Origin: Aestuariimicrobium sp. p3-SID1156
Lineage (GTDB): Bacteria > Actinomycetota > Actinomycetes > Propionibacteriales > Propionibacteriaceae
Direction of reading: 5' to 3'
Length of the DNA stretch: 64,000 nt
NCBI RefSeq assembly: GCF_025144225.1
Contig: NZ_JALXXB010000001.1
Coordinates: 372,001-436,000, forward strand
The notes under the pieces are model-generated. The model was not told where the DNA came from. It saw only the letters and a list, made by a program, of their open reading frames with translations, and did not search any database. Shown here in pieces: positions 1-64,000 of this stretch. Positions within the stretch are counted from its first letter, which is position 1, and each line of letters starts with the position of its first letter. The position numbers were made by a program, and so were the translations under genes.

Positions 1-1294
1 TTCCCGGGCGCACGTCGAGACGGCGGACCACATGGGCCTTGTACTGGTCCACTTCCCGCTGTAGGGCTGGGCGCGGCCCCACCAGGCTCATGTCCCCACG
101 GACCACGTTCCAGAGCTGTGGGAGCTCGTCGATCGAGTAGCGCCTGATGAAGCGACCCACCGTGGTCACGCGAGGGTCGTTCTTCATCTTGAAGAGCGGG
201 CCGGCACCGTCGTTCTCTGCCGGCAACGATTCCTGGACCTCATCGGCACCGACCACCATGGAACGGAATTTGAGGCAGTTGAAGGGCTGACCGCGACGAC
301 CCACTCGGGGCTGTCGGAACAGAATGGGGCCACCATCGCCCGCCTTCACGGCGATGGCAGTGAGCAGAAGGATCGGGCTCAGGAGCAGCAGAAGCACAAC
401 GGATGCGGAGAGGTCGAACACACGCTTGAGGCCGCGTCCTGCCCGCTCAGCCTGTGGCTTGGCGATGCGGAGCAGCGGTACGCCCGCAACAGCGTGGAGG
501 TTGACGCGTTCCGAGGCGATCTCAGTCAGTGACGGAATGACGATGAGCTGGGCGTCTTCCTGCTCGAGCTCACGGGCCAGCTGGTTGAAGTGATGGGGGC
601 GTCGAAAGGAGCCTTCGGTGAAGACGACGGCGTCCACCCTGGACTGCCGTGTGGCGAGCACGACATCGTCCGGAGTGCCCATCACCGGAACGTCGAAAGC
701 CCCCTCGTCACGGTCATAGGTCAGGGCGCCGACCAAGTCATATCCCACCCAGCGCTCGCGCCTCATCACCCGGTTCAGTTCGTTGACATGGACGCGGTCA
801 CCCACGATGAGCATCGGCACGCGGAGGTACCCATGGCGACGCATCCAGTGAAGGGTCTTGCGCACCAGATAGCGGGTCCCCACCAGTGCCGGGATCCCCA
901 CGACGAAGAAGAGAAAATAGAAGGCTCGCGAGAGCGGATATTGGAACAGATAGGCGCTGGCTGCCAGGAGCCCCGCAGTCATCAGTGAACCGCGAACAAC
1001 GGCTCGATACTCCGTGGTTCCGGCTCCAACATGCTGGTGACGATAGCCGCCCGCGAGATGGATCATGAACAGCCAGCCGACCACGATGGCCGCCACCAGA
1101 GGGTTGACCAGCGCAGCCACATCCGGGGCCCCACCGAGGATGGGCATTCGGGTGCGGAGCTGAATTGCCACCTGCGACGTGAGAATGATCACCCACGTGT
1201 CATTGACCACAAGTGCACTGACAATCAGTGAACGTCTCCAAGGGGAACTGAGATGCTTGACCGTTGCCAGCCCGCGTACATCGGACGCCGTCAA
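1..1294 (-). CDS. Polyprenyl-phosphate sugar transferase (EPS/capsule initiating enzyme), 3' end cut by window edge
   Basis: Membrane enzyme that moves the first sugar phosphate from a nucleotide sugar onto undecaprenyl phosphate, starting repeat-unit synthesis. Reading the minus strand from 1294 gives an uninterrupted frame of about 431 codons running off position 1. The N-terminal half shows several hydrophobic segments and a nucleotide-binding-like middle ([11 protein letters not shown]), then another membrane segment, then the catalytic bacterial sugar transferase domain with the motifs DELPQLWNV and SLVGPRP near the edge. Only the last few dozen residues should be missing. The start is TTG at 1294, chosen because GAGGAGG lies six bases upstream. 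It is divergent from the Wzz/BY-kinase gene at 1428. The substrate sugar cannot be told from sequence. Confidence 0.9.
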
Positions 1295-1427
1295 CAGATG
1301 CCTCCTCGACCAGCAGCGTCCCCCTTCAGTGACACTGTCTCCAAGCCATTATGGCATCATGGCGGATGATCCGTTTGGGTCCGAAGTGCTGCCGTTCATT
1401 GGCTGGAAATAGCTGGAGGAATCCTTC
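1295..1427. promoter_or_regulatory. Divergent intergenic region between sugar transferase and first Wzz/BY-kinase gene
   Basis: This 133-bp gap must hold the promoters of both divergent genes. Shine-Dalgarno sequences are clear on both sides: GAGGAGG before the TTG at 1294 and GGAGGA before the ATG at 1428. A CATAAT hexamer (minus strand, near 1350-1355) is a possible -10 for the sugar transferase. No convincing -35 was found, so the promoter positions remain guesses. Confidence 0.35.
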
Positions 1428-2990
1428 ATGACCCTGCTTGACCTCGTCCGGTTACTCAGGAAGAACGCGTTGGTCCTGTTGATCGGTGGGCTCCTGGGTG
1501 GTGGTCTCGCGGCGGCGTGGACGTTGACCAGACCCACCGTCTTCCGAGCACAGGCGGTCGGTCTGGTGGTGGCCGGAGACTCCATGTCGGTGGCGAACGC
1601 AGCGCAGAGCGACCTCACGGCACAGGCAAGGGCGGGCGTGTATTCCAGCCTCATCACCACCCGCGCCGTGGCGGTGCGCGTCAATCAGGAGATGAAGACC
1701 GTGGGCGTCGCGCCAGGTAGTTACACGGCCTCTGTGCGGCCCGGCACGGGGTTCATCCAGATCTCTGCGGCCGCGCCCTCGGCTCGCTCAGCACAGGCGA
1801 CAGCTGACGCAGCCTTGAAGGCGCTGACAGCAGAGGCACTCCGGATGGAAACCTACGCCCAGGCGGAGCAGCGGGGAGCAGCTGCCAAGGATTTGTCGAA
1901 GCTGACGAGCATCCACATCCTCCCCTATGAGCAGGCTCTGGCGCCCGCAGCGCCAGAGCGCCCCGACCTCATCCGCAATCTGATTCTTGGGTTTCTCGCG
2001 GGGCTCTTGCTCGGTCTGACCTACGCGTTGGTCAAGCGTCAGCTCGACGTGAGGGTGCGCACGAAGAAGGATGTCGAGGAACTGACCGGGAGGCCAGTAC
2101 TGGGGCTCATTCCTGACTCCAAGGACTTCCGTAAGCAGCGTCAGGGGAAGGGTGTGATGGAAGTGGGCGGGGTTGCCGGCGAGGCGCTGCGGAAGCTTCG
2201 CACGAACCTGCGCTTCGTCCACGTCGACAACCCGCTCACCAGCATCGTCGTGTCCAGCGCCAATCCGGGCGAAGGCAAGTCCACGGTGGCCTCCAACATC
2301 GCTCGACTGCTGGCGCTTTCTGGGCAGCAAGTCACTGTTGTCGACTGCGATCTTCGGCGCCCCACGCAATCAACGATCTTCGGGGTGGACCCAGGGATCG
2401 GCCTTTCCCAGGTGCTGGTAGGCGATGTGAACCTGGAGGACGCGGTCGTCGAGACCGGGGTTTCTGGCCTTCGCCTCCTTCCCGCGGGTCGGATCCCGCC
2501 CAATCCCAGCGAGCTCCTCGGGTCCCAACGAATGGTTGACCTGCTCGAGGAGTTGCGCCGGACACAGATGGTGATCATTGACGCACCACCGATGCTGGCG
2601 GTCACGGACGCCTCTGTCCTGTCGGCGGTGACTGACGGAGTGCTCTTGGTGGCCGTGGGTGGTAGGACTGAGCGGGAACATGTCAGGGTCTGTGCTGAGC
2701 AACTCGGGATGGTTGGCGGAGCGCTCTTGGGGACTGTGCTGAACCGCCTCACGCGCGGTAGCTTCGGTGACGCGAGCTATGGCTACGGCTATGGGTACGG
2801 AAAGGGTTACGGCACGAAGGGTGGGTATTACGCTGCTGCAGCACCCGAGATCGGCATGGTGATCCCAGCTGCCATCGCTCAGCGGCCGTCAGGACGCACG
2901 GATCTTGCGGTCGATGACGAGCCGAGCGGCGGGTTTACCAGAGTGGCCGCACGGATGTCCCCTCGCGATGCTGACGGGCGCAGGCAGTGA
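1428..2990 (+). CDS. Wzz-type polysaccharide co-polymerase fused to bacterial tyrosine kinase (first copy)
   Basis: Controls polysaccharide chain length and export at the membrane, with an autophosphorylating cytoplasmic BY-kinase domain in the same 520-residue chain. Membrane segments lie at about residues 12-33 and 182-203, flanking a short extracytoplasmic Wzz part. The kinase follows with Walker A NPGEGKST (about 279-286), Walker A' VVDCDLRRP and Walker B VIIDAPP. A tyrosine-rich cluster, YGYGYGYGKGYG, near residue 450 is the likely autophosphorylation site. In Firmicutes these halves are usually split into two proteins; the fused form is usual in actinobacteria and proteobacteria. The start has GGAGGA nine bases upstream. 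The stop overlaps the next gene by four bases. A paralogue lies at 19725. Confidence 0.93.
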   Translation: MTLLDLVRLLRKNALVLLIGGLLGGGLAAAWTLTRPTVFRAQAVGLVVAGDSMSVANAAQSDLTAQARAGVYSSLITTRAVAVRVNQEMKTVGVAPGSYTASVRPGTGFIQISAAAPSARSAQATADAALKALTAEALRMETYAQAEQRGAAAKDLSKLTSIHILPYEQALAPAAPERPDLIRNLILGFLAGLLLGLTYALVKRQLDVRVRTKKDVEELTGRPVLGLIPDSKDFRKQRQGKGVMEVGGVAGEALRKLRTNLRFVHVDNPLTSIVVSSANPGEGKSTVASNIARLLALSGQQVTVVDCDLRRPTQSTIFGVDPGIGLSQVLVGDVNLEDAVVETGVSGLRLLPAGRIPPNPSELLGSQRMVDLLEELRRTQMVIIDAPPMLAVTDASVLSAVTDGVLLVAVGGRTEREHVRVCAEQLGMVGGALLGTVLNRLTRGSFGDASYGYGYGYGKGYGTKGGYYAAAAPEIGMVIPAAIAQRPSGRTDLAVDDEPSGGFTRVAARMSPRDADGRRQ

Positions 2991-4207
2991 GTTCCTCCGG
3001 CGTGGGCAATCCCACGCGTGTGGGGAGGCCGTCAGATGTCGACGGACAGCCGATGACCCGCGCGCTGGCCAGTCTGGTCGCGATGGACTTCCTGCTGGGA
3101 TTGGCTCTCACGTGGGATCGCTACCCACTGCCGGGGGTCAACCAACCGACAGGCATCCTCGTCATGGCCCTGGTGATCGCCCTGGGGGTCACCCGACGAC
3201 CGACGCGACGCGTCGCGGGCCTTGGGAGCATCGCCCTGGTGTACTCATTCATGGTGGCGTGGGCCATTGCTGTATCGGCGCTCAACGGGTTCCCATGGCA
3301 GATTCGCGCCACGAAGATGATGATCCTGCTTGCGTTCGGAGCAACGATCGCAGTGGGCCGGATCCATGCCCAGTCCCTGATCACCGGCTATCTGGTGGGG
3401 GCGCTCCTGAATGCTGGCTTGTTCTATGCTGGGTTTGCCCCGAACAATTACCCGCCCTACCTGACAGGTTTCATGACGGACAAGAATGTCGCAGGCCTGG
3501 TGTATGCGGTTCTGCTGATCGTGGGGCTGGTTCTTTTCACCCGCCGTCGCGGGCAGCTCATGCATGTCGCCGTATTCGCAGTTCTGCTCTTCCTGACGGG
3601 TTCGCGTACATCCATGGCGGCAGCAGCCGTCGCTCTTCTCTGGGTAGCTGTTCGAAACAAGTTCAGCGTGGTTCCGCGCCTGGTGCTGGCTGGCGGGATC
3701 ATCTGGTTCCTTCAGTTCGTCGAAGCCCGCTTTGCTCGAATCGGGGTCTTCGCCAACCGGGAGGGCACAGATTGGTTCAGGGAGCAGGTGGATCTCGCCA
3801 CGGAGGCAAAGTTGGCGCGATCCCCGTGGTGGGGGGATGGCCTCGGCACGGCATGGGTCGACGTGGGCAGCGCCGACTTCATGTTCTTCCACAACTCCTA
3901 TTCCGCCCTTCGCATCGAAGGAGGATGGGTCATGGTCGCCATCATGCTCTATCTCGTTGCGTACAAGGGGATGGGGCTGCTGTCCACTGCGCAGGTGCCG
4001 CGCAACCTCGCCCTTGTGGAGGGGGGTCTGCTGGTTCTCCTGGTGACGGCCTCCCGACTCGGAGAAGTGTTCTTCACGACACCAGCTCTCCTCCTCCTCG
4101 GCCTTGCCTGGGGCTGGAGATTCGGCGTGGAGGAGGTATCCGACACCAAGCCTTCACTGTCCGAACAGCGTGTCGACTTCTCGTCCCAGGGCTTCAGCAA
4201 AGCGTGA
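2987..4207 (+). CDS. O-antigen ligase/Wzy-like polysaccharide polymerase, multi-pass membrane protein
   Basis: A 406-residue protein with about ten hydrophobic segments, consistent with a Wzy polymerase or WaaL-type ligase that joins lipid-linked repeat units outside the membrane. The C-terminal half has the family-like pattern of a large loop (the stretch around WWGDGLGTAW and FFHNSYSALRIEGG, with a conserved His) between membrane segments, as in O-antigen ligase proteins. It starts with GTG overlapping the stop of the Wzz/BY-kinase gene (GTGA), so the two are probably translated together; an ATG at 3054 is an alternative start. The 3' end overlaps the convergent glycosyltransferase gene by 54 bases. 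Ligase and polymerase cannot be separated by sequence alone; the operon context favours polymerase. Confidence 0.8.
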   Translation: MSSSGVGNPTRVGRPSDVDGQPMTRALASLVAMDFLLGLALTWDRYPLPGVNQPTGILVMALVIALGVTRRPTRRVAGLGSIALVYSFMVAWAIAVSALNGFPWQIRATKMMILLAFGATIAVGRIHAQSLITGYLVGALLNAGLFYAGFAPNNYPPYLTGFMTDKNVAGLVYAVLLIVGLVLFTRRRGQLMHVAVFAVLLFLTGSRTSMAAAAVALLWVAVRNKFSVVPRLVLAGGIIWFLQFVEARFARIGVFANREGTDWFREQVDLATEAKLARSPWWGDGLGTAWVDVGSADFMFFHNSYSALRIEGGWVMVAIMLYLVAYKGMGLLSTAQVPRNLALVEGGLLVLLVTASRLGEVFFTTPALLLLGLAWGWRFGVEEVSDTKPSLSEQRVDFSSQGFSKA

Positions 4208-5269
4208 TTCGCTGAAACCCTGTGCGTGGAGCTCGATGCTCGCGGGGTCCCATTCCCTACCCCGACTCTCTCGCACCGCTGTGGCGATTGCCTCAGGAGT
4301 GGGGTCTGCGAAGAACAGCCCAGAGATACCCTCTTTCACCGTGTCCAGATAGCCCCCAGCTCCGAGGGCGATCGTGGGGACGCCAAAGGCTGCGGCTTCC
4401 AGTGGGGTCAGCCCGTAGTCCTCGAAACTTGGAGCGACCAAGGCGGATGCGTGCTGGTAGACCCAGGAGAGTTCAGCGTCGCTGATTCCTTGGAGCATTC
4501 GGGCGTTCGTCGGCAGCTGGCGCCGAAGTTCGGCTTCCAGGGGGCCTTTGCCAACAACCACCAGCCGTTCGGTGGGTAGCTCGCGGAAGGCATCCAGGAC
4601 GTGCGAGACATTCTTGTAGGGAAGAAGTCTGGAGACGACCAGGAAGTACCCGGGGCCCCAGTCAGACAGCGCAGTCGGCCGAACACCTTCCGCCGCGGAG
4701 GTGAGGGCTGGCGGCGCTGGCACGACCTGTGCCTCGATTCCGTAAACGTGTCGAATGCGTTGACGAATGACTGTGGAGTTGGCCAGATACTTGTCGGCGC
4801 TGGCTGCAGCCTGCTGGTCCCAGCGGATGAGCGCCGGACGAATGGCAGCCAGTGCCCACCCGATGGGAGACCGCCAGGTGGGCTTCCCCAAGTACTCGTC
4901 GGCGAGGTACAGGAACCGGGCAGGGGAATGGCAATAGACGAGCTTCTTTCCATTTGTTGAGAAGCCGTGGGCATACCCAGTGGTGGAGACCAGGAGAACA
5001 TCGGCATCGATGGTTGGGGTGCGGTCAATGCCCCAGGGATAGAGGGGCAGACCGAGCCGGTGATCGCGTTGAAGCAAACGGATCCGCGAGAGTGTCTCAG
5101 AGGTGAAGATCTTCGCCTCCGCGAACTCCGGAAAGGTGGTTTCCGGGGTGTAGATCGTCGTGTAGATGGGTGCCTCTGGGAAGGCCCGATGCATGGCCAG
5201 GACTACGCGCTCGGCTCCCCCCCGCTGGGTGAGGTAATCATGCGCAATGGCGATCCTTGGTCGGGGCAT
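4154..5269 (-). CDS. GT4-family glycosyltransferase
   Basis: Predicted retaining GT-B glycosyltransferase of about 371 residues, acting on the lipid-linked polysaccharide intermediate at the cytoplasmic face. It opens with the usual first strand and glycine turn (RIAIAHDYLTQRGGAERVV). In the C-terminal nucleotide-binding half, PSFEDYGLTPLEAAAFGVP carries the E-x7-E type motif that contacts the sugar nucleotide. The ATG at 5269 overlaps the upstream stop (TGATG), so it is the last gene of a tightly coupled six-gene minus-strand operon; a TTG one codon upstream is a poorer choice. Its 3' end overlaps the convergent Wzy-like gene by 54 bases. Donor and acceptor are unknown. Confidence 0.9.
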   Translation of the reverse strand: MPRPRIAIAHDYLTQRGGAERVVLAMHRAFPEAPIYTTIYTPETTFPEFAEAKIFTSETLSRIRLLQRDHRLGLPLYPWGIDRTPTIDADVLLVSTTGYAHGFSTNGKKLVYCHSPARFLYLADEYLGKPTWRSPIGWALAAIRPALIRWDQQAAASADKYLANSTVIRQRIRHVYGIEAQVVPAPPALTSAAEGVRPTALSDWGPGYFLVVSRLLPYKNVSHVLDAFRELPTERLVVVGKGPLEAELRRQLPTNARMLQGISDAELSWVYQHASALVAPSFEDYGLTPLEAAAFGVPTIALGAGGYLDTVKEGISGLFFADPTPEAIATAVRESRGREWDPASIELHAQGFSESRFAEALGREVDTLFGQ

Positions 5270-6198
5270 CAAAAGTCAGCCCGCGTCTCGTGTGGGCGCT
5301 GATAACCGCTGACAGCCGCGCTCTCGACCAGAAGCGCGACAAGCTTGTGGCCAACGTAGGTGGGCAGTATGGGCGCAAAGAATTGTACCGTTGCGGACGC
5401 CGCGCGAAGACGACCTCGGTCGAGGTGTGCGGCACTGAACGATACTACTTGGTTCCAGATTCCCCTTCGGCCAGCCTGGGGCGACAGGATGGCTGACCCA
5501 TGCACTTCTTCAAATGTTCTTCGCGCCGCTCCGGAGTGAAATGCTCGCTTCACTCGCGACCAGACATCCGCCGCTGCTCCGGTATGCAAAACCTCTGCTC
5601 CTCTGACCAAGCGAATCGTCACCCCTTCGCGCGCCAGCCGGTAACCCCAGTCGACGTCCTCCCAGCCATAGGTGCGATAGGAGGCGTCATATGGCCCGAC
5701 CTTGCTCCACAGGTCGCGGGTGGTGGAGACGTTCCCTCCCCACAGGCGCCAGAGCTCCGAGGAGGGTGTTTCATATGCGCCCGATTGGAACCGCCGGTCT
5801 GCTTCTCTCCCGTAGATCCGTGCGTAGGCGTTGTCCGGCAGAACGTTGAGGCACAGACCGATGGATCCGCCGGGCTCCGCTGCATGGCTCATCTTGTGCT
5901 GACGCACATAGTCGGGCTGTGGCACCAGATCGTCATCACAACGGATCAAGACATCCCCCCTGGCCTCCGCGAAGCCGGTGTTCAAGGCAGCGACGCGGCC
6001 GCGGTTCTCGGGAAACACGATGCTGCGAACGGCGAGGTGGGAGTATTTGGCCACCACGCTGGCCGAGTCGTCGATGTCACCGTCGATGACGACAATCGCT
6101 TCCCACTCGGGGTCGTCCTGGGCGGCGAGAGCCGACAGCAAGGCAGGGAGTCGAGCGGCTCCCCCACGGCTCGGTACGACGATGCTTGCGAGCGCCAT
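5269..6198 (-). CDS. GT2-family glycosyltransferase
   Basis: Predicted inverting GT-A glycosyltransferase, 309 residues. The N terminus has the GT2 fold start ASIVVPSRGGAARLPALL, followed by VVIDGDIDDS and the metal-binding CDDDL (about residue 90), the DXD equivalent. Further on, SYRTYGWEDVDWGYRLA holds the catalytic ED pair of GT2 enzymes with a galactosyltransferase-like C-terminal motif. Both junctions are one-base TGATG overlaps: the start at 6198 shares a base with the upstream stop, and the stop shares a base with the next start. This makes it the fifth gene in the coupled operon. Substrate is unknown. Confidence 0.9.
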   Translation of the reverse strand: MALASIVVPSRGGAARLPALLSALAAQDDPEWEAIVVIDGDIDDSASVVAKYSHLAVRSIVFPENRGRVAALNTGFAEARGDVLIRCDDDLVPQPDYVRQHKMSHAAEPGGSIGLCLNVLPDNAYARIYGREADRRFQSGAYETPSSELWRLWGGNVSTTRDLWSKVGPYDASYRTYGWEDVDWGYRLAREGVTIRLVRGAEVLHTGAAADVWSRVKRAFHSGAARRTFEEVHGSAILSPQAGRRGIWNQVVSFSAAHLDRGRLRAASATVQFFAPILPTYVGHKLVALLVESAAVSGYQRPHETRADF

Positions 6199-7226
6199 CA
6201 GATCTCCCTACTCAGCGCGGACATGAGCTTTGCGATCCTTCGTGCTCCACCTTCGGGGGAGTAGTGCTCCCTCCATCTGGCAAGGGATCGGGCCCTCAGA
6301 TCCGGAGCACCGGGATCCGTCGCCGCGCGCACGATCACGTCCGCCAGTTCATCGGGCCGGCCAGCTCGGGCCACCCACGGGTACTCGGCTCCAGCGACCT
6401 CGGGAAGAGCCCCGGCGTCGGAGATCACGAAGGGTACTTCGGCGGCCATGGCTTCTGCGACCACGAGCCCGAAGGACTCCGGCGCGATGGACGGTACGAC
6501 CAGCAGATCCACCGAGTTGAAGAAGTCCTCGCGGTTCACCCAACCCGGACGATCCACCAGGTGCCTTACCGGCGCCAGCGCCATTTCGACCTCGTGCTCG
6601 GCCTTGGGAGATACGAAGCGTGGCTCCCCTGCGAGTAGGAGCCGGTACATTTCTGGATGCCGCTGTTCGATTAGGGTGAGCGCTTGCGCCAGGGCGACCA
6701 CGCCCTTGTCCACCGAGGGACGCCCCAGGAATCCAAGCACGAACGGTTCTCCCGGCTGCCGAGTCCGCTGTGAGGAGGGCAGCGGTTCGGTCCAGTTCTC
6801 CAGTGCGGTGCTGCCCGGGACCTTGCCACTCAGGCTGTGTGATGGCACCAACACTCGCCGCGCCCTCCACGAGGCCAGGCGTGCGGCGAACACCTGTGAC
6901 CCGTGTGGTTCCTGATGCAGGTGTACGATGCGATTGCCGTGCCCAGCAGTGGCCAGCGCAGGACGCAAGCCGTTACACCACAGCAACCCGTGGCGTTGCC
7001 TGCTGTCCCAGCGTCGCAAACCCCGAAGGTAGTCGACGGTACCCCGTCCGTGGATGGTGGTAGCCGGAAGGCCCTCGCTCATTGCCGCCCGAGCCACCTC
7101 GTCGGGTTCCGCTGGGGTGACAACTGAGACCTCGTGCCCGCCCTCACGCAGGGCACGCGCGATTGCCAGCAGCATGACCTCGCCGCCGCCGATCTCGCCA
7201 TGGTTGGCAGCCAGGGTGACCTTCAT
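6198..7226 (-). CDS. GT4-family glycosyltransferase
   Basis: Predicted GT-B glycosyltransferase of 342 residues. The N terminus has the glycine-rich acceptor-side loop (NHGEIGGGEVMLLAIARAL), and the C-terminal domain has PESFGLVVAEAMAAEVPFV with the glutamate pair typical of GT4. The ATG at 7226 gives an ATGA overlap with the upstream stop and is preferred over a GTG two codons earlier. It is the fourth gene in the minus-strand operon that begins with the CMP-sugar synthetase at 11215. The protein is short for GT4 but has both Rossmann-like halves. Donor sugar cannot be predicted. Confidence 0.9.
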   Translation of the reverse strand: MKVTLAANHGEIGGGEVMLLAIARALREGGHEVSVVTPAEPDEVARAAMSEGLPATTIHGRGTVDYLRGLRRWDSRQRHGLLWCNGLRPALATAGHGNRIVHLHQEPHGSQVFAARLASWRARRVLVPSHSLSGKVPGSTALENWTEPLPSSQRTRQPGEPFVLGFLGRPSVDKGVVALAQALTLIEQRHPEMYRLLLAGEPRFVSPKAEHEVEMALAPVRHLVDRPGWVNREDFFNSVDLLVVPSIAPESFGLVVAEAMAAEVPFVISDAGALPEVAGAEYPWVARAGRPDELADVIVRAATDPGAPDLRARSLARWREHYSPEGGARRIAKLMSALSREI

Positions 7227-8266
7227 CGCCACACCTGCTCGTAGACGTCCACGATCCCTCGCTTCATCCCCGCGACGGTCGGCCAGTTCTCAGGCAAGGA
7301 GGGGCGCCGCCAGAGGTCCTTAGCCTGATTCATCATCAGGTTCGACACCCGCGTGGGGTCCCGGGCTTCCGTGAGGCAGTCCCGAGCGAGAAACTCCGGA
7401 TTTCCACCGACCGGTGTGGCCACCACGCCGAGCCCGTGCGCAGCTGCGTCCAGCAGCGTGTAGGAGGCGTTCTCCCACGCGGAGAGCTGTACCACCACGT
7501 CGTGCGATGCGAGAGCCTCGCTAGCGCAGACATGTCCGGGGAAGGTCACATTCTGCAGGCGGGCCGAGGCTGCCTGCTGCTCCAGGGGTTCCCGCAGGGG
7601 CCCGTCGCCAGCGATTGTGAGGCTTATCTGGGGAAGTGACGCCTGGACGTGTCCGAAGGCTTCCAGGACGAGATGGATGTTCTTCTCATGAGACAGCCTC
7701 GACAGGGAAAGGAACCGCGTCCCGGGTTCGCCCTTGCGCTCGACTGGGCGGTCGATGCCATTGGGGATCAGCACCACTCGGGCGCGTGGGCGCCACGTGG
7801 ACTGGACCAGTTCACACGTCGACCGGCTCACTCCGATGATGGCGTCCGTTCGCTGGCACCGGGCCCAGTGCAGGGCGCGTTTGAGGGTGGCCTTGACTGC
7901 ATTGGCGTTGTAGAGGGTCCGATCCGCTGCGATTCCATGCTCTGTGGAGACCAGCTTGGTTGGGAGACCGGCGCTGGCCGCTGCAGACAGGAGATCCGCG
8001 CGGGCGAGGTGGGAGTGCACCACCTGCGGCTTCACCTTGTTGATGGCTGCCCTGAGCCGCCGCACCGCCGTCCAGGTGCTGACGCCTTCCCCCATCTCGG
8101 TGGGCAGGACCGCTACACCCCGGTCGTGGAGCGCGTCCAACAGGGCCCCCTCGGGTGCCGCCACGACGACGTCCCAGCCCGGAAGCCCGCCTGTGGTGGC
8201 ATCCAGCACGTGCCTGGCCACCCCAGCCAGGTTACTGACCGGCGTGACCCACAGGGCGGTGCTCAT
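7223..8266 (-). CDS. GT4-family glycosyltransferase
   Basis: Predicted GT-B glycosyltransferase of 347 residues. The start is the ATG at 8266 (MSTALWVTPVSNLAGVARHV), one base after the stop of the NeuB-like gene; a longer in-frame extension upstream would run into that gene and has no ribosome site. The second domain carries RFLSLSRLSHEKNIHLVLEAF and the donor-binding stretch ENASYTLLDAAAHGLGVVA. In the latter the second acidic residue of the usual E-x7-E is Asp, which is tolerated in the family. It sits immediately after the nonulosonate genes, so it is one candidate to use their product, though GT4 enzymes normally use NDP-sugars rather than CMP-sugars. Confidence 0.88.
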   Translation of the reverse strand: MSTALWVTPVSNLAGVARHVLDATTGGLPGWDVVVAAPEGALLDALHDRGVAVLPTEMGEGVSTWTAVRRLRAAINKVKPQVVHSHLARADLLSAAASAGLPTKLVSTEHGIAADRTLYNANAVKATLKRALHWARCQRTDAIIGVSRSTCELVQSTWRPRARVVLIPNGIDRPVERKGEPGTRFLSLSRLSHEKNIHLVLEAFGHVQASLPQISLTIAGDGPLREPLEQQAASARLQNVTFPGHVCASEALASHDVVVQLSAWENASYTLLDAAAHGLGVVATPVGGNPEFLARDCLTEARDPTRVSNLMMNQAKDLWRRPSLPENWPTVAGMKRGIVDVYEQVWR

Positions 8267-8267
8267 G

Positions 8268-10511
8268 TCAGAACCACTTTTCCAAACGGTCAAGTGCTGT
8301 CCAGAAGCCCTGTCCGTTGTTGGTGTGGCCCATCCAGATCTCGGGGATGAACGAAACCCCGGGGGAGAGCTCCTCCAGCTGTCGGGCGAGCACTGGCCAG
8401 TCCACCTCACCCTCACCGATCTGCGGGCCCTCCCCGTCGACGCCCTCGGCGTCCACGATGTGCAGATGGTCGCTCAGCGGGGCGAGCTTCTCCACGTACT
8501 CGCTGAAGGGACGCTTGTGGAAGTTGGCCGCCAGCTTCGAGTGCGAGACATCGAAGGTGAGGCGCTGGCCGTACTGCTCACAGAACTCGACCGTGTCCTC
8601 CAGGCCCATGAACAGGTTGTGGTACTGCTGGCCACCCATCAACCAGGGGTAGGGCGGGAGGGTCTGGGCAGTGAGGCGCACGTCGGTGGTGTCGAGGCGC
8701 TCGATGGCCTGGGCGATGCGGGCATACATCGCGGGGCGCTCTGACGGGTCCACGAAGCCGTCAGCGGTGAAGCCGCCCATGGTAGCGATGAACACCGGCG
8801 GCGCGTCGAGGGTGAAGTACTTGGTCAGATTGCGGGTGATGTCGAGGCATTTCTGCGTCTCAGCGATCGACCGCTCCCAGACCGCGTCATCCGGGCTGGC
8901 CAGGTTGACGATGAAGTCGCCCGCATAGAGGTCGGGCAGGTGGACCGTGAAACCCATTGGCAGGCGCCCGTGGAAGATTTCGTCAATGTCCAGCTCCACG
9001 TCCTTGTAGGACATGTGGAACTCGATGAAGTCGGGGTTGGTGCCCTCGATGAGCTTGGCGAAGTCGTGGTAGCGCACCGGCAGGCCCCAGGGCCGACGGA
9101 AGTGGTAGTTCCGCCCCTTCGACACGGTGTCGGTGAGATCGCCGGGGTAGAAGAAGTCGCCGGCCTCGACGGTGCGCTGCGCGATGCGGCCCAGCAGCTC
9201 GTCCAGCTTGTTGGGTTGCAGGCCGCGTCCGGGGGACCTCACATCCACCATCCCGCGGGTGATGGTGGTGCCTGCCTCAATGCGCTGGGAGGCGACCAAG
9301 GACTTGGCCAGATTCACCCGATTCATCGATTCACCAGTGGAGACCACGCGGGCCTCCCCGTCTCCGAGGGATTCCTCGAGTTCGCGGATGCGGGCGACCA
9401 TGTCGCCGAATTCGTGGGGGAGCAGGGAGACCTTGTGGTCGTTGCCCTCCAGCGTCCGGTCGGTGGTGAAGTGCTTCTCGATGATGCGGGCGCCCAGGGC
9501 GACAGCCGCCAGCGGGATGTGGTAGCCCCGCTCGTGGCCGGAGTAACCGACTGGACCGCCAGAGATCTTCGCCAGCCGCGTCAGGTAGCGCAGGTTGATG
9601 TCCTTGAAGGGCGCCGGGTAGGTCGACTGGCAGTGCAGCATGGCGAATGGTGACCCGGAGTTTCGAAGCAGCTCGGCGGACTCCTTGATCTCCTCCTCGG
9701 TGCTCATGCCGGTGGACACGATCAGCGGCAGCCCCGTGGCAAACATGTCCTCGAGCAGGGCGTGGTTGGTCATGTCCGCGCTGGCGACCTTGAGACCGGG
9801 CACGCCATAGTCAGCGAGGACTCTCACACTTGGCGTGTCCCATGGCGTGCAGAGAATGTCCAGGTCGCGGACCTTGCAGTGATCGAAGACCTCCACCATC
9901 TGGTCGGCGTTGAGGGAATACTTGCCGAGCAGGTTGAGCGTGTACTGGGCGCCGAGGTCCTCGCCGCCGCTGGCTGCGCCGGACTGGCGGTAGAGCGCGT
10001 CCATGTCGCGGAGCTGGAACTTGACGATGTCGGCCCCAGCATCGGCAGCGAGATCGACCAGGTCCTTGGCGAAGGCCACGTCGCCCTGGTGGTTGTTCCC
10101 GATCTCGGCGATGATCAGGGTCGGATCCTCGGCCGAGACACGGTGGCGTCCGATCTGGAAGGCGCGGCGGTCGTTGGAGGCCACCGCCACGAATCGGCCG
10201 GAGGCGTCCACCAGCGGTACGTGGCTGATCGCGCCGGCGATCAGCTGGTCAATGTCCCCATGCGGAGCATCAATGGACGCTCGGACGCAACGGTTGTTGG
10301 CAGCCTTGCCCGCAGCAGACTCGAGCGAGGCATCAGGGGAGGCGAGTAGCCACCGCCGGATGTCACCGTCGGAGAGTGAGCCGACCAGGTGGCCGTGGTG
10401 GTCGGTGACGAATGCGATGCGGGACTTGTTCGTGTCGATCCTGCCAAGGGCGGTGCGGACGCTGTCGTCCTCAAGGATGGTGAAGGCTCCGATGTGGCGG
10501 TCGATGATCAT
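8268..10511 (-). CDS. neuB: NeuB-type nonulosonic acid synthase with N-terminal CBS pair, SAF domain and C-terminal TIM barrel
   Basis: A 747-residue multidomain enzyme. Residues 1-118 form a CBS pair (HLVGSLSDGDIRRWLL). Residues 129-385 are the NeuB synthase that condenses phosphoenolpyruvate with an acetamido-sugar: it has LIIAEIGNNHQGD, the metal ligand in MLHCQSTYPAP (H293), and GYSGHERG (H326) with EKHFTTDRTLEGNDHKVSL. Residues 395-465 are the SAF (antifreeze-like) domain (SPGRGLQPNKLDELLG). Residues 475-747 form a xylose-isomerase/AP-endonuclease-like TIM barrel with FTVHLPDLYA, TFDVSHSKLAANFH and FIPEIWMGH. Ordinary NeuB is about 340-350 residues, so this is roughly twice as long. The start overlaps the CMP-sugar synthetase stop (ATGA). 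Whether the product is Neu5Ac, legionaminic or another nine-carbon acid is not known; the barrel may supply or modify the substrate. Confidence 0.9.
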   Translation of the reverse strand: MIIDRHIGAFTILEDDSVRTALGRIDTNKSRIAFVTDHHGHLVGSLSDGDIRRWLLASPDASLESAAGKAANNRCVRASIDAPHGDIDQLIAGAISHVPLVDASGRFVAVASNDRRAFQIGRHRVSAEDPTLIIAEIGNNHQGDVAFAKDLVDLAADAGADIVKFQLRDMDALYRQSGAASGGEDLGAQYTLNLLGKYSLNADQMVEVFDHCKVRDLDILCTPWDTPSVRVLADYGVPGLKVASADMTNHALLEDMFATGLPLIVSTGMSTEEEIKESAELLRNSGSPFAMLHCQSTYPAPFKDINLRYLTRLAKISGGPVGYSGHERGYHIPLAAVALGARIIEKHFTTDRTLEGNDHKVSLLPHEFGDMVARIRELEESLGDGEARVVSTGESMNRVNLAKSLVASQRIEAGTTITRGMVDVRSPGRGLQPNKLDELLGRIAQRTVEAGDFFYPGDLTDTVSKGRNYHFRRPWGLPVRYHDFAKLIEGTNPDFIEFHMSYKDVELDIDEIFHGRLPMGFTVHLPDLYAGDFIVNLASPDDAVWERSIAETQKCLDITRNLTKYFTLDAPPVFIATMGGFTADGFVDPSERPAMYARIAQAIERLDTTDVRLTAQTLPPYPWLMGGQQYHNLFMGLEDTVEFCEQYGQRLTFDVSHSKLAANFHKRPFSEYVEKLAPLSDHLHIVDAEGVDGEGPQIGEGEVDWPVLARQLEELSPGVSFIPEIWMGHTNNGQGFWTALDRLEKWF

Positions 10512-11215
10512 GCGTTGTCCTTACGATCGCCCGTGGCTGCCTGCAGCCCGAGCAGGATCTGTTCGGCGGTCGCGAAATCGTGGCGGGTGTCGATGTCGGT
10601 TCCCTCGACATCGTTCATGACGAACAGGGCAACCTGGCCCCCGAGGCGGTTGTCGCACTGTTCGTAGATGTCCGTTCGGGTCAGGTAGACCGAGCCTGTC
10701 TCGCGATATCTAAGTTGCTCTGGGGTCATGTCCTGCCGGCGTGGGCGGTGTTCATAGTCATACTCGGCGGCGACGTGAGGGGCATTTCGCCAGATGAATG
10801 GCGGAGCGGACACCACGCCGACCATGGAATCGGCGCCTGCGCGGGTGAACTCGTCGACGGCGCGGGCCAGCGTCCCGGGGAGGCGAACGGGCGATGTGGC
10901 CTGAAGCAGCATCACCGTGTCTGGCCGTTCTGCCTGCTGGGTCAAGGTGTCGATGACATGTCGGACGACCGGTTCCGTGGCGGTCGCATCTTGTGCGAGC
11001 TCGACGGGTCGCTTGATGACCTCCGCGCCGTACAGAGTCGCAACCTCCGCGATCTCATCGTCCTCGGTCGAGACGATGACTCGTAGGTTGAGCACCTCGA
11101 GTGCTGACTCAATGGTCCAGGCAATGAGCGGTTTTCCTGCGATTTCCAACAGGTTCTTGCGCGGGATGCCCTTGGAACCACCCCTGGCCGGGATGACGGC
11201 GACGAGTCGGCTCAC
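10508..11215 (-). CDS. neuA: CMP-nonulosonate (N-acylneuraminate) cytidylyltransferase
   Basis: Activates the nine-carbon keto acid made by the neighbouring synthase to its CMP-sugar. The 235-residue protein has the nucleotide-binding signature VAVIPARGGSKGIPRKN near the N terminus, LLQATSPVR in the middle, YRETGSVYLTRTD, and the metal-binding region DVEGTDIDTRHDFATAEQIL near the C terminus; all are typical of NeuA/LegF/PseF enzymes. The GTG at 11215 is chosen because GGAGGG lies six bases upstream; an in-frame extension to 11260 has no such site. It is the first gene of the six-gene operon and overlaps the synthase gene by four bases. Which CMP-sugar is made is not decided by sequence. Confidence 0.93.
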   Translation of the reverse strand: MSRLVAVIPARGGSKGIPRKNLLEIAGKPLIAWTIESALEVLNLRVIVSTEDDEIAEVATLYGAEVIKRPVELAQDATATEPVVRHVIDTLTQQAERPDTVMLLQATSPVRLPGTLARAVDEFTRAGADSMVGVVSAPPFIWRNAPHVAAEYDYEHRPRRQDMTPEQLRYRETGSVYLTRTDIYEQCDNRLGGQVALFVMNDVEGTDIDTRHDFATAEQILLGLQAATGDRKDNA

Positions 11216-11404
11216 GGACGCCCTCCAATCGAGTCGCTGCCCCTTGCGCGACGGTGTCACTCTTTACACAATACCTTGCCGAAACCGGCGTGCCCCCCAT
11301 CAGCGGCCGATCGTTACGCTCCCACCAAGAGTGCTACTGCTGGGCCGGAAGGGTTTCGTTTCCCACGAGCCAGCGGACCCAACTGGCAACTATGTTGTCA
11401 GCGC
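11216..11404 (-). promoter_or_regulatory. Intergenic region carrying the promoter of the nonulosonate/glycosyltransferase operon
   Basis: This 189-bp gap separates neuA from the upstream same-strand gene. It contains the strong Shine-Dalgarno GGAGGG for the GTG at 11215. A TATTGT hexamer on the minus strand (11273-11268) is a possible -10 element with a poorly matching -35. Base composition is visibly more A+T-rich around 11255-11275 than in the flanking genes. No terminator hairpin was recognised. Confidence 0.35.
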
Positions 11405-12415
11405 TCACGGTTCAATCCACAGCTCACCAATGCGTCGCGCTGGCTCCCGGTCCGGCTCTCGATACCGCGTGGGCTCTGGATCGCCCCAACGGGAAAGTTC
11501 GTACCTGTCCCACAGCTCTTCCAGCCATCGCGGCGGCTGGGAATGGAAGACCCACGAGGGCACACCGCGAGCGGCTGCCTCCAACACCCCCGTGGAAAAG
11601 GCCGCAACGACCGGGCGGTCGATAGTGGTCAGCGCTCCGCCCTCTGCAAATTCCATGCCCATTCGCTTCCAGACACGGTGTTGAAACCTGGACAGCTTGT
11701 CCTCCTCTCGCGGATGAGGCCGGTACAGAGCGCGGGTCTCCCGCCAGAACTGTGTTGTCGATTGCGTCATGGAGAGCCGCGAGAGCTCCGCGCCGTGGAG
11801 CTGGCCGAGGTAGACGGGAGTCATGAACCGGCTGATGTGCTCTGCCGGGTTGGCAGCCGCAGCGTTGAGCATCGCCGAGCCGGTGACCTGGATATCCAGA
11901 TCCGATCTTCCTTCGCGAACAAAACTGGCATCGGCCTCCGACCACGCGAGGTAGCGAGCTCCGAAAGGTGGCGGGGGAGCGAAGGGGGTGAGGACCCCAT
12001 GTTGCACTACCCATTCGACCAAACCACGGGACGTGGCCAGTTCATGAGCCCACGCCCCGACCGCCAAGTGATCGCCAATGGAAGCGACGGAGGTCAACGC
12101 CGCCAGAGCGGCCTGCTGATCGGATTCCGGGAGGCGCCTCCACCCCTTGCCGGGAAGTGTTAGCTGCAAGTGCGCTGGCGTCGCGACAATGACATCCACG
12201 TCGCCGGCCTCAAGCGGTGCGAGGAGCGAATGGTGGTTCGTCGGGGACGTCGAGTCGCAGGCCACCAGCAGCCGAGGCCTAGGTCCCCTGCTCCAGAGGT
12301 GGAGTCGGAGTGTCTGCGGGGAGGGAGCGCTGAGGCGGTCCTTCAGGCCATGAAGGCGACGGCGGGACTGCTGCCACCGCTGCCAGGAATCCTTGTCGGT
12401 GAACGTCAGGCCCAC
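11405..12415 (-). CDS. Putative GT-B glycosyltransferase, unassigned family
   Basis: A 336-residue protein that I cannot place in a named family. It has two alternating alpha/beta halves. In the C-terminal half, RALYRPHPREEDKLSRF followed by IDRPVVAAFSTGVLEAAARG resembles the donor-binding layout of GT-B enzymes such as CDP-glycerol, sialyl- and polysialyltransferases: an R-PHP stretch, then a Ser-Thr-Gly turn before a helix. It starts at a GTG overlapping the upstream CgeB-like gene by ten bases, so the two are coupled. It lies immediately upstream of neuA, so a CMP-sugar transferase role is attractive but only inferred from position. Alternatives are a CDP-polyol phosphotransferase or an inactive GT-B protein. 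Confidence 0.6.
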   Translation of the reverse strand: MGLTFTDKDSWQRWQQSRRRLHGLKDRLSAPSPQTLRLHLWSRGPRPRLLVACDSTSPTNHHSLLAPLEAGDVDVIVATPAHLQLTLPGKGWRRLPESDQQAALAALTSVASIGDHLAVGAWAHELATSRGLVEWVVQHGVLTPFAPPPPFGARYLAWSEADASFVREGRSDLDIQVTGSAMLNAAAANPAEHISRFMTPVYLGQLHGAELSRLSMTQSTTQFWRETRALYRPHPREEDKLSRFQHRVWKRMGMEFAEGGALTTIDRPVVAAFSTGVLEAAARGVPSWVFHSQPPRWLEELWDRYELSRWGDPEPTRYREPDREPARRIGELWIEP

Positions 12416-13410
12416 AACTGTTCCACCTGTCGCGCGCGGTGGACGAAGGTGTGGTGGGCGAGGGTGCGCTGCTGTGCCCGACGGCGAATCGCGTCGCCCC
12501 ATCGATCGTCGCTGATGCATCGGCCTGAGAGGTCGATGAGTTCCTCAGGAGAGTCGTAAACGAGTACCTCACTCCCGGGTTCATACAAGTCAGAGACGTC
12601 AGCGCGGTCGATCAGCTGGACACCTCCAACCCCCGGCACCTCGAAGGTCTTCATGGTGAAGCCGTCCTGGTCAAAATGAATGTTGAGTGCCGCCGGCGCC
12701 CCAGCCGTCATCGCATAACCCTCTTCACGTGGCACGTCGCGCAAGGAGTGGACCTTGGGGCGAGACCATTCCCACGTGCGGGCGCGGTCGAAGGGGTGGT
12801 GGCTCCAGGAACGGCCCACTGCGGTGACGGGGACCCGCGCTTCGCACAGTGCTTCAACCAACTGCTGTCGGCGGGGGTATCGAGCACCGACGAACAGGAT
12901 GCCTGGAACGTAGCGGGCATGCCGGGGAGTCATCGAGTCATCAAACGCATTGTGAACGTGAATGCAGAGGCGTCCCTCTGTGACCAGTTGCTGAGTGTCC
13001 AGCGTGGAATAGCTGATCAACTGCGGGAATCGGTCCAACGATTCGGAAGTGTGACGTGTTCGCCGCACCTCGTCCCACAGCCACAGGATGGGTCGCGCCC
13101 CCACCCCCTGAACCGCATCAAAGACGGGGTCGGCGATATTGTCTCCCCGCAAGAAGAGTACGACGTCCGGTCTGGTCTCACGGATGAGGGTCGCGGTGGG
13201 TTCGTTGGCCTCGGCTCCTGCATGGGGGGCCCGCGCCAGCCGCGCCGGGAGCTCCACCCTCAGTTTGTGGCGGAATTTTGCACCGGCCGTATCCAGCCGG
13301 TCGAACTCATCAACCATGACCTGATAGCCGAGCCGGCGGAATCCGCGGGCGATCGACTGCCCGTACCCATGAAAGGTGGGGGTGACGAGAAGCAGCTTGA
13401 GATCTCTCAA
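12406..13410 (-). CDS. CgeB/GT1-like glycosyltransferase
   Basis: A 334-residue protein resembling CgeB-type proteins with a C-terminal glycosyl-transferase group 1 domain. It begins with LKLLLVTPTFHGYGQSIARG, has DVVLFLRGDNIADPVFDAVQG and ILWLWDEVRRTRHTSES in the first half, and ends with the CgeB-like NIHFDQDGFTMKTFEVPGVG, where an Arg/Glu-type acidic residue precedes a glycine turn. The start is TTG at 13410 with AGGA five bases upstream; a longer frame to 13590 would cross the divergent promoter. It is transcribed away from the GT4 gene at 13495 and coupled to the next gene. Its role is probably in decorating the cluster's polysaccharide. Confidence 0.72.
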   Translation of the reverse strand: MRDLKLLLVTPTFHGYGQSIARGFRRLGYQVMVDEFDRLDTAGAKFRHKLRVELPARLARAPHAGAEANEPTATLIRETRPDVVLFLRGDNIADPVFDAVQGVGARPILWLWDEVRRTRHTSESLDRFPQLISYSTLDTQQLVTEGRLCIHVHNAFDDSMTPRHARYVPGILFVGARYPRRQQLVEALCEARVPVTAVGRSWSHHPFDRARTWEWSRPKVHSLRDVPREEGYAMTAGAPAALNIHFDQDGFTMKTFEVPGVGGVQLIDRADVSDLYEPGSEVLVYDSPEELIDLSGRCISDDRWGDAIRRRAQQRTLAHHTFVHRARQVEQLWA

Positions 13411-13455
13411 TTGATTCCTAATCGTCGTCTCGCACTGAATTTGGGTCAGGCAGCC

Positions 13456-13485
13456 TTGCCTACGGGCCACATGCCGGGCTACTAA
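13456..13485 (+). promoter_or_regulatory. Candidate promoter giving a leaderless transcript
   Basis: TTGCCT (13456-13461) and TACTAA (13480-13485) are separated by 18 bases. The expected transcription start would fall at about 13492-13495, which is the ATG of the downstream gene, and no ribosome-binding sequence precedes that ATG. Leaderless mRNAs are common in actinobacteria. Confidence 0.45.
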
Positions 13486-13494
13486 GATCATGCC

Positions 13495-14604
13495 ATGACA
13501 CGCGTGGCGTTGGTGACTCCTTGGAACGTCAACGACCCCCGTGCTTGGTCTGGCGTCGTACAACCGATGACCCAGTCGCTGGCCCAACATTGCGAGCTAG
13601 TGCCCGTCAGTACTCAGGCGGTCCCGGATGCGCTGTTGGATCGGGCTCTAGCCCGTCTGCTGGATCGTCGTTGGGGGCGCAGTTATCTGGTCGGCCACGC
13701 ACTCGCCACCAGTCTCAAGCGCGGTGCTGCACTGGATCGACGACTCAAGCAGGTGAGTCCCGATGTCGTAGTGGCAGTGGCGGCCTCACAAGACATCGCC
13801 TTCTCCCGGTCGGGTATTCCCGTGATCCAGGTGTCCGACACCACCCTGGAAGCCATCTCCGGCTACTACGGCTTGTTCACCGATGTGCACAGCATCTCTC
13901 AATGGCAAGCCCAGGTCATCGCAGCGTTCTCCTCTCGCCGAGCTAGTCACACCCTGGCAGCGACGGACTGGGCTCGCGAGGCTCTGGTGCGCGACGACAA
14001 GATTCCGCCCCACGCTGTTTCAGTGGCCCCTTTTGGTCCAGCTATTCGCCCAGGTGGCAAGCTGGGTCCACGGCCCTCGAGGGGTCCGACAAAGGTGCTC
14101 TCGGTCGTCAGCGATTGGGATCGCAAGGGCGGGGATCGAGTGGTGAGGGTATTCGAGGCGCTGCGAGCTCGCAATGTGCCCTGCGAATTCACGATTGTGG
14201 GACGAACCCCCCAACTCCCTTCGGGGATCCATGCCCCTGGGGTCATTGGACGCGATGAGCTGGCCGCGATGTACAGGAGCCACGACGTGCTGCTTGAACT
14301 CGCCAGAAGCAACGCCGCCGGGGTGACGCTGACGGACGCGGCAGGCTTCGGACTCCCGGCGATCGCCACAAGGACGGGGGGAGTGCCGACCATCGTTGCC
14401 GATGGCGTGAGCGGAATACTGGTGGACAACACTGATGAGGCAGCGATCACGGCGGCCGTGGACGCGATTGCCCAAGGTCGCTCAGAGCTGAACCATCTGT
14501 CGCGCGGAGCCGAGGAGAGAGCGGCAACGGTCCTCAACTGGGACGCCTGGTCCGCGACGGCTCTTCGCGTGGCGGAAAGCGTGGTAGGAGGGCCTGACGC
14601 ATGA
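13495..14604 (+). CDS. GT4-family glycosyltransferase
   Basis: Predicted GT-B glycosyltransferase of 369 residues. It starts RVALVTPWNVNDPRAWSGVV. The linker to the second domain contains VLSVVSDWDRKGGDRVVRVF, the Arg/Lys region that binds the donor diphosphate, and ARSNAAGVTLTDAAGFGLPA, the position of the E-x7-E motif. Here the first acidic residue is replaced by Asn and the second by Asp, a variant that may affect activity. The ATG at 13495 has no Shine-Dalgarno and sits about ten bases after a -10-like hexamer, so translation may be leaderless. Its stop overlaps the next gene by four bases. Confidence 0.85.
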   Translation: MTRVALVTPWNVNDPRAWSGVVQPMTQSLAQHCELVPVSTQAVPDALLDRALARLLDRRWGRSYLVGHALATSLKRGAALDRRLKQVSPDVVVAVAASQDIAFSRSGIPVIQVSDTTLEAISGYYGLFTDVHSISQWQAQVIAAFSSRRASHTLAATDWAREALVRDDKIPPHAVSVAPFGPAIRPGGKLGPRPSRGPTKVLSVVSDWDRKGGDRVVRVFEALRARNVPCEFTIVGRTPQLPSGIHAPGVIGRDELAAMYRSHDVLLELARSNAAGVTLTDAAGFGLPAIATRTGGVPTIVADGVSGILVDNTDEAAITAAVDAIAQGRSELNHLSRGAEERAATVLNWDAWSATALRVAESVVGGPDA

Positions 14605-15626
14605 CAACGTGTCTCGTGCTGACAAGCGGTAAAGCCTCCGACGGACCGTATGGCGTGGATCAGCTGGAAAGGTGTGGGGTTCGCCTCACCGAGGTGAGCA
14701 CCGCGAGGACGCGCATTCATCGGAAGATCGCCGACGTGCTGCACCACCGTTCCGGAGCACCAATTGACAAGGCGGTTCGGTCCCTCGGCCTGGCCGCCCG
14801 GGCAGACATTGTGCTCGCCTTTCTCGAGGCGCAGGCCGTCGCTCCGTCGTGGGCAAGCGCCCATGGGCTGCCACCCTACTCGTCCACCCCCCTCACGATG
14901 ATGGCCTGCTGGCTCGCTGACGAGTTGCGCGCCGCAAGTCGGGAAAAGCGCCGGGCAGTCGTGCGGAAGTATCGTGGGGTCGACCTCACGCTCGTCTGGA
15001 GTGCCAACCAGCTGGACATCCTGCACGATTGTGGGTTTCCTCGCGAGAAGATCGAATCCATTCCATTCGGGTTTGCGCCGGGTCTGTTCCCGCCGCGGAG
15101 CGATTTCAGCGTCCATGGGCCCCTCGTGGCGGTCGGATCGGATCGAGGACGCGACTATCCCACCCTATTGGCCGCCATGCAGGGATCAGGGCTCGAGCTG
15201 GACTTGATCTGCAAGGAAAGCAACCTGGAAGGGGCCACCGTCCCTTCGGGGGTCAACTTTCGGGGCACGATCCCCTACGGCGACTACCGCGCGGCTCTCG
15301 CCAACGCCGCTGTGGTGGCAGTCCCCACCAAGGTGATGGCCTACCCCACGGGGCAGACCGTCGCACTGGAGGCGGCAGGAAGCGGCGCTTGCGTTGTGGT
15401 CACCGATACACCAGCGATGAGGGAGTACTTCAGCGATGAGACAGCGGTGATGGTTCCGCCCCATGACCCCGCGGCTTGGCGTGCGGCACTGGTCGAGCTG
15501 TCACGCAATGACACGATGCGCGCGCGAATCGCATCGGCAGGCAGTCAGCATGTTCACTCACGATTCACCTATCTACAGATGTGGCGGCACGTAGTCGAGC
15601 TGTGGCGCGAGCGGTCATGGATCTAG
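14601..15626 (+). CDS. GT-B glycosyltransferase (group 1-like)
   Basis: A 341-residue protein with a degenerate N-terminal Rossmann half and a clearer C-terminal donor-binding half. The latter shows VAVGSDRGRDYPTLLAAMQG, then FRGTIPYGDYRAALANAAVVAVPT, then YPTGQTVALEAAGSGACVVV, the usual GT4 order with a Glu at the E-x7-E position. It overlaps the preceding GT4 gene by ATGA (14601-14604), so the two form an operon. Its last twelve bases overlap the convergent GT2 gene. No donor can be inferred. It most likely acts in repeat-unit assembly. Confidence 0.82.
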   Translation: MTTCLVLTSGKASDGPYGVDQLERCGVRLTEVSTARTRIHRKIADVLHHRSGAPIDKAVRSLGLAARADIVLAFLEAQAVAPSWASAHGLPPYSSTPLTMMACWLADELRAASREKRRAVVRKYRGVDLTLVWSANQLDILHDCGFPREKIESIPFGFAPGLFPPRSDFSVHGPLVAVGSDRGRDYPTLLAAMQGSGLELDLICKESNLEGATVPSGVNFRGTIPYGDYRAALANAAVVAVPTKVMAYPTGQTVALEAAGSGACVVVTDTPAMREYFSDETAVMVPPHDPAAWRAALVELSRNDTMRARIASAGSQHVHSRFTYLQMWRHVVELWRERSWI

Positions 15627-16550
15627 GTCGGGGGCCTGGCCGCGGGGGTGGGGTCGTCCGCTCCGGGCCTTCCAGCCGCGGTACACGAGTCGACACTCCT
15701 GCTCGAGGGTCGCGAGGGGTCTCACGTCAGCGCCGCGAAGCCTCCTCATGCAGTTCCATCCAAAGTTGATGAGGGACGCTGTCAGCAGCGCGAGGGCCAG
15801 CGGGGCGGCATGTCCCCACTTTGCCTCGTAGACGAACTGGCCGTCGGTCACCCACTGCCGGCGTCGTTCGGGATCGCTGGAGCCACCACCCTCATGATCA
15901 ACAACGATGGAGGGGAGGACTACTGACTTCACGCCTTGGGCCAGCAGCCGTCGCTGGAGGTCTATTTCCTCTGAGTTCATGAAGTAGCGCTCGTCAAAGC
16001 CACCGATGCGGCGGAACTCCTCCGCGGGGATAAGCATGCAGGCGCCGACAACCCAGTCCACGGATGTGCCTTCTGGAGAAAGCTGTTTCGGGTTCACGTG
16101 GCCAACCAGCGTGTTCCACAGAGACGTGTCCCGCAGGCGTGCCAGCGGCGTCAACCAGGCGAAGAAGGCTTGGCGGCTTCGCGGCCAGAACTTGCCCACG
16201 GCTCGCGGGCGGCATGATTCCCTGATGCTGGGGCTCGCCACGGCGGGTTGCCAGGGCTCCGCGCTCTTCACGAGTGCCGCCACGAAACCAGGATGGATGG
16301 TCAGGTCGCTGTTCAACACCAGAAGGAGGTCCCCGCTCGCCTGCGAGGCGCCCAGATTCACAGTGCTTCCGAACCCCCGGTTCGCCGACGCGCGAACAAC
16401 CTCGACCCCCTCGACGGGGGGAAAGGGGATGGGTGAGCAATCATCAGCCACGATGATCTGGGTCACGGGTTCGTCCCGTAGGGAGTTGACCAATGGCAGG
16501 GTCTCAGCTGGGTCACCGTAGAAGGGGATGATCGCGCTGATTGTGCTCAT
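15615..16550 (-). CDS. GT2-family glycosyltransferase (rhamnosyltransferase-like)
   Basis: Predicted inverting GT-A enzyme of 311 residues. It has TISAIIPFYGDPAETLPLV, IIVADDCSP, the metal site LLVLNSDLTIHPGF (NSD in place of DXD) and the acceptor-side region ACMLIPAEEFRRIGGFDER followed by FMNSEEIDLQRRL with a conserved Glu pair. This layout matches GT2 proteins often annotated as rhamnosyltransferases, though substrate naming in this family is unreliable. The ATG at 16550 overlaps the upstream stop as ATGA. A hydrophobic stretch near residue 270 may help it associate with the membrane. It is the last gene of a three-gene minus-strand operon. Confidence 0.88.
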   Translation of the reverse strand: MSTISAIIPFYGDPAETLPLVNSLRDEPVTQIIVADDCSPIPFPPVEGVEVVRASANRGFGSTVNLGASQASGDLLLVLNSDLTIHPGFVAALVKSAEPWQPAVASPSIRESCRPRAVGKFWPRSRQAFFAWLTPLARLRDTSLWNTLVGHVNPKQLSPEGTSVDWVVGACMLIPAEEFRRIGGFDERYFMNSEEIDLQRRLLAQGVKSVVLPSIVVDHEGGGSSDPERRRQWVTDGQFVYEAKWGHAAPLALALLTASLINFGWNCMRRLRGADVRPLATLEQECRLVYRGWKARSGRPHPRGQAPDLDP

Positions 16551-17404
16551 AGCGGGCTCCGGGTGCCATGTCGGAGGGACTCCAACACTCTGCTGAGCTG
16601 AAACGTGGCCCCTCTGACGGCGACACGGAGACGGCCTTCGCGTGTTGCCTTGGGGAGCTGTTTCGCCCAATGCCAGAACCAACGTGCGGACGTCTTCCAG
16701 CTCGCCACGGGCGGGGTATTGGGCCGATGCTTGAGATACAGCCGCACGTGAGCCTTGCCATAGCGGTATTGCTGGCGAAGCAATGGCTTCCAGCCTGGAC
16801 GCAATCGGTAGTCAATGCCTGCTTCTGGCACGTGGGCCATGCGGAATCCCGCGTCATGCATGCGCCAGCCAAAGTCGACGTCCTCTTGGCCCAGGTGTAG
16901 TTCTTCATCGAACGGTCCGATGCAGCGGATCACCTCGCGATGGAAACCCATGTTGCCGCCGGGCAGGAATGGCTTGAAATTCATGGAGAGCGGCAACCCA
17001 TCGGGGAACCATACTGGTTCTGGGTCCGAGGAGCCGGGAGTGAAGGCGTGGAGGGGTCCGCTGGCGGCGTCGGTTCGTGCAAGGGCATTGCGCATCGCGG
17101 CGACCCAGGTGGGATGGACGCGATCATCACCATCGCAAATGAGGATCAGCTCCTCCTGGGTTGCTTCTATGGCGGCATTCCGCGCGCCGGCGACGCCCGG
17201 CCTATGCGATGAGTCAGTGATAAAGATGCCACCATGACGGGCAGTCCACTCCTCAGCAATTTTCCGCGTGTCGTCACTGGACCCGTTGTCGCTCACGACC
17301 ACGCGAAAATCGAGGTCAGTCTGGGCGTCCAGTGCCGCGAGCTGCTCTCCCAGAGTCGAGGCCACGTTCTTCGCCGGGATGATCACCACTACTCGCTGGT
17401 TCAA
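16547..17404 (-). CDS. GT2-family glycosyltransferase
   Basis: Predicted GT-A glycosyltransferase, 285 residues. It shows VVVIIPAKNVASTLGEQLAA, VVSDNGSSDDT, the metal-binding ICDGDDRVHP (DGDD in place of the DXD) and HLGQEDVDFGWRMHDAGF with the catalytic ED. The start is a TTG at 17404. This is well supported: AGGAGG lies six bases upstream and the codon overlaps the preceding stop (TTGA). The middle gene of the 18666-15615 operon, it is flanked on both sides by four-base overlaps. Substrate is unknown. Confidence 0.9.
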   Translation of the reverse strand: MNQRVVVIIPAKNVASTLGEQLAALDAQTDLDFRVVVSDNGSSDDTRKIAEEWTARHGGIFITDSSHRPGVAGARNAAIEATQEELILICDGDDRVHPTWVAAMRNALARTDAASGPLHAFTPGSSDPEPVWFPDGLPLSMNFKPFLPGGNMGFHREVIRCIGPFDEELHLGQEDVDFGWRMHDAGFRMAHVPEAGIDYRLRPGWKPLLRQQYRYGKAHVRLYLKHRPNTPPVASWKTSARWFWHWAKQLPKATREGRLRVAVRGATFQLSRVLESLRHGTRSPL

Positions 17405-18666
17405 TGTGGCCCTCCTGATCTTCGACGGGATCTCGAGTCGTGAACGATGCCAGTAGCGCGGGTGAGCACGGCGTCCAGAGCGAGCCCAGCCGCATCGCTG
17501 GAGTGCTCACGAAGGATCGCCTCGCGCAAAGTATCAGCGCGTCGTTGGGAGACGCTCGGATCTGAAAGGTTCTCCCGGATTGCCTTCGCGAAGACTTCTG
17601 CGTCGTCTGTCACCCAGGAGTTGCTCTCAAGAGCAGGGATTCCCTCTGCGCCAACAGTTGTCGAGACAACCGGAACACGGTGTAGCGCAGCTTCAATCGT
17701 TTTGAACTTGACTCCAGCGCCGATCCACAGCGGCACGACAGCGAGGGAGGCCTGCTCGTATTCGGCGGACAGGTCCTCGACGAAACCCCTGACATCGTAA
17801 CCCTTGGCAGACAGCTGCTGAGCCAAACCGTCAGCCATGCTGCCGACCAACCTGATCTCCAGATCTGGAACATCAACGAGTAGCGGGCGGACGTGCTCGT
17901 CGAACCATTCCAAGCCGTGCACATTCTCGTAGCGCCAGCTGGAGACGAGCAGCAGACGGCTCCGGGCCGGACGACGGGAAGGATTCGAGGGCGCTCGCAC
18001 CGGAGCCGGGACGACCATGGCTTTGAGTCGGCCCTCCAAAGAGAGGAGTCGCGCGTCCTTCTCGCTGAGTACCACCACCACATCCGCGATCCTGCATATG
18101 CGTCTTTCGACGATGCGGGAAACCCAGACCGCAACATGATGGCGCACTCGTTGTTTTCTGGAGGTCGCGTGGCGCGCATACCGGCGATGCGACTGGGACA
18201 TCACGTCGTGGAGGACGATGACTCGCGCAGCGTGGCCGTTCAAGCGTTTTAGCAGTCCTACTTGGTCAGCAGTGTGTTGCCACTGAAGAACGATCACGTT
18301 GGCGGATTCGATGAGGGCCCGCGCCCGGCCATCCGCCCGCAGTGAGTCCGACACCTCCAGGTCTCGGAGGGTGGGGAACCACGCGCGAAGCCTCCACCAC
18401 ACCCTCGACGCCAGGCGCGGAGCCCGACGCGGAACGCGGTTCAGGGCGACCGATGGGATGATCGCCTTCCCCAACTCGCTGGTTAGTGACCGGCCGGGGA
18501 TCACCAGACACGTGACATCCGCATCTCGGGCCCATCGGCGCAACTGGGCCGTCGCGAAGTTCTGGCCCGCATTACCTGCGTGCAAAACCGGCACCACGTG
18601 CATGATGTTCAGCAGGCGCGGCCGATCCACCGCCGTGGCATCACGTTCTGTCTCGGTTATGCCCAT
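17401..18666 (-). CDS. GT4-family glycosyltransferase
   Basis: Predicted GT-B glycosyltransferase of about 421 residues. Motifs seen are HVVPVLHAGNAGQNFAT near the N terminus, VIVLQWQHTADQ, LLLVSSWRYENVHGLEWF at the domain junction, and the donor site GAGVKFKTIEAALHRVPVVS with its Lys-Glu pattern. This last form is typical of the GT4 subset with a conserved G-G-K-K/E. The start is uncertain: ATG at 18666 is listed, but in-frame GTG (18696) and TTG (18702) are possible and none has an ideal ribosome site. First gene of a three-gene coupled operon divergent from the GT2 gene at 18745. Confidence 0.87.
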   Translation of the reverse strand: MGITETERDATAVDRPRLLNIMHVVPVLHAGNAGQNFATAQLRRWARDADVTCLVIPGRSLTSELGKAIIPSVALNRVPRRAPRLASRVWWRLRAWFPTLRDLEVSDSLRADGRARALIESANVIVLQWQHTADQVGLLKRLNGHAARVIVLHDVMSQSHRRYARHATSRKQRVRHHVAVWVSRIVERRICRIADVVVVLSEKDARLLSLEGRLKAMVVPAPVRAPSNPSRRPARSRLLLVSSWRYENVHGLEWFDEHVRPLLVDVPDLEIRLVGSMADGLAQQLSAKGYDVRGFVEDLSAEYEQASLAVVPLWIGAGVKFKTIEAALHRVPVVSTTVGAEGIPALESNSWVTDDAEVFAKAIRENLSDPSVSQRRADTLREAILREHSSDAAGLALDAVLTRATGIVHDSRSRRRSGGPH

Positions 18667-18744
18667 AACCCTTCTGCGTCGGTCCGTGCGCGGCACTGTC
18701 AATGTCCAGCACCCTAGTCCTCGCTTGCCAGACCGGACCTGGGG

Positions 18745-19644
18745 GTGACGTTGTCAAGAGATCCACTTGTTTCCGTCATCATCCCATGCTTCAACATGGG
18801 CCGCTGCCTTGATGAAGCGGTCAGCAGCGTGACTGCACAGACCTACCCGGCGATAGAGATCGTGATCACCGATGACGGGGCCACCGACGGTGAGACACTC
18901 GCCAGCCTCCGGAGACAGGAGGAAGCCGGCATCACTGTGCTTCGCCAAGCCAACGCGGGACCCGCAGCCGCGCGCAACGCAGCCCTTCGGGTTGCTCGCG
19001 GCGAATTCTTCATGCCGCTCGACGACGACTTGATCGAGCCGCCATACATCGAGGAGGCTGTTCGGGCGATGGCGGAGGATCCCGAACTGGGCATCGTCTA
19101 TTGTCGCGCGGAGATGTTCGGCTCCGTCTCGGGTGAGTGGCGGTTGCCGCACTTCAACTATCCATACCATCTCCTGTGGAATGCGATCTTCGCGTGTGCC
19201 CTGTTCCGACGCGAAGACTGGCAGACGGTGGGCGGCTACAACGAAGACCTCAAGGGACGCGAGGACCACGACTTCAGCCTCAGAATCCTTGGATTGGGAA
19301 GGACTGTCCACAGGTTGGAGGGTGTCTACTTCCGTTATCGGCGAGGCCGGCCGCATAGCGTCAACGACGCCATTCACGCCCGCAGCGCTCGAGACCGCAT
19401 GATCAGCACCTATGCCACGATGTTCCGGACGAACAGGCGGGTCTACCTCGACCACGCCGAGGATTTCTTCACCGGAATCTTCGCGGTCGTGGACGAGCGG
19501 AACGAGCTGTACCAGAGGTACAGGCATCTTGAAAAGCTGCGTCGTTCACGTCTCGGTTCCGCAGGGCTGGCGCTATTGAAGAGCTTCTACCGTCACCCCC
19601 GCCTCTCCCGCAGGAGTTCCGCGGAGGCCGGCCGCGGCCAGTGA
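18745..19644 (+). CDS. GT2-family glycosyltransferase
   Basis: Predicted GT-A glycosyltransferase, 299 residues. The opening PLVSVIIPCFNMGRCLDEAV, the nucleotide-binding ITDDGATDGETL and the metal site FFMPLDDDLIEPPYI are standard for GT2. GGYNEDLKGREDHDFSLRIL contains the catalytic ED pair. The C-terminal 60 residues are basic. It starts with GTG at 18745; TTG two codons later is an alternative, and the ribosome site is poor for both. It is the last glycosyltransferase before the second Wzz/BY-kinase gene and is separated from it by a promoter-bearing gap. Confidence 0.88.
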   Translation: MTLSRDPLVSVIIPCFNMGRCLDEAVSSVTAQTYPAIEIVITDDGATDGETLASLRRQEEAGITVLRQANAGPAAARNAALRVARGEFFMPLDDDLIEPPYIEEAVRAMAEDPELGIVYCRAEMFGSVSGEWRLPHFNYPYHLLWNAIFACALFRREDWQTVGGYNEDLKGREDHDFSLRILGLGRTVHRLEGVYFRYRRGRPHSVNDAIHARSARDRMISTYATMFRTNRRVYLDHAEDFFTGIFAVVDERNELYQRYRHLEKLRRSRLGSAGLALLKSFYRHPRLSRRSSAEAGRGQ

Positions 19645-19671
19645 TGAATTTGGGCGAGTAGCCTCTATAAT
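19642..19671 (+). promoter_or_regulatory. Candidate promoter of second Wzz/BY-kinase gene
   Basis: A perfect TATAAT hexamer lies at 19666-19671, with a weak -35 (TGATGA) 18 bases upstream at 19642-19647. The predicted transcript would start near 19678 and carry a leader of about 47 bases, including a GAGGTG ribosome site before the GTG at 19725. Confidence 0.5.
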
Positions 19672-19724
19672 CGGCCCGTCAAGCGCCCATGAGGGGCGCG
19701 CCCTGTCTCATGAGGTGAACACCG

Positions 19725-21260
19725 GTGACCCTGCTCGACATCGTGCGTCTTCTCCGTCGGCGTTGGATGACGCTCTTGCTTGGAGGGCTCATTGGGCTGG
19801 CGCTTGCCGCGGCCTACTCCTTCGTCCAACCCGTTGAGTACACCGCCTCCGCAAGCGGCTACATCGTGAGTGGCTCCTCCACGCGAACCATCAACACCGA
19901 CCCCACGAAGGCCCAAGGGATCGCCGATTCCTACCTTCCCCTGGCCAACACCAAGGCCGTGCGGCAACGCATTCAGAACCATCTCAAGAACGATCCCTCG
20001 GGGGCCCGAGAGGGCAGCATCCGTGCCTCGATGCTCCCGGGGACCAACGTCGTGTTGATCACTGCCGGTGGGGATACCCCGCAGAAGGCGCAGGCTGTTG
20101 CCAACGCAGGGCTACGTGCCTTCGCAGAAGAGGTCAATCGGCTGGAGAGTCTCAACCCGGCGGCAGCCTCGGTGGGGCCCGATGGAAAGCTGGAAGACAT
20201 CCCCACCACCGCGCGTCCCCGGATTGCCTTGGTGGGGTTCGAGCCGGCCGAGCTACCCAGCACCCCCTCGTCGCCCAACTGGCTGCGGAACCTTGCCGGT
20301 GGGCTGGTCGCCGGCCTCGCTCTTGCGCTCGTGTGGATCTACCTGCGCAAGGCCCTGGACGCCCGGGCCCGCGTCGGGGATGAGGTTGAGCAGCTGGCCG
20401 ATGCAAGCGTCCTGGGCGTCATCCCCCAGAGTCCCGAGCTGGGCAAGCAACGCAAGAAGGGCAAGGACGTCGCGGCCATGGGTGTGGCAGGCGAAGCCCT
20501 CCGATCGCTTCGCACCAACCTTCGCTTCGTGAAGGTCGACTCCCCCCCGAAGGCCATCGTGGTAACGAGTGCGAACCCGGGGGAGGGCAAGTCAACGGTG
20601 GCAGCCAACCTCGCGCGCGTCTTGGCCGAGTCCGGCCAGCAGACGGTCATCGTTGACGCGGACTTGCGGCGTCCCATGCAGGCAACCGCCTTTGCCCGCG
20701 ATGGGAAGGTTGGTCTCACTCAGCTCCTGGCGGGCCAGGTGCGCCTGGCCGATGCGCTCCAGGAGACTGATACGGCCAATCTCAAGCTGCTCCCCGCTGG
20801 TCGGATCCCCCCAAATCCCAGTGAGCTATTGGGGTCACGCCACATGAGCGAACTGCTCAAGACCCTGGGGCAGCGCTACACGGTGATCATCGACGCCCCG
20901 CCGGTGCTGCCGGTCACCGACGCTGGTCTGCTCACCGCCTCCAGCGACGGTGCGCTGCTGGTGGTGCGGGTGGGCAAGACGTACAAGGACCAGGTGTCGC
21001 TGGCCGCCAAGATCATCCGAAAGGCGGGCGGGGACCTGCTGGGCACGGTGATGAACGGCGCCTCCAAGCGCGAGCTCGGGGAAGTCATGTACGGTCACGG
21101 CGGCTACGGTTCCACCTCCTACGCTTACCAGGAAACCGAGCAGCCCAAGAGGCGCGGCAAGAGGGTTCGAGAAGAGCCGCTGGATGATGACACCAGGACG
21201 CATCCTGTCGTGACCGACGAGGACCCCATTCGGCCCAGCCGCTCACTGCCGGAGTTCTAG
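19725..21260 (+). CDS. Wzz-type polysaccharide co-polymerase fused to bacterial tyrosine kinase (second copy)
   Basis: A 511-residue paralogue of the protein at 1428, with the same plan: MTLLDIVRLLRRR at the N terminus, membrane segments at about residues 14-33 and 188-208, then the kinase with Walker A SANPGEGKSTVA, Walker A' IVDADLRRP, the shared stretch LLPAGRIPPNPSELLGS and Walker B VIIDAPP. Its tyrosine tail is shorter and more spread out (YGHGGYGSTSYAY) than the first copy's, and an extra acidic tail follows. The GTG start has GAGGTG upstream. It is preceded by its own TATAAT promoter. Two copies may give two chain lengths or two kinase signals; which acts on this polysaccharide cannot be told. 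Confidence 0.93.
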   Translation: MTLLDIVRLLRRRWMTLLLGGLIGLALAAAYSFVQPVEYTASASGYIVSGSSTRTINTDPTKAQGIADSYLPLANTKAVRQRIQNHLKNDPSGAREGSIRASMLPGTNVVLITAGGDTPQKAQAVANAGLRAFAEEVNRLESLNPAAASVGPDGKLEDIPTTARPRIALVGFEPAELPSTPSSPNWLRNLAGGLVAGLALALVWIYLRKALDARARVGDEVEQLADASVLGVIPQSPELGKQRKKGKDVAAMGVAGEALRSLRTNLRFVKVDSPPKAIVVTSANPGEGKSTVAANLARVLAESGQQTVIVDADLRRPMQATAFARDGKVGLTQLLAGQVRLADALQETDTANLKLLPAGRIPPNPSELLGSRHMSELLKTLGQRYTVIIDAPPVLPVTDAGLLTASSDGALLVVRVGKTYKDQVSLAAKIIRKAGGDLLGTVMNGASKRELGEVMYGHGGYGSTSYAYQETEQPKRRGKRVREEPLDDDTRTHPVVTDEDPIRPSRSLPEF

Positions 21261-21385
21261 CCCCAGCTCGGAGGAATGTGCGAAACCTCACGCCGTGATC
21301 TCGAGACTTGCCTTGAGCCCGTCCATGGGCTACTGTCCTCAACAGCGCCCACTTAGGGCTGAGTCTTTATAAATCAGGGGAGACC

Positions 21386-21889
21386 ATGTCGAACACCACC
21401 AGCGGCCTGTCCCGCCGCACCCTTGCCAAGGGCGCTGCTTGGAGCGTGCCCGTCGTTGCCGTCGCCGGCGCCGCGCCTGCGTATGCGAGCTCGCCCACCA
21501 AGCCCGTTATCGAGGTCTCGGTGGTGCCAGGCAGCGGCTACAAGCAGCCCGGCAACAAGTGCAAACCCATCTTCAAGGGTTATCGAGTGAGCTTCAACCT
21601 CAAGAACACGGGGAACACCCAAGCAACGCTGACCCTGACCGGCGTGGACGCAACCGCCGATGGTCAGGACATCACCGGAGAATCGACCTTCGCTTACGGT
21701 TTCGTCGTGGGTGGAAAGTTGGTGAAGTCTGTCACGCTCGAGCCGGGCGAGGTGGTCGAGTTGAAGCTCGGATTCAGCAATGCGCCGACCAGCGAGGGCA
21801 GGACTCTCGAGGGAACGATCTACTACACTGTCGAAGGGGTAGCAGGTTCCGCCAGCTTCAATGAGGAAGCGAAGGAGCCCCTCTGCTGA
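21386..21889 (+). CDS. Tat-exported two-cysteine protein of unknown function
   Basis: A 167-residue protein I cannot name. It begins with a twin-arginine signal (SRRTLAKGAAWSVPVVAVAG) ending in AAPAYAS, so it should be exported folded and cleaved near residue 34. The mature part alternates short polar strands (VIEVSVVPGS, YRVSFNLKNTGNTQATLTL, SVTLEPGEVVELKL), suggesting an immunoglobulin-like or CARDB-like beta sandwich. It has exactly two cysteines, C59 and the very last residue C167, well placed for one disulfide. Start ATG 21386 with GGGGAG upstream. It follows the Wzz/BY-kinase gene and is closed by its own terminator. It may be a cell-surface partner of the polysaccharide. Confidence 0.82.
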   Translation: MSNTTSGLSRRTLAKGAAWSVPVVAVAGAAPAYASSPTKPVIEVSVVPGSGYKQPGNKCKPIFKGYRVSFNLKNTGNTQATLTLTGVDATADGQDITGESTFAYGFVVGGKLVKSVTLEPGEVVELKLGFSNAPTSEGRTLEGTIYYTVEGVAGSASFNEEAKEPLC

Positions 21890-21908
21890 GGCTGCGGATT
21901 ATCGCGCT

Positions 21909-21947
21909 GAGCGACGGACCATCTTTGGGTGTCCGTCGCTCGGTTTT
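21909..21947 (+). terminator. Intrinsic terminator after the Tat-exported protein
   Basis: An 11-bp perfect stem, GAGCGACGGAC (21909-21919) with GTCCGTCGCTC (21931-21941), has an 11-base loop and is followed by GGTTTTTG. This is a classic rho-independent terminator twenty bases past the stop codon. Confidence 0.9.
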
Positions 21948-21991
21948 TGTTCGCAATCTGCTGGAGAGCGCCGCGGGGCTAGAATCGCTCC

Positions 21992-23008
21992 GTGTTGCAT
22001 CCTTTCCACCTGCTCGCGCCGCTGCTGCTTGCGACGGTGTTGGCGACGAGTGCTCTGAGCAAGTTCCGCAGTCCCGGTTCGGCTCGGCAAGCCTTCCGCT
22101 CTTTGCGTCTCCCTGAATGGCTGCTCAAGGTTGGTGCCGCTGACGCCTTGCCGTGGGGGGAGTTGGTGCTCGCGGTGGGTCTGATGGTGCTGCCAGGCGG
22201 TGTGGGGGTCGTGGCCAGCGTCGCCGCCCTCCTACTCATGGTGGTCTACCTGGTCATCATCGTGCGAGCACTTGGGTTTGACGAGGCTGTGACGTGCGGA
22301 TGCTTCGGAGAGCTCGGGCTGGGTGACGTGACGTGGCGCACCGCCGTCAGAAACGTGTTGCTCGTGGGGTTTGGGGTGTTTGCAGTTCTCGCGTCCATTC
22401 GGGATGACCAATCACCAGTCGAGCGTTGGATGCGTGCCTCCTCCGAGGACTGGGGGTGGTTGTCCCTGATCGTGGTCGTACTTGCCCTCGGGTGGCTCAT
22501 TACGGCAGGCTCCCGCAAGGTGGAGCGCGCCGAGCCGAGCGTGTCCGACGCTGGCGCACAAGAGCTGGAGTATGTGCGCGTGCCCACGCCTTATGCAACT
22601 GTCGCGCGGCCAGATGGGACGAAGGTGACCCTCCGAGAACTCTCAGGCTCACAAGCGCAGCTTCTGATATTCGTGAGCAGCACGTGCGGATCATGTGTGG
22701 AAGTGCTGCAGTCCATCCCGGCGTGGACGGATCAGCTCGCGCCGGCCGTGGCAGTACGCGCCGTATTCGCGGCCTCGGGCCCTGACGGTTTGGGAAGTCG
22801 CGACGAGTCTCTGATCAAGATCCTGCCTGAAGCGCTCTTCGACGTAGATCACTCAGCCTCTCACGTTTTGAACATCGAAGGTACGCCTTCAGCAGTGCTT
22901 CTGGGGACTGACCTCCTGCTGGCGGGCGGGCCGGTCGCGGGCCAGAGCGACGTCAGGCAGCTGGTGGATGACGTGTCTGTCGAGCTGGAAGCGGCGTACG
23001 CGATCTAG
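21992..23008 (+). CDS. MauE/DoxX-like membrane protein fused to a thioredoxin-fold domain
   Basis: Predicted thiol-redox membrane protein of 338 residues. Residues 1-130 hold four membrane helices of the MauE/DoxX type, with the MauE signature VTCGCFGELG after helix 3 (two cysteines one residue apart). A fifth hydrophobic segment near residue 155 leads to an extracytoplasmic thioredoxin-like domain with CxxC in SSTCGSCVEVL and a cis-Pro-type EGTPSAVLLG. MauE-family proteins work in disulfide handling in the envelope, like DsbB or VKOR. The GTG start at 21992 follows the terminator of the two-cysteine Tat protein. Its 3' end overlaps the convergent VanZ gene by 56 bases. Topology of the C-terminal domain is inferred. 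Confidence 0.85.
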   Translation: MLHPFHLLAPLLLATVLATSALSKFRSPGSARQAFRSLRLPEWLLKVGAADALPWGELVLAVGLMVLPGGVGVVASVAALLLMVVYLVIIVRALGFDEAVTCGCFGELGLGDVTWRTAVRNVLLVGFGVFAVLASIRDDQSPVERWMRASSEDWGWLSLIVVVLALGWLITAGSRKVERAEPSVSDAGAQELEYVRVPTPYATVARPDGTKVTLRELSGSQAQLLIFVSSTCGSCVEVLQSIPAWTDQLAPAVAVRAVFAASGPDGLGSRDESLIKILPEALFDVDHSASHVLNIEGTPSAVLLGTDLLLAGGPVAGQSDVRQLVDDVSVELEAAYAI

Positions 23009-23435
23009 TCCATCGGGATCGGCACTCGGCCGCCAGTACGGCGCCCGCGGCGCCCCCGAGCGCGTTGGCGGCGACGTCCCAGATACTCCCCTCGCGGCCG
23101 AGAGGGAGTGCCGCCTGCGCAATCTCGATAGCCCCCGAAAGAACGAGAATGGCCGCCGCGAGTTGCCACCACCTGGCGTGAGGCAGGGCGAACATGGCCG
23201 TGAAGGCGACCGGCACCATGAGCAGGACATTGAGAATGACGGCCAGAGTGTCCATGGAGATATCGCGGAGAACCGGGAAGCGCCACAACTGCAGGCCGCT
23301 GTAGTAGAGCCACACCACGAAGCGGTTGAGTTGCCAGCCGATGGGAAGCAGTGTCAAGGCGGCGACACCGAGGAGGGACAGCGCCAACAACGGCCAGGAG
23401 ATGCGATGGACATGGGCTGGCGTCGCATCCGGCAT
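22953..23435 (-). CDS. VanZ-family membrane protein
   Basis: A 160-residue protein with four predicted membrane helices and the VanZ-like pattern: TLLPIGWQLN at the first helix, ALPHARWWQLAAAILVLSGA, then IEIAQAALPLGREGSIWDVA, NALGGAAGAVLA. The family is named after a teicoplanin-resistance protein, but most members have no known function. Overexpression phenotypes elsewhere point to the cell envelope. The ATG at 23435 is the only reasonable start. Its last 56 bases overlap the end of the convergent MauE-thioredoxin gene, which is unusual and leaves no room for a terminator between them. Confidence 0.87.
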   Translation of the reverse strand: MPDATPAHVHRISWPLLALSLLGVAALTLLPIGWQLNRFVVWLYYSGLQLWRFPVLRDISMDTLAVILNVLLMVPVAFTAMFALPHARWWQLAAAILVLSGAIEIAQAALPLGREGSIWDVAANALGGAAGAVLAAECRSRWTRSRTPLPARQTRHPPAA

Positions 23436-23630
23436 GGGTCCATCATGCCAGTCGGGAGGAAAACCAGATCCTGTGCCAAGTCCTAGAGTTCAGGGGCCGG
23501 TCAGCTTCCCGTGTGCGGTCTGATGGAACGCCACGCTGAACGTATCCCCCACTCCGCATCGGCGGGAAGCACCAAGGAACCTCATAGCCCTGCTCACCCT
23601 CGACCCCACGGGGGACCGCCAGCCGCACAA

Positions 23631-23677
23631 CACAAAAGAAAACCGGTGAACCCTCAGCCTAGGGGTTCACCGGTTTC
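23631..23677 (-). terminator. Intrinsic terminator of tRNA-Leu
   Basis: On the minus strand a long stem (arms at 23662-23676 and 23641-23653, sequence AACCGGTGAACCC and its complement) is followed by TTCTTTTGTG. It lies 25 bases beyond the tRNA 3' end, so it terminates that transcript. The plus-strand side lacks a T run. Confidence 0.88.
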
Positions 23678-23701
23678 CTACGTCCTGAGCCAGGACAACC
23701 G

Positions 23702-23784
23702 TGCGCGAGAGAGGATTTGAACCTCCACGTCCCAAGGGACACTGGCACCTGAAGCCAGCGCGTCTGCCGTTCCGCCACTCGCGC
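23702..23784 (-). tRNA. tRNA-Leu (anticodon CAG)
   Basis: The minus strand from 23784 folds as a class II tRNA. It has the acceptor GCGCGAG paired with CTCGCGC, a D-arm with GGCGGAACGGCAGACGC, the anticodon stem-loop CTGGC-TTCAGGT-GCCAG giving anticodon CAG, a long variable arm (TGTCCCTTGGGACGT) and the T-arm GAGG-TTCAAAT-CCTC. The long variable arm fits leucine. The CCA end is not encoded, so it must be added. An intrinsic terminator follows. Confidence 0.95.
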
Positions 23785-23878
23785 ATTGCTGGTTTCCCAG
23801 CCGCTGGATTTTTCCAACCCGAGAAGACTAGCACAGGCCCCACGACCTAAAAAATCGTGGTCACCCCTGCTCCACGGG

Positions 23879-25495
23879 TCACCGGTGCCCCTCTGGTCGG
23901 GCATAGCGCCCGGTCCCACCCTGCTGCCACAGGTGGGGGCCGTCCAATGGGCGGTACTCGACACCAGCGGCGTCCAGACGCTGCAGATGGCGGCGCAGTC
24001 GCGGCTCCATCTCGCGCGGCGTCGGCCAGACCGTGTTCCACGCGATCTCGGCCAGGACGCTGGCACGGGGGAACATCATGTATTCCAGGCGGCGGGAGTT
24101 GGGGATGTACTCGGTCCACAGTTGCCCCTGGAGGCCCAGGACCAGCGCGCGCTGCTCCTCGGAGAGGTCCCCCAGCGGTTCGAAGGCGGCCACCGCCTGC
24201 CACGGGTTGTGTCCGTTGAAGGCGTACGGCTCGAGGTCGGAACGGGACTGGTAGTGGTCGAAGTAGAGCGGGAACGTGGGCGCCACGATGGTTTCGTGGC
24301 CTTTCTCGACCGCGCGATGGACCGCGGCCATGCCACGCCAGGCCATCACCACGGCGCCGGGGACGTCACCGTCGTCCATGATCTCGTCCCAGCCGATCAT
24401 GGTGCGTCCGCGCTCGGCGAGCCACCTGCGCAGGTGCTCGGTGAACCAGGGCTGCAGTTGCTCGACCCCATCCAGGCCTCGTTCGCGGGCCAGGTTGGCG
24501 GACGCTTCCGAGGCCTGCCACTGAGTGCGGGGGCACTCGTCGCCGCCGATGTGGATCCAGGGTGAGGGGAAGACGTCCAGCAGTTCGGTGAAGATGTCCT
24601 CCACCATCGCCACGGTCTCGTCGCTGAGGTGCAGGACCTCCTGGAAGACTCCCCAGGTGGTGGCGACGTTCTCGCGGTCGCCGAGATTGCGGCGGGTCTC
24701 GTTGTTGTCGGGGATGTCGACCAGCTCACCGAACTGCGGGTAGGCGGCCAACAGGGCTCGGACGTGCCCGGGAAGGTCGATCTCGGGGACGATCGTGATG
24801 CCACGGGTCGCGGCGTAGCCGACCAGGGCGCGCAGCTGGTCCTGGGTGTAGAAGCCGCCGTGAGGGGTGCCGTCGGTGTCCTTCCACAGTGGATTGAAGG
24901 TGTGGGTGCGTCCGGCGCCGATGGTGGTGAGTAGGGGGTACTTCTTCACCTCGAAACGCCAGCCCTGGTCCTCGGTGAGGTGCAGGTGGAAGCGGTTGAA
25001 CTTGTGCAGCGCCAGCAGGTCCACGAAACGGTAGAGGACCGGAAGCGGCATGAAGTGGCGAGCCACGTCCAGGTGCATACCCCGCCAGCTGAAGCTCGGG
25101 GCGTCCTCGACCTCGACGCAGGGCACCTCAATCGCAGCCCCCGGCAGTGGAGCCGGCCCGTGGACCCAGTCGGGCATCAGCTGGCGAAGGGTGGCGATGG
25201 CATTGACCAGCCCCTCGGCGTCCGTTGTCTGAATGCGGACGCCCCCGTTGTTGGTTGTCAGGGAGTAGCTGCCGGGTTTGCCCTCGCGGGTGTTCACGGT
25301 GATGAAGGCGCCGTCCTCGGCGGGATGAAGGCGCAGGCCGGTGCCGACTGACAGCAGATCAACCACGGTGTCGACCTGGTCGGGGGTTGCGCGGACGCCC
25401 ACCCGGGTGGGGAAGCGAAGCAGGCCCTCATGCAGGGCCAGTGAGCTGGGGGAAGGGATGAGCTGCGGGCCGGTTCCGTCGGGGTGGGGAGACAA
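23879..25495 (-). CDS. Beta-N-acetylhexosaminidase, glycoside hydrolase family 20
   Basis: Removes terminal beta-linked GlcNAc or GalNAc by substrate-assisted catalysis. The 538-residue protein has an N-terminal GH20b-like domain (about 10-130) and then the GH20 barrel: SFSWRGMHLDVARHFMP with the substrate-binding Arg (R138), HKFNRFHLHLTEDQGWR, IVPEIDLPGH, and HIGGDECP with the catalytic Asp-Glu pair (D319-E320). No signal peptide is visible, so it probably works inside the cell on imported chito- or glycan-oligosaccharides. The TTG at 25495 is supported by GGAGG six bases upstream. It is divergent from the DUF5107 gene. It may salvage amino sugars. Confidence 0.93.
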   Translation of the reverse strand: MSPHPDGTGPQLIPSPSSLALHEGLLRFPTRVGVRATPDQVDTVVDLLSVGTGLRLHPAEDGAFITVNTREGKPGSYSLTTNNGGVRIQTTDAEGLVNAIATLRQLMPDWVHGPAPLPGAAIEVPCVEVEDAPSFSWRGMHLDVARHFMPLPVLYRFVDLLALHKFNRFHLHLTEDQGWRFEVKKYPLLTTIGAGRTHTFNPLWKDTDGTPHGGFYTQDQLRALVGYAATRGITIVPEIDLPGHVRALLAAYPQFGELVDIPDNNETRRNLGDRENVATTWGVFQEVLHLSDETVAMVEDIFTELLDVFPSPWIHIGGDECPRTQWQASEASANLARERGLDGVEQLQPWFTEHLRRWLAERGRTMIGWDEIMDDGDVPGAVVMAWRGMAAVHRAVEKGHETIVAPTFPLYFDHYQSRSDLEPYAFNGHNPWQAVAAFEPLGDLSEEQRALVLGLQGQLWTEYIPNSRRLEYMMFPRASVLAEIAWNTVWPTPREMEPRLRRHLQRLDAAGVEYRPLDGPHLWQQGGTGRYARPEGHR

Positions 25496-25652
25496 GGTGA
25501 TCCTCCGGGAGTCCTGAGCGATCGGCCCAGGGGCGAATACGTCCTTCGACGCTATTGGCCGCGTTCGGGACGGTCAACGAATCGATCACCGAGTGTGCGT
25601 TGTTGTGCGTTGGTGAGGCGTCCGTCAGATGGGGGGAACTAACGTTGCTGGC

Positions 25653-27587
25653 ATGGCTGTGGCGAGGGTCCAGATCGTACGCACGTCTGTCCGCGCCGCG
25701 GGGCTCGACCGGGACCCGGGCCTGCCGATCCTGCACAACGGTGGGGCGCGCCCGGCCACCCCGGAGGAGGAAGAGCTCCTCGGCGTCGGCTCGGAGCACA
25801 TGGCCCGCCCCGCCACGGTGCTGCCGTACCGGCAGCAGGGCGCCTACGACCGCACCCCCGTCGACGTGGAGATGCGCGTCGCGGTGCTGGAGAACGAGCA
25901 CCTGCGCGCGGAGTTCCTGCTCGACCTCGGCGGACGCCTGTGGTCCCTCTTCGACAAGGACCCCGGACGCGAGCTGCTGCACCAGCCCGACTGGATCCAG
26001 CACGGCAACCTCGCCCTGCGCAATGCCTGGTTCGCGGGCGGGGTGGAGTGGAACCTGGGCGTCACCGGTCACTGGGCGCTCACCTCCGAGCCGATCTCGG
26101 CTGCTGTCGTCGAGGCTGACGGCGTCCAGGTGCTCAGGATGTGGGCCTACGAGCGAATGCTGGAACTGGTCTGGCGCCTTGACGTCCACCTCCCCCAAGG
26201 CTCGGAGGCGCTGTTCACCCACGTCACCCTGCACAACCCGCACGACACCGATCGGCCCGTCTACTGGTGGTCGAACATCGCCGTTCCCCAGACGCAGGCC
26301 AGCCGGGTCCTGGTGGACGCCCACCACGCCTACCACTTCGGTTACGTCGGCAAGCTGCACGTCGTTCCGGTGCCCGAGCACGGGGGACGCGACATCTCGC
26401 GACCCGTCCAGGCTGCCGCCTCGGGCGACTTCTTCTTCCAGACCGACGCCGAGCATCCGTGGATCGCTGCCGTTGAAGGCGACGGGTATGGGCTCGGGCA
26501 GGCGTCCACCGCGAGGCTGCGTAGCCGAAAGCTGTTCGTCTGGGGCAACTCGCCGGGTGGGAGCGCTTGGCAGCGGTGGCTGAGTGGTGAAGGCTCCTAC
26601 ATCGAGATCCAGGCCGGGCTCGCCCCGACCCAGCTGGAGCACCTGCGGCTGCCGGCGGGGGACACCTGGTCGTGGACGGAGAGCTACCGTGCGGTGCAGC
26701 TTGATCCGGCGACTGCCGGTGGGCCGTGGGGTGATGCGGTCGCGGCGGCCGGCAGTCTGGCCGCGCATGCCGAGGAGCTGGATGCATCTCATGAGCTGTT
26801 GGTCTCCCTGGCCTCGCTCCCGGTGGGGCAGTTCGACGCCTTCGGGGCAGAGGAGAACCAAGCCTGGGGAGCCCTCGCGGTGGCGGTGGGTGACCTGCCC
26901 GAGGACCCGGCGACGCCCTTTGACCCCTCGACCATGACGGCCGAACAGCGGGGCTGGCTGGAGCTTGCCCGCACCGGAGCCGTTGCGCCCGAGCTGGTGG
27001 GGTCCGTGCTCGTGGGCGAACACTGGCTGGGACGCCTCCGCTCGGCCGAGACGTCACCGGTGCAGCAGTTGCTTCGTGGCTACGCCGAACACGCGGTCGG
27101 CGACACGGTGCTGGCTCGGGAACTCTGGCAGCAGAGCGCCGACGCCGAGCCCACGGCTGAGGCTCTCCACGCGCTGGCCGCCACCACGCACGACGCAGGC
27201 GCAGCGGCGGACCTGCTCACCCGAGCACTGCCGTTGGCGTTCCACTGGGAGGAGCCGGCCCTGGACGGTCTGCTCGTCGCGACCCTGGCGGCGCTGCAAC
27301 GGGCTGGCCAGTCGCACGAAGTTCTCGATGTGATCTCGAGGCTGTCCGAGCGGCAGCGCGTCCTCCCGCGCGTCGCGTTCGCCGAATGTCGTGCGCTGGT
27401 CGATGTCGGGGAACTGGAGGCGGCCGAAGCGCTGCTCGCGCGTCCCCTCGTGCTGCCGGACCTGCGTGAGGGCGACCGATCGCTGGACGAGCTCTGGTTC
27501 GACTACCAGCGAGCACGAGGCACCGTGGAGCCGCTGCCGCCGCACTACGACTTCCGGATGTTCGGCGGCCACGTCGAAGAAGGCTGA
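25653..27587 (+). CDS. DUF5107-type carbohydrate protein with TPR-like C-terminal half
   Basis: A protein of about 644 residues. The N-terminal half (about 50-370) resembles DUF5107, with the aldose-1-epimerase-like beta fold: FLLDLGGRLWSLFDKDPGRELL, NAWFAGGVEWNLGVTGHW, VYWWSNIAVPQ. The second half is alpha-helical with alternating Ala/Leu repeats typical of TPR units (HALAATTHDAGAAADLLTRAL, SRLSERQRVLPRVAFAECRA). Proteins of this architecture are found in actinobacterial sugar loci; their reaction is not known. The start is uncertain: ATG 25653 is listed by comparison with the family N terminus, ATG 25629 is possible, and neither has a strong ribosome site. Divergent from the GH20 gene, so probably a shared sugar function. 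Confidence 0.8.
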   Translation: MAVARVQIVRTSVRAAGLDRDPGLPILHNGGARPATPEEEELLGVGSEHMARPATVLPYRQQGAYDRTPVDVEMRVAVLENEHLRAEFLLDLGGRLWSLFDKDPGRELLHQPDWIQHGNLALRNAWFAGGVEWNLGVTGHWALTSEPISAAVVEADGVQVLRMWAYERMLELVWRLDVHLPQGSEALFTHVTLHNPHDTDRPVYWWSNIAVPQTQASRVLVDAHHAYHFGYVGKLHVVPVPEHGGRDISRPVQAAASGDFFFQTDAEHPWIAAVEGDGYGLGQASTARLRSRKLFVWGNSPGGSAWQRWLSGEGSYIEIQAGLAPTQLEHLRLPAGDTWSWTESYRAVQLDPATAGGPWGDAVAAAGSLAAHAEELDASHELLVSLASLPVGQFDAFGAEENQAWGALAVAVGDLPEDPATPFDPSTMTAEQRGWLELARTGAVAPELVGSVLVGEHWLGRLRSAETSPVQQLLRGYAEHAVGDTVLARELWQQSADAEPTAEALHALAATTHDAGAAADLLTRALPLAFHWEEPALDGLLVATLAALQRAGQSHEVLDVISRLSERQRVLPRVAFAECRALVDVGELEAAEALLARPLVLPDLREGDRSLDELWFDYQRARGTVEPLPPHYDFRMFGGHVEEG

Positions 27588-27591
27588 GCGA

Positions 27592-28755
27592 CTAGGACTT
27601 TTCCAGGCGGCGAGAACGCCTGCCGGGGTGGCGGTTCGCGCGTCCCACGAGCAGGCCGGCGATGAACCCGGTGACCGCAGCACCAAGACCCACCTCGGCG
27701 GTCAGTTTCCAGTTCGGACGCCCGGGCAGCCGCTCGATCCGGACCCTGGCCGGACCCGCTGCCGGCTTCGGATCCTCGATCGGCTCCGCCGCGTTGATGG
27801 CCGCACCCACCGCGTCCAGGGTGTGCCTGATGCTGTTGCTCTTGTAGTTGAGGTGGATCGGGCGGGTCCTGTTCATCTCGTCCTGCATGGTAGTGGCGGC
27901 GACGAGGATATTGCTCATCGGTTCCGCCGAGTCGCACACCATGTCGCCAGCCAGGCAGACCGAGTAGGTGATGGGGTAGGCCTCCGGCGGGATCTGGTCG
28001 CCGCTGCGAGTCATCGCCTCCCGCATCCTGGTGCGATCAGCCTTCCCCTCGGTGACATCGAAGGTCTGCTGCAGGACCGCTTCGACAGCGTCCTGGCGAG
28101 TGGACTTCGCGGCGGCGGTCTCCCGGGTCACGGTCAGGAACGCGCCCATGCCGATCGCAGTGTCGTCCGCGGACCCGTCGAGCTCGCGGACATTCTGGCC
28201 GGGGTAGTGGCTGGGGTTCCCCAGCAGGATCGCAGCGAGCAGCCGATCGCCGGGTCGCGTTTCAGCCAGCGCACGTGTGATGACCTGGGCGCCCTGGCTG
28301 AAGCCGGCCAGGATGATGCGCTCGCGGGGGCAGCGCTTCTGGGCGTCCCGGATGATGGTGGTCAGCTTCTCGCCGCCGCTTGTCGCAGAGTCGAAGTACT
28401 CGGTTGATGGCATCGGCTGGTCGAACAGCAGCGACTCCATCGGCACCTTCTCCAGCGTCTGCGGTGCCACAGCGGGGTAGTCCAGCCAGACTTGCCGGAC
28501 GGTGCCGTCGCGCTTCCACTGCTTCTTCAGTCCATCGCGGACGCCGGTGATCGTCGCCCCGAACCCATCTGGTTCGCCTGACCCGCGGACGCCCACGAAC
28601 AGGAAGTCAGCGCAATTCTGTCTGGAGGCTGCGCTGGAGATGACCGGCGCGGAACTCCACCCGTCGGCGGCGTGGGCCGGAGTTGCAACCAGCCCCCAGC
28701 TGGCGAGGCTGAGGGCGAGGGCAGCGATGGGAAGACGCATGCTCACGGCGTCCAT
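27592..28755 (-). CDS. Cutinase-family serine hydrolase, exported and membrane-anchored
   Basis: Predicted extracellular esterase of about 387 residues. It has a Sec-type signal (MRLPIAALALSLASWGLVAT, cleavage near AHA-A). The mature domain has the cutinase pattern: NCADFLFVGVRGSGEP, the nucleophile motif ILAGFSQGAQV (GxSxG), CLAGDMVCD with the catalytic Asp and a disulfide Cys pair, and a His in RPIHLNY. After a linker, a C-terminal hydrophobic segment (GLGAAVTGFIAGLLVGRA) followed by Arg/Lys indicates an anchor in the membrane. ATG at 28755 is listed; GTG 28746 and ATG 28740 are alternatives. A large palindrome sits directly upstream, and the gene ends four bases from the convergent DUF5107 gene. 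Substrate (lipid or ester polymer) is unknown. Confidence 0.85.
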   Translation of the reverse strand: MDAVSMRLPIAALALSLASWGLVATPAHAADGWSSAPVISSAASRQNCADFLFVGVRGSGEPDGFGATITGVRDGLKKQWKRDGTVRQVWLDYPAVAPQTLEKVPMESLLFDQPMPSTEYFDSATSGGEKLTTIIRDAQKRCPRERIILAGFSQGAQVITRALAETRPGDRLLAAILLGNPSHYPGQNVRELDGSADDTAIGMGAFLTVTRETAAAKSTRQDAVEAVLQQTFDVTEGKADRTRMREAMTRSGDQIPPEAYPITYSVCLAGDMVCDSAEPMSNILVAATTMQDEMNRTRPIHLNYKSNSIRHTLDAVGAAINAAEPIEDPKPAAGPARVRIERLPGRPNWKLTAEVGLGAAVTGFIAGLLVGRANRHPGRRSRRLEKS

Positions 28756-28759
28756 TGAA

Positions 28760-28853
28760 CCAAACCCGCTACTACGCGCCGTAAACCCGCACTTGGACCA
28801 CCGACGTCGCTGGTCCAAGTGCAGAACTACGGCGCGTAGTAGCGGGGGTTTGG
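28760..28853. repeat. Composite 94-bp palindrome filling the PEBP-cutinase gap
   Basis: Two nested inverted repeats. The outer arms (28760-28783 and 28828-28853) match base for base except for two extra G in the right arm, and contain CTACTACGCGCCGTA. The inner arms are CACTTGGACCA (28790-28800) and TGGTCCAAGTG (28811-28821), perfect, with a ten-base loop. Six-base spacers (AACCCG and CAGAAC) separate inner and outer arms. The element occupies almost all of the 100-bp gap between two same-strand genes. It has no T run, so it is not a standard terminator; its form suggests a REP/MITE-like mobile palindrome or an RNA processing structure. Confidence 0.85.
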
Positions 28854-28855
28854 GG

Positions 28856-29323
28856 TCAGCTGGTGGGGTTGGCGAAGGTGGCGACGAAGCTGGCCTTGCC
28901 CAGCGCCTCACCCATCAGCACCATCCGGGTCCACGCGCTCGAGGCGTCGTCCTCCACGTCGAGCTTCTCGCTGGGCAGCGCCCACACGGTGAACTCGTAG
29001 TGGTGCGCCGGGCCGGGCGGCGGGTAGGGACCACCCCAGCCGTCGTAGCCGTAATCATTGACCCATTCGCGCGTCGGGTCCGGCAGCGGTTCGCCCTCGC
29101 CGATCGAGGTCACGTCCGCGGGAATGTCGATCGCGAGCCAGTGCCACCAGCCCGAGCCGGTGGGGGCGTCGGGGTCGTAACAGGTGATGGCGAATGACTT
29201 GGTGCCCTCGGGGGCGTCCGACCAGGTCAGGTCGGGGGTGACATTGCGGCCGCCGACGCCGGGCTCGGCGAAGCGGAGGTCGATCTCGCTGTCGGCGGGA
29301 ATACCGGTGCTCTCAAGCTTCAT
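28856..29323 (-). CDS. PEBP-family (YbhB/YbcL, Raf-kinase-inhibitor-like) protein
   Basis: A cytoplasmic 155-residue protein of the phosphatidylethanolamine-binding family. Landmarks are the conserved TPDLTWSDAPEGTKSFAI, CYDPDAPTGSGWWHWLA (the D-P-D-A-P ligand-site motif) and the second conserved region GGPYPPPGPAHHYEFTVWAL with G-x-Y-P-P-x-G-x-x-H. The bacterial function is not settled. ATG 29323 has GGAAGGAG six bases upstream. It is followed by the composite palindrome and the cutinase gene on the same strand. Length matches the family. Confidence 0.93.
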   Translation of the reverse strand: MKLESTGIPADSEIDLRFAEPGVGGRNVTPDLTWSDAPEGTKSFAITCYDPDAPTGSGWWHWLAIDIPADVTSIGEGEPLPDPTREWVNDYGYDGWGGPYPPPGPAHHYEFTVWALPSEKLDVEDDASSAWTRMVLMGEALGKASFVATFANPTS

Positions 29324-29386
29324 TGCATGCTCCTTCCGTTGCCCTCCACCCTACGATCAGCAAGCTGGTCTGGGGGAGCTCCGGCG

Positions 29387-31897
29387 TCAGCCCAACTGAC
29401 CGAACCCCCTGGTCGCCATCACCAGCGCCTCCGCCTCATCGGAGGCATCAAGGTCCACAACGGCATGGATCTGCCAGTCATGATTCCCCTCCGGGTCACT
29501 GACGATCTGCCGGCACACCCACTTCCGCGGATTCGTCTTGTCGATCATCAACCGTTTCGGCGACCTCGCGTCGGCGTCCATCAGGACGTCGTCGTGCTCG
29601 TCCCAGTAGTCGCCGAGCGCCTCGTCCCAGTCGTCGCCGGTCCAGTCCTTGTTCGCCGGCTCCAGCGCTTCCAGGGCGTCCACATTGTCGGCTGCGATCA
29701 GCGCGACCCGCTGCCACAAGGCGTTGCGCACCAGCGCGGTGAACGAACGCTCGTTCGTGGTCAGGTGGTGCTCGCGCGCCACGACCTGGGGACGCTCGGA
29801 GTCCCCGTCCCACTGGGTCAACGCCTCCCACTCGTCGAGCAGTGAGGAGTCCGTCAACCGCACCATGTCGCCGAGCCAGTCCAGCAGCACCTCGAAGTCC
29901 TCGGTGCGCAGGTGCTCGGGAACCGTCTGGCGCAGCGCGCGGAAGGCGTCAGAGAGGTAGCGCAGCAGCAGGCCCTCGACGCGTTCGATCTTGAGCCAGG
30001 CCACGTACTCACCGAAGCTCATGGCGCGTTCGTACATGTCACGGACGATCGACTTGGGCGAGAGCGCGGCCTCCGCGATCCAGGGGTGACGCGGCTGGAA
30101 AAGGGAGAAGGTGTGCTGCAGCAGCTCGTCGAGCGGCTTGTCCCAGCCGACGTCCTCGAGGGCGTCCATCCGCTCCTCGTAGTCCATGCCGTCGGCCTTC
30201 ATCTCGGCAACTGCCTCACCACGCGCCTTGAACTGTTGGGCGAGCAGGACCTGCATCGGGTCCTCCAGCGTCGCCTCGATGACACTGACCAGGTCCAGCG
30301 CATGGGTGGGCGATTCAGGGTCGAGCACCTCCAGCACCTCGGTCGCGAAGGCCGACAGCGGCTGGTTCAGTGCGAAGTCCTGCTGCAGGTCAGGCGACAG
30401 CGCATACTTCCGCCCCCCGGGCGTCGGCTGCTCCAGCTTCACCACGGTGCCGGAGTTGATCAAGGAACGGCCCAGCGCCAGCGCCCGCCGGTACAGCTTC
30501 CTTCGCGCCTTTTCCTCACCGGTGGAGTTCTCGACCAGGTGCACCACGGCCTCGACGGTGTCCTGGTCACGTTCGAGCAGGTTCAGCAGCATGGCGTGGG
30601 TGATCCGCATGCGTCCGTGCAGGGTCTCCGGCACCGAGTTCTGCAGCCGGGTGAAGCCCTCCTCGGTCCAGTTCACGAACCCCTCGGGCGGCTTCTTGCG
30701 GACGAACTTCCTGCGCTTCTTCGGGTCGTCTCCGACCTTCGCCAACCCACGCTCGTTCTCGATCACATGCTCGGGTGCCTGCGCGACCACGTAACCAATG
30801 GTGTCGAAACCGGCCCGGCCCGCACGGCCGGCGATCTGGTGGAACTCGCGCGACCGCAGCACCCGCGAGCGCTGCCCATCGAACTTGGTGAGCGTGTTGA
30901 ACAGCACCGTCCGGATCGGGACGTTGATGCCCACCCCGAGGGTGTCGGTGCCGCAGATCACCCGGAGCAACCCCTGTTGCGCGAGCGTCTCGACCACGCG
31001 CCGGTAGCGGGGCAGCATCCCCGCGTGATGGACGCCGATGCCCGCACGCACCATCTGCGAGAGGGTCGTCCCGAAGCCCTTGCCGAATCGGAAACCGCCC
31101 AGCGCCTCGACGATGCGGGCGCGACCCTCTTTGTCGACCAGGGGAGTGGACAGCATCGCCTGGGCCCGCTGGAAGGCCAGGTTCTGGGTCGCATGGACGA
31201 TGTAGACCGGGGCCTGCTGGGCCGCGACGAGCTCGTCAACCGTCTCGTTGATGGGCGTCATTGCCCAGCGATAGGCCAACGGCACCGGACGCGTGGCGCC
31301 GCTGACCACCGACGTCTCGCGTCCGGTCAGGTCTTCGAGCTGGGACGACAGCTCGCTCACGTCACCCAGCGTGGCGGACATGATCACGAACTGTGCCCGG
31401 GGCAGTTCGGTCAGCCCGACCTGCCAGGCCCACCCGCGATCATGGTCAGCGATGAAGTGGAACTCATCCATCACCACCTGGTCGATCGGAGCCTCCGCCC
31501 CCTGGCGCAGCGCCATGTTCGCGACGATCTCAGCCGTGCAGCAGATGATGGGGGCGTCCGCGTTCACCTGGGAATCGCCGGTGATCATGCCCACATTCGC
31601 GGCACCGAAGACGTCACACAGCGCGAAGAACTTCTCGCTCACCAGCGCCTTGATCGGCGCGGTGTACCAGGAGCGTCCGCCGCTGGCGAGGCAGGCCGCG
31701 TGAGCGGCGATCGCGATCAGCGACTTGCCCGACCCGGTCGGAGTGGTGACGATCGTGTTCGCCCCGGTCAGGATCGCCAGCGCCGCCTCCTCCTGGTGCG
31801 GGTACAGCGCAATCCCGTCCTCCAGGGCAGCGTTGCTGACCTGCTCGAAGACATTGTCGGGGGACGCGCCGCGCAGTGCGCTGAGGTCGAGTTTCAT
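29387..31897 (-). CDS. Ski2-like DEAD/DEAH-box helicase with DUF3516 C-terminal region
   Basis: An ATP-dependent helicase of about 836 residues, of the actinobacterial type that carries DUF3516 after the helicase core. Motifs in order are Q-like YPHQEEAALAIL, Walker A TTPTGSGKSLIA, Walker B VVMDEFHF (DEFH), VIMSATLGDVSEL, GVHHAGMLPRYR, GTDTLGVGINVPIRTV and motif VI HQIAGRAGRAGFDT. The Hel308/Ski2 features suggest RNA or forked-DNA unwinding. The ATG at 31897 (MKLDLSALRG) is chosen; an in-frame extension upstream to 32647 is antisense to a different gene and was rejected. It is divergent from the membrane protein gene at 31943 by 45 bases. Confidence 0.92.
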   Translation of the reverse strand: MKLDLSALRGASPDNVFEQVSNAALEDGIALYPHQEEAALAILTGANTIVTTPTGSGKSLIAIAAHAACLASGGRSWYTAPIKALVSEKFFALCDVFGAANVGMITGDSQVNADAPIICCTAEIVANMALRQGAEAPIDQVVMDEFHFIADHDRGWAWQVGLTELPRAQFVIMSATLGDVSELSSQLEDLTGRETSVVSGATRPVPLAYRWAMTPINETVDELVAAQQAPVYIVHATQNLAFQRAQAMLSTPLVDKEGRARIVEALGGFRFGKGFGTTLSQMVRAGIGVHHAGMLPRYRRVVETLAQQGLLRVICGTDTLGVGINVPIRTVLFNTLTKFDGQRSRVLRSREFHQIAGRAGRAGFDTIGYVVAQAPEHVIENERGLAKVGDDPKKRRKFVRKKPPEGFVNWTEEGFTRLQNSVPETLHGRMRITHAMLLNLLERDQDTVEAVVHLVENSTGEEKARRKLYRRALALGRSLINSGTVVKLEQPTPGGRKYALSPDLQQDFALNQPLSAFATEVLEVLDPESPTHALDLVSVIEATLEDPMQVLLAQQFKARGEAVAEMKADGMDYEERMDALEDVGWDKPLDELLQHTFSLFQPRHPWIAEAALSPKSIVRDMYERAMSFGEYVAWLKIERVEGLLLRYLSDAFRALRQTVPEHLRTEDFEVLLDWLGDMVRLTDSSLLDEWEALTQWDGDSERPQVVAREHHLTTNERSFTALVRNALWQRVALIAADNVDALEALEPANKDWTGDDWDEALGDYWDEHDDVLMDADARSPKRLMIDKTNPRKWVCRQIVSDPEGNHDWQIHAVVDLDASDEAEALVMATRGFGQLG

Positions 31898-31942
31898 CCC
31901 TGCCAACCTAGCGGAGGGCCTCTGGCTGACTATCCTCATCGC

Positions 31943-33004
31943 ATGTTCAGCACCGAAGCTCTGGAGCGGCCCCCTTCGGCTGAGGAGATGCGCGCCGCCA
32001 GGGAGCACCGCAAGGCGACCTCCCCCGGTGCCAAACCGCTGGTGATCGGACTCATCGCCGTCGTGGCAGCCCTGATCTTCGCCAATGTTGCCTTCAATGT
32101 GGGCCGGATTGTGCTGGAGATGTTCACCCCTGAGGGCGAGGGCCCGGGGCTGCTGGCCTGGGTGGTCTGGGGGCTTCCCGTGCTCCTGGCGGCGACCATC
32201 GTCACGGCTGCCGTACGGAATTTCCGAGGCCTGCGTCGCCGGGAGGCGCACCTGCTCGCTTTCGCGCGCGCGAATGGGCTGGATTACCTGCCTGAGCAGT
32301 CGGGCGTCCCGGAGGACCTGCACGCCACCGTGTTGCGGCAGGGCGATCGGCAGAAGGTGCTCGACCTGGTCCGCTCCAGTGGTCAGCTCAAGGCGCTGGG
32401 AACGCTGCGGTGGACCAGTGAGGGCAGCGGTGACAGCAGCGACAGCCACTATGAACTGGGCTTCATGACGTGGCGGCTGCCGCGTCGACTCCCACAGGTG
32501 GTCATTGACCAGCGTGACCGGCGGGCTGCCTCGACGGCGACGGCCACGCACCTGAACAAGAAGAGCCAGACGCTGAGCATGGGGGAGCCCTTCGATTCCC
32601 GGTTCACGATTTTCGTCCCAGCCGGCGTCGAGCAGGCTGCCTTCCAACTGTTCCCGCCGAACGTGTTGGAGAAGCTGATGCAGCTTTCCCCGGGGTGGGA
32701 TGTGGAGATCCTGGGTGACGAATTGAGCCTGTTCGCGTCCCAGCCCTTCGAGTTGGAGTCGCCCCGGTTCTGGCGCTCAGTGGAGGAGGTGGGGCAGGGC
32801 CTGGTCTCCGACATTTCGCGGATCAGCCAGCGCATGATCGACTCGAAGGTGCGCGAGCACGCCGACGTGGTGGCCTTCGGATCGCAGGTGCTGGCTCGGC
32901 GGCGGTTCAGCGGCGCCGGAATCGGCTGCCTGGTCGTCTTCGGCGTCTTCTTCCTGTCAGTTCTCGCCTTCGTGGTCTACATGTGGTCGCAGATGGGCCG
33001 TTGA
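31943..33004 (+). CDS. Hypothetical membrane protein with two N-terminal and one C-terminal helix
   Basis: A 353-residue protein I cannot assign. It has hydrophobic helices at about residues 33-55 and 70-90, a soluble central domain of about 220 residues and a last helix at about 326-348. The central domain includes EAHLLAFARANGLDYLPEQS, a motif like that in actinobacterial proteins that process a short conserved domain next to a membrane anchor, and SRFTIFVPAGVEQAAFQLFP. The start is ATG 31943 with no obvious ribosome site. It is divergent from the helicase and 19 bases before the next gene, so the two downstream genes probably share a transcript. No catalytic motif was seen. Confidence 0.75.
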   Translation: MFSTEALERPPSAEEMRAAREHRKATSPGAKPLVIGLIAVVAALIFANVAFNVGRIVLEMFTPEGEGPGLLAWVVWGLPVLLAATIVTAAVRNFRGLRRREAHLLAFARANGLDYLPEQSGVPEDLHATVLRQGDRQKVLDLVRSSGQLKALGTLRWTSEGSGDSSDSHYELGFMTWRLPRRLPQVVIDQRDRRAASTATATHLNKKSQTLSMGEPFDSRFTIFVPAGVEQAAFQLFPPNVLEKLMQLSPGWDVEILGDELSLFASQPFELESPRFWRSVEEVGQGLVSDISRISQRMIDSKVREHADVVAFGSQVLARRRFSGAGIGCLVVFGVFFLSVLAFVVYMWSQMGR

Positions 33005-33023
33005 GTGGTGGGAGGATGGGGAC

Positions 33024-33677
33024 ATGCTTCCTGAGTGCATCCAGCAGTCCCGCCTGATTGTCCTGCTCGACCGGCGACGCAGTGAGGACGCCGACCGCGA
33101 CGCGCGTCTGGGCGTCCTGGTGCCGGTGCTGGAAGTGATGGTGCAGGAGGGCCTGCGGACCTTCGGGCTGGATTCAGGCGACCTGGACGTGTTCGCGGAG
33201 GTGCGCGAGATCTTCGATGAGCGCGCCGACTTCGGGCTGTACAACGTCGACGACCACGACCGGATGGCCCGGATGGTGGAGCAACGGCCGGCGTTCATCC
33301 TGCTGAACAATGACGACCCGGACCTGGTCTGGCACGGTCAGGGGCAGGGGATTGCGACGCTCCCGGCGGCGCTGACGCCCAATGAGATCGGACGCGCCGC
33401 CAAGCTGGGTGCCCCGGCGGTGCAGGTGATGCCGGCGGACCTGTTCGGCAGTTCCTTCCCCGACCAGCTGAACCAGGTGCTGCCCGGCGTGGTGACGATT
33501 CCGCGCGGCGGGCTTGGGGGTTGGGCGATCGGGCGCTGGTTCGAGGCCGGGGCGCAGGCCTGCATTGCCGACACCAACCTGATCGGGGATTCCCTCAACG
33601 GCGGCAACCTGAGCCACCTGCGTGACCGCGCGCGGAGCTTCCGCGACGTCATTCCCAGCGCTGAGGCGGGAGAGTAA
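33024..33677 (+). CDS. KDPG/KHG-aldolase-like protein lacking the Schiff-base lysine
   Basis: A 217-residue TIM-barrel protein resembling Eda (2-keto-3-deoxy-6-phosphogluconate aldolase). The second half follows the Eda pattern: ATLPAALTPNEIGRAAKLG, then VQVMPADLFG, then VTIPRGGLGGWAIGRWFEAG. In genuine Eda the equivalent of VQVMPA reads VKFFPA, with the catalytic lysine; here it is Gln (Q134). The T-P-N-E-I and P-R-G-G-L elements that hold phosphate are conserved. It probably binds a phosphorylated sugar acid but may not be an aldolase. The start is ATG 33024. It follows the membrane-protein gene closely, and the context does not suggest a pathway. Confidence 0.65.
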   Translation: MLPECIQQSRLIVLLDRRRSEDADRDARLGVLVPVLEVMVQEGLRTFGLDSGDLDVFAEVREIFDERADFGLYNVDDHDRMARMVEQRPAFILLNNDDPDLVWHGQGQGIATLPAALTPNEIGRAAKLGAPAVQVMPADLFGSSFPDQLNQVLPGVVTIPRGGLGGWAIGRWFEAGAQACIADTNLIGDSLNGGNLSHLRDRARSFRDVIPSAEAGE

Positions 33678-33700
33678 TCCACAGGTCCGGGGGTGCGGGG

Positions 33701-33736
33701 TTGCTATTCCTGAGAATTAACCTAAGATCTTCTCAG
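33701..33736 (+). promoter_or_regulatory. Promoter with overlapping inverted repeat upstream of SH3/VanY-like gene
   Basis: TTGCTA (33701-33706) and TAAGAT (33723-33728) are 16 bases apart, a good sigma-70-type promoter. An inverted repeat, CTGAGAA (33710-33716) with TTCTCAG (33730-33736), overlaps the spacer and runs past the -10, so a repressor may bind there. The repeat is also consistent with a small hairpin at the start of the transcript. Confidence 0.55.
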
Positions 33737-33774
33737 TCAGAAGCCTGCCCCCAACTGTTGAGGCCTTGATACCC

Positions 33775-35022
33775 ATGACCGGACACCGGTTCACCACTGA
33801 GAACGACTCCGCCACCCTCGATGAGCAGCTGCGCACCCCTACGCGAATGCAGCCTGTGGTGGAGACCGACGATGTGGAAGTCGAGGAGGCAACGGTGATC
33901 GGTGGCTTCAGTGCGTTCATCACCCCTCGTCGGAAGCGCTTTGGGCTGGTGCTCGCCCCGGTGCTGGCGGTCGGTATCGCGGCCACCTCGTTCGCGGTGA
34001 CCCGTCCCGGCGACCAGCCCCTGGAGGCGGCCCCGGTCGTCGAGGTGCAGCAGTCGGTGGCCGCGCGTGCCAAGGCCCCCAACCGCGAGGCCTCGCGTCC
34101 TGCCCTCACCCCGTCGGCCAGCCCCGCTGAGTCCGCGGCGCTGTCCGGTGGTGTGAAGTTCAGCACACTGCCGTCGACCAAGGCTGCCCCATCGAAGAAG
34201 GTTGCGACCACCAAGAAGGCTGCGACCACCAAGAAGGTTGTGACCACCAAGAAGGTTGTGACCACCAAGAAGCCCGTGGCCATGAAGAAGCCCGTGGCCA
34301 TGAAGAAGGCGACCGCCGCGAGCTCGGCGCGTCCCACCACGAAGGCGGCGCCCACCCGCGCCAACAACGCCAAGCCGCAGAACGCCGGGCCTGCGATCCC
34401 ACGCCTGGGCGAGGTGATCGGTTCCCGCTACGCCACCGGGAAGGTGCGCGTCCGCGCCATCCCCTCGACCGGTGGCGAGGTGCTGTCGACCCTGAAGGTC
34501 GGCCAGAAGGTGTCGGTCACTGCTGTCAGCAGCAACGGCTTCCGCCAGATCTCCTGGAATGGACGCGCTGCCTGGGTGTCGAGTGAGTTCCTGTCGAAGT
34601 CCCAGCCTGCTGCGCCGAAGACCACTGCTCCCAAGACTACCTCGGGTGGTTCCTCGAGCGGTTCGGCACCGGCTGCGGGGGCCTGCAGCGACGCTCCTCC
34701 GCGCGGTGTGAATGCGAACGCCATGGGTGTCTACCGTGCCGTGTGCGCTCGCTGGCCACAGGTCAGCTCCTACGGTGGCTACCGTCCCAGCTCTGACTTC
34801 CACGGACAGGGGCGGGCAGTCGACATCATGATCTCCGGGGCGACCGGTTGGGAGATCGCCAACTACCTGCGCGCGAACGCCTCCCGCCTCGGGATCAGCG
34901 AGCTCATCTACGCCCAGAAGATCTGGACCGTCCAGCGCTCTGGTGAGGGCTGGCGCTCCATGTCCGACCGTGGTGGGGCGACTGCCAACCACTACGACCA
35001 CGTGCACGTCTCGGTCTACTGA
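33775..35022 (+). CDS. Cell-wall-associated protein: membrane anchor, Lys-rich repeats, SH3 domain, VanY-like C-terminal domain
   Basis: A 415-residue envelope protein. A single membrane helix at about residues 57-76 follows an N-terminal cytoplasmic part. Then comes a Pro/Ala/Thr/Lys-rich extracytoplasmic stalk with six TTKK-type repeats (about 142-178), an SH3b domain (about 215-275, GKVRVRAIPSTGGEVLSTLK to RAAWVSSEF) and a C-terminal domain (305-415) with DFHGQGRAVDIM and HYDHVHVSV. These resemble the zinc-binding H-D-H pattern of M15/VanY peptidases and the ARB_07466-type domain. The role is probably peptidoglycan binding or cleavage. ATG 33775 is preferred over TTG 33766 because of GAGG eleven bases upstream. 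It has its own promoter and terminator. Confidence 0.83.
   Translation: MTGHRFTTENDSATLDEQLRTPTRMQPVVETDDVEVEEATVIGGFSAFITPRRKRFGLVLAPVLAVGIAATSFAVTRPGDQPLEAAPVVEVQQSVAARAKAPNREASRPALTPSASPAESAALSGGVKFSTLPSTKAAPSKKVATTKKAATTKKVVTTKKVVTTKKPVAMKKPVAMKKATAASSARPTTKAAPTRANNAKPQNAGPAIPRLGEVIGSRYATGKVRVRAIPSTGGEVLSTLKVGQKVSVTAVSSNGFRQISWNGRAAWVSSEFLSKSQPAAPKTTAPKTTSGGSSSGSAPAAGACSDAPPRGVNANAMGVYRAVCARWPQVSSYGGYRPSSDFHGQGRAVDIMISGATGWEIANYLRANASRLGISELIYAQKIWTVQRSGEGWRSMSDRGGATANHYDHVHVSVY
34198..34305 (+). repeat. Six tandem 18-bp units encoding Lys/Thr repeats
   Basis: Six in-frame 18-base units run from 34198 to 34305. Units 1-4 encode KVATTK-type hexapeptides (AAG-GTT-GCG-ACC-ACC-AAG and close variants) and units 5-6 encode KPVAMK. 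The last four fall into two identical pairs (units 3=4 and 5=6), showing recent duplication. They form the positively charged stalk of the host protein, which may contact wall teichoic or other anionic polymers. Confidence 0.9.
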
Positions 35023-35060
35023 TCGGACGCCGCAGGCGGCTGCCTGCTCCCGTTCCTCTC

Positions 35061-35097
35061 GGACCCCATCGCCTGCGGGCGGTGGGGTCCGTTCCTT
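35061..35097 (+). terminator. Intrinsic terminator after the SH3/VanY-like gene
   Basis: The stem GGACCCCA...TGGGGTCC (35061-35068 and 35083-35090) contains an inner CGCC-TGCG-GGCG stem and is followed by GTTCCTTCTCC. The T run is broken but the stem is strong and lies 38 bases past the stop. Confidence 0.7.
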
Positions 35098-35124
35098 CTC
35101 CGGGGAAAGCGGCCGCGCGGGGAT

Positions 35125-35207
35125 CGGAAGCTTTCGCCGAGGTGCGGAAGATTCCGGGTGATCGGCCCGCGAGGGCGGACCCTGCCGCTCTCGTGCGAAA
35201 GTTTCCG
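35125..35207. promoter_or_regulatory. Three palindromic operator-like sites
   Basis: Three related 12-base palindromes lie in a gene-free stretch: CGGAAGCTTTCG (35125-35136), CGGAAGATTCCG (35145-35156) and CGAAAGTTTCCG (35196-35207). Sites 2 and 3 share 15 of 17 bases in their wider context (GTGCG.AAG.TTCCGGG). The first two are 20 bases apart centre to centre, two helical turns. Regulators of LacI or ROK type in actinobacterial sugar genes bind sites of this CGAAA-TTTCG kind, so they may control the decayed gene or the ABC importer downstream. No matching regulator gene is in the window. Confidence 0.5.
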
Positions 35208-35295
35208 GGCAGGACTTCACTGAAGCGTGGCTACGAGCGTCCCGGAAGGGCCCACGGGCACACTGGACACTCATCCCCAACCCTCAGGAGGCGCC

Positions 35296-35565
35296 GTGGC
35301 GGAGCAGCGCAGTGAACACGTGAGCACCGTGGGCAGTTGAAGCGCCTGCTCCGTGAGCTTGGGGTGCGAGGCTGAAGCGGTCGCGACCCTGGCCACCGAG
35401 GAGTGCGGCCGACAGGCGATGGTCCGCACGCTGTCGCCCGATGAGCGCGAGGAGCTGCAACGAACCCGCGAACAACGGCTGGGTGAGGTCATCGAGCGCT
35501 CGCGCGGTGCCAGCGCCCGACGAGCCGTTGGCCGGCCCATTGACCGTGGAAGGCCGCGAACCTAG
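35296..35565 (+). pseudogene. Remnant of a short charged-helix protein, probably frameshifted
   Basis: A GTG at 35296 has an excellent AGGAGG four bases upstream, but its frame stops after 14 codons (VAEQRSEHVSTVGS). Shifting frame by one base continues the same style as LKRLLRELGVRG. A second shift near 35375 leads to a frame ending at 35565 with EAEAVATLATEECGRQAMV and LSPDEREELQRTREQRL, a charged amphipathic helix. The continuity suggests a formerly intact protein of about 85-90 residues broken by two frameshifts, or sequencing errors. I do not recognise the family. The rest of 35570-35735 shows no gene. Confidence 0.4.
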
Positions 35566-35739
35566 CATGGGGGCGACTCGCCGGTCGCACCTGATGATCG
35601 GACCGCCCCTGCACTGTGGGAGGGGCATGCGAGCAGCGAGCGATGCACTGTCCCGGTTGAGAAAGCACAACGATTTGCCACGCTTGGGGCGTTGGTCATC
35701 CATGGCGTGATACCTCTCCATCAAACGAAAGGCGCTGAC

Positions 35740-37038
35740 ATGAAGAAACTCCGCAACGTCGCGGCAGCTCTGCTCTGCAGTGTGCTGGCCCTGACCGCAT
35801 GCTCCCCGGGTGAGAAGGAAGCCGACCCCGGGGATGCGAACACCAATGCCCGCGAGGGTGTCCAGGAACTGACCTACCTCTACTTCACCGACGGCCCCGA
35901 CGAGCAGGCCACCCGCAACCTGATCACGAAGTACGAGAAGGAGAAGGGCGTCAAGGTCAAGCTTGAGATCGTCCCCTACGCCAACCTGGAGCAGACCCTG
36001 CAGGCGCGGCTGGCCGGTGGCAACGCCCCCGACGTGGCGCGGCTCTCCGACCTGACCAACTTCCGCGAGGACCTCCTCGACCTGAACAAGTTCCAGAAGG
36101 AGGCTCTGGACGGCAAGTTCATCGACGGCTTCGACAAGGCCGCGATGGGGCCGGACGGGCAGCGGCTGGCGGTGCCGTCGGACCTGACGATCAACGGCGT
36201 CTTCGTCAATGCCGACCAGTTCAAGAAGGCTGGCGTCCCGGTCCCCTCCGAAGGCAAGGGCTGGAAGAGCTGGCAGGAGATGGTCGACGCGGCCAACAAG
36301 GTGAAGGCAGCCAACAAGACCGAGTACGGCGTGGCGGTCGACGTTTCCGGGCACCGCTTCTCCACGATGCTCAGCCAGTACGGCACGACGCTGATCGGTG
36401 GCGACGGCAAGACGGTTGCCGCTGACCCTGCCAAGACGCAGAAGATGCTGAGCGACCTGCAGAAGTGGAACAAGGACGGCACCATGCCGCGCGACCTCGT
36501 CCTGCAGGCGGGATCGAAGTACAAGGCGGCCAACGAGATCTTCCTGGGCGAGCAGGTGCCGGTCTATGTTTCGGGCAACTGGCAGGTGGCGGCGCTGGCC
36601 AAGAATGCGAAGTTCACCTGGCAGGCCGTCCCCAACCCCTGCGAGGAGCGTTGCGGCGGATTCCCCGGCGGCAAGCTGATGGCTGCCTTCAAGAAGTCGA
36701 AGAACCCGGCGCTGGCCGCAGAGTTCATTGCATGGATGAACTCTGCTGACAACCAGAAGCAGATGGACGCCGAGGCCAACTTCCTGCCCACCCGCAAGGA
36801 CCTGGTCGACGCCGACATCCCCTTCGCCCAGCGACCCGAGGACATGAAGGTCTTCCTCTCCGAGATCAGCAAGACCCCGGAGGACACCTACACCTCGGCC
36901 TACGCGCCCGCATTCGGCAACTCCGCCAAGGCCTTCGTGGAGGCGGTCGCGAGCGTACTGGCCGGCAAGGACACCCCCGAGGGGGCGACGACCAAGCTCC
37001 GCACGGGAGTGGAAAAGGCGATCAAGGATGCTGGCTGA
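35740..37038 (+). CDS. Sugar ABC transporter substrate-binding lipoprotein
   Basis: Captures a sugar at the outer membrane face of the cell and delivers it to the permeases that follow. The 432-residue protein has a lipoprotein signal with lipobox LALTAC (Cys about 22) and the extracellular solute-binding family 1 layout: ELTYLYFTDGPDEQATRNLI, GNAPDVARLSDLTNF, VPSDLTINGVFVNADQFKKA, and a cysteine-containing NPCEERCGGFPGGKLMAAF. Start ATG 35740 has AAAGG seven bases upstream. It overlaps the first permease gene by 11 bases. The substrate is unknown: members of this family take up di- and oligosaccharides or N-acetyl sugars. Confidence 0.93.
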   Translation: MKKLRNVAAALLCSVLALTACSPGEKEADPGDANTNAREGVQELTYLYFTDGPDEQATRNLITKYEKEKGVKVKLEIVPYANLEQTLQARLAGGNAPDVARLSDLTNFREDLLDLNKFQKEALDGKFIDGFDKAAMGPDGQRLAVPSDLTINGVFVNADQFKKAGVPVPSEGKGWKSWQEMVDAANKVKAANKTEYGVAVDVSGHRFSTMLSQYGTTLIGGDGKTVAADPAKTQKMLSDLQKWNKDGTMPRDLVLQAGSKYKAANEIFLGEQVPVYVSGNWQVAALAKNAKFTWQAVPNPCEERCGGFPGGKLMAAFKKSKNPALAAEFIAWMNSADNQKQMDAEANFLPTRKDLVDADIPFAQRPEDMKVFLSEISKTPEDTYTSAYAPAFGNSAKAFVEAVASVLAGKDTPEGATTKLRTGVEKAIKDAG

Positions 37039-37978
37039 CACCCAGCCCGACATCGCTGAGGGCGCCCGATCCATGGGGTCGGGCGCCCCTGCCCGTCGGC
37101 GACGGCCGCGATTGAACCGCCAGAAAATCGCGCCCTACCTGTTCATCCTCCCGAACATGCTGGTGTTCGCCATCTTCACGATCTACCCGGCGATCAACAT
37201 GTTCAACATGTCGCTGTACGACTCGCGGAATGGGCGGACATTCCGCTGGGTGGGGTTCGACAACTTCACCGAGATCGCCACCGACAGCGAATTCCTGCAG
37301 GTGTTGACCCAGACGGTCGTGTTCACGATTGGTTTCGTTGGCTTCACCGTGCTGTTCGCGACATTGTTCGCATTGCTGCTCAATGATTCCTTTCGGGGAC
37401 GCACATTCTTTCGCGCCGTGATCTTTCTGCCCTCGCTGCTGTCGGCGGTGGTGATCGGCCTGCTTTGGGGCTGGATGTTCGAGCGCACCAACGGGTTGGT
37501 GAACGTCGCCCTGGGGAGCCTCGGGATCACGGGCCCGGGCTGGCTGGTGCAGGACCACCTCGCCATGGGCGTCGTGATCTTCGTCGGCCTGTGGATGCAC
37601 ACCGGCTTCTACACCCTGATCATGCTGGCCGGGCTGCAGGGGATCGACCCGAATGTGCATGAGGCCGCGAAGGTGGACGGGGCAACCACGTGGCAGCGGT
37701 TCACCAAGATCACCTGGCCCCTGCTGCGGCCGACCACCTTGGTGGTGCTGATCCTGTCCACGATCTCCGGATTCCAGGCCTTTGACTTCATCTGGACCCT
37801 GACCGGTGGTGGGCCGGTGGGCAGCACCACCCTGCTGGTCCAGTACATCTACGAGCGAGGGTTCAGCACCCCGACCCGCTACGGACTGGCGGCGGCTGGC
37901 GGCGTGGTGCTCTTCGGCTTCGTGTTCGTCCTGACCGCCATCAACTTCGCCTACGGGCGCCGCAAGGAGGCAGCGTGA
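37028..37978 (+). CDS. Sugar ABC transporter permease (MalF/MsmF-like)
   Basis: One of two membrane subunits of the importer. The 316-residue protein has six predicted membrane helices: KIAPYLFILPNMLVFAIFTI at the first, and the coupling helix with the EAA motif HEAAKVDGATTWQRFTKITW facing the ATPase in the cytoplasm. QAFDFIWTLTGGGP is a typical CUT1-family stretch. The start overlaps the binding-protein gene by 11 bases and the stop overlaps the next permease by four, so all three are translated together. A charged N-terminal extension of about 30 residues precedes the first helix. Confidence 0.93.
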   Translation: MLADTQPDIAEGARSMGSGAPARRRRPRLNRQKIAPYLFILPNMLVFAIFTIYPAINMFNMSLYDSRNGRTFRWVGFDNFTEIATDSEFLQVLTQTVVFTIGFVGFTVLFATLFALLLNDSFRGRTFFRAVIFLPSLLSAVVIGLLWGWMFERTNGLVNVALGSLGITGPGWLVQDHLAMGVVIFVGLWMHTGFYTLIMLAGLQGIDPNVHEAAKVDGATTWQRFTKITWPLLRPTTLVVLILSTISGFQAFDFIWTLTGGGPVGSTTLLVQYIYERGFSTPTRYGLAAAGGVVLFGFVFVLTAINFAYGRRKEAA

Positions 37979-38910
37979 GCACCGTCGGGCAGGAATCCGT
38001 CGTCGCGCAGGAGACCGTCGCCGGGTCGGGGACGGGGGGAGGGCGGGGCCGCGGGCGTCCCAAGGGCACCTGGACCTCGGTCGCAGCGACCCGTACCCCC
38101 ACGACCCTGGTGGTGTTGCGATACGCCGTGCTGGTCACCGCAGCGCTCGGCGTGCTGGTACCGCTGACCTGGACGGTGTTGTCGAGCTTCAAGAGCCAGT
38201 CGGAACTGGCACAGCGGCCTCCGTCGCTGATGCCGAAGAGCTTCGCCCCCACCAACTACACCGAGGCGATGAGTCGCTTCGATTTCGGGACGTATTTGAG
38301 CAACTCCGTGATCGTCACCGTGGGGGCAACGATTCTCACCGTGGTCATCAACACCATGTGCGCCTACGGGCTGGCGAAATACAACTTCCGTGGACGCAAT
38401 GCGCTGTTTCTGCTCGTGCTGGCCATGATCATGGTGCCGCTGCAGGTGATCCTGATCTCGGTGTACAAGGTCGCCAGTGACCTGGGGCTGGTGAATTCGC
38501 TGTGGGGCCTGATCATCCCGCCGGCGGCGACCCCAACCGGAGTATTCCTGATCCGGCAGTACATGTTGTCGATCCCCGATGAGCTGATCGAGGGGTCGCG
38601 CGTGGACGGGGCAGGGGAGTTCGCCACCTTCCTGCGGATCATCGTTCCCCTGTGTGGTGCCCCGATCGCCGTCGTCACCGTGTTCTCGGTGATGTGGCGC
38701 TGGAACGACTTCCTCTGGCCGCTGATCATCAGCCAGGACCAGAGCAAGTACACGCTCCCGGTCGCACTCGCGCAGTTCAGCGCGGAGGAAGTGGTGCCGT
38801 TCAACTACATCCTCGCCATGAGCGTGGTCGCGATGCTGCCGGTGGTCCTGATCTTCCTGTTCCTGCAGCGCTACATCGTCACGGGGATCGCGAACACCGG
38901 GATCAAGTAG
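37975..38910 (+). CDS. Sugar ABC transporter permease (MalG/MsmG-like)
   Basis: Second membrane subunit of the CUT1-type importer, 311 residues with six predicted helices. The EAA motif IEGSRVDGAGEFATFLRIIV sits in the last cytoplasmic loop, and the C-terminal RYIVTGIANTGIK is the usual MalG-type ending. The GTG start overlaps the upstream stop (GTGA). No ATP-binding protein gene follows; in actinobacteria such importers commonly share one multitask ATPase (MsiK type) encoded elsewhere. A gap of 199 bases separates it from pgi, without a visible terminator. Confidence 0.93.
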   Translation: MSTVGQESVVAQETVAGSGTGGGRGRGRPKGTWTSVAATRTPTTLVVLRYAVLVTAALGVLVPLTWTVLSSFKSQSELAQRPPSLMPKSFAPTNYTEAMSRFDFGTYLSNSVIVTVGATILTVVINTMCAYGLAKYNFRGRNALFLLVLAMIMVPLQVILISVYKVASDLGLVNSLWGLIIPPAATPTGVFLIRQYMLSIPDELIEGSRVDGAGEFATFLRIIVPLCGAPIAVVTVFSVMWRWNDFLWPLIISQDQSKYTLPVALAQFSAEEVVPFNYILAMSVVAMLPVVLIFLFLQRYIVTGIANTGIK

Positions 38911-39109
38911 CTGGCGGGGGACGGGCGGGGCTCATGACCGGAATCTGTCGCCTTGGAGCAGGGCCTTCCGGAGGGCGCGTCCACCTGACCGGACACTCTC
39001 TCCCCAGTGCGAAGCCTTCCACTCGCCGGTTCCCGGCGTCCACACCGATCACTGCAGATAACTCCTCCGACCCGACCGCGCGGGACCGGCCCAAAGTAGG
39101 GTGGGGGAC

Positions 39110-40783
39110 ATGCAGACCCCGGTTGATTGCACCTCCACCCGAGCCTGGTCCGAGCTGACCACCCTCGCCGCCAACCTCCACCCCGACCTGCGGTCCTGGT
39201 TCGAGAAGGACCCCGACCGAGCGGCCCGTTTCAGCCTGACGGCCGGTGACCTGTTCGCCGACCTGTCCAAGAACTGGATCACCGATGACGTCGAGGCGGC
39301 GCTGATTGCGCTCGCCGAGGAGTGCGGCGTCCCGGAGCGTCGTGAGGCGATGTTCACCGGCGAGAAGATCAACGTCACCGAGAACCGCGCCGTCCTGCAC
39401 ACCGCCCTGCGTGCACCGCGCGGCAGCCACGTGATGGTCGAGGGCGTGGACGTCGTCGACGACGTCCACGCCACCCTCGACAAGGTCTACGACTTCGCCG
39501 AGAAGGTGCGCTCGGGGCAGTGGACCGGTGTCACCGGCAAGTCGATCAAGACCGTGGTCAACATCGGCATCGGTGGATCTGATCTTGGTCCGGTGATGGT
39601 CTACGAGGCGTTGCGCCCCTACAAGACCGACGCGCTGGACTGCCGTTTCGTCTCCAACATCGACCCGGCCGACATCGCGGAGAAGACCGCCGACCTCGAC
39701 CCTGAGACGACGCTGTTCATCGTGGCCTCCAAGACCTTCACCACCCTGGAGACCCTCACCAACGCCCGTCTCGCCCGTGCCTGGCTGCTGGAGACGCTGC
39801 AGCAGCAGGGAGCGATCGACGGCAGCGACTCCAAGGCGTCCGAGGCGGTGGCGGCGCACTTCGTGGCCGTCTCGACCGCACTGGACAAGGTGGCGGCCTT
39901 CGGTATCGACCCCCAGAATGCCTTCGGCTTCTGGGACTGGGTCGGCGGACGCTACTCGGTGGACTCCGCTGTCGGTACCGCCGTGGCCGTCGCGATCGGG
40001 CGCGAGAACTTCCAGGACCTGCTGGCCGGTTTCCACACCATGGACCAGCACTTCCGCAACGCTCCATTGGCGCAGAACCTGCCGGTGCTGATGGCCATGC
40101 TGAACATCTGGTACGTGAACTTCTACGACGCCCACAGCCACGCGGTGCTGCCCTACGCGCAATACCTGCACCGCTTCGCCGCCTACCTGCAGCAGTTGAC
40201 CATGGAATCCAACGGCAAGTCGGTTCGGTGGGATGGCTCCCCGGTCACCTGTGACACCGGCGAGATCTTCTGGGGCGAGCCCGGCACCAATGGCCAGCAC
40301 GCCTTCTACCAGCTGATCCACCAGGGGACGCGCTTGATTCCCTGCGACTTCATCGCCGTCGCCACCCCGGCGCATCCGCTGAAGGACAACGGCACGGACG
40401 TCCACGAGCTGTTCCTGAGCAACTTCTTCGCCCAGACCGCCGCCCTGGCCTTCGGCAAGACCGCCGACGAGGTCCGCGCCGAGGGCACCGCGGAGGAGAT
40501 CGTGCCGGCTCGAGTTTTCGAGGGCAACAAGCCGACCACCTCGATCATGGCCCCGGCGCTGACCCCCTCGGTGGTGGGTCAGCTGATCGCGCTCTACGAG
40601 CACATCACCTTCGTCCAGGGCGTCATCTGGGGCATCGACTCCTTCGACCAGTGGGGCGTGGAGCTGGGCAAGAAGCTCGCCACCCAGATCGCTCCCGCTG
40701 TCCAGGGGGACGCGGACGCCCTGCACGAGCAGGACGCCTCCACCCAGCAGCTGGTGCGCTACTACCGGGAGCACCGCCGCTGA
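39110..40783 (+). CDS. pgi: Glucose-6-phosphate isomerase
   Basis: Interconverts glucose 6-phosphate and fructose 6-phosphate in glycolysis, in the cytoplasm. The 557-residue protein has the conserved phosphate-binding stretch [41 protein letters not shown] and the C-terminal signature [13 protein letters not shown]. The catalytic Glu of [14 protein letters not shown] and the His in the same block are present. The listed start is ATG 39110; a GTG at 39101 is possible, and both lie after a purine-rich stretch (AGGGTGGGGG). It follows a sugar importer, which may feed it. Length matches the long form of the family. Confidence 0.95.
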
Positions 40784-40804
40784 TTTGAGCGTCATACTGG
40801 TCAC

Positions 40805-41491
40805 GTGAGTTCCGACGAGAAGCCCCGCCGCCACCTGCTGCGCTACGTCCTGCGCGTGTGCGGCGGGTTCGTTGCGCTCTCGCTTCTGGCCGTCTTCGGG
40901 CCGACGCTGTTCGTGCTCACCCTCAGCCTGGGACGCACGCACGACAGTGTCGGGGAGACTCCTGTGCGTGATGTCGCAATGGTTCTGGGCGCCGGTCTCA
41001 ACCCCGACGGGACGCCCAGCCCCTTCCTCAGGGCACGTCTGGACCTGGGCGCTGACCTGTACGACGCGGGCAAGGCGAAGGTGATCATCGTTTCCGGGGC
41101 GGTCGACGGCTACTACAACGAACCACGCGCGATGAAGCGCTATCTGGTGAACCAGCGCGGGATCCCCGAAGCGCGCATCGTCACCGACAACGCTGGCTAC
41201 AACACGTGGAGCTCCTGCGTCCGGGCGAAGAAGATCTTCGGCGTCGACTCACTGACCGTGGTCACCCAGGGCTACCACCTGCCACGGTCGGTGGCCGCCT
41301 GCCGGTTGGCGAAGGTGGACGCCCAGGGCCTGGGCGACACATCAGTCAAGACCCATTCCCGTCCGTGGCGCTTCGGACAGGTTCGCGAGATCGGCGCCAA
41401 CATCAAGTTGGTCTACGACTGGGCCCGGAATGCCCAACCGGCGCTGGGTGCACCGCGGGACGACGTCCAGGTGGCGCTGCGGGGGGCCTGA
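40805..41491 (+). CDS. SanA/YdcF-like DUF218 membrane-anchored protein
   Basis: A 228-residue protein with one N-terminal membrane helix (about residues 17-40, CGGFVALSLLAVFGPTLFVL), which anchors a DUF218 domain outside. Family motifs are AMVLGAGLNPDGTPSPFLRA (the first acidic/Gly region), AKVIIVSGAVDG, YNEPRAMKRYLVNQRGIP, DNAGYNTWSSC and VTQGYHLPRSVAAC. E. coli SanA affects envelope permeability; the enzyme activity is not established. GTG start 40805 follows pgi by 21 bases, so co-transcription is likely. Confidence 0.88.
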   Translation: MSSDEKPRRHLLRYVLRVCGGFVALSLLAVFGPTLFVLTLSLGRTHDSVGETPVRDVAMVLGAGLNPDGTPSPFLRARLDLGADLYDAGKAKVIIVSGAVDGYYNEPRAMKRYLVNQRGIPEARIVTDNAGYNTWSSCVRAKKIFGVDSLTVVTQGYHLPRSVAACRLAKVDAQGLGDTSVKTHSRPWRFGQVREIGANIKLVYDWARNAQPALGAPRDDVQVALRGA

Positions 41492-41512
41492 CCGCTGGCG
41501 GGAGTGGCCGGG

Positions 41513-42679
41513 TCAGTCCGAGCCGAAGAGGTCGCGAGTGTAGACCTTGTCCGCGACATCCTCCAGCTCGGCCGAGTGCCGGTTCGCGATGATCACGTCG
41601 GCGCGCTGCTTGAACTCCTCCAGGTCCCGCACGACCTCTGAGCGGTAGAACTCCTCGTCCTCCAGCGTCGGCTCGTAGACGATCACCGGGATGCCCTTGG
41701 CCTTGATCCGCTTCATGATTCCCTGCACCGAGGAGGAGCGGAAGTTGTCCGAGCCGGTCTTCATGGTCAGCCGGTAGACCCCCACCACCGCCGGGTTCTT
41801 GTCGATGATGTCGAAGGCGATGAAGTCCTTGCGGGTGGTGTTGGAGTCCACGATCGCCCGGATCAGGGTCTGCGGCACCTGGTCGTAGTTGGCCAGCAGC
41901 TGCTTGGTGTCCTTGGGCAGGCAGTAACCGCCGTAGCCGAAGGAGGGGTTGTTGTAGTGCTGCCCGATGCGCGGGTCGAGGCCGACGCCGTCGATGATCT
42001 GGCGGGTGTCCAGCCCGTGCTTCGAGGCATAGGTGTCCAGCTCGTTGAAGTAGGCGACGCGCATCGCCAGGTAGGTGTTGGCGAACAGCTTGATCGCCTC
42101 GGCCTCGGTGGCGCCGGTGAACAGCACCGGGGTGTCCGAATCGAGCGAGCCCTCCTTGAGTAGTTGGGCGAACTTCTTGGCCCGCTCGCTGCTGGACCCG
42201 ACCACGATGCGGGAGGGGTGCAGGTTGTCCCACAGCGCCTTGCCCTCGCGGAGGAATTCGGGGCTGAAGATGATCTCCTGGTCGGGGAACAGCGCCCGCT
42301 GGGTCTCGGTGTAGCCGACCGGAATGGTCGACTTGATCACGATCGTTGCTTGCGGGTTCACGCTCGCGACCAGCTCGATCACCGAGTCCACGCTGGAGGT
42401 GTCGAAGAAGTTGAGCACCTCGTCGTAGTTGGTCGGGGTTGCGATGATCACGAAATCGGCCCCCTCGTAGGCAGCCTCCGCGTCCGTGGTGGCCGTCAGG
42501 TCGAGCGTGTGCTGGGACAGGTACTCCTCCAGCAGCGCGTCAACGATGGGCGACTCACGCCGGTTGACCTGCTCGACGCGCTCGGGGTTCAGGTCGACGG
42601 CCACCACCTCGTGGTGCTGGGCGAGGATGACGGCATTGGCGAGGCCCACGTACCCGAGGCCGGCGACGGCGATCTTCAT
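41513..42679 (-). CDS. ugd: UDP-glucose/GDP-mannose-type 6-dehydrogenase
   Basis: Oxidises a nucleotide hexose (most likely UDP-glucose) to the uronic acid with two NAD+. The 388-residue protein begins with the Rossmann motif [16 protein letters not shown], carries the conserved [12 protein letters not shown] loop and [17 protein letters not shown], and has the catalytic Cys253 in [12 protein letters not shown]. This short form is like HasB/Ugd of capsule-producing bacteria. ATG 42679 is chosen; an upstream in-frame extension lacks a ribosome site. It could supply UDP-glucuronate for the polysaccharide cluster about 20 kb away, but the window does not show the linkage. Stop is convergent with the SanA-like gene by 21 bases. 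Confidence 0.93.
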
Positions 42680-42778
42680 GGATGTCAGCCTAGAGGCCAC
42701 CAGCGCCAGCCCTCGATCTGGGGACTCCTCGGCGTGCTTGACCGGCGCATCGTTCCGCGCGGTCGCTACGGTGGACAC

Positions 42779-43408
42779 ATGCCCGCGACCGTCACCCCCG
42801 CCACCGTCCTGGTGCTCCATCGGTTCACGGTGAAACCGGGGCACCTGGGGGCCTGGGAGCCGCTGTTCGAGCAGCGTCGTGCCCTGTGGGACGCCCAGGG
42901 GTGGCATACGCACCGAGTCTTCGTCGAGACCGACGCCGAGCCCAAGGTGACCTGGCTCTACTCAGGTGCCGCGGGAACGTCCACCCCCGTGGAATGGGCC
43001 GAGCTGGAGCAGCAGACGCGTCCCCATGTCTTCGGCAATGCGCTGGTGCGGATGGTCAACGTGGAGTTCCTCACCGAGGCGGTGCCGGGGGAGGCCGGCC
43101 CGCTGGGCGCCGAGCTGGACCGGATCGCGATCATGCGTCGCTACTCGATCGTCGGCGACTGGGACGACTTCCTGGGCATCTGGCGGCGCATCGTCCCGCT
43201 GCGGGAGCGCCACGGCTTCCACTGCCTGTTCGCGGTTGCCGACCGCGAGAAGGACATGTTCACCTGGGCGTTCGACTTCGCGGGCCAGTGGGAGGATTTC
43301 GGCTCGGGGCAGCGCGAGTACTACCGGGACCCGGAGCGGGTGGCATTGCGCGGGGTGTTCGACCACATGGCCGACTACAGCATCCACCCCGCGCACTGCC
43401 TGGTGTGA
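42779..43408 (+). CDS. NIPSNAP-like dimeric alpha-beta barrel protein
   Basis: A 209-residue protein of unknown reaction. It appears to contain two tandem ferredoxin-like alpha-beta barrel domains (about 8-100 and 115-205), resembling NIPSNAP-like families. [20 protein letters not shown] opens the first and [20 protein letters not shown] the second. No metal or catalytic signature was recognised. The start is ATG 42779 with weak GGTGGAC upstream. It is divergent from ugd by 99 bases and ends ten bases from the convergent aldo/keto reductase. Expected to be cytoplasmic. Confidence 0.65.
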
Positions 43409-43417
43409 AGCCTCGCG

Positions 43418-44248
43418 TCAGAAGTCGGCGGTCTCCGGATCGGCACCCTGGCGATGACCCGAGTCCAGCCCACTCAGGGCGTCCACCTGCGCGGGGGTGA
43501 GTTCGGCGCCGAAGACGTCGAAGTTCTCCTCGATGCGCTTCGGGGTCACCGACTTGGGGATCACGATGTTGCCGATCTGCAGGTGCCAGCGGATGATCAC
43601 CTGCGCCGGGGACAAACCGGTCTGCTCGGCGATGCCCTTGACTGCCGGCAGCTCCAGGTCGGAGGGCTCCTTCTGGTTGCCCAGCGGGGAATAGGCCTCG
43701 GGCGTGATGCCGCGAGCCCTGAGCTCCTCGCGGAAGGTCAGCTGCGGGAAGGAGGGGTGCATCTCGATCTGGTTGATGCTGGGGGTCTCGCCGTTCAGCG
43801 TGTCCAGGTTCGCGAGGGTGAAGTTGGAGACGCCGACCGAGCGTGTCAGGCCCTCGGCCTTGAACTCCTGCAGCGCATCCCAGGCCTCGATGTACTCCTC
43901 GCCGTACTTGACGGTCGCCGGCCAATGGATCAGGTAGAGGTCGAGCTGGTCGAGACCGAGCTTCTTCAGGGTCTCCTCGATGCCGCGGCGGGCGTCAGCC
44001 TTCTTGTGGCTGTCATTCCACAGCTTGGAGGTGACGAACAGCTGGTCACGGGCGACGCCCGACTCGGCGATGGCCTTGCCCACACCGCGCTCGTTGCCGT
44101 AGATGGCGGCAGTGTCGATGTGGCGGTAGCCGACCTCAAGGGCCTTGAGGACCGGGTCGACGACCTCCGCATCATCCACCTGCCACACGCCGAAACCGAG
44201 CTGGGGGATCGTCACACCGTCGTTCAGCGTGATCAAGGGAACAGTCAT
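43418..44248 (-). CDS. Aldo/keto reductase (2,5-diketo-D-gluconate reductase type)
   Basis: NADPH-dependent reductase of carbonyls, 276 residues, cytoplasmic. It holds the conserved catalytic tetrad: D in HIDTAAIYGNERGVG, Y in the same motif, K in LFVTSKLWND and H in LYLIHWPATV. The cofactor end has VIPKSVTPKRIEENFDVFG with the Lys/Arg residues that favour NADPH. Family members of this length reduce many aldehydes and keto sugars, so the physiological substrate cannot be named. ATG 44248 is preceded by AAAGGTG. The gap of 76 bases to argS is probably a divergent promoter. Confidence 0.92.
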   Translation of the reverse strand: MTVPLITLNDGVTIPQLGFGVWQVDDAEVVDPVLKALEVGYRHIDTAAIYGNERGVGKAIAESGVARDQLFVTSKLWNDSHKKADARRGIEETLKKLGLDQLDLYLIHWPATVKYGEEYIEAWDALQEFKAEGLTRSVGVSNFTLANLDTLNGETPSINQIEMHPSFPQLTFREELRARGITPEAYSPLGNQKEPSDLELPAVKGIAEQTGLSPAQVIIRWHLQIGNIVIPKSVTPKRIEENFDVFGAELTPAQVDALSGLDSGHRQGADPETADF

Positions 44249-44324
44249 GGGACACCTTTCTTTGTCTGCCCTGCCAGCCTAGTCGCGGGAAAACAGCGGG
44301 GGTGGGCGTGGAAGAATGGACGCC

Positions 44325-45965
44325 ATGCCCTCTGCGTCCCTCTTGTCCCAGCTCACCGATCGCGTCCAGGCTGTCACAGGCATTGACCCGGAGATGCGTC
44401 CGGCGACCAAGCCCCAGTTCGGCCACTTCCAGTCGAACGTGGCGATGCGCCTGGCCAAGAGTGAGGGACGCCCACCGCGCGAAGTGGCCGCCCAGCTCGT
44501 CGAGAAGCTCGAGCTGGACGACCTGTGCGAGCCGCTGGAGATCGCCGGCCCCGGCTTCATCAACTTCCGGATGAAGCAGGAAGTGCTGGCCGCTGCTGCC
44601 GAGCAGATCCTCGAGGATCCGCGCATCGGCATCCCCGAGACCGACCAGCCCCAGCGCGTGGTCATCGACTACTCCGCGCCGAATGTCGCCAAGCAGATGC
44701 ACGTCGGCCACCTGCGCACCACGATCATCGGCGACGCGTTCAACCGCGTCCTGGCCGCGACCGGCCACACGGTCATCCCGCAGAACCACATCGGTGACTG
44801 GGGAACGCCTTTCGGCATGCTGATCGAACAGATCCTCGATGAGGGTCTGGACGCGTCCACGTTGACGCTGGCTGACGCGGACGCCCTCTACAAGCGCGCC
44901 GCCGCGCACTTCAAGGACGACGAGGAGTTCGCCACGCGCGCCCGCGCCCGGGTGGAGGTCTTCCAGTCCGGTGACGAGGAGTCCCTCGCCATCTGGCGCC
45001 AGCTCATCGCGATCAGTCTGACCGGCTTCAACGAGGCCTACCGACGCCTGAACGTGCTGCTGACCGATGCCGACCTGGCGGGGGAGTCGACCTACAACGA
45101 CGACCTGCCCGTGCTGGTGAAGGAGCTCGAGGAGTCCGGGGTCGCGGTGATCGACGACGGCGCTCTCTGCGTCTTCGTCGACGGCTTCGACGCCCCGCTG
45201 ATCGTGCGCAAGCGTGACGGCGGCTACGGCTACGCGACCACTGACCTGGCCGCCATCAGGCGGCGCGTGCGGGAGCTGAGGGCTGACCGGATCATCTACG
45301 TCACCGACGCCCGCCAGTCGGGCCACTTCGCGCAGGTCTTCGCCGTCGCGAAGAAGGCCGGCTACCTGCCCGAGAACGTCCAGGTGCAGCACATCGGCTA
45401 CGGCATGGTGCTCGGCGATGATGGACGCCCGCTGAAGTCGCGCGACGGGTCTGCCGCGAAGCTGTCCGACCTGCTCGACCTGGCCGAGGAGAACGCCGCC
45501 CCCTCGATCGCCCTGGCCGCGATCAAGTATGCCGACCTGTCCTCGGGCCTGCAGAAGGACTACACCTTCGACCCGCAGCGGATGACCCAGACCACCGGCG
45601 ACACCGGCCCCTACCTGCAGTACGCGCATGCTCGTTGCTGCCAGATCCTGCGCAAGGCCGAGGCTGAGGAGCTCCCGGTCGGTCCGATCACGGTGTTGAC
45701 CGAGCCCGGGGAGCAGCAGCTCGCGCTGCTGCTGTCACGCTTCGGGGAGGTGGTGGAGGACGTCGCCCGCACCCTCGCCCCCCACAAGCTGAGCAACTAC
45801 CTCTACGAACTCGCCGGCCAGTTCGCGTCCTTCTACGAACAGTGCCCCGTTCTCAAGAGCGAGGGGGACGTTCGCGCGAGCCGCCTGGGCCTGGTGCTGG
45901 CGACCCGGCGAGTGATGTCCAAGGGACTCTACCTGCTCGGGATCGACGCCCCTGAGCGGATGTGA
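44325..45965 (+). CDS. argS: Arginyl-tRNA synthetase
   Basis: Charges tRNA-Arg in the cytoplasm. The 546-residue protein has the N-terminal Add-1 domain (KPQFGHFQSNVAMRLAK), the class I HIGH-equivalent in SAPNVAKQMHVGHLRTT, the Gln/His-type KMSKS replacement LKSRDGSAAK that is usual in ArgS, and the C-terminal DALR anticodon domain with TGPYLQYAHARCCQILRKAE. ATG 44325 is preferred: GGAAG lies ten bases upstream, whereas the in-frame ATG at 44316 would sit directly on that site. It is convergent with ppgK, leaving 64 bases between stops. Confidence 0.96.
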   Translation: MPSASLLSQLTDRVQAVTGIDPEMRPATKPQFGHFQSNVAMRLAKSEGRPPREVAAQLVEKLELDDLCEPLEIAGPGFINFRMKQEVLAAAAEQILEDPRIGIPETDQPQRVVIDYSAPNVAKQMHVGHLRTTIIGDAFNRVLAATGHTVIPQNHIGDWGTPFGMLIEQILDEGLDASTLTLADADALYKRAAAHFKDDEEFATRARARVEVFQSGDEESLAIWRQLIAISLTGFNEAYRRLNVLLTDADLAGESTYNDDLPVLVKELEESGVAVIDDGALCVFVDGFDAPLIVRKRDGGYGYATTDLAAIRRRVRELRADRIIYVTDARQSGHFAQVFAVAKKAGYLPENVQVQHIGYGMVLGDDGRPLKSRDGSAAKLSDLLDLAEENAAPSIALAAIKYADLSSGLQKDYTFDPQRMTQTTGDTGPYLQYAHARCCQILRKAEAEELPVGPITVLTEPGEQQLALLLSRFGEVVEDVARTLAPHKLSNYLYELAGQFASFYEQCPVLKSEGDVRASRLGLVLATRRVMSKGLYLLGIDAPERM

Positions 45966-46029
45966 ACGCCCGCCCCCAGACGCCCCCAGCGCACTGAGGT
46001 GAGGGCCCGAGGAAGGGAAGGCGGGGGGA

Positions 46030-46872
46030 CTACTTCTTCTTGGAGTGCTTGCCCTTGACGGTGTCCTCCGCGCCGGGGCCACCGGCGAAGCTCTCAAGGA
46101 TGACCGGGTCCGGGTCCGGGTGCACGACTCGATCCTGGGCGAGCCAGGCGGCGCCGATGATGCCGGCCTTGTTGCGCAGCTGCGCGGGAACCATGGGGGT
46201 CTTCAGGCTGAGCAGCGGCATGAACTTCGCGTGGTCTCGGCTGACACCACCTCCGACGACAAACAGGTCCGGGCTGAACAGCATCTCCACGTGGGAGTAG
46301 TAGCGCTGCAGCCGCGGTGCCCACTCCTTGTAGGACAGGCCGAGACGGTCCTTGACCGAGGAGGCCGCCTCCTTCTCGGCGTCCTTGCCGTCGATCTCGA
46401 GGTGACCCAGCTCGGAGTTCGGCACCAGCAGCCCGTTGAGGATCAGCGCCGAGCCGATGCCCGTGCCGAGCGTGGTCAGGATGACCAGACCGTTGACGCC
46501 TTTGGCGGCACCAAAATGGGTTTCAGCGACGCCCGCGGCGTCCGCGTCGTTGACGATGGTGACCGGACGCCCCAACTTGTCCTGGAAGTACTTTTCCGCC
46601 TCCAGACCCTTCCACTCCTGGTCCAGGTTGGCGATGAAGGGCACCTTGCCGTGCACGACGGGGGCAGGCAAGGTGATGCCGACCGGACCGTCGCCGACCT
46701 GGTCGGCGAAGTTCTCGATGATCTCGGCGCAGACCTTGACGACGTTCTTGGGAGTGGACTTCGACGGGGTTTCGATCCGCAGCCGATCCGCAGCGAAGTC
46801 ACCTGCCTCCAGGTCAACCGGGGCACCCTTGATGCCCGAACCGCCGATGTCGATGCCCAGCACGTTGCTCAT
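46030..46872 (-). CDS. ppgK: Polyphosphate/ATP-dependent glucokinase
   Basis: Phosphorylates glucose to glucose 6-phosphate using polyphosphate (and usually ATP). The 280-residue protein is a ROK-fold sugar kinase with the family opening VLGIDIGGSGIKGAPVD, LPAPVVHG, the substrate region NDADAAGVAE, ILTTLGTGIGSALI and ELGHLEIDGKDAE. The GSGIKGAPVD form separates PpgK from ordinary ROK glucokinases and is characteristic of actinobacteria. The C terminus is Lys-rich. ATG 46872 starts ten bases after the stop of the bPH2 gene, so it is the last gene of a five-gene operon. Confidence 0.95.
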   Translation of the reverse strand: MSNVLGIDIGGSGIKGAPVDLEAGDFAADRLRIETPSKSTPKNVVKVCAEIIENFADQVGDGPVGITLPAPVVHGKVPFIANLDQEWKGLEAEKYFQDKLGRPVTIVNDADAAGVAETHFGAAKGVNGLVILTTLGTGIGSALILNGLLVPNSELGHLEIDGKDAEKEAASSVKDRLGLSYKEWAPRLQRYYSHVEMLFSPDLFVVGGGVSRDHAKFMPLLSLKTPMVPAQLRNKAGIIGAAWLAQDRVVHPDPDPVILESFAGGPGAEDTVKGKHSKKK

Positions 46873-46882
46873 GGGCACCACA

Positions 46883-48418
46883 CTAGGGCACGCGCGCGAC
46901 CAATCTGGTGCCGAGGGCACGACGACGTTCCCGGACGCCACGAGCCAGCGCCGGATGGTCTCGCACCACCGCCTGGGCATCGCGCAGGTCCAGCCAGGTG
47001 AATGCGACCGACACCGGGCTCTGGATCAGGTGGAATTGGACCGAGGCCAGGCCCAGCCGACGATCCAAGGGGTCCTGAGTGAGCGACAGGGACTGGGCGC
47101 GGGAGTGGTCGATCACGTTCACGGTGCGGCCGAAGCGCCCGTAACGGGTGACCGCGACCTCCTGGTCCATGCCCCACAAGTGCTGACGCCAGCCCCACCA
47201 CAGGAACCACCGCGCGCGGCGAGGTACTCCACACATCGGAACCCGGTCAAGGTCCACGCCGGGCCACAATGCGTGGGCAACTCGCATGGCCTCCTCCCAG
47301 GTGCCCAGGGGCAGGACTGTGTCGCTGATGGAGTCCTCGTCGTCGCTCTCATTGCCCAGGATGGCCGCGCGCACGCTCCACAAACCGAGCGGACGCCACA
47401 ACAAGGGCTGGTGCAGTCGCAAACCCTGGACTCGAGCAGTGGGGGTGGTGGACGTCGCGAGATCGGTCAGTCCGCAACTGATGCGCAGACCATGCCGGGT
47501 CTCCTCGACCCGGAACCGCCATTCCTTCACGACCTGGCGGACGTACACCACGCCCATCGAGAGCCACAACGGGATCACCAGGCCAAGGCTGAGTTCGCTT
47601 CCTGTCCACAGGGCGAAGACCACCATGCCGGCGGTGATGAGCAGTGGCCAGATCCACGCCCGATCCGCCAGGTGCCCCAGGATCAGGGTGCGGGGCTGCA
47701 CCTGCACGATCAGGCGCCCCGGTTCGGTCAGGTCCGGCAGGCTCGCAGAGTGCTGCCCCTGCGGCAGCACATCGCGAGGGGGTGGGCCATCCCCCTGGTG
47801 CGAGGACTGGGTGACGTTCTCCACCGTCGTCGCAGGCGCCTGTGGGGCGCGTGCCCGTACGGCGCGGGCGAGGAGGTCCTGGCGCAACTGCTCGGCCGCG
47901 CCCCGTGTCAAGTAGCGAAGCTGGCTCGACCCGTCGCCGCCCACCTCCACGCGCAGCTCGCACAGGCCGAGGAGACGCGCGGAGAACGGCTGGCGGATGT
48001 CGACTGACTGCACCTTGCGGTACGGCGTCTGGGTGGAGGTCTGGGTAATGAACCGCTGTTCGATCACCAGACCGTCCGACTCCAGCCGATAGCGAGTCGT
48101 CAGCCAGCGGACAAACCCCCAGCCGATCGAGAGAACCAGCCCGAGGCCGAGGATGATGGGAGTCGCGGGGTCGGTGATGACCTTGAGCAGCGAGTCCAGA
48201 CTGACTCCCTCATCCAGCGTCTCGCGGCCGATCAGGAAGGCCGCCCCCACCAGGCCCGCCCACACCGACACCAGCGGGGTGAGCGGGTGGGTTCGATGGG
48301 CAGGGGCTGCACTGGAGGGTTCCGCAGCGTTGTCGCCGATGGGCGCCACGGTCTCGTCCGGGGGCTCTTCGCCGGTGGCGTCCGCAGGGGGACGCGGCGG
48401 AGTCGGGATCGAACTCAC
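46883..48418 (-). CDS. bPH2 (YdbT-type) PH-domain membrane protein
   Basis: A 511-residue membrane protein with an acidic/Pro-rich N-terminal tail, membrane helices at about residues 47-62 and 85-105, then a bacterial PH domain with the YdbT signature RLESDGLVIEQRFITQTSTQ and PYRKVQSVDIRQPFSARLLG. Further helix pairs lie near 265-300, and one or two more degenerate PH-like blocks follow (ISCGLTDLATSTTPTARVQG, VNVIDHSRAQSLSLTQDPLD). The function is not known; family pairs are seen across Gram-positives. It starts with GTG overlapping the stop of the smaller bPH2 gene (GTGA), the usual YdbS-YdbT pairing. Confidence 0.9.
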   Translation of the reverse strand: MSSIPTPPRPPADATGEEPPDETVAPIGDNAAEPSSAAPAHRTHPLTPLVSVWAGLVGAAFLIGRETLDEGVSLDSLLKVITDPATPIILGLGLVLSIGWGFVRWLTTRYRLESDGLVIEQRFITQTSTQTPYRKVQSVDIRQPFSARLLGLCELRVEVGGDGSSQLRYLTRGAAEQLRQDLLARAVRARAPQAPATTVENVTQSSHQGDGPPPRDVLPQGQHSASLPDLTEPGRLIVQVQPRTLILGHLADRAWIWPLLITAGMVVFALWTGSELSLGLVIPLWLSMGVVYVRQVVKEWRFRVEETRHGLRISCGLTDLATSTTPTARVQGLRLHQPLLWRPLGLWSVRAAILGNESDDEDSISDTVLPLGTWEEAMRVAHALWPGVDLDRVPMCGVPRRARWFLWWGWRQHLWGMDQEVAVTRYGRFGRTVNVIDHSRAQSLSLTQDPLDRRLGLASVQFHLIQSPVSVAFTWLDLRDAQAVVRDHPALARGVRERRRALGTRLVARVP

Positions 48419-48954
48419 AGTTCGGCCGCCTGCTCCTCGCCGAGGCGGGAGAGTTCCTCGCGCAACCGGTCGGCTTCGTCCGCAGCGAGACCGGGGATCA
48501 TGGCGCTGTTGGCGTCCGTGGCGGTCTTCATGGTGACGGTGGCCAGGCCGAAACTGCGCAGGATGGGACCGGCGCTGACCTCAACTGTCTGCATGCGGCC
48601 GTAGGGGATGACCTGGAGTTCCTTGAACATCAGGCCGTGGCTGATCATCAGGTCGTGCTCTGTCTGCGCGTAGTGCCAGGCCCGTGCTCGACGTCCGGCG
48701 GTGATGGTACGCCACAGGATGATCAACACCCAGAAGGCTCCGAGCGCGAGGGCTGCCCAGCGTGGCGCCCAGATCACCGTTGGAACGAGGGTGATGGCTG
48801 CCAGGACGAGCCACCCGATGGGCGTGTTGATCAGCTCGACGGTGGCGTACTTCGGGTCGAGCGGCTTCCAGTCGTAGCCGGCCGGGAGGAAGACCGGATC
48901 GGTGGTCACCGTAGCGGTCGTCGCCGCGTGAGGACCCATGCCTTCGGCGCTCAT
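48415..48954 (-). CDS. bPH2 (YdbS-type) PH-domain membrane protein
   Basis: A 179-residue partner of the larger bPH2 protein. Two membrane helices (about residues 48-64 and 67-82) precede a PH domain containing DLMISHGLMFKELQVIPYGR and MQTVEVSAGPILRSFGLATV. Helix-rich ADEADRLREELSRL closes the C terminus. The ATG at 48954 overlaps the upstream stop by ATGA, and its own stop overlaps the next gene by four bases. Both bPH2 genes are thus tightly coupled, which supports a complex of the two products in the membrane. Confidence 0.9.
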   Translation of the reverse strand: MSAEGMGPHAATTATVTTDPVFLPAGYDWKPLDPKYATVELINTPIGWLVLAAITLVPTVIWAPRWAALALGAFWVLIILWRTITAGRRARAWHYAQTEHDLMISHGLMFKELQVIPYGRMQTVEVSAGPILRSFGLATVTMKTATDANSAMIPGLAADEADRLREELSRLGEEQAAEL

Positions 48955-49559
48955 GCGGTGGGCGCCTGACGCTGGAGTTCGCCCACGAAGGCGCGGTAGA
49001 GCTCGATCCTGGGCTCGTCGTTCATCAGCGACACCCAGCGCAACTCGGCGGCCGGATCGACCATCCCGACCACAGAGAGCATCCGCACCGAGTTGGGGAA
49101 CTCGAGGAAGGCCTGCGCCTCGTGCAGGGCGGCCATGGCCAGGGCGGCGGCCTCCCAGGCGACGCGTGGCCAGTAACTCTCGTCCTCAGCTCGGACGCGG
49201 GAAGCCAGCGTCCCGAACTCCTCCCACATGGCGTACAGGTCGGCGGTGGCCGGGATCTGGGTCGTGCGGGTGCTGTGGGGCCACTGGGCGGGCGCCCAGC
49301 TGAGCAGGAGATCCCAGTCCATGGCGGCGCCCCGGGAGTAGGCCGGGTCCCGGCGCAGGGCCAGCGCTTCCTGGTGGTCCTCGCGACGGTAGACCGCTGC
49401 CTCCAGTTCTGTCCCCTCACGGTTGCTCAGCAGGGCGAAACCAAGGATGTCGTCATCAGGAGTCTCGCCGATGAGCTGGTCAAAGACGTGGCCGATGACC
49501 TCGGCGAAGTCCTCGATGCGGGAGTTGAACAGGGCAGCAGTGGCGGGGTCCAGGGGCAC
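48951..49559 (-). CDS. Hypothetical protein
   Basis: A 202-residue predicted cytoplasmic, acidic, mostly helical protein with no family I recognise. Visible features are IGHVFDQLIGETPDDDILGF near the N terminus, a Trp-rich middle (MDWDLLLSWAPAQWPHSTRT) and a C terminus of helices (ELRWVSLMNDEPRIELYRAF). It shows some resemblance to DUF4303-like proteins but not enough to assign. The GTG start at 49559 has no clear ribosome site. The stop overlaps the next gene by four bases (ATGA). Confidence 0.72.
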   Translation of the reverse strand: MPLDPATAALFNSRIEDFAEVIGHVFDQLIGETPDDDILGFALLSNREGTELEAAVYRREDHQEALALRRDPAYSRGAAMDWDLLLSWAPAQWPHSTRTTQIPATADLYAMWEEFGTLASRVRAEDESYWPRVAWEAAALAMAALHEAQAFLEFPNSVRMLSVVGMVDPAAELRWVSLMNDEPRIELYRAFVGELQRQAPTA

Positions 49560-49601
49560 GGACCCAAGGGTAGCCGGGCGGAGGACTGGAACCCCGCGGG
49601 C

Positions 49602-50246
49602 TCAGGCGCGTCCGAACAGCTTGTCAGCGAAGGAGACGTGGTCGGGGCCGATCACCTTCACATCACCCATCAGCGAGAACCCGGTCAGGGTGATGGTGAT
49701 CGGGTTGGGGCCGGGGCGAAGACCCTTGAGTGTCACGTCAGCCAGCAGTGAGGACACGTGGTTCGAGACCGCCACCCCGGCTGGCACCCGCAGGATCACA
49801 TCACCCATCACACAGTTCACGTGAACTCTGGGCTGCGGGCTCTCCAGCACTGCCTGGGTGAGGTCGAGCTTGATGGTGCCCATGACGGTGGTCGCGTTGG
49901 TGTCCTGGCGCATCCGCCATTCTGCGGTGCGCTTGTGGTCACCCAGGATCGCGGTGATCGTGTCGGTGGCCTGGGTGGTGTTGTGGGTGTCGATGCGGGC
50001 CACCGGTGCGTCCGCGGCGGGCGTGGAGTACTGCGTCGCATGGGTCAGCTGGTGCCCGACCGGGACGAGATCCTCGGTCAGGGGGGCAAGGTCGTTGAAG
50101 GTGCGCGCCCTCCACAGGTTGCCCAGACGCTCGTCCAGCTCGTCGCGGGTCAGGCGTCCGTCGACGTAGGCGTTGTTGAGGACTTCTTCGACCAGGGTGC
50201 GATCGGCGTCGGACGCGCGCAGGTCTCCACGAGCGGGCTGGGTCAT
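49602..50246 (-). CDS. DUF1707 (SHOCT-like) protein with LiaF-like C-terminal half
   Basis: A 214-residue protein. The N-terminal DUF1707 domain reads LRASDADRTLVEEVLNNAYV then DGRLTRDELDERL, the pattern common in actinobacterial transcription-related and membrane proteins. The C-terminal part (about 90-210) is a beta-rich block resembling the LiaF/cell-wall-active-antibiotics-response domain (NCVMGDVILRVPAGV, FSLMGDVKVIGP). No membrane helix is visible, so it is predicted to be cytoplasmic. ATG 50246 is listed; ATG 50255 is possible. It is the first gene of the five-gene operon ending in ppgK. It may sense envelope stress, by analogy only. Confidence 0.8.
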   Translation of the reverse strand: MTQPARGDLRASDADRTLVEEVLNNAYVDGRLTRDELDERLGNLWRARTFNDLAPLTEDLVPVGHQLTHATQYSTPAADAPVARIDTHNTTQATDTITAILGDHKRTAEWRMRQDTNATTVMGTIKLDLTQAVLESPQPRVHVNCVMGDVILRVPAGVAVSNHVSSLLADVTLKGLRPGPNPITITLTGFSLMGDVKVIGPDHVSFADKLFGRA

Positions 50247-50379
50247 GCTCCCCATGGTGCCACTGAGGTGATAGCTGGACCATGGTGCAAGCCCCAGTTC
50301 AGGGTCGGGTCAGGGCGCGGGTACCGCTGCCCGGACGGCCTGCTTGCCGGACAGTGTTCTGACCGCCGGGTGCAAATAA

Positions 50380-50409
50380 GTTACGCTACCGTAGGTTACG
50401 CAACCGTAG
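50380..50409. promoter_or_regulatory. Tandem 15-bp direct repeat, probable operator
   Basis: GTTACGCTACCGTAG (50380-50394) is followed directly by GTTACGCAACCGTAG (50395-50409); they differ at one base. Each unit holds an imperfect palindrome (TTACGC..CCGTAG). The repeat ends 24 bases before the ATG of the nitronate monooxygenase gene. It is the kind of site bound by TetR-family repressors of lipid genes in actinobacteria, but that family link is inference; no adjacent regulator gene is in the window. Confidence 0.7.
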
Positions 50410-50433
50410 TTTGTGGACCTTTGGAGGACCCGG

Positions 50434-51849
50434 ATGAACGAGCATTCGCTTCCCACCGTGATCCAGGGCGGCATGGGCGTGGCGGTCTCATCGTGGAGGC
50501 TTGCCCGTGAAGTCAGCCTGGCCGGTGAGCTCGGAGTGGTGTCCGGCACCGCCCTCGACACCGTGCTCGCACGGACGCTGCAGGATGGCGATGTCGGCGG
50601 GCACTACCGCCGTGCGCTGGCGCAGTTCCCAAACCAGTTGGTTGTCGAGCGCGTCCTGAAGCGGTACTTCAAGCCCGAGGGACGCCAGGGGGCGCCCTAT
50701 CGCCCGTCTCCCACGCTGACGGTCGACCCTGCCCAGGACACCATCGAACTCTGCGCGCTGGCGAACTTCGCCGAGGTCTGGCTGGCCAAGGAGGGCCACG
50801 ACGGCATCATCGGAGTGAACTTCCTGGAGAAGATCCAGATGGGGACACCCAGCGCCGCCCTCGGGGCCGTCATCGCCGGCGTGGACTACGTGCTGATGGG
50901 AGCGGGTATTCCGCGTGAGATCCCGCAGCTGCTGCGTGACCTGTCGGCCGGGCGCGTGGGAGGCGTCCACATCGACGTCGCCGGCGGGGCCCCGTACTGG
51001 TCCACCGTCGACCCGGCCTCGGTGCTCGGACCGAACCCGCCCACCTTCGAGACCCCGCGCTTCCTGGCGATCATCTCGGTGCATTCGCTGGCCGGCTTCC
51101 TCAACCGCGACGAGAAAATCAAGCCCTTCGGCTTCGTGGTGGAGGGCCCGATCGCCGGCGGCCATTCCGCGCCGCCGCGAGGCAAGCTGACCCTCGACGA
51201 GGTCGGGGACCCGATCTACGCCGACAAGGACATGGCTGACCTGGAGAAGATGCGCGGCTTCGGTTCGCCCTTCTGGCTGGCCGGTGCCTACGCCACTCCG
51301 GAGGCCGTGCAGGCCGCTCGCGACGCCGGAGCTGAGGGCGTCCAGTGCGGAACGATCTTCGCCTTTGCGCAGGAGTCGGGGCTGACTGACGAGGTGCGCG
51401 GGCAACTGCTGGCCCAGCTCGGGGCGGGGGAGTTGCAGGTGCGCAATGACCCGCGCGCCTCCCCGACTGGCTTCCCGTTCAAGATCGCCCAGATGCCCGG
51501 CACGCTCAGCGACGAGGAGGTCTACCAGGCGCGTCCGCGGCTGTGTGACCTGTCCTACCTGCGCCAGGCCTACCTCCGTGAAAACGGACGCATCGGCTAC
51601 CGCTGTGCGTCCGAACCCGTCGACGCCTACCTGCGCAAGGGCGGCAGGATCGAGGACACCGTCGGGAGAAAGTGCCTGTGCAACTGCCTGACCGCCAACA
51701 TCGGGCTCGGTCAAGAACGCAAGGACGGCTACGTCGAGGCCTTCGGCGTCACCCTCGGGCAGGACCTCGAGGGCCCGAAGCGGATGCTGGAGACCCACCC
51801 GAGTGGGTGGCGCGCCAGGGATGCTGTGGACTTCCTGCTGGGGCGCTGA
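50434..51849 (+). CDS. Nitronate monooxygenase/2-nitropropane dioxygenase-family flavoprotein
   Basis: A predicted FMN-dependent TIM-barrel enzyme of 471 residues. It opens with LPTVIQGGMGVAVSSWRLAR, the phosphate-binding start of the family, and has IAGVDYVLMGAGIPREIPQL, GPIAGGHSAPPRG (the conserved Gly-Gly-His active-site motif) and GVQCGTIFAFAQESGL. It is longer than typical nitronate monooxygenases (330-370 residues) and carries an extra C-terminal part with a Cys cluster (RKCLCNCLTANIGLG), as in the PfaD-like subgroup. Start ATG 50434 is supported by GGAGG six bases upstream. The upstream tandem repeat probably controls it. The natural substrate is unclear. Confidence 0.88.
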   Translation: MNEHSLPTVIQGGMGVAVSSWRLAREVSLAGELGVVSGTALDTVLARTLQDGDVGGHYRRALAQFPNQLVVERVLKRYFKPEGRQGAPYRPSPTLTVDPAQDTIELCALANFAEVWLAKEGHDGIIGVNFLEKIQMGTPSAALGAVIAGVDYVLMGAGIPREIPQLLRDLSAGRVGGVHIDVAGGAPYWSTVDPASVLGPNPPTFETPRFLAIISVHSLAGFLNRDEKIKPFGFVVEGPIAGGHSAPPRGKLTLDEVGDPIYADKDMADLEKMRGFGSPFWLAGAYATPEAVQAARDAGAEGVQCGTIFAFAQESGLTDEVRGQLLAQLGAGELQVRNDPRASPTGFPFKIAQMPGTLSDEEVYQARPRLCDLSYLRQAYLRENGRIGYRCASEPVDAYLRKGGRIEDTVGRKCLCNCLTANIGLGQERKDGYVEAFGVTLGQDLEGPKRMLETHPSGWRARDAVDFLLGR

Positions 51850-51851
51850 GC

Positions 51852-52412
51852 TCAGACGTTCCAGCGCACGATGGCTGGTGACTCCTTCTCAAAGCCCAGG
51901 ATGCTGACGGTGCCCGTCTTGAGGGGGATCTGGGCGCCCAATTCGAGGCCCCAGCCCAGCCAGACGCAGGCCAACGCACGGGACGCATGTCCGTGGCTGA
52001 ACACAATGGCCTTGTCGACGCCGGACTCCTGCACCCGCTTCACGACCCGACCGAGTCGCTCCACGACCTGCTCACGAGTCTCGCCGTTCTTGGGATCAGT
52101 CGTCCAGATGCGCCAGTCCGGGTTCTCCTTGCGGATGTCGGCGGAGGTCCTGCCCTCGTAGTCGCCGTAGAACCACTCGACCAGGTCCTCGGTGACCTCG
52201 GCGTCCCCGAAACCGGCCAGCTCAGCGGTGCGTCGGGCCCGCAACCGCGGACTGGTGAGCACCAGGCCGAAATCCCCCCGGGTGAGTTCCTCACCGACCT
52301 TGCGGGCCTCGTCCTTGCCCGTGGGGGTCAGGTCCAGGTCGGTGACGGAGGTGTGCTGACCCGACTTGGACCAGATCGTTTCGCCATGCCGGACGATGTA
52401 CAGGTCGGTCAT
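51852..52412 (-). CDS. Histidine phosphatase (phosphoglycerate-mutase-like) family protein
   Basis: A 186-residue cytoplasmic phosphohydrolase. It shows the RHG motif in DLYIVRHGETIWSKSGQH (phospho-accepting His), SPRLRARRTAEL, the acid catalyst Glu in DLVEWFYGDYEG and the second catalytic His in AIVFSHGHASRAL. This set fits the acid-phosphatase/cofactor-dependent mutase branch; a mutase role is not supported by length or context. The ATG at 52412 is divergent from the thioesterase by 58 bases, and the stop is two bases from the convergent nitronate monooxygenase gene. Confidence 0.92.
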   Translation of the reverse strand: MTDLYIVRHGETIWSKSGQHTSVTDLDLTPTGKDEARKVGEELTRGDFGLVLTSPRLRARRTAELAGFGDAEVTEDLVEWFYGDYEGRTSADIRKENPDWRIWTTDPKNGETREQVVERLGRVVKRVQESGVDKAIVFSHGHASRALACVWLGWGLELGAQIPLKTGTVSILGFEKESPAIVRWNV

Positions 52413-52470
52413 GGTCCGAGCCTACGTGTGACCTTCCGCATGGCGCGTCCCTCGTGGTCTACTGGGCAGC

Positions 52471-52902
52471 ATGATCGAGCCGGGCAGCACCTCAACATTC
52501 ACCTACACCGTTCCCCTGGAACGCACGGTTCCCTACCTCTATCCCGAGTCCGAGGAGTTCCAGACGGTCCCGAACGTCTTCGCGACCGGCTACATGGTCG
52601 GCCTGCTGGAGTGGGCCTGCATGCGGCATCTGGAGGAATCCGGCCACCTCGAGGACGGCCAGATCTCGGTGGGCACCCACATCAACGTGAGCCACACCGC
52701 CGCGACCCTTCCGGGGCAGGTCGTCACGGTGGACGTGACCTGCACGGCAGTCGGCGCCCGCTCGGTCGACTGGGAGGTCACGGCACGCGATGAGCGCGAC
52801 GAGATCACCTCGGGCACCCACCAGCGCGCTGTCCTTGACAAGGAGCGCTTCCTCTCCGGCCTGCGCAAGAAGTCCGATCAGGTGCGGCAGTCGGAGTCCT
52901 GA
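52471..52902 (+). CDS. FlK-like hotdog-fold thioesterase
   Basis: A 143-residue hotdog-fold protein similar to fluoroacetyl-CoA thioesterase FlK. The residues corresponding to its Thr-Glu-His catalytic set appear in ATGYMVGLLEWACMRHL (Thr/Glu region), VGTHINVSHTAATLPGQVV (His) and SGTHQRAVLD. FlK-like proteins in other actinobacteria act on other small acyl-CoAs, so a fluoroacetate role must not be assumed. ATG 52471 is preceded by GGGCAGC only. It is divergent from the phosphatase and convergent with the PNPOx-like gene, three bases apart. Confidence 0.87.
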   Translation: MIEPGSTSTFTYTVPLERTVPYLYPESEEFQTVPNVFATGYMVGLLEWACMRHLEESGHLEDGQISVGTHINVSHTAATLPGQVVTVDVTCTAVGARSVDWEVTARDERDEITSGTHQRAVLDKERFLSGLRKKSDQVRQSES

Positions 52903-52905
52903 GGC

Positions 52906-53376
52906 TCAGAGCGCCACGGTGCCCGACTCGCCCGAACCCGGCTTGTCGCCGGTCACCGCAGCCTTGAGCATGCTCACCAGAGCGACGGGAGCCGCTGGCG
53001 AATCCCAGTAGCGCGCTGAATCGCAGTGCACGGCCAGGATCACATTGTTCGGGTTCTCGGGCCCGCCCTCGGTGAAGGCCTCGTTGGCGGGGTTCCAGAG
53101 TTCCGTCTTCTTCTCCACGTCATCGCGGATCTCGCCGGTGCCGGTGATGGAGACGAAATCCATGCCGTCGACGAATGCCAGGTTGACCGCCCTGCCCTCG
53201 GACTGCACGGCGACCTCTTCCGAGCGCTGGGTGACGAACAAGATCGTCCAGTCATCCGACACCTCTTGGGGCGTCATCGGGCGCGACACGATCTGCCCCT
53301 CCTCGTTCAGCGTGCTGAACATGGCGAACTTGGCGCCGTCCACGAGCTTGCGGATCTTCTTCTGGTCATCGGCCAT
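52906..53376 (-). CDS. Pyridoxamine-phosphate-oxidase-like (general stress protein 26 type) protein
   Basis: A 156-residue split-barrel flavin-fold protein. VDGAKFAMFSTLNEEGQIVS, RPMTPQEVSDDWTILFVTQR and DGMDFVSITGTGEI follow the general stress protein 26/PNPOx-like order. WNPANEAFTEGGPENPNNVI near residues 95-115 is typical of the same branch, which binds FMN or F420. No true PNPOx active-site set is present, so vitamin B6 metabolism should not be assumed. ATG 53376 has GGAGAGC upstream. Confidence 0.9.
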   Translation of the reverse strand: MADDQKKIRKLVDGAKFAMFSTLNEEGQIVSRPMTPQEVSDDWTILFVTQRSEEVAVQSEGRAVNLAFVDGMDFVSITGTGEIRDDVEKKTELWNPANEAFTEGGPENPNNVILAVHCDSARYWDSPAAPVALVSMLKAAVTGDKPGSGESGTVAL

Positions 53377-53470
53377 GGTGCTCTCCTCCGTGGTGGGTGT
53401 GCTGTCACCCTGTCACGGGGACGCAGGCCGCGAGGCAGAACGGAGAAGTTCTCAGCTCAGGGGGCATGAA

Positions 53471-53544
53471 TGGAGCGGGCGACGGGAATCGAACCCGCGT
53501 GTCCAGCTTGGGAAGCTGGCGCTCTACCATTGAGCTACGCCCGC
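53471..53544 (-). tRNA. tRNA-Gly (anticodon CCC)
   Basis: From 53544 on the minus strand: acceptor GCGGGCG paired with CGCCCGC, D-arm GTAGCTCAATGGTAGAGC, anticodon stem-loop CCAGC-TTCCCAA-GCTGG with anticodon CCC, a short variable loop and T-arm GCGGG-TTCGATT-CCCGT. Discriminator T and an encoded CCA close the 3' end at 53471. A standard glycine tRNA; no clear terminator was seen after it. Confidence 0.95.
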
Positions 53545-53615
53545 ATGTCAACGACGACTGGATGAGTCTAGCGCACCCTTCACCGCGCTCAACATCTGCC
53601 CCACGGCGTCGGTGA

Positions 53616-54191
53616 TCAGGAGCGGCGGCGTCGACGGACCTCGACCGCCACCTGGTTGAAGATCTCGTCAGGGACCGCAACCCCCTCGCGCCGCACCTGC
53701 CGGGGATCCACCCGCACGATGCGGTCCACGCGAGCCTCCGACTCGCGTCCTCGTGGGTCCCATGCGCCTCGCCCGATGTCGACCCAGTAGCGCCCGGCGC
53801 CGGCCTCCTGGGCGGCGTCGCGATCATGGTCCTTGCTGGTGAGGGGGAGCCCGAGCAGCCACTCGCCATCGCGTCCGATGAGCAGCACCGGACGGTCCTT
53901 GCCGTTGCGATGGTCTTCCTCATAGGGCACCCAGGTCCACACCACTTCGCCGGGGTCGGGCAGGTTCCCAGGGTGCGGCGCGTAGGTGATCTCCAGCGGG
54001 CCCGAGAAGTCGCCGGGGTACGTCTCAGCCAGCACCGGTGGCTGCCTTCGTGGGCTGCGCGCCTTCTTCCTCGGACGCGGCAGCACGTCGCGACGCGGCT
54101 TCTGCTCGCGCAACGAGTCGTTGATCGTGTTCTTCAGCGCGGTCCCCACGACCTGCTTGAAGATTCCGGCGGCGGTCGACCAGGCGCTCAT
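53616..54191 (-). CDS. PemK/MazF-like protein with basic N-terminal extension
   Basis: A 191-residue protein whose C-terminal two thirds resemble the PemK/MazF (CcdB-fold) endoribonuclease-toxin family: PDPGEVVWTWVPYEEDHRNG then KDRPVLLIGRDGEWLLGLPL. The first about 55 residues are a basic extension (EQKPRRDVLPRPRKKARSPR) absent from typical toxins. No antitoxin gene is adjacent, and it follows fructosamine-kinase-like and membrane-protein genes in the same direction. This suggests an actinobacterial housekeeping relative rather than a classical toxin. ATG 54191 is nine bases from the upstream stop. Confidence 0.75.
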   Translation of the reverse strand: MSAWSTAAGIFKQVVGTALKNTINDSLREQKPRRDVLPRPRKKARSPRRQPPVLAETYPGDFSGPLEITYAPHPGNLPDPGEVVWTWVPYEEDHRNGKDRPVLLIGRDGEWLLGLPLTSKDHDRDAAQEAGAGRYWVDIGRGAWDPRGRESEARVDRIVRVDPRQVRREGVAVPDEIFNQVAVEVRRRRRS

Positions 54192-54200
54192 GCCTCGACC

Positions 54201-54956
54201 CTAGCCCGTCGCGGCCGCAAACGCCTCCATCGTGGACGCCAGGTAGCCACCGCCGAAACAGGCCACGTGCACCAGCAAGTGGTGCAGCTGGTGCACCGGG
54301 ACGCGCTGGCGCCATCCGTCGGCCAGCGGATACTCCTCCTGGTATGCGGCCAGAACCCGCTCCAGCTGGGGGAGTCCGAACAGCTGCAGCAGTGCCAGGT
54401 CGAGCTCGCGATGCCCGCCATGCGCAGAAGGATCGATCAGCGTCGCACCCTCCGGCGTCCAGAGGACATTGCCCGACCACAGGTCGCCGTGCACGGGGGA
54501 GGCCGGGTCCGCGGTCTCGAAACGGTCGATCATCCGACCAAGATCATCAACCCGTGCCAGGAGGCTTTCGTCTGCACGTCCACGATCGACGCAGACCTTC
54601 GCCGTGGGACGCAGGCAGTCCTCGACCCAGTGTTCTGCCCAGGAGTCGCGACTGCGCAGGGCCAGCGGCAGCAGGTCCTCGTTGGGGCCGAGCCAGCCGT
54701 CCCCCTCCCAGCCCTCGGGCGGGGAGCCGAAGCCTGCAGCGGACTCACGGTGGAGCGCGGCCAGGTGGCGTCCGAAGGTTTCGGCGGACCCTGGGGTCGC
54801 GCGATCGGACGTGAGCTGATCAAGGTCGAGGTGAAGGCCCTCGACGGCAACGACCCCGACCACTGGAACCCGGTCGAACGACGACAGCCAGCGCAACCCG
54901 GCCGCCTCCCACTGGGCAGCCTCGACGAAGGGTGCAGTCTTGCGGAAAGTCGCCAT
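54201..54956 (-). CDS. Fructosamine-3-kinase-like protein
   Basis: A 251-residue kinase-fold protein resembling fructosamine/ketosamine-3-kinases, which phosphorylate glycated amines so they can be repaired. The catalytic loop ASPVHGDLWSGNVLWTPEG and the metal-binding IDPSAHGGHRELDLALLQ are typical. The Gly-rich first lobe is short. The ATG at 54956 starts five bases after the stop of the upstream membrane-protein gene. An in-frame extension upstream would overlap that gene and is rejected. It is likely co-transcribed with the PemK-like gene. Confidence 0.88.
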   Translation of the reverse strand: MATFRKTAPFVEAAQWEAAGLRWLSSFDRVPVVGVVAVEGLHLDLDQLTSDRATPGSAETFGRHLAALHRESAAGFGSPPEGWEGDGWLGPNEDLLPLALRSRDSWAEHWVEDCLRPTAKVCVDRGRADESLLARVDDLGRMIDRFETADPASPVHGDLWSGNVLWTPEGATLIDPSAHGGHRELDLALLQLFGLPQLERVLAAYQEEYPLADGWRQRVPVHQLHHLLVHVACFGGGYLASTMEAFAAATG

Positions 54957-54960
54957 GTGG

Positions 54961-55647
54961 TCAGGAGGTGACGTAGCGGTCCAGCGGTCCGTACCTGACG
55001 CGATCGAAGTACTGCGGGTGGCGGATGTCCTCCGCGCGGAAGGCGGCCCAGTGGTCAAAGTAGCGCTTGACCGGGGGCAGCCACAGCACCCCGGCGCCGA
55101 CCATCGCCAGAGGAATCGCGACCAGGGCGATCGGGTGCAGCAGGAAGGCGAGCAGGCTCAGCCCCGCAGCGATGAGTGCCACCGGGCGACTCCAGCGCCA
55201 GCCGTTCCACGCCTGGAAAGCGGCGATGGAGGGGCCTGCGGCGACCGCCAGGGCGACCAGCGCGATCACGCACACCCATACCACCGACTGCCACGACCCC
55301 GGTCGCGGAGTCGTCCACGACAACAGCCGAGCAGACTCGTGGAAGCGGATGATGTTGATGGCCTCCCACCAGAAGAAGCCGAAGCCGACCGCAGTGGCCA
55401 CCGTTGAGGCGTACAGGAAACCGGCTCCCACCAGCATCACCGGATCGCGCCTGGGCTGGCCCGTCGCCGGGCTGACCCGCATCGCCTCGGCTGGCTCCGG
55501 CAGGGGAGGGAAGGTCTGGATGGTCTTGGTCCCGGCGGGGCCGGTCTCCGCCGGCCGCGAGAGCATCGCCTCCTGTGGGGGGATCGGTGCCGTCGGCTGC
55601 GGGTAGGGCGCAGTGGGCTGGCTGTGCGGGATCTGCTGCTCGCCCAT
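54961..55647 (-). CDS. Four-helix membrane protein of unknown function
   Basis: A 228-residue protein with a Pro/Gln-rich cytoplasmic N terminus (QPTAPYPQPTAPIPPQEA) followed by about four membrane helices (residues about 73-95, 120-140, 148-165, 166-190). The C terminus is basic and aromatic (PPVKRYFDHWAAFRAEDIRH). I do not recognise a family. The start is ATG 55647, with AAAGGA ten bases upstream. It opens a three-gene minus-strand operon with the FN3K-like and PemK-like genes. Downstream 55648-55779 is the gap to the HAD gene. Confidence 0.75.
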   Translation of the reverse strand: MGEQQIPHSQPTAPYPQPTAPIPPQEAMLSRPAETGPAGTKTIQTFPPLPEPAEAMRVSPATGQPRRDPVMLVGAGFLYASTVATAVGFGFFWWEAINIIRFHESARLLSWTTPRPGSWQSVVWVCVIALVALAVAAGPSIAAFQAWNGWRWSRPVALIAAGLSLLAFLLHPIALVAIPLAMVGAGVLWLPPVKRYFDHWAAFRAEDIRHPQYFDRVRYGPLDRYVTS

Positions 55648-55779
55648 GCCCCTGGTGTCCTTTCGTGCCGTCGACGTCCCGTCCACCCTAGCGCGGCGGG
55701 TACCCACACCAATGGCGCGTGTCATCGCCCACGGTGGACTCCTTCCATCACTCGAAGCGGGATTCGTTAGCCTGAGGGA

Positions 55780-56442
55780 GTGATTTCTGACGAGCCCCTC
55801 CGCCAGCCGCGCTGGACGACCGCGATCTTCGACCTCGACGGCACGCTGGTGAACACCGTGGAGCTCATCGTGGAATCCTTCCGGCACGCCGAGCGGGAGG
55901 TCCGCGCCGGTGACGTCGACCCCGACATCGCGCGGTCCTGGATGGGCCGCAGCCTGGTGGACATCTACGGGGACGCACCCGATGCCGGGACCATGATCGA
56001 GGCCTACCTGCGGTTCAACCACGCGAACCTCGAGGTCCTGCAGACCAGCTATGAGGGCGTGGTCGACCTACTCCAGGACCTCTCCCGTGCCGGCGTCAAG
56101 GTCGGTGTCGCCACCTCCAAGGGACGCGAGTCCGCCCGCCGCAGCGTGGCTTCTGCGGGCCTGGACGACCTGGTGGAACTCACCACCACCGCCGACGAGA
56201 CGGTCCTGCACAAGCCCCACCCCGACCCCATCCTGCACGCCCAGCGCATGCTTGACGCCGGCGATGAGCAGTGCGTCTACATCGGCGACGCGATCTGGGA
56301 CATTCGTGCGGGCAGGGCCGCGGGCATCGACCAGATCGGCGTCACCTGGGGTGCCGGCGACACCGCCGACCTGGAGGCCGAGACACCCTCCGCCGGCGTC
56401 GCCCACTCCGTGGACGAGCTCCGCGACCTGCTGCTGGCCTGA
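55780..56442 (+). CDS. HAD-superfamily hydrolase (phosphoglycolate-phosphatase-like)
   Basis: A 220-residue HAD phosphatase. Motif I is TAIFDLDGTLVNTVE, with the nucleophile Asp and acid/base Asp two residues on; motif II lies in VATSKGRES; motif III/IV are in HKPHPDPILHAQRML and VYIGDAIWDIRAGRAAGIDQ. The insert after motif I is the C1 four-helix cap, as in Gph/PGP-type enzymes that act on phosphoglycolate or small sugar phosphates. GTG 55780 is the listed start; the ribosome site is very close and uncertain. It ends before a hairpin shared with the convergent CoA-transferase. Confidence 0.9.
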   Translation: MISDEPLRQPRWTTAIFDLDGTLVNTVELIVESFRHAEREVRAGDVDPDIARSWMGRSLVDIYGDAPDAGTMIEAYLRFNHANLEVLQTSYEGVVDLLQDLSRAGVKVGVATSKGRESARRSVASAGLDDLVELTTTADETVLHKPHPDPILHAQRMLDAGDEQCVYIGDAIWDIRAGRAAGIDQIGVTWGAGDTADLEAETPSAGVAHSVDELRDLLLA

Positions 56443-56479
56443 GCCCTTCTGATCACGGTCCACTGATCCGCACCGACGC

Positions 56480-56532
56480 GGGCAGAGAGGGACGCATCGG
56501 CCGCCAAGGCCGAGCCGCGTCCACCTCTGCCC
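56480..56532. terminator. Hairpin between convergent genes, possible bidirectional terminator
   Basis: The outer stem pairs GGGCAGAG (56480-56487) with CTCTGCCC (56525-56532) and GGACGC (56490-56495) with GCGTCC (56517-56522). An inner stem pairs TCGGCC (56497-56502) with GGCCGA (56508-56513). It lies between the convergent HAD and CoA-transferase genes and lacks a T run in either direction, so termination strength is uncertain. Confidence 0.5.
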
Positions 56533-56624
56533 GGCGTGCGCCGCAACACGCCGTGCCCAGAACGCGCATCCCCCACGTGCGCGGGCAGGTGGGGGATGGC
56601 GAGGTGGGGAGGGAGCCGGTCAGC

Positions 56625-58127
56625 TCACTTCATGGAGCCGTCCTCGAGGAACTTCACGTGCCAGCTGAGGGCGGTCGACAGGTCATGCGGGGTGTGCATG
56701 CCGTTGGCCTTCTTGGCAGCGCGCTCGACGTACTCCTCCAGCAGGGGGCGGTAGTCGGGGTGCGCGCAGTTCTCGATGACCTTCTTGGCGCGCTGGCGGG
56801 GAGCCAGGCCACGCAGGTCGGCGAGGCCCTGCTCGGTGATGATGACCGACACGTCGTGCTCGGTGTGGTCGACGTGGTTGACCATCGGGACGATCGCCGA
56901 GATGGCGCCACCCTTGGCGGTCGAGGGGGACACGAAGCAGCTGAAGCGGGAGTTGCGGGTGAAGTCGCCCGAACCGCCGATGCCGTTCATCATGCGGGAG
57001 CCCATGACATGGGTGGAGTTCACGTTGCCGTAGATGTCGGCCTCGATCATGCCGTTGCAGGCGATGACACCCATGCGTCGGATGGCCTCGGGGCTGTTCG
57101 AGACGTCCTGGGGCCGCAGGATGATCTTCTTCGCGTACTCGGACGCGTTGTCGTTCATCTTGGCGGCGTACTCCGGCGACAGCGAGAAGGCGGTGGCCGA
57201 GGCGACGGTCAGCTTGCCCGAGTCGAGCAGGTCGACCATGCCGTCCTGGATGACCTCGGTGTAGGAGGTCATGTTCTCGTACTTGCTGTCGAGCAGACCG
57301 GCCAGCACCGCGTTGGCGATGTTGCCGACACCGGACTGCAGCGGGGCCAGGTTCTCCTCGAGGCGGCCGGCCTTGATCTCGGACTCGAAGAAGTCGAGCA
57401 GGTAGCCGGCGATCTTCTTGGAGTCCTCGTCCAGCGGCTTGAACGGGGAGTTGCGGTCGGGGTCGCTGGTCTCGACGATGGCGATCACCTTGGCCGGGTC
57501 GATCTTGTAGACCTTGTCACCGATGCGGTCGCTGGGCTTGTTGATCGGCAGCGCACGACGGTTCGGCGGCATCACGGCGATGTCGTAGTAGATGTCATGC
57601 ATGCCGTAGAGGCCCTCGGACTGCCATGAGTTGACCTCGATGATGATCTTGTCGGCCATCTCGAGGTAGGTGCGGTTCATGCCGACCGAGCTGGAGGGGA
57701 CGACACCCTCCTCGGTGATGGCAGAGGCCTCGATCACTGCCACGTCCAGCCCCCCGAAGAAGCCGTAGGCCATCTGGTTGTGCAGGTGCGACAGGTGGAT
57801 GTCGGTGTAGTAGGTGACGCCCTCGTTGATCTTGTTGCGCAGGATCGGGTCGGACTGGTAAGGGGTGCGGAACTCCATGCCGTCCGTCGCTGCCAGCTCG
57901 CCGTCGAGCTCGGGGGCGGTCGAGGCGCCGGTGAAGGCGCTGATCTTGAAGTCCTGGCCCTTCTCGCGCTCAGCCTTGATGCGATTGGCGAGGGCGACGG
58001 GCACCTCCTTGGGGTAGCCCGATCCGGTGAATCCTGCGAATCCGATCTTCGCGCCGTTGGGGATCAGTGCGGCAGCCTCGTCGGCCGACATGACCTTCGA
58101 GCGGTAGGCCTCGTTGGCAATCCTCAT
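56625..58127 (-). CDS. Acetyl-CoA hydrolase/transferase family (succinyl-CoA:acetate CoA-transferase type)
   Basis: A 500-residue CoA-transferase of the Ach1/Cat1 family. Motifs include GFAGFTGSGYPKEVPVAL, the family block FGGLDVAVIEASAITEEGVV, LQSGVGNIANAVLAGL, YTEVIQDGMVDLLDSGK (position of the catalytic Glu) and SRMMNGIGGSGDFTRNSRFS. In propionibacteria such an enzyme moves CoA between succinyl-CoA and propionate or acetate in the propionate pathway; this role here is inferred from the family. The ATG at 58127 has AAGGAGG upstream with a nine-base gap. It has its own promoter region of 184 bases. Confidence 0.93.
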   Translation of the reverse strand: MRIANEAYRSKVMSADEAAALIPNGAKIGFAGFTGSGYPKEVPVALANRIKAEREKGQDFKISAFTGASTAPELDGELAATDGMEFRTPYQSDPILRNKINEGVTYYTDIHLSHLHNQMAYGFFGGLDVAVIEASAITEEGVVPSSSVGMNRTYLEMADKIIIEVNSWQSEGLYGMHDIYYDIAVMPPNRRALPINKPSDRIGDKVYKIDPAKVIAIVETSDPDRNSPFKPLDEDSKKIAGYLLDFFESEIKAGRLEENLAPLQSGVGNIANAVLAGLLDSKYENMTSYTEVIQDGMVDLLDSGKLTVASATAFSLSPEYAAKMNDNASEYAKKIILRPQDVSNSPEAIRRMGVIACNGMIEADIYGNVNSTHVMGSRMMNGIGGSGDFTRNSRFSCFVSPSTAKGGAISAIVPMVNHVDHTEHDVSVIITEQGLADLRGLAPRQRAKKVIENCAHPDYRPLLEEYVERAAKKANGMHTPHDLSTALSWHVKFLEDGSMK

Positions 58128-58311
58128 TCTTGCTTTCCTCCTTGAAAGGTCCGGTCGCAACGCGCACGCTGGTCCGGCGTCATCGCTGGGCACAACCGTA
58201 CCCTTTACGGGCACCAAAGACACCCCCCGTCCGCCTATCAATCTTGACGTCAACAGATCGTGGGGACGCCCGGAGCTGCTCGCTCGGCTGGGTCCAGCAC
58301 GAGGGTGCAGG
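58128..58311 (-). promoter_or_regulatory. Upstream region of CoA-transferase with TTGACGTCAA palindrome
   Basis: The gap between the CoA-transferase and serB on the same strand contains AAGGAGG for the ATG at 58127. Further upstream lies a perfect ten-base palindrome, TTGACGTCAA (58244-58253), which also contains a consensus-like -35 (TTGACG) reading on either strand. A convincing -10 was not found. The palindrome could be an operator or part of the promoter. Confidence 0.4.
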
Positions 58312-59142
58312 TCAGTCCATGACCAGGTAGCCGAGGGCGGCGTCCAGGCGGGGGAAGGAGATGGTGGCGTCGGCCTGTTCGGCAGTGACCGGCTTGGCGC
58401 AGTAGGCGATTCCGAGGCCGGCGCGCGAGAGCATCAGCAGGTCGTTGGCGCCATCCCCGATCGCCACCGACTCCTCCACGGCGCAGCCAGCCAACTCGCA
58501 GTAGTGCTGCAGCGTGGCGGCCTTGGCCTCGCGGTCGATCACAGGCCCTGTGATGCGTCCGGTCAGCGCCCCCTCGGGGGAGATCTCGAGGGTGTTGGCG
58601 GTGGCGTAGTCGATACCGAGCTGGTCGACCAGGGGCTGGACGATCTCGATGAACCCGCCCGAGACCACGCCCACCTTGCCACCGGCGGCATGGATCGCCT
58701 CGACCAGGGCCGCGGCCCCGGGCTGGAAGGCGATCTGTTCGCGCACCTCGTCCAGGACGCTGACGGGCAGCCCCTCCAGGCAGGCGACCCGCTCGATGAG
58801 GCTCTGGGCGAAGTCCAGCTCACCCTGCATGGCGCGTTCGGTGATCTCGGCGACCTTCTCGCCCAGGCCGGCGTGCTCGGCGAGCAGGTCGATGGCCTCG
58901 GAGGTGGTCAGGGTCGAGTCGACATCCAGCACCAACAGCTTCGGGGGGCGCAGGCTGAGCGGCTCACGCACCCGTCCGCGATCAACCATGGGCAACTCGA
59001 CATCGCCCTGAACCTGGTCCACCGACCAGCCCCAGTCGTGGCGCCGGGCGTGGTCGAGGCCGGCAGGCGGCAGTCCCTCACCGATGAGGATGGTGCGGGC
59101 GGGTGGCTCGAGCTGGTCGAGGGCCTGGTCCAGAGCGCTCAT
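58312..59142 (-). CDS. serB: Phosphoserine phosphatase
   Basis: Last step of serine synthesis, removing phosphate from O-phosphoserine. The 276-residue protein has an N-terminal extension of about 70 residues and then the HAD core: LLVLDVDSTLTTSEAIDLLA (nucleophile Asp and acid Asp), VGVVSGGFIEIV with the motif II Ser, and VAIGDGANDLLMLSRAGLGI with the metal-binding Asp pair. This DVDST and GDGANDL pair is the SerB signature. The ATG at 59142 is listed; an in-frame ATG at 59169 is possible and neither has a good ribosome site. It is 10 bases after the methyltransferase gene. Confidence 0.94.
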   Translation of the reverse strand: MSALDQALDQLEPPARTILIGEGLPPAGLDHARRHDWGWSVDQVQGDVELPMVDRGRVREPLSLRPPKLLVLDVDSTLTTSEAIDLLAEHAGLGEKVAEITERAMQGELDFAQSLIERVACLEGLPVSVLDEVREQIAFQPGAAALVEAIHAAGGKVGVVSGGFIEIVQPLVDQLGIDYATANTLEISPEGALTGRITGPVIDREAKAATLQHYCELAGCAVEESVAIGDGANDLLMLSRAGLGIAYCAKPVTAEQADATISFPRLDAALGYLVMD

Positions 59143-59152
59143 GGGCCAGAGA

Positions 59153-60196
59153 CTATCGGCCTCCTCCACGTCCGGGGCGCAGTCGCGCCACGGTGTACCC
59201 GCGGTTCTGCGCGACCACCTCGGCCTGGCCGTGGCGTCGCATCCGGGCCAGCCAGGGCAGGTGGGAGTTGAAGGTCAGCCACACCTCACCGCCGGGAAGG
59301 AGCTGTTCTGCCGCCAGGTCGATCATGGTGAGCGTGGCGCTGGAGTCCTTGGCGGCACCCGCGTGGAAGGGCGGGTTGCTCACCACCAGGTCCCAGTGCC
59401 GTTCGCGCAGAACACGGTTGGCATCGTCCCAGTGGGCGTCCACCGTCAGTGTGTTGGACGCGACGGTGTCGCGGGTGGCCGCCCACCCCGCCCAGCTCAG
59501 GTCCGCGGCCACCACCGATGCGTCGGGGAGCGCACGGGACAGGGTGCTGGCGATGATGCCCGCGCCCGACCCCCAGTCCAGGACCTGACCGGGCTCGGAG
59601 TTGATCATGGTGTCGAAGCGATCCAACAACAGGGCGGTGGCCGGGTCGAGGCGGCCGGAGGCGAAGGTGGCGCCGTGTTGGACAATCTCCAGCGGACTGG
59701 CGCCCCCGCCGGCGGTCGGGAGGTCAATCTCGCGGCGACGCGGCCAGGGCCGGTTGCCCCCGGTCCGCGGGTGCAAGGCCCTCAGGACGCGTGACTTCTC
59801 GCGTCCCAAACTGGCCTCGACGGTGGCGAAATGTCTGGCCAACACGGAGTTCATCGTGGGCGACATGTGCTTGGTGCGTCCACCGAGGGCCAGGGCGGCG
59901 CCGGTGGGCGCGACCCAGCTGCAGAGCTGGTCGAGGGCGTCCAGGTCGCGGGGGAGCCGACCCCAGACCAGATCGAGCGCGTCCAGTTCTTCGTCGGGGG
60001 TGACCCGCTCCACGCCCTCGACGAGCCGGTGGTGTTCACTGGCAGAGTCGCAGAAGGCCAGCGTTCGAGCGCCCGTGGAGAGGGTGTGGGCGGCGAGCTC
60101 GGGGGAGTCCAGCACCAGAACCGTGTGCGAGGCGCCCGGGTGGATCGGGGACTCCTCAAGGAGGAGGCGGTCGGCGGGCTCAGGCAGGGGTGGCAC
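59153..60196 (-). CDS. RsmC/RlmG-like class I methyltransferase
   Basis: A 347-residue SAM-dependent methyltransferase of the two-domain RsmC type. The N-terminal non-catalytic domain (about 1-165) precedes the catalytic domain with the SAM loop VLDWGSGAGIIASTLSRALP, acidic VVAADLSWAG, and the active-site motif LVVSNPPFHAGAAKDSS (NPPF). Family members methylate guanine N2 in 16S or 23S rRNA; which site here is unknown. GTG 60196 is the only start near the first domain. It is co-directional with serB and divergent from the FHA gene at 60349. Confidence 0.87.
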   Translation of the reverse strand: MPPLPEPADRLLLEESPIHPGASHTVLVLDSPELAAHTLSTGARTLAFCDSASEHHRLVEGVERVTPDEELDALDLVWGRLPRDLDALDQLCSWVAPTGAALALGGRTKHMSPTMNSVLARHFATVEASLGREKSRVLRALHPRTGGNRPWPRRREIDLPTAGGGASPLEIVQHGATFASGRLDPATALLLDRFDTMINSEPGQVLDWGSGAGIIASTLSRALPDASVVAADLSWAGWAATRDTVASNTLTVDAHWDDANRVLRERHWDLVVSNPPFHAGAAKDSSATLTMIDLAAEQLLPGGEVWLTFNSHLPWLARMRRHGQAEVVAQNRGYTVARLRPGRGGGR

Positions 60197-60348
60197 GGCC
60201 CGAGCCTACGGCGCCACCAGGGGGTCGGCACGGGGAGTGGGGAGTCTCAGGTGCGGGTGGAGGGATTGTGGTGCTTCTTCCCCCATGCCCCTCGCTCAGG
60301 CAAGAATGGGCAGAGTCCGCATCGACGCAGCCCCCGGAAGGACATCTG

Positions 60349-61947
60349 ATGCAGCAGTACGCAGCGTGGCGCGCCACCTACACCCCCGGATCCTGGATCG
60401 TGATGGCCGGGCCGAGTTCCCTGGTCGTCATGCCGCCCGCCCCCGCGAGCGTTTCCCCCCTCCTGAACAACATGTGGGAGGCCGTGGTCGAGTCCGGCTC
60501 GCCGCAGGACCTGCTGCAGCGGCTGACGGCCTTCGGTGTTGACCGGGTGCCGAACTTCGGCGCCTTTTTCTGGGACGCCAGCGGCATGCACTCGCTGGCC
60601 CGCGGTGTTGTGACCGTCAAGGACGCCGCCACTGGTGAGACCGTCAACAGCGGCCAGGGCGTGCTGTCGTGGCGCGAGGCCCATGTCGAGAGCCGCCACG
60701 TGCGCGTGGAGATGGAAGAGGTCGGCGGCGAGCAACTGCAGCTGCCGCTGATGGTGGGTGCCGTGCAGGCCGCGAGCCTGGTGCTGGACGCCACCGGCAC
60801 CACCCAGACCACATTCCCCGCGGCCCGCGCGGATGGCGGCCAGGACGAGCAGCGCAGCGACGACGGGCCCCAGGACGAGCAGGTCGGACGGTACGCGGGT
60901 GCAACCCTCGCTGGCGCCTCCGTGGCCGGTGGTTCGCGGAGCGGTGCCGACGCGCCGGAGGAGGAGCGCCAGTTCGAGGCGGGCTCGGAGGGTGTGGAGG
61001 CCGTCGCAGTGGGCGAGGTGCAGGACGATGCTCCGGCGCATGTCCCACCGGCGCCTGATCTGGAGCCGGACCCCGAGGAAGAAGCTGCCGAGGAGCTCGA
61101 CCGCACCGAGGTGCTGGGCACCGAGGAGGACCTGGGTGACACCGAGCGCATGGACGTCCCCCTGTTCGAGCGGCCCGCCGAGCAGCCGCCCGCAGAACAC
61201 CAGCAGTACCAGCGTCCCCAGCAGTACGGTCAGCCCCAGCAGTTCGGCCAGCCCCAGCAGTTCGGCCAGCCCCAGCAGTTCGGCCAGCCCCAGCAGTTCG
61301 GCCAGCCCCAGCAGTACGGTCAGCCCCAGCAGTACGGCCAGCCCCAGCAGTACGGTCAGCCCCAGTTCGACCAGGGTCAGTTCGGGCAGCCCTTCCCTCG
61401 CCGCTCGGCGACCTCCGCCCCCTCGGCTGCCCCGATGTCCTCGGCTGCCCCGATGCCCTCCGCGTCCAGCCAGCCCTCGGCCGCTGATGGCTACGGTCAG
61501 CCCTCCTATGGGCAGGCCGGCTACGGACAGCAGCCCGGCTACGGCCAGCAGCCCGGCTACGGCCAGCCGCAGGGCGGCTATCGTCAGCCCCAGCAGTTTG
61601 GTCAGCCCCAGGGCTCGCCGGCGGTCGTGCTCCGGGCCTCCACCGGCGAGAGTGTCTCGCTGGAGAACCCGGTGATCGTCGGTCGCGCGCCTTCGGCCGA
61701 GGGCCGTGGTCACGGTACGCAGACTCTGCGTGTCCCCAGCCCGAGCCTGGACATCTCCCGCAACCATCTGTTCATCGAGCTCCGCGATGGGGCGGTCCAG
61801 GTCACCGACGAGTCCACCAACGGTACCCTCGTCCGACGCCCCGGCCAGGATCCCCAGCCCATCGGACACGGTCGCGCCGTGACCGTGGAGCCGGGGTCGG
61901 TCCTCGACCTCGGCGATGGCGTCACCATCGACGTCACCAACGCCTGA
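60349..61947 (+). CDS. FHA-domain protein with Gln/Pro-rich low-complexity middle
   Basis: A 532-residue protein. Residues 1-165 form an uncharacterised alpha/beta domain (SPLLNNMWEAVVESGSPQDL, FGAFFWDASGMHSL). Residues about 165-285 are acidic and Ala/Glu-rich. Residues about 290-425 are low-complexity: eight PQQ(Y/F)GQ units and later GYGQQP units. The C-terminal FHA domain (about 430-530) has the phosphothreonine-binding pattern IVGRAPSAEG, SISRNHLFIEL-like DISRNHLF, and DESTNGTLVRRPG. It is likely a substrate or partner of a Ser/Thr kinase. ATG 60349 has GGAAGGA six bases upstream. It lies 176 bases before a second FHA gene. Confidence 0.9.
   Translation: MQQYAAWRATYTPGSWIVMAGPSSLVVMPPAPASVSPLLNNMWEAVVESGSPQDLLQRLTAFGVDRVPNFGAFFWDASGMHSLARGVVTVKDAATGETVNSGQGVLSWREAHVESRHVRVEMEEVGGEQLQLPLMVGAVQAASLVLDATGTTQTTFPAARADGGQDEQRSDDGPQDEQVGRYAGATLAGASVAGGSRSGADAPEEERQFEAGSEGVEAVAVGEVQDDAPAHVPPAPDLEPDPEEEAAEELDRTEVLGTEEDLGDTERMDVPLFERPAEQPPAEHQQYQRPQQYGQPQQFGQPQQFGQPQQFGQPQQFGQPQQYGQPQQYGQPQQYGQPQFDQGQFGQPFPRRSATSAPSAAPMSSAAPMPSASSQPSAADGYGQPSYGQAGYGQQPGYGQQPGYGQPQGGYRQPQQFGQPQGSPAVVLRASTGESVSLENPVIVGRAPSAEGRGHGTQTLRVPSPSLDISRNHLFIELRDGAVQVTDESTNGTLVRRPGQDPQPIGHGRAVTVEPGSVLDLGDGVTIDVTNA
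61216..61359 (+). repeat. Eight tandem 18-bp PQQ(Y/F)GQ-coding units
   Basis: Eight in-frame 18-base units (CCC-CAG-CAG-TAC/TTC-GG.-CAG) run from 61216 to 61359, several of them identical. They alternate Tyr and Phe at position four. A degenerate extension, including GYGQQP units, continues to about 61617. Their similarity at base level shows recent duplication and possible slippage. The unit also creates long minus-strand open frames that are artefacts. Confidence 0.92.
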
Positions 61948-61986
61948 CGTCTGGCCTCAACCGCCTCTGCTGACACCTGGCCCGAG

Positions 61987-62016
61987 GCCCCGGTTCACTG
62001 CTGAGTGAACCGGGGC
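61987..62016 (+). terminator. Strong hairpin between the two FHA genes
   Basis: A perfect 13-bp stem, GCCCCGGTTCACT (61987-61999) with AGTGAACCGGGGC (62004-62016), and a GCTG loop, lies 40 bases after the first FHA gene. It is followed by TTCGGCATTCTGG with no T run, so it may pause or attenuate rather than fully terminate transcription. Confidence 0.6.
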
Positions 62017-62123
62017 TTCGGCATTCTGGTGTCCATTGTTTCCTGAGGGGGACCCGGTGAAAAGTTGACCCGTCAAGGACTAGGCTCGGACGGGCGCCAT
62101 GGGCAGGAGAGGGAGGTGGGCTG

Positions 62124-63197
62124 GTGGTCTCGAAGCATCATGCGGCACGGCTCCTCCCGAGACTGGCTGGCTGGGTGATCGACAGCACGATCCCTGCCAC
62201 CCTGGCCGGTCTGGCACTGCTGCTGAACGCCACCATCGAGAACCGGATGGCGCTGGCCGCCTTCATCGCCGCCATCGCGTTCGCACAGCTCGGCTGGGAG
62301 CTGCTGTTGTGGTGGGGTTACGCCACCCGCGGCGCGGGCGTGGGCTTCCGTGTGATGCACCTGCGCCTGGTCGACGCCGAGGACGCACGCCCCATCGGCT
62401 GGGGCCGCTACCTGCTCCGCCAGGTGGTGTGGACGCTGCTCGCGATTCCCGTGCTGCCCCTGCTGCTCATGCTGGTCTTCCTGGTGGCGGACCCGGCCCG
62501 CCGCGGCTGGCATGACCTCGCCAGCGGCGCCGTCGCAGTGGAGGCCTCGACCTCCGAGCCGGCGGCCGAGGACGCCCCTTCTCCACTCTTCGGCCAGCCC
62601 CGCACATCCCACGACTGGCAGGCCCACGGCACCCCCGAACTGACCGACACCCGGCGTTCTGGCCGGGTGCACCCGAGCACCCGACGCGGAGTCACCGGGC
62701 TGGAAAACCCGACGGTGCCCACCACGCGTCGACAGCCCGCCCAGTGGGAGTCCGCGCCGGAGGAGGCCGCAACCCGGCTACGTGCGCGTGGGGCACCCAG
62801 CGCCGAACGCCTGACCACCCCGCAGTCCGGGGGCCGCTCCGGCGCCGAGGGCTGGTACATCGCCCTCGACGACGGCCGTGAGTTCGACGTCACCGGCCTG
62901 ATCGTGCTGGGTCGCAAGCCCAGCCAGCCCCCCGGTTGTACGGACTCCGTGCTCATCACCGCCGGCGAGGGCGACTATGCCGTCTCCAAGAGCCACCTGA
63001 CCCTGGGCGTTGACGAACGAGGGGTATGGGTCAAGGACAACAACTCCACCAACGGCACTGCCGTGGTGAACCGCCACGGGGAGTTCGAACCCTGTCCCAA
63101 GGGCGCCCAGGTGCGGCTGCGCGAGGGTCAGCTGGTGGCCTACGGTGACCGAGGGTTGACGCTGCGCCGGAGGCCGATAGCGCTGACGACGAGCTGA
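62124..63197 (+). CDS. RDD-family membrane protein with C-terminal FHA domain
   Basis: A 357-residue fusion. An RDD domain at about residues 8-140 has three or four helices and the RDD-like pattern ARLLPRLAGWVIDSTIPATL and GFRVMHLRLVDAEDARPIGW. A linker of about 110 residues, rich in Ser/Thr/Pro/Arg, leads to an FHA domain at about 255-350: VLGRKPSQPP, YAVSKSHLTLGVDERGVWVK and DNNSTNGTAVVNRHG. FHA domains bind phosphothreonine, so this may tether a phosphorylated partner to the membrane. GTG 62124 is preceded by GGAGGTGGGCTG. It follows the other FHA gene; no Ser/Thr kinase is in the window. Confidence 0.9.
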   Translation: MVSKHHAARLLPRLAGWVIDSTIPATLAGLALLLNATIENRMALAAFIAAIAFAQLGWELLLWWGYATRGAGVGFRVMHLRLVDAEDARPIGWGRYLLRQVVWTLLAIPVLPLLLMLVFLVADPARRGWHDLASGAVAVEASTSEPAAEDAPSPLFGQPRTSHDWQAHGTPELTDTRRSGRVHPSTRRGVTGLENPTVPTTRRQPAQWESAPEEAATRLRARGAPSAERLTTPQSGGRSGAEGWYIALDDGREFDVTGLIVLGRKPSQPPGCTDSVLITAGEGDYAVSKSHLTLGVDERGVWVKDNNSTNGTAVVNRHGEFEPCPKGAQVRLREGQLVAYGDRGLTLRRRPIALTTS

Positions 63198-63221
63198 GGG
63201 CGTCCCCGGTGAAAGGAAAGG

Positions 63222-63797
63222 TCAGATCGGGGTGCGGTGGAAGTTCAGGTGGCTGCGACTGGCGGTCGGGCCGCGCTGGCCCTGGTAGCGGGACTTGTTC
63301 CTCTCCAGGCCGTAGGGGTGTTCGGCGGGGGAGCTGAGCTGGAAGAAGCACAGCTGGCCGATCTTCATCCCCGGGTGCAGGGCGATGGGCAGGGTGGCCA
63401 TGTTCGACAGCTCCAGGGTGATGTGGCCGGTGAAGCCGGGGTCGATGAAGCCTGCCGTGGAGTGGGTCAGCAGGCCGAGGCGACCCAGTGAGGACTTGCC
63501 CTCCAGCCGGGCGGCAATGTCGTCGGGCAGTGTCACCTTCTCGTAGGTGGCGCCCAGCACGAACTCCCCGGGGTGAAGGACGAAGGGCTCATCCCCCTCG
63601 GGCTCGACGAGGCGGGTCAGTTCGGGCTGCTCCTGGGCGGGGTCGATCACGGGGTAGCGGTGGTTCTCGAAGGTGCGGAAGAACCGGTCCAGACGCACGT
63701 CGATGCTGGACGGCTGGACCATCTCGGGGGCCCACGGGTCGAGCTGGACGCGTCCGGCCTCGACCTGGGCGCGGATGTCGCGATCGGAGAGCAGCAT
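63222..63797 (-). CDS. dcd: dCTP deaminase (bifunctional dCTP deaminase/dUTPase type)
   Basis: Makes dUMP for thymidylate synthesis. In actinobacteria this enzyme usually deaminates dCTP and hydrolyses dUTP in one step. The 191-residue trimer-type protein shows [34 protein letters not shown] and [20 protein letters not shown], the last being the active-site block with the conserved Glu. The C terminus ends in a basic tail ([20 protein letters not shown]) that closes over the nucleotide. ATG 63797 is the obvious start. It is convergent with the RDD-FHA gene and divergent from the next gene by 58 bases. Confidence 0.95.
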
Positions 63798-63855
63798 GCT
63801 CCACAGGCTAGTGCCGTCATGGCTCCCGCCGGTAGCCGGAGGCTAGCGTGGGCAC

Positions 63856-64000
63856 ATGAGCAGGATCATGGTGTTCTCCGGTGCCGCCCCCTACTCCGAC
63901 CCGTGGCATCCCTTCGGTGAGACCTCTTCCGCCATCGCCCGGACGCTGTCGGCGCGCGGTCATGAGGTCGTCGTGCGCGAGGCGAGTCCGGCGGCGCTCC
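63856..64000 (+). CDS. ThuA-like protein, 3' end cut by window edge
   Basis: Only the first 48 codons are present. They read SRIMVFSGAAPYSDPWHPFG then ETSSAIARTLSARGHEVVVR, which resembles the N terminus of ThuA (trehalose-utilisation-type, class I glutamine-amidotransferase-like) proteins: a beta strand, the PYSDPWHPF loop and a helix before HEV. ATG 63856 is listed; the ribosome site is weak. With so little sequence the family call is tentative and a Rossmann-like glycosyltransferase is an alternative. Confidence 0.5.
   Translation, partial: MSRIMVFSGAAPYSDPWHPFGETSSAIARTLSARGHEVVVREASPAAL

What the first reader, a model, noticed from the sequence alone, without database searches (positions are those of the whole stretch)
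8268..10511. NeuB synthase fused to CBS pair and C-terminal TIM-barrel domain
Sequence shows one 747-residue frame with CBS (1-118), NeuB (129-385), SAF (395-465) and a xylose-isomerase-like barrel (475-747). Known NeuB/LegI/PseI enzymes are about 340-350 residues with NeuB plus SAF only. Inference: the CBS pair may sense a nucleotide and gate activity, and the barrel may isomerise or epimerise the acetamido-sugar substrate, replacing a separate epimerase. That would be a compact nonulosonate machine in an actinobacterium.
Basis: partly seen in the sequence, partly recalled or inferred. Interest (0 to 1): 0.82.

Follow-up and report, generated by a model that had tools for sequence, protein, structure and literature searches.

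The report
Sugar-acid synthase fused to metal barrel
This bacterial gene joins a nine-carbon sugar-acid synthase to a nucleotide-sensor-like front end and a second metal-binding barrel, a widespread but untested design in which the barrel most likely removes a phosphate from the synthase's product.

Summary
The 747-residue frame is real, on the minus strand (8268-10511): CBS, NeuB, SAF and a xylose-isomerase-like barrel. It is not rare: all 120 homologues listed carry NeuB+SAF+barrel, and reached many phyla. A NeuB fused to an "endonuclease-homologous" domain was reported in Leptospira in 2012, with a phosphatase guess.

New here:
(1) The place of NmNeuB Arg314 is Ser/Gly/Ala/Cys in 55 of 55 aligned fusions, Arg in 7 of 11 other synthases compared.
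(2) 19 actinobacterial fusion genomes hold one NeuB each and no NeuC, LegB or PseB over cut-off, so an acetamido acceptor is unlikely.
(3) Arg-less or SAF-less synthases without a barrel have a KdsC/Kdn-9-phosphatase-like HAD beside them in 56 of 58 loci; 0 of 69 barrel-bearing loci do.
(4) The CBS pair sits on an adjacent ORF in 13 loci, and two barrel metal positions co-vary with CBS.

Best reading: Kdn-type synthase plus 9-phosphatase. An isomerase making an acetamido acceptor is disfavoured, not excluded. Nothing was assayed.

The parts
8268..10511 (-). CBS-NeuB-SAF-barrel fusion, 747 aa
   Evidence: ORF and translation; Pfam; AlphaFold pLDDT 92.1
10158..10511 (-). CBS pair, residues 1-118
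   Evidence: Pfam CBS 10-56 over cut-off; 36-38% identical to the CBS of two HddA-like kinases; second repeat only from model secondary structure
9354..10127 (-). NeuB PEP-condensing barrel, about residues 129-386
   Evidence: Pfam; E136 K164 Q166 T222 K241 S244 S266 Y298 H326 H347 D358 identical in 55 of 55 rows of A2
9135..9305 (-). SAF (antifreeze-like) domain, residues 403-459
   Evidence: Pfam
9234..9236 (-). Ser426 codon, at the place of NmNeuB Arg314
   Evidence: aligned with 1xuu (R), 4ipi (A), 4ipj (K); S 50, G 3, A 1, C 1 of 55 fusions
8271..9095 (-). C-terminal xylose-isomerase-like / AP-endonuclease-2 barrel, residues 473-747
8340..8942 (-). span of the candidate metal-site residues H524, Q616, D654, H657, H684, E724
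   Evidence: hhalign with endonuclease IV; all but 616 identical in 55 of 55
10508..11260 (-). CMP-sugar (ulosonate) cytidylyltransferase, PseF-like but below its cut-off
   Evidence: Pfam CTP_transf_3; TIGR03584 134.6 of 205.7 bits
11405..12415 (-). conserved family without Pfam match; candidate CMP-ulosonate transferase
   Evidence: no Pfam family; QHG, YRPHPxE and FSxG motifs in 13 aligned members; role inferred from recalled sialyltransferase motifs
12406..13590 (-). glycosyltransferase (Glyco_trans_1_2), start uncertain
   Evidence: Pfam; a gene with the same Pfam family holds this place in actinobacterial kin
7223..8266 (-). GT4 glycosyltransferase, next gene of the operon
   Evidence: Pfam; same Pfam families at this place in L002, L003, L005; start at 8266 inferred from the frame

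Best explanation
The protein is a bifunctional ulosonate synthase of the Kdn type. Shown by sequence: a complete NeuB active site, a SAF domain lacking the Arg of NmNeuB R314, and a C-terminal barrel with a conserved metal-site-like residue set, related to endonuclease IV and ketose 3-epimerases. Inferred: the NeuB domain condenses PEP with a phosphorylated, non-acetamido aldose from central metabolism (most likely mannose 6-phosphate) to the ulosonate 9-phosphate; the fused barrel then removes the phosphate, doing the job of the separate HAD 9-phosphatase of barrel-less relatives; the neighbouring cytidylyltransferase makes the CMP-sugar, which goes into a surface polysaccharide. Inferred more weakly: the CBS pair tunes flux by binding a nucleotide.
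For: NeuB active-site residues invariant in 55 of 55. R314 place is S/G/A/C in 55 of 55 fusions; of 11 further synthases, 7 have R (PseI-, LegI- or NeuB-like by eye), three barrel-less Marinimicrobia ones G, one divergent fusion (L079) S; PseI 8h2c has R, human SAS 1wvo does not (weak alignments, E 0.006 and 0.27). 19 of 19 actinobacterial genomes (of 20 asked; L004 not held) carry exactly one NeuB; NeuC, LegB, PseB, KdsC over cut-off in 0 of 19 each. HAD beside the synthase: 28 of 30 barrel-less Marinimicrobia loci (two of them are L078 and L080 again), 26 of 26 SAF-less and 2 of 2 SPG-type Bacteroidota loci, 0 of 2 Arg-type there. Among the first 80 loci only L077, L078, L080 hit, six frames included, so 0 of 69 barrel-bearing ones. 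Of 13 such HADs scored, 3 pass the curated Kdn-9-phosphatase model (L118 242.4, L119 210.6, L077 186.2; cut-off 180), L118 and L119 pairing with KSPG synthases like the fusions; it is the best HAD model for 12 of 13. Barrel aligns with endonuclease IV keeping the H69, D179, H182, H216, E261 places. Earlier phosphatase proposal for a Leptospira fusion.
Against: At the endonuclease IV places H109/E145 the window has Thr/Gln, so the full site is not kept. Fold search ranks ketose 3-epimerases first and hhalign barely separates the two (Prob 96.1 against 95.3). I know of no phosphomonoesterase of this fold (recalled). A missing HAD also fits an unphosphorylated acceptor that needs no phosphatase. 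Many Gram-negative fusion genomes have a KdsC-like HAD elsewhere that could serve. The HAD counts come from related genomes, not independent events; flanks differ (10 kb where contigs allow, against 1.5 kb). 10 of 13 scored HADs fall under the Kdn-9-phosphatase cut-off. ManA exceeds its cut-off in only 14 of 19 genomes. G001 and G010 hold PseB-like proteins of 285-287 bits (cut-off 407.75).
Confidence: 0.5

Rival explanations
1. The barrel is a sugar isomerase or epimerase that makes the acceptor for the NeuB domain (first reader's idea, recast without acetamido groups: for example fructose 6-phosphate to mannose 6-phosphate).
Against: The Glu of the epimerase-like neighbour family aligns with Gln616, which is Gln in 48 of 55 members; 14 of 19 genomes already have ManA; does not explain the HAD-barrel complementarity.
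Confidence: 0.2
2. The barrel no longer catalyses anything in the CBS-bearing lineage; it and the CBS pair form a regulatory or scaffold unit for the synthase.
For: The H577/E616 pair of 7 CBS-less members is replaced by N/T/S plus Q in the 48 others, 44 of which have their own CBS.
Against: Ten further polar barrel residues (R480, D483, E497, H499, H524, D654, H657, H684, E694, E724) are invariant in the 55 rows, unlike a degenerate site.
Confidence: 0.15
3. The acceptor is a heptose 7-phosphate, giving a ten-carbon ulosonate, at least in the clade where CBS sits on the HddA-like kinase.
For: CBS-bearing ORF directly upstream in 13 loci, a GHMP kinase in the five examined (L044, L047, L051, L054, L059); GmhB-, HddC-, HddA- and GmhA-like genes around the synthase in L047; GmhA-like matches of 137-212 bits in 9 of 9 such genomes searched, one over the 209.45 cut-off.
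Against: 18 of 19 actinobacterial fusion genomes lack a full-length GmhA match and only G006 of the 19 has a strong HddA match, 158.5 bits (the 600-bit cut-off is not met even by the two kinases of the clade that were scored), so it is unlikely to be the window's route; co-location may only reflect one polysaccharide.
Confidence: 0.08

Closest known systems
Leptospira interrogans NulO synthase with C-terminal endonuclease-homologous domain (YP_002104 / NP_711794), PMC3438082 (2012)
   Same: NeuB-type synthase with a C-terminal domain described as homologous to endonucleases; phosphatase role proposed by inference
   Different: No CBS mentioned in that paper (term search); proposed for Neu5Ac; its sequence was not compared here
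Neisseria meningitidis NeuB (1xuu) and Campylobacter PseI (8h2c)
   Different: About 350 aa without CBS or barrel; carry the Arg that is Ser426 here
Kdn-9-P synthase plus separate HAD 9-phosphatase (Bacteroides / Prymnesium type; PMC6200933, passages seen)
   Same: Proposed acceptor Man-6-P; the uncharacterised barrel-less relatives examined here lack the Arg (Gly/Ser, or no SAF)
   Different: Phosphatase is a separate HAD enzyme; no barrel in the relatives examined. The characterised enzymes themselves were not aligned here
Endonuclease IV and D-tagatose 3-epimerase-like barrels
   Same: Barrel fold and several metal-ligand positions
   Different: Not fused to NeuB; window has Thr/Gln at endonuclease IV H109/E145 and Gln at the epimerase Glu

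Membership tests
NulO synthase (NeuB/LegI/PseI) | NeuB + SAF domains over Pfam cut-off | tested here: met
   258.9 and 39.8 bits
NulO synthase (NeuB/LegI/PseI) | curated equivalog score (TIGR03569 NeuB, TIGR03586 PseI) | tested here: not met
   302.5 of 399.65 and 225.4 of 340.25 bits
NulO synthase (NeuB/LegI/PseI) | SAF Arg equal to NmNeuB R314 (role in N-acetyl binding recalled) | tested here: not met
   S426; 0 of 55 fusions have R
Kdn-9-P synthase | condenses PEP with Man-6-P | not testable with these tools
   needs an assay
Kdn-9-P synthase | dedicated HAD 9-phosphatase next to it | tested here: not met
   0 of 69 barrel-bearing loci; 56 of 58 Arg-less or SAF-less barrel-less ones have it
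AP_endonuc_2 (xylose isomerase-like) fold | Pfam cut-off and fold | tested here: met
Endonuclease IV | nine metal ligands (list recalled) | tested here: not met
   H69, D179, H182, H216, E261 places kept; E145 is Q, H109 is T; D229/H231 unresolved
Ketose 3-epimerase | metal-binding catalytic Glu (role recalled) | tested here: not met
   Q616 aligns with the Glu of the L-ribulose-5-P-3-epimerase-like cluster
CBS-domain protein | CBS over Pfam cut-off | tested here: met
   32.5 over 24 bits, first repeat only
CBS-domain protein | binds an adenosine or other nucleotide | not testable with these tools
   no ligand data
Leptospira NeuB-endonuclease-like fusion | same barrel family by sequence | not tested
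   paper section read, sequence not fetched

The most novel reading that the evidence does not exclude
A one-chain Kdn factory: the xylose-isomerase-like barrel is a new kind of sugar-acid 9-phosphatase that stands in for the HAD enzyme in many phyla, and when the lineage gained a CBS pair the barrel swapped its His/Glu metal ligands for Asn/Thr/Ser plus Gln, changing its metal site together with its regulation.
Probability: 0.35. Interest if true: 0.75.

Novelty: new variant of a known kind. Interest (0 to 1): 0.52.

Why it matters
If true, Kdn-type sugar acids would be made by a large, overlooked set of bacteria with a single enzyme, the usual annotation as N-acetylneuraminate synthase family protein would mislead, and a barrel fold known for isomerases and DNA repair would have a new phosphatase job. 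It also shows a CBS pair placed on the synthase in some lineages and on an adjacent sugar kinase in others.

Tried and rejected
Heptose acceptor for the window: thought unlikely for Actinobacteria, kept only for the HddA clade. Assigning the barrel by fold alone: inconclusive; 3-epimerases and endonuclease IV lie within about 2 Z. The whole-chain fold search listed mostly rows for the NeuB part, so the barrel was modelled alone. NCBIfam on six barrels gave weak, mixed hits (epimerases, CbiR and others; none for L047). A NeuB-domain tree of 66 rows had long branches, so deep joins are unsure and I draw no origin from it. Literature (open-licence PMC library): searches returned 0 papers; only the Leptospira paper; two searches gave listings; (bradyrhizose) led nowhere. 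Papers seen: PMC3438082 section 7 whole and passages; PMC8053191 and PMC6200933 passages only; PMC7371886 term search without a hit; all others listings only. Rows dropped or misfiled: one search left 7 of 80 loci as broken/other (my ORF calls lost or split the frame; in L041 the frame itself is broken), and its 200-base rule put L055 among those without adjacent CBS although a CBS ORF overlaps its start; L076 is a barrel-less partial locus without HAD and is not in the 58, nor is L077; some contigs are short, so flanks are shorter than 10 kb; the two Marinimicrobia misses are L105 (short contig) and L116; L084 and L085 were dropped from the endonuclease IV set (picked wrong frames). The 55 rows of A2 and 48 of A4 are my selection. 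In Bacteroidota only the 30 best loci were read (242 of 395 genomes matched); in Marinimicrobia the 30 best (54 of 149 matched).

Full report

How common. A protein search gave 7719 proteins at E<=1e-20 among the 7998 candidates scored; all 120 rows shown carry NeuB, SAF and AP_endonuc_2 at 61-90% identity. Close named kin are Tessaracoccus, Arachnia and other Propionibacteriaceae. By my ORF calls, of 80 loci 44 have CBS-NeuB-barrel in one frame, 13 have NeuB-barrel with CBS on the frame directly upstream, 12 NeuB-barrel without adjacent CBS (L055 among them wrongly), 4 NeuB without barrel, 7 broken or lost frames.

Precedent. PMC3438082 (2012; section 7 read) noted a Leptospira NulO synthase with a unique C-terminal domain homologous to endonucleases and proposed, by inference, that it removes the phosphate of a 9-phosphate sugar. 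'CBS' does not occur in that text. I found no other paper on the fusion (open-licence PMC papers only).

Neighbourhood. The order Glyco_trans_1_2 gene - unnamed conserved gene - cytidylyltransferase - fusion is contiguous in 10 of the mapped loci (L002-L006, L008, L015, L028, L039, L074) and matches the window; a GT4-type gene follows in the three scanned (L002, L003, L005), as in the window. The unnamed gene has no Pfam match but conserved QHG, YRPHPxE and FSxG motifs in 13 sequences, reminiscent (recalled) of bacterial sialyltransferases. Among the window genes scanned around the fusion there is no dehydratase, aminotransferase or hydrolysing epimerase.

Acceptor. I asked for 20 actinobacterial genomes holding the fusion; 19 are held. 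NeuB occurs once in each (19 of 19). NeuC, LegB and PseB models are exceeded in 0 of 19 each. Weaker matches are found in 11, 19 and 19 of 19, expected for related epimerases and dehydratases; the strongest are PseB-like proteins of 285-287 bits in G001 and G010 (cut-off 407.75). The residue at NmNeuB R314 (R in 1xuu, A in 4ipi, K in 4ipj) is Ser in the window and S 50, G 3, A 1, C 1 in 55 fusions. Of 11 further synthases, 7 have R, three barrel-less Marinimicrobia ones have G, and the divergent fusion of L079 has S. PseI 8h2c has R and human sialic acid synthase 1wvo does not, in weak alignments. Together this argues against an acetamido acceptor made by a known route. Mannose 6-phosphate is the obvious candidate (Kdn route, passages of PMC6200933), though ManA exceeds its cut-off in only 14 of 19 genomes.

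Barrel and phosphatase. The barrel-less relatives L077, L078 and L080 are followed by a KdsC-like HAD. I then drew 149 genomes of that phylum (54 matched): the 30 best synthases all have G and no barrel, and 28 of 30 have the HAD beside them. In 395 Bacteroidota genomes (242 matched; the best 30 loci read), 26 of 26 SAF-less synthases and 2 of 2 cytidylyltransferase-NeuB-SAF fusions with KSPG (L118, L119) have it, and 0 of 2 Arg-type synthases have it. Of 13 such HADs scored, the curated Kdn-9-phosphatase model is the best HAD model for 12, and 3 pass its 180-bit cut-off: L118 242.4, L119 210.6, L077 186.2; the rest score 79-169, and that of L135, in a cytidylyltransferase-HAD frame, fits KdsC better. 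L118 and L119 matter most: their synthases share the KSPG motif of the fusions. Of the first 80 loci only L077, L078 and L080 contain the HAD, also in a six-frame check at E<=0.01, so 0 of 69 barrel-bearing loci. Fisher's test on 56 of 58 against 0 of 69 gives p about 3e-34, but the loci are related, so this overstates the evidence. KdsC and Kdn-9-phosphatase models find nothing above 32 bits in the 19 actinobacterial genomes; many Gram-negative fusion genomes do have a KdsC-like gene elsewhere.

CBS placement. In 13 loci a homologous CBS sits on the ORF directly upstream; the two compared are 36-38% identical to the window's, and five examined are GHMP kinases, two of them scored as HddA-like at 235-251 bits against a 600-bit cut-off. 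In L047 GmhB-, HddC- and GmhA-like genes lie beside it. This suggests a link between heptose and ulosonate routes there, but 18 of 19 actinobacterial genomes lack a full-length GmhA match, so it probably does not apply to the window.

Verdict. A real, widespread, previously glimpsed fusion. The synthase assignment is firm by sequence; a non-acetamido acceptor is likely (about 0.75); a phosphatase role of the barrel is the best of several readings (about 0.5); CBS sensing is inference. Nothing was assayed.

Noticed in passing
window 11405-12415 (-): Conserved protein family without Pfam match, found beside the cytidylyltransferase in many of the actinobacterial loci mapped; motifs QHG, YRPHPxE and FSxG suggest a CMP-ulosonate transferase.
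   Followed up: partly
L047:9962-11389, L054:9977-11359, L044, L051, L059 and other loci: A homologous CBS pair is fused to a GHMP kinase (HddA-like where scored) directly upstream of a CBS-less NeuB-barrel gene.
   Followed up: partly
L118 and L119 (unnamed Bacteroidota genomes): Cytidylyltransferase-NeuB-SAF fusions of about 600 aa with a separate HAD next to them that passes the Kdn-9-phosphatase model.
   Followed up: partly
L135:208-1482 (+): A frame joining a PseF-like cytidylyltransferase to a KdsC-like HAD, next to a SAF-less NeuB.
   Followed up: no
L041:10001-12244: The fusion gene is frame-broken in Ornithinimicrobium sp. INDO-MA30-4.
   Followed up: no
window 7223-8416 (-): The mechanical start at 8416 overlaps the synthase; the likely start is the ATG at 8266, just past its stop.
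   Followed up: no
window 1428-2990 and 19725-21260 (+): Two chain-length/tyrosine-kinase-like genes bracket a cluster of eleven glycosyltransferase-like genes, with a Wzy_C-like gene at 2987-4207 below its Pfam cut-off; looks like an exopolysaccharide locus.
   Followed up: no
L049:15866-16693 and 10 other loci: A second, separate AP_endonuc_2 barrel (L-ribulose-5-P-3-epimerase-like in L049) lies near the HddA-type clusters.
   Followed up: partly
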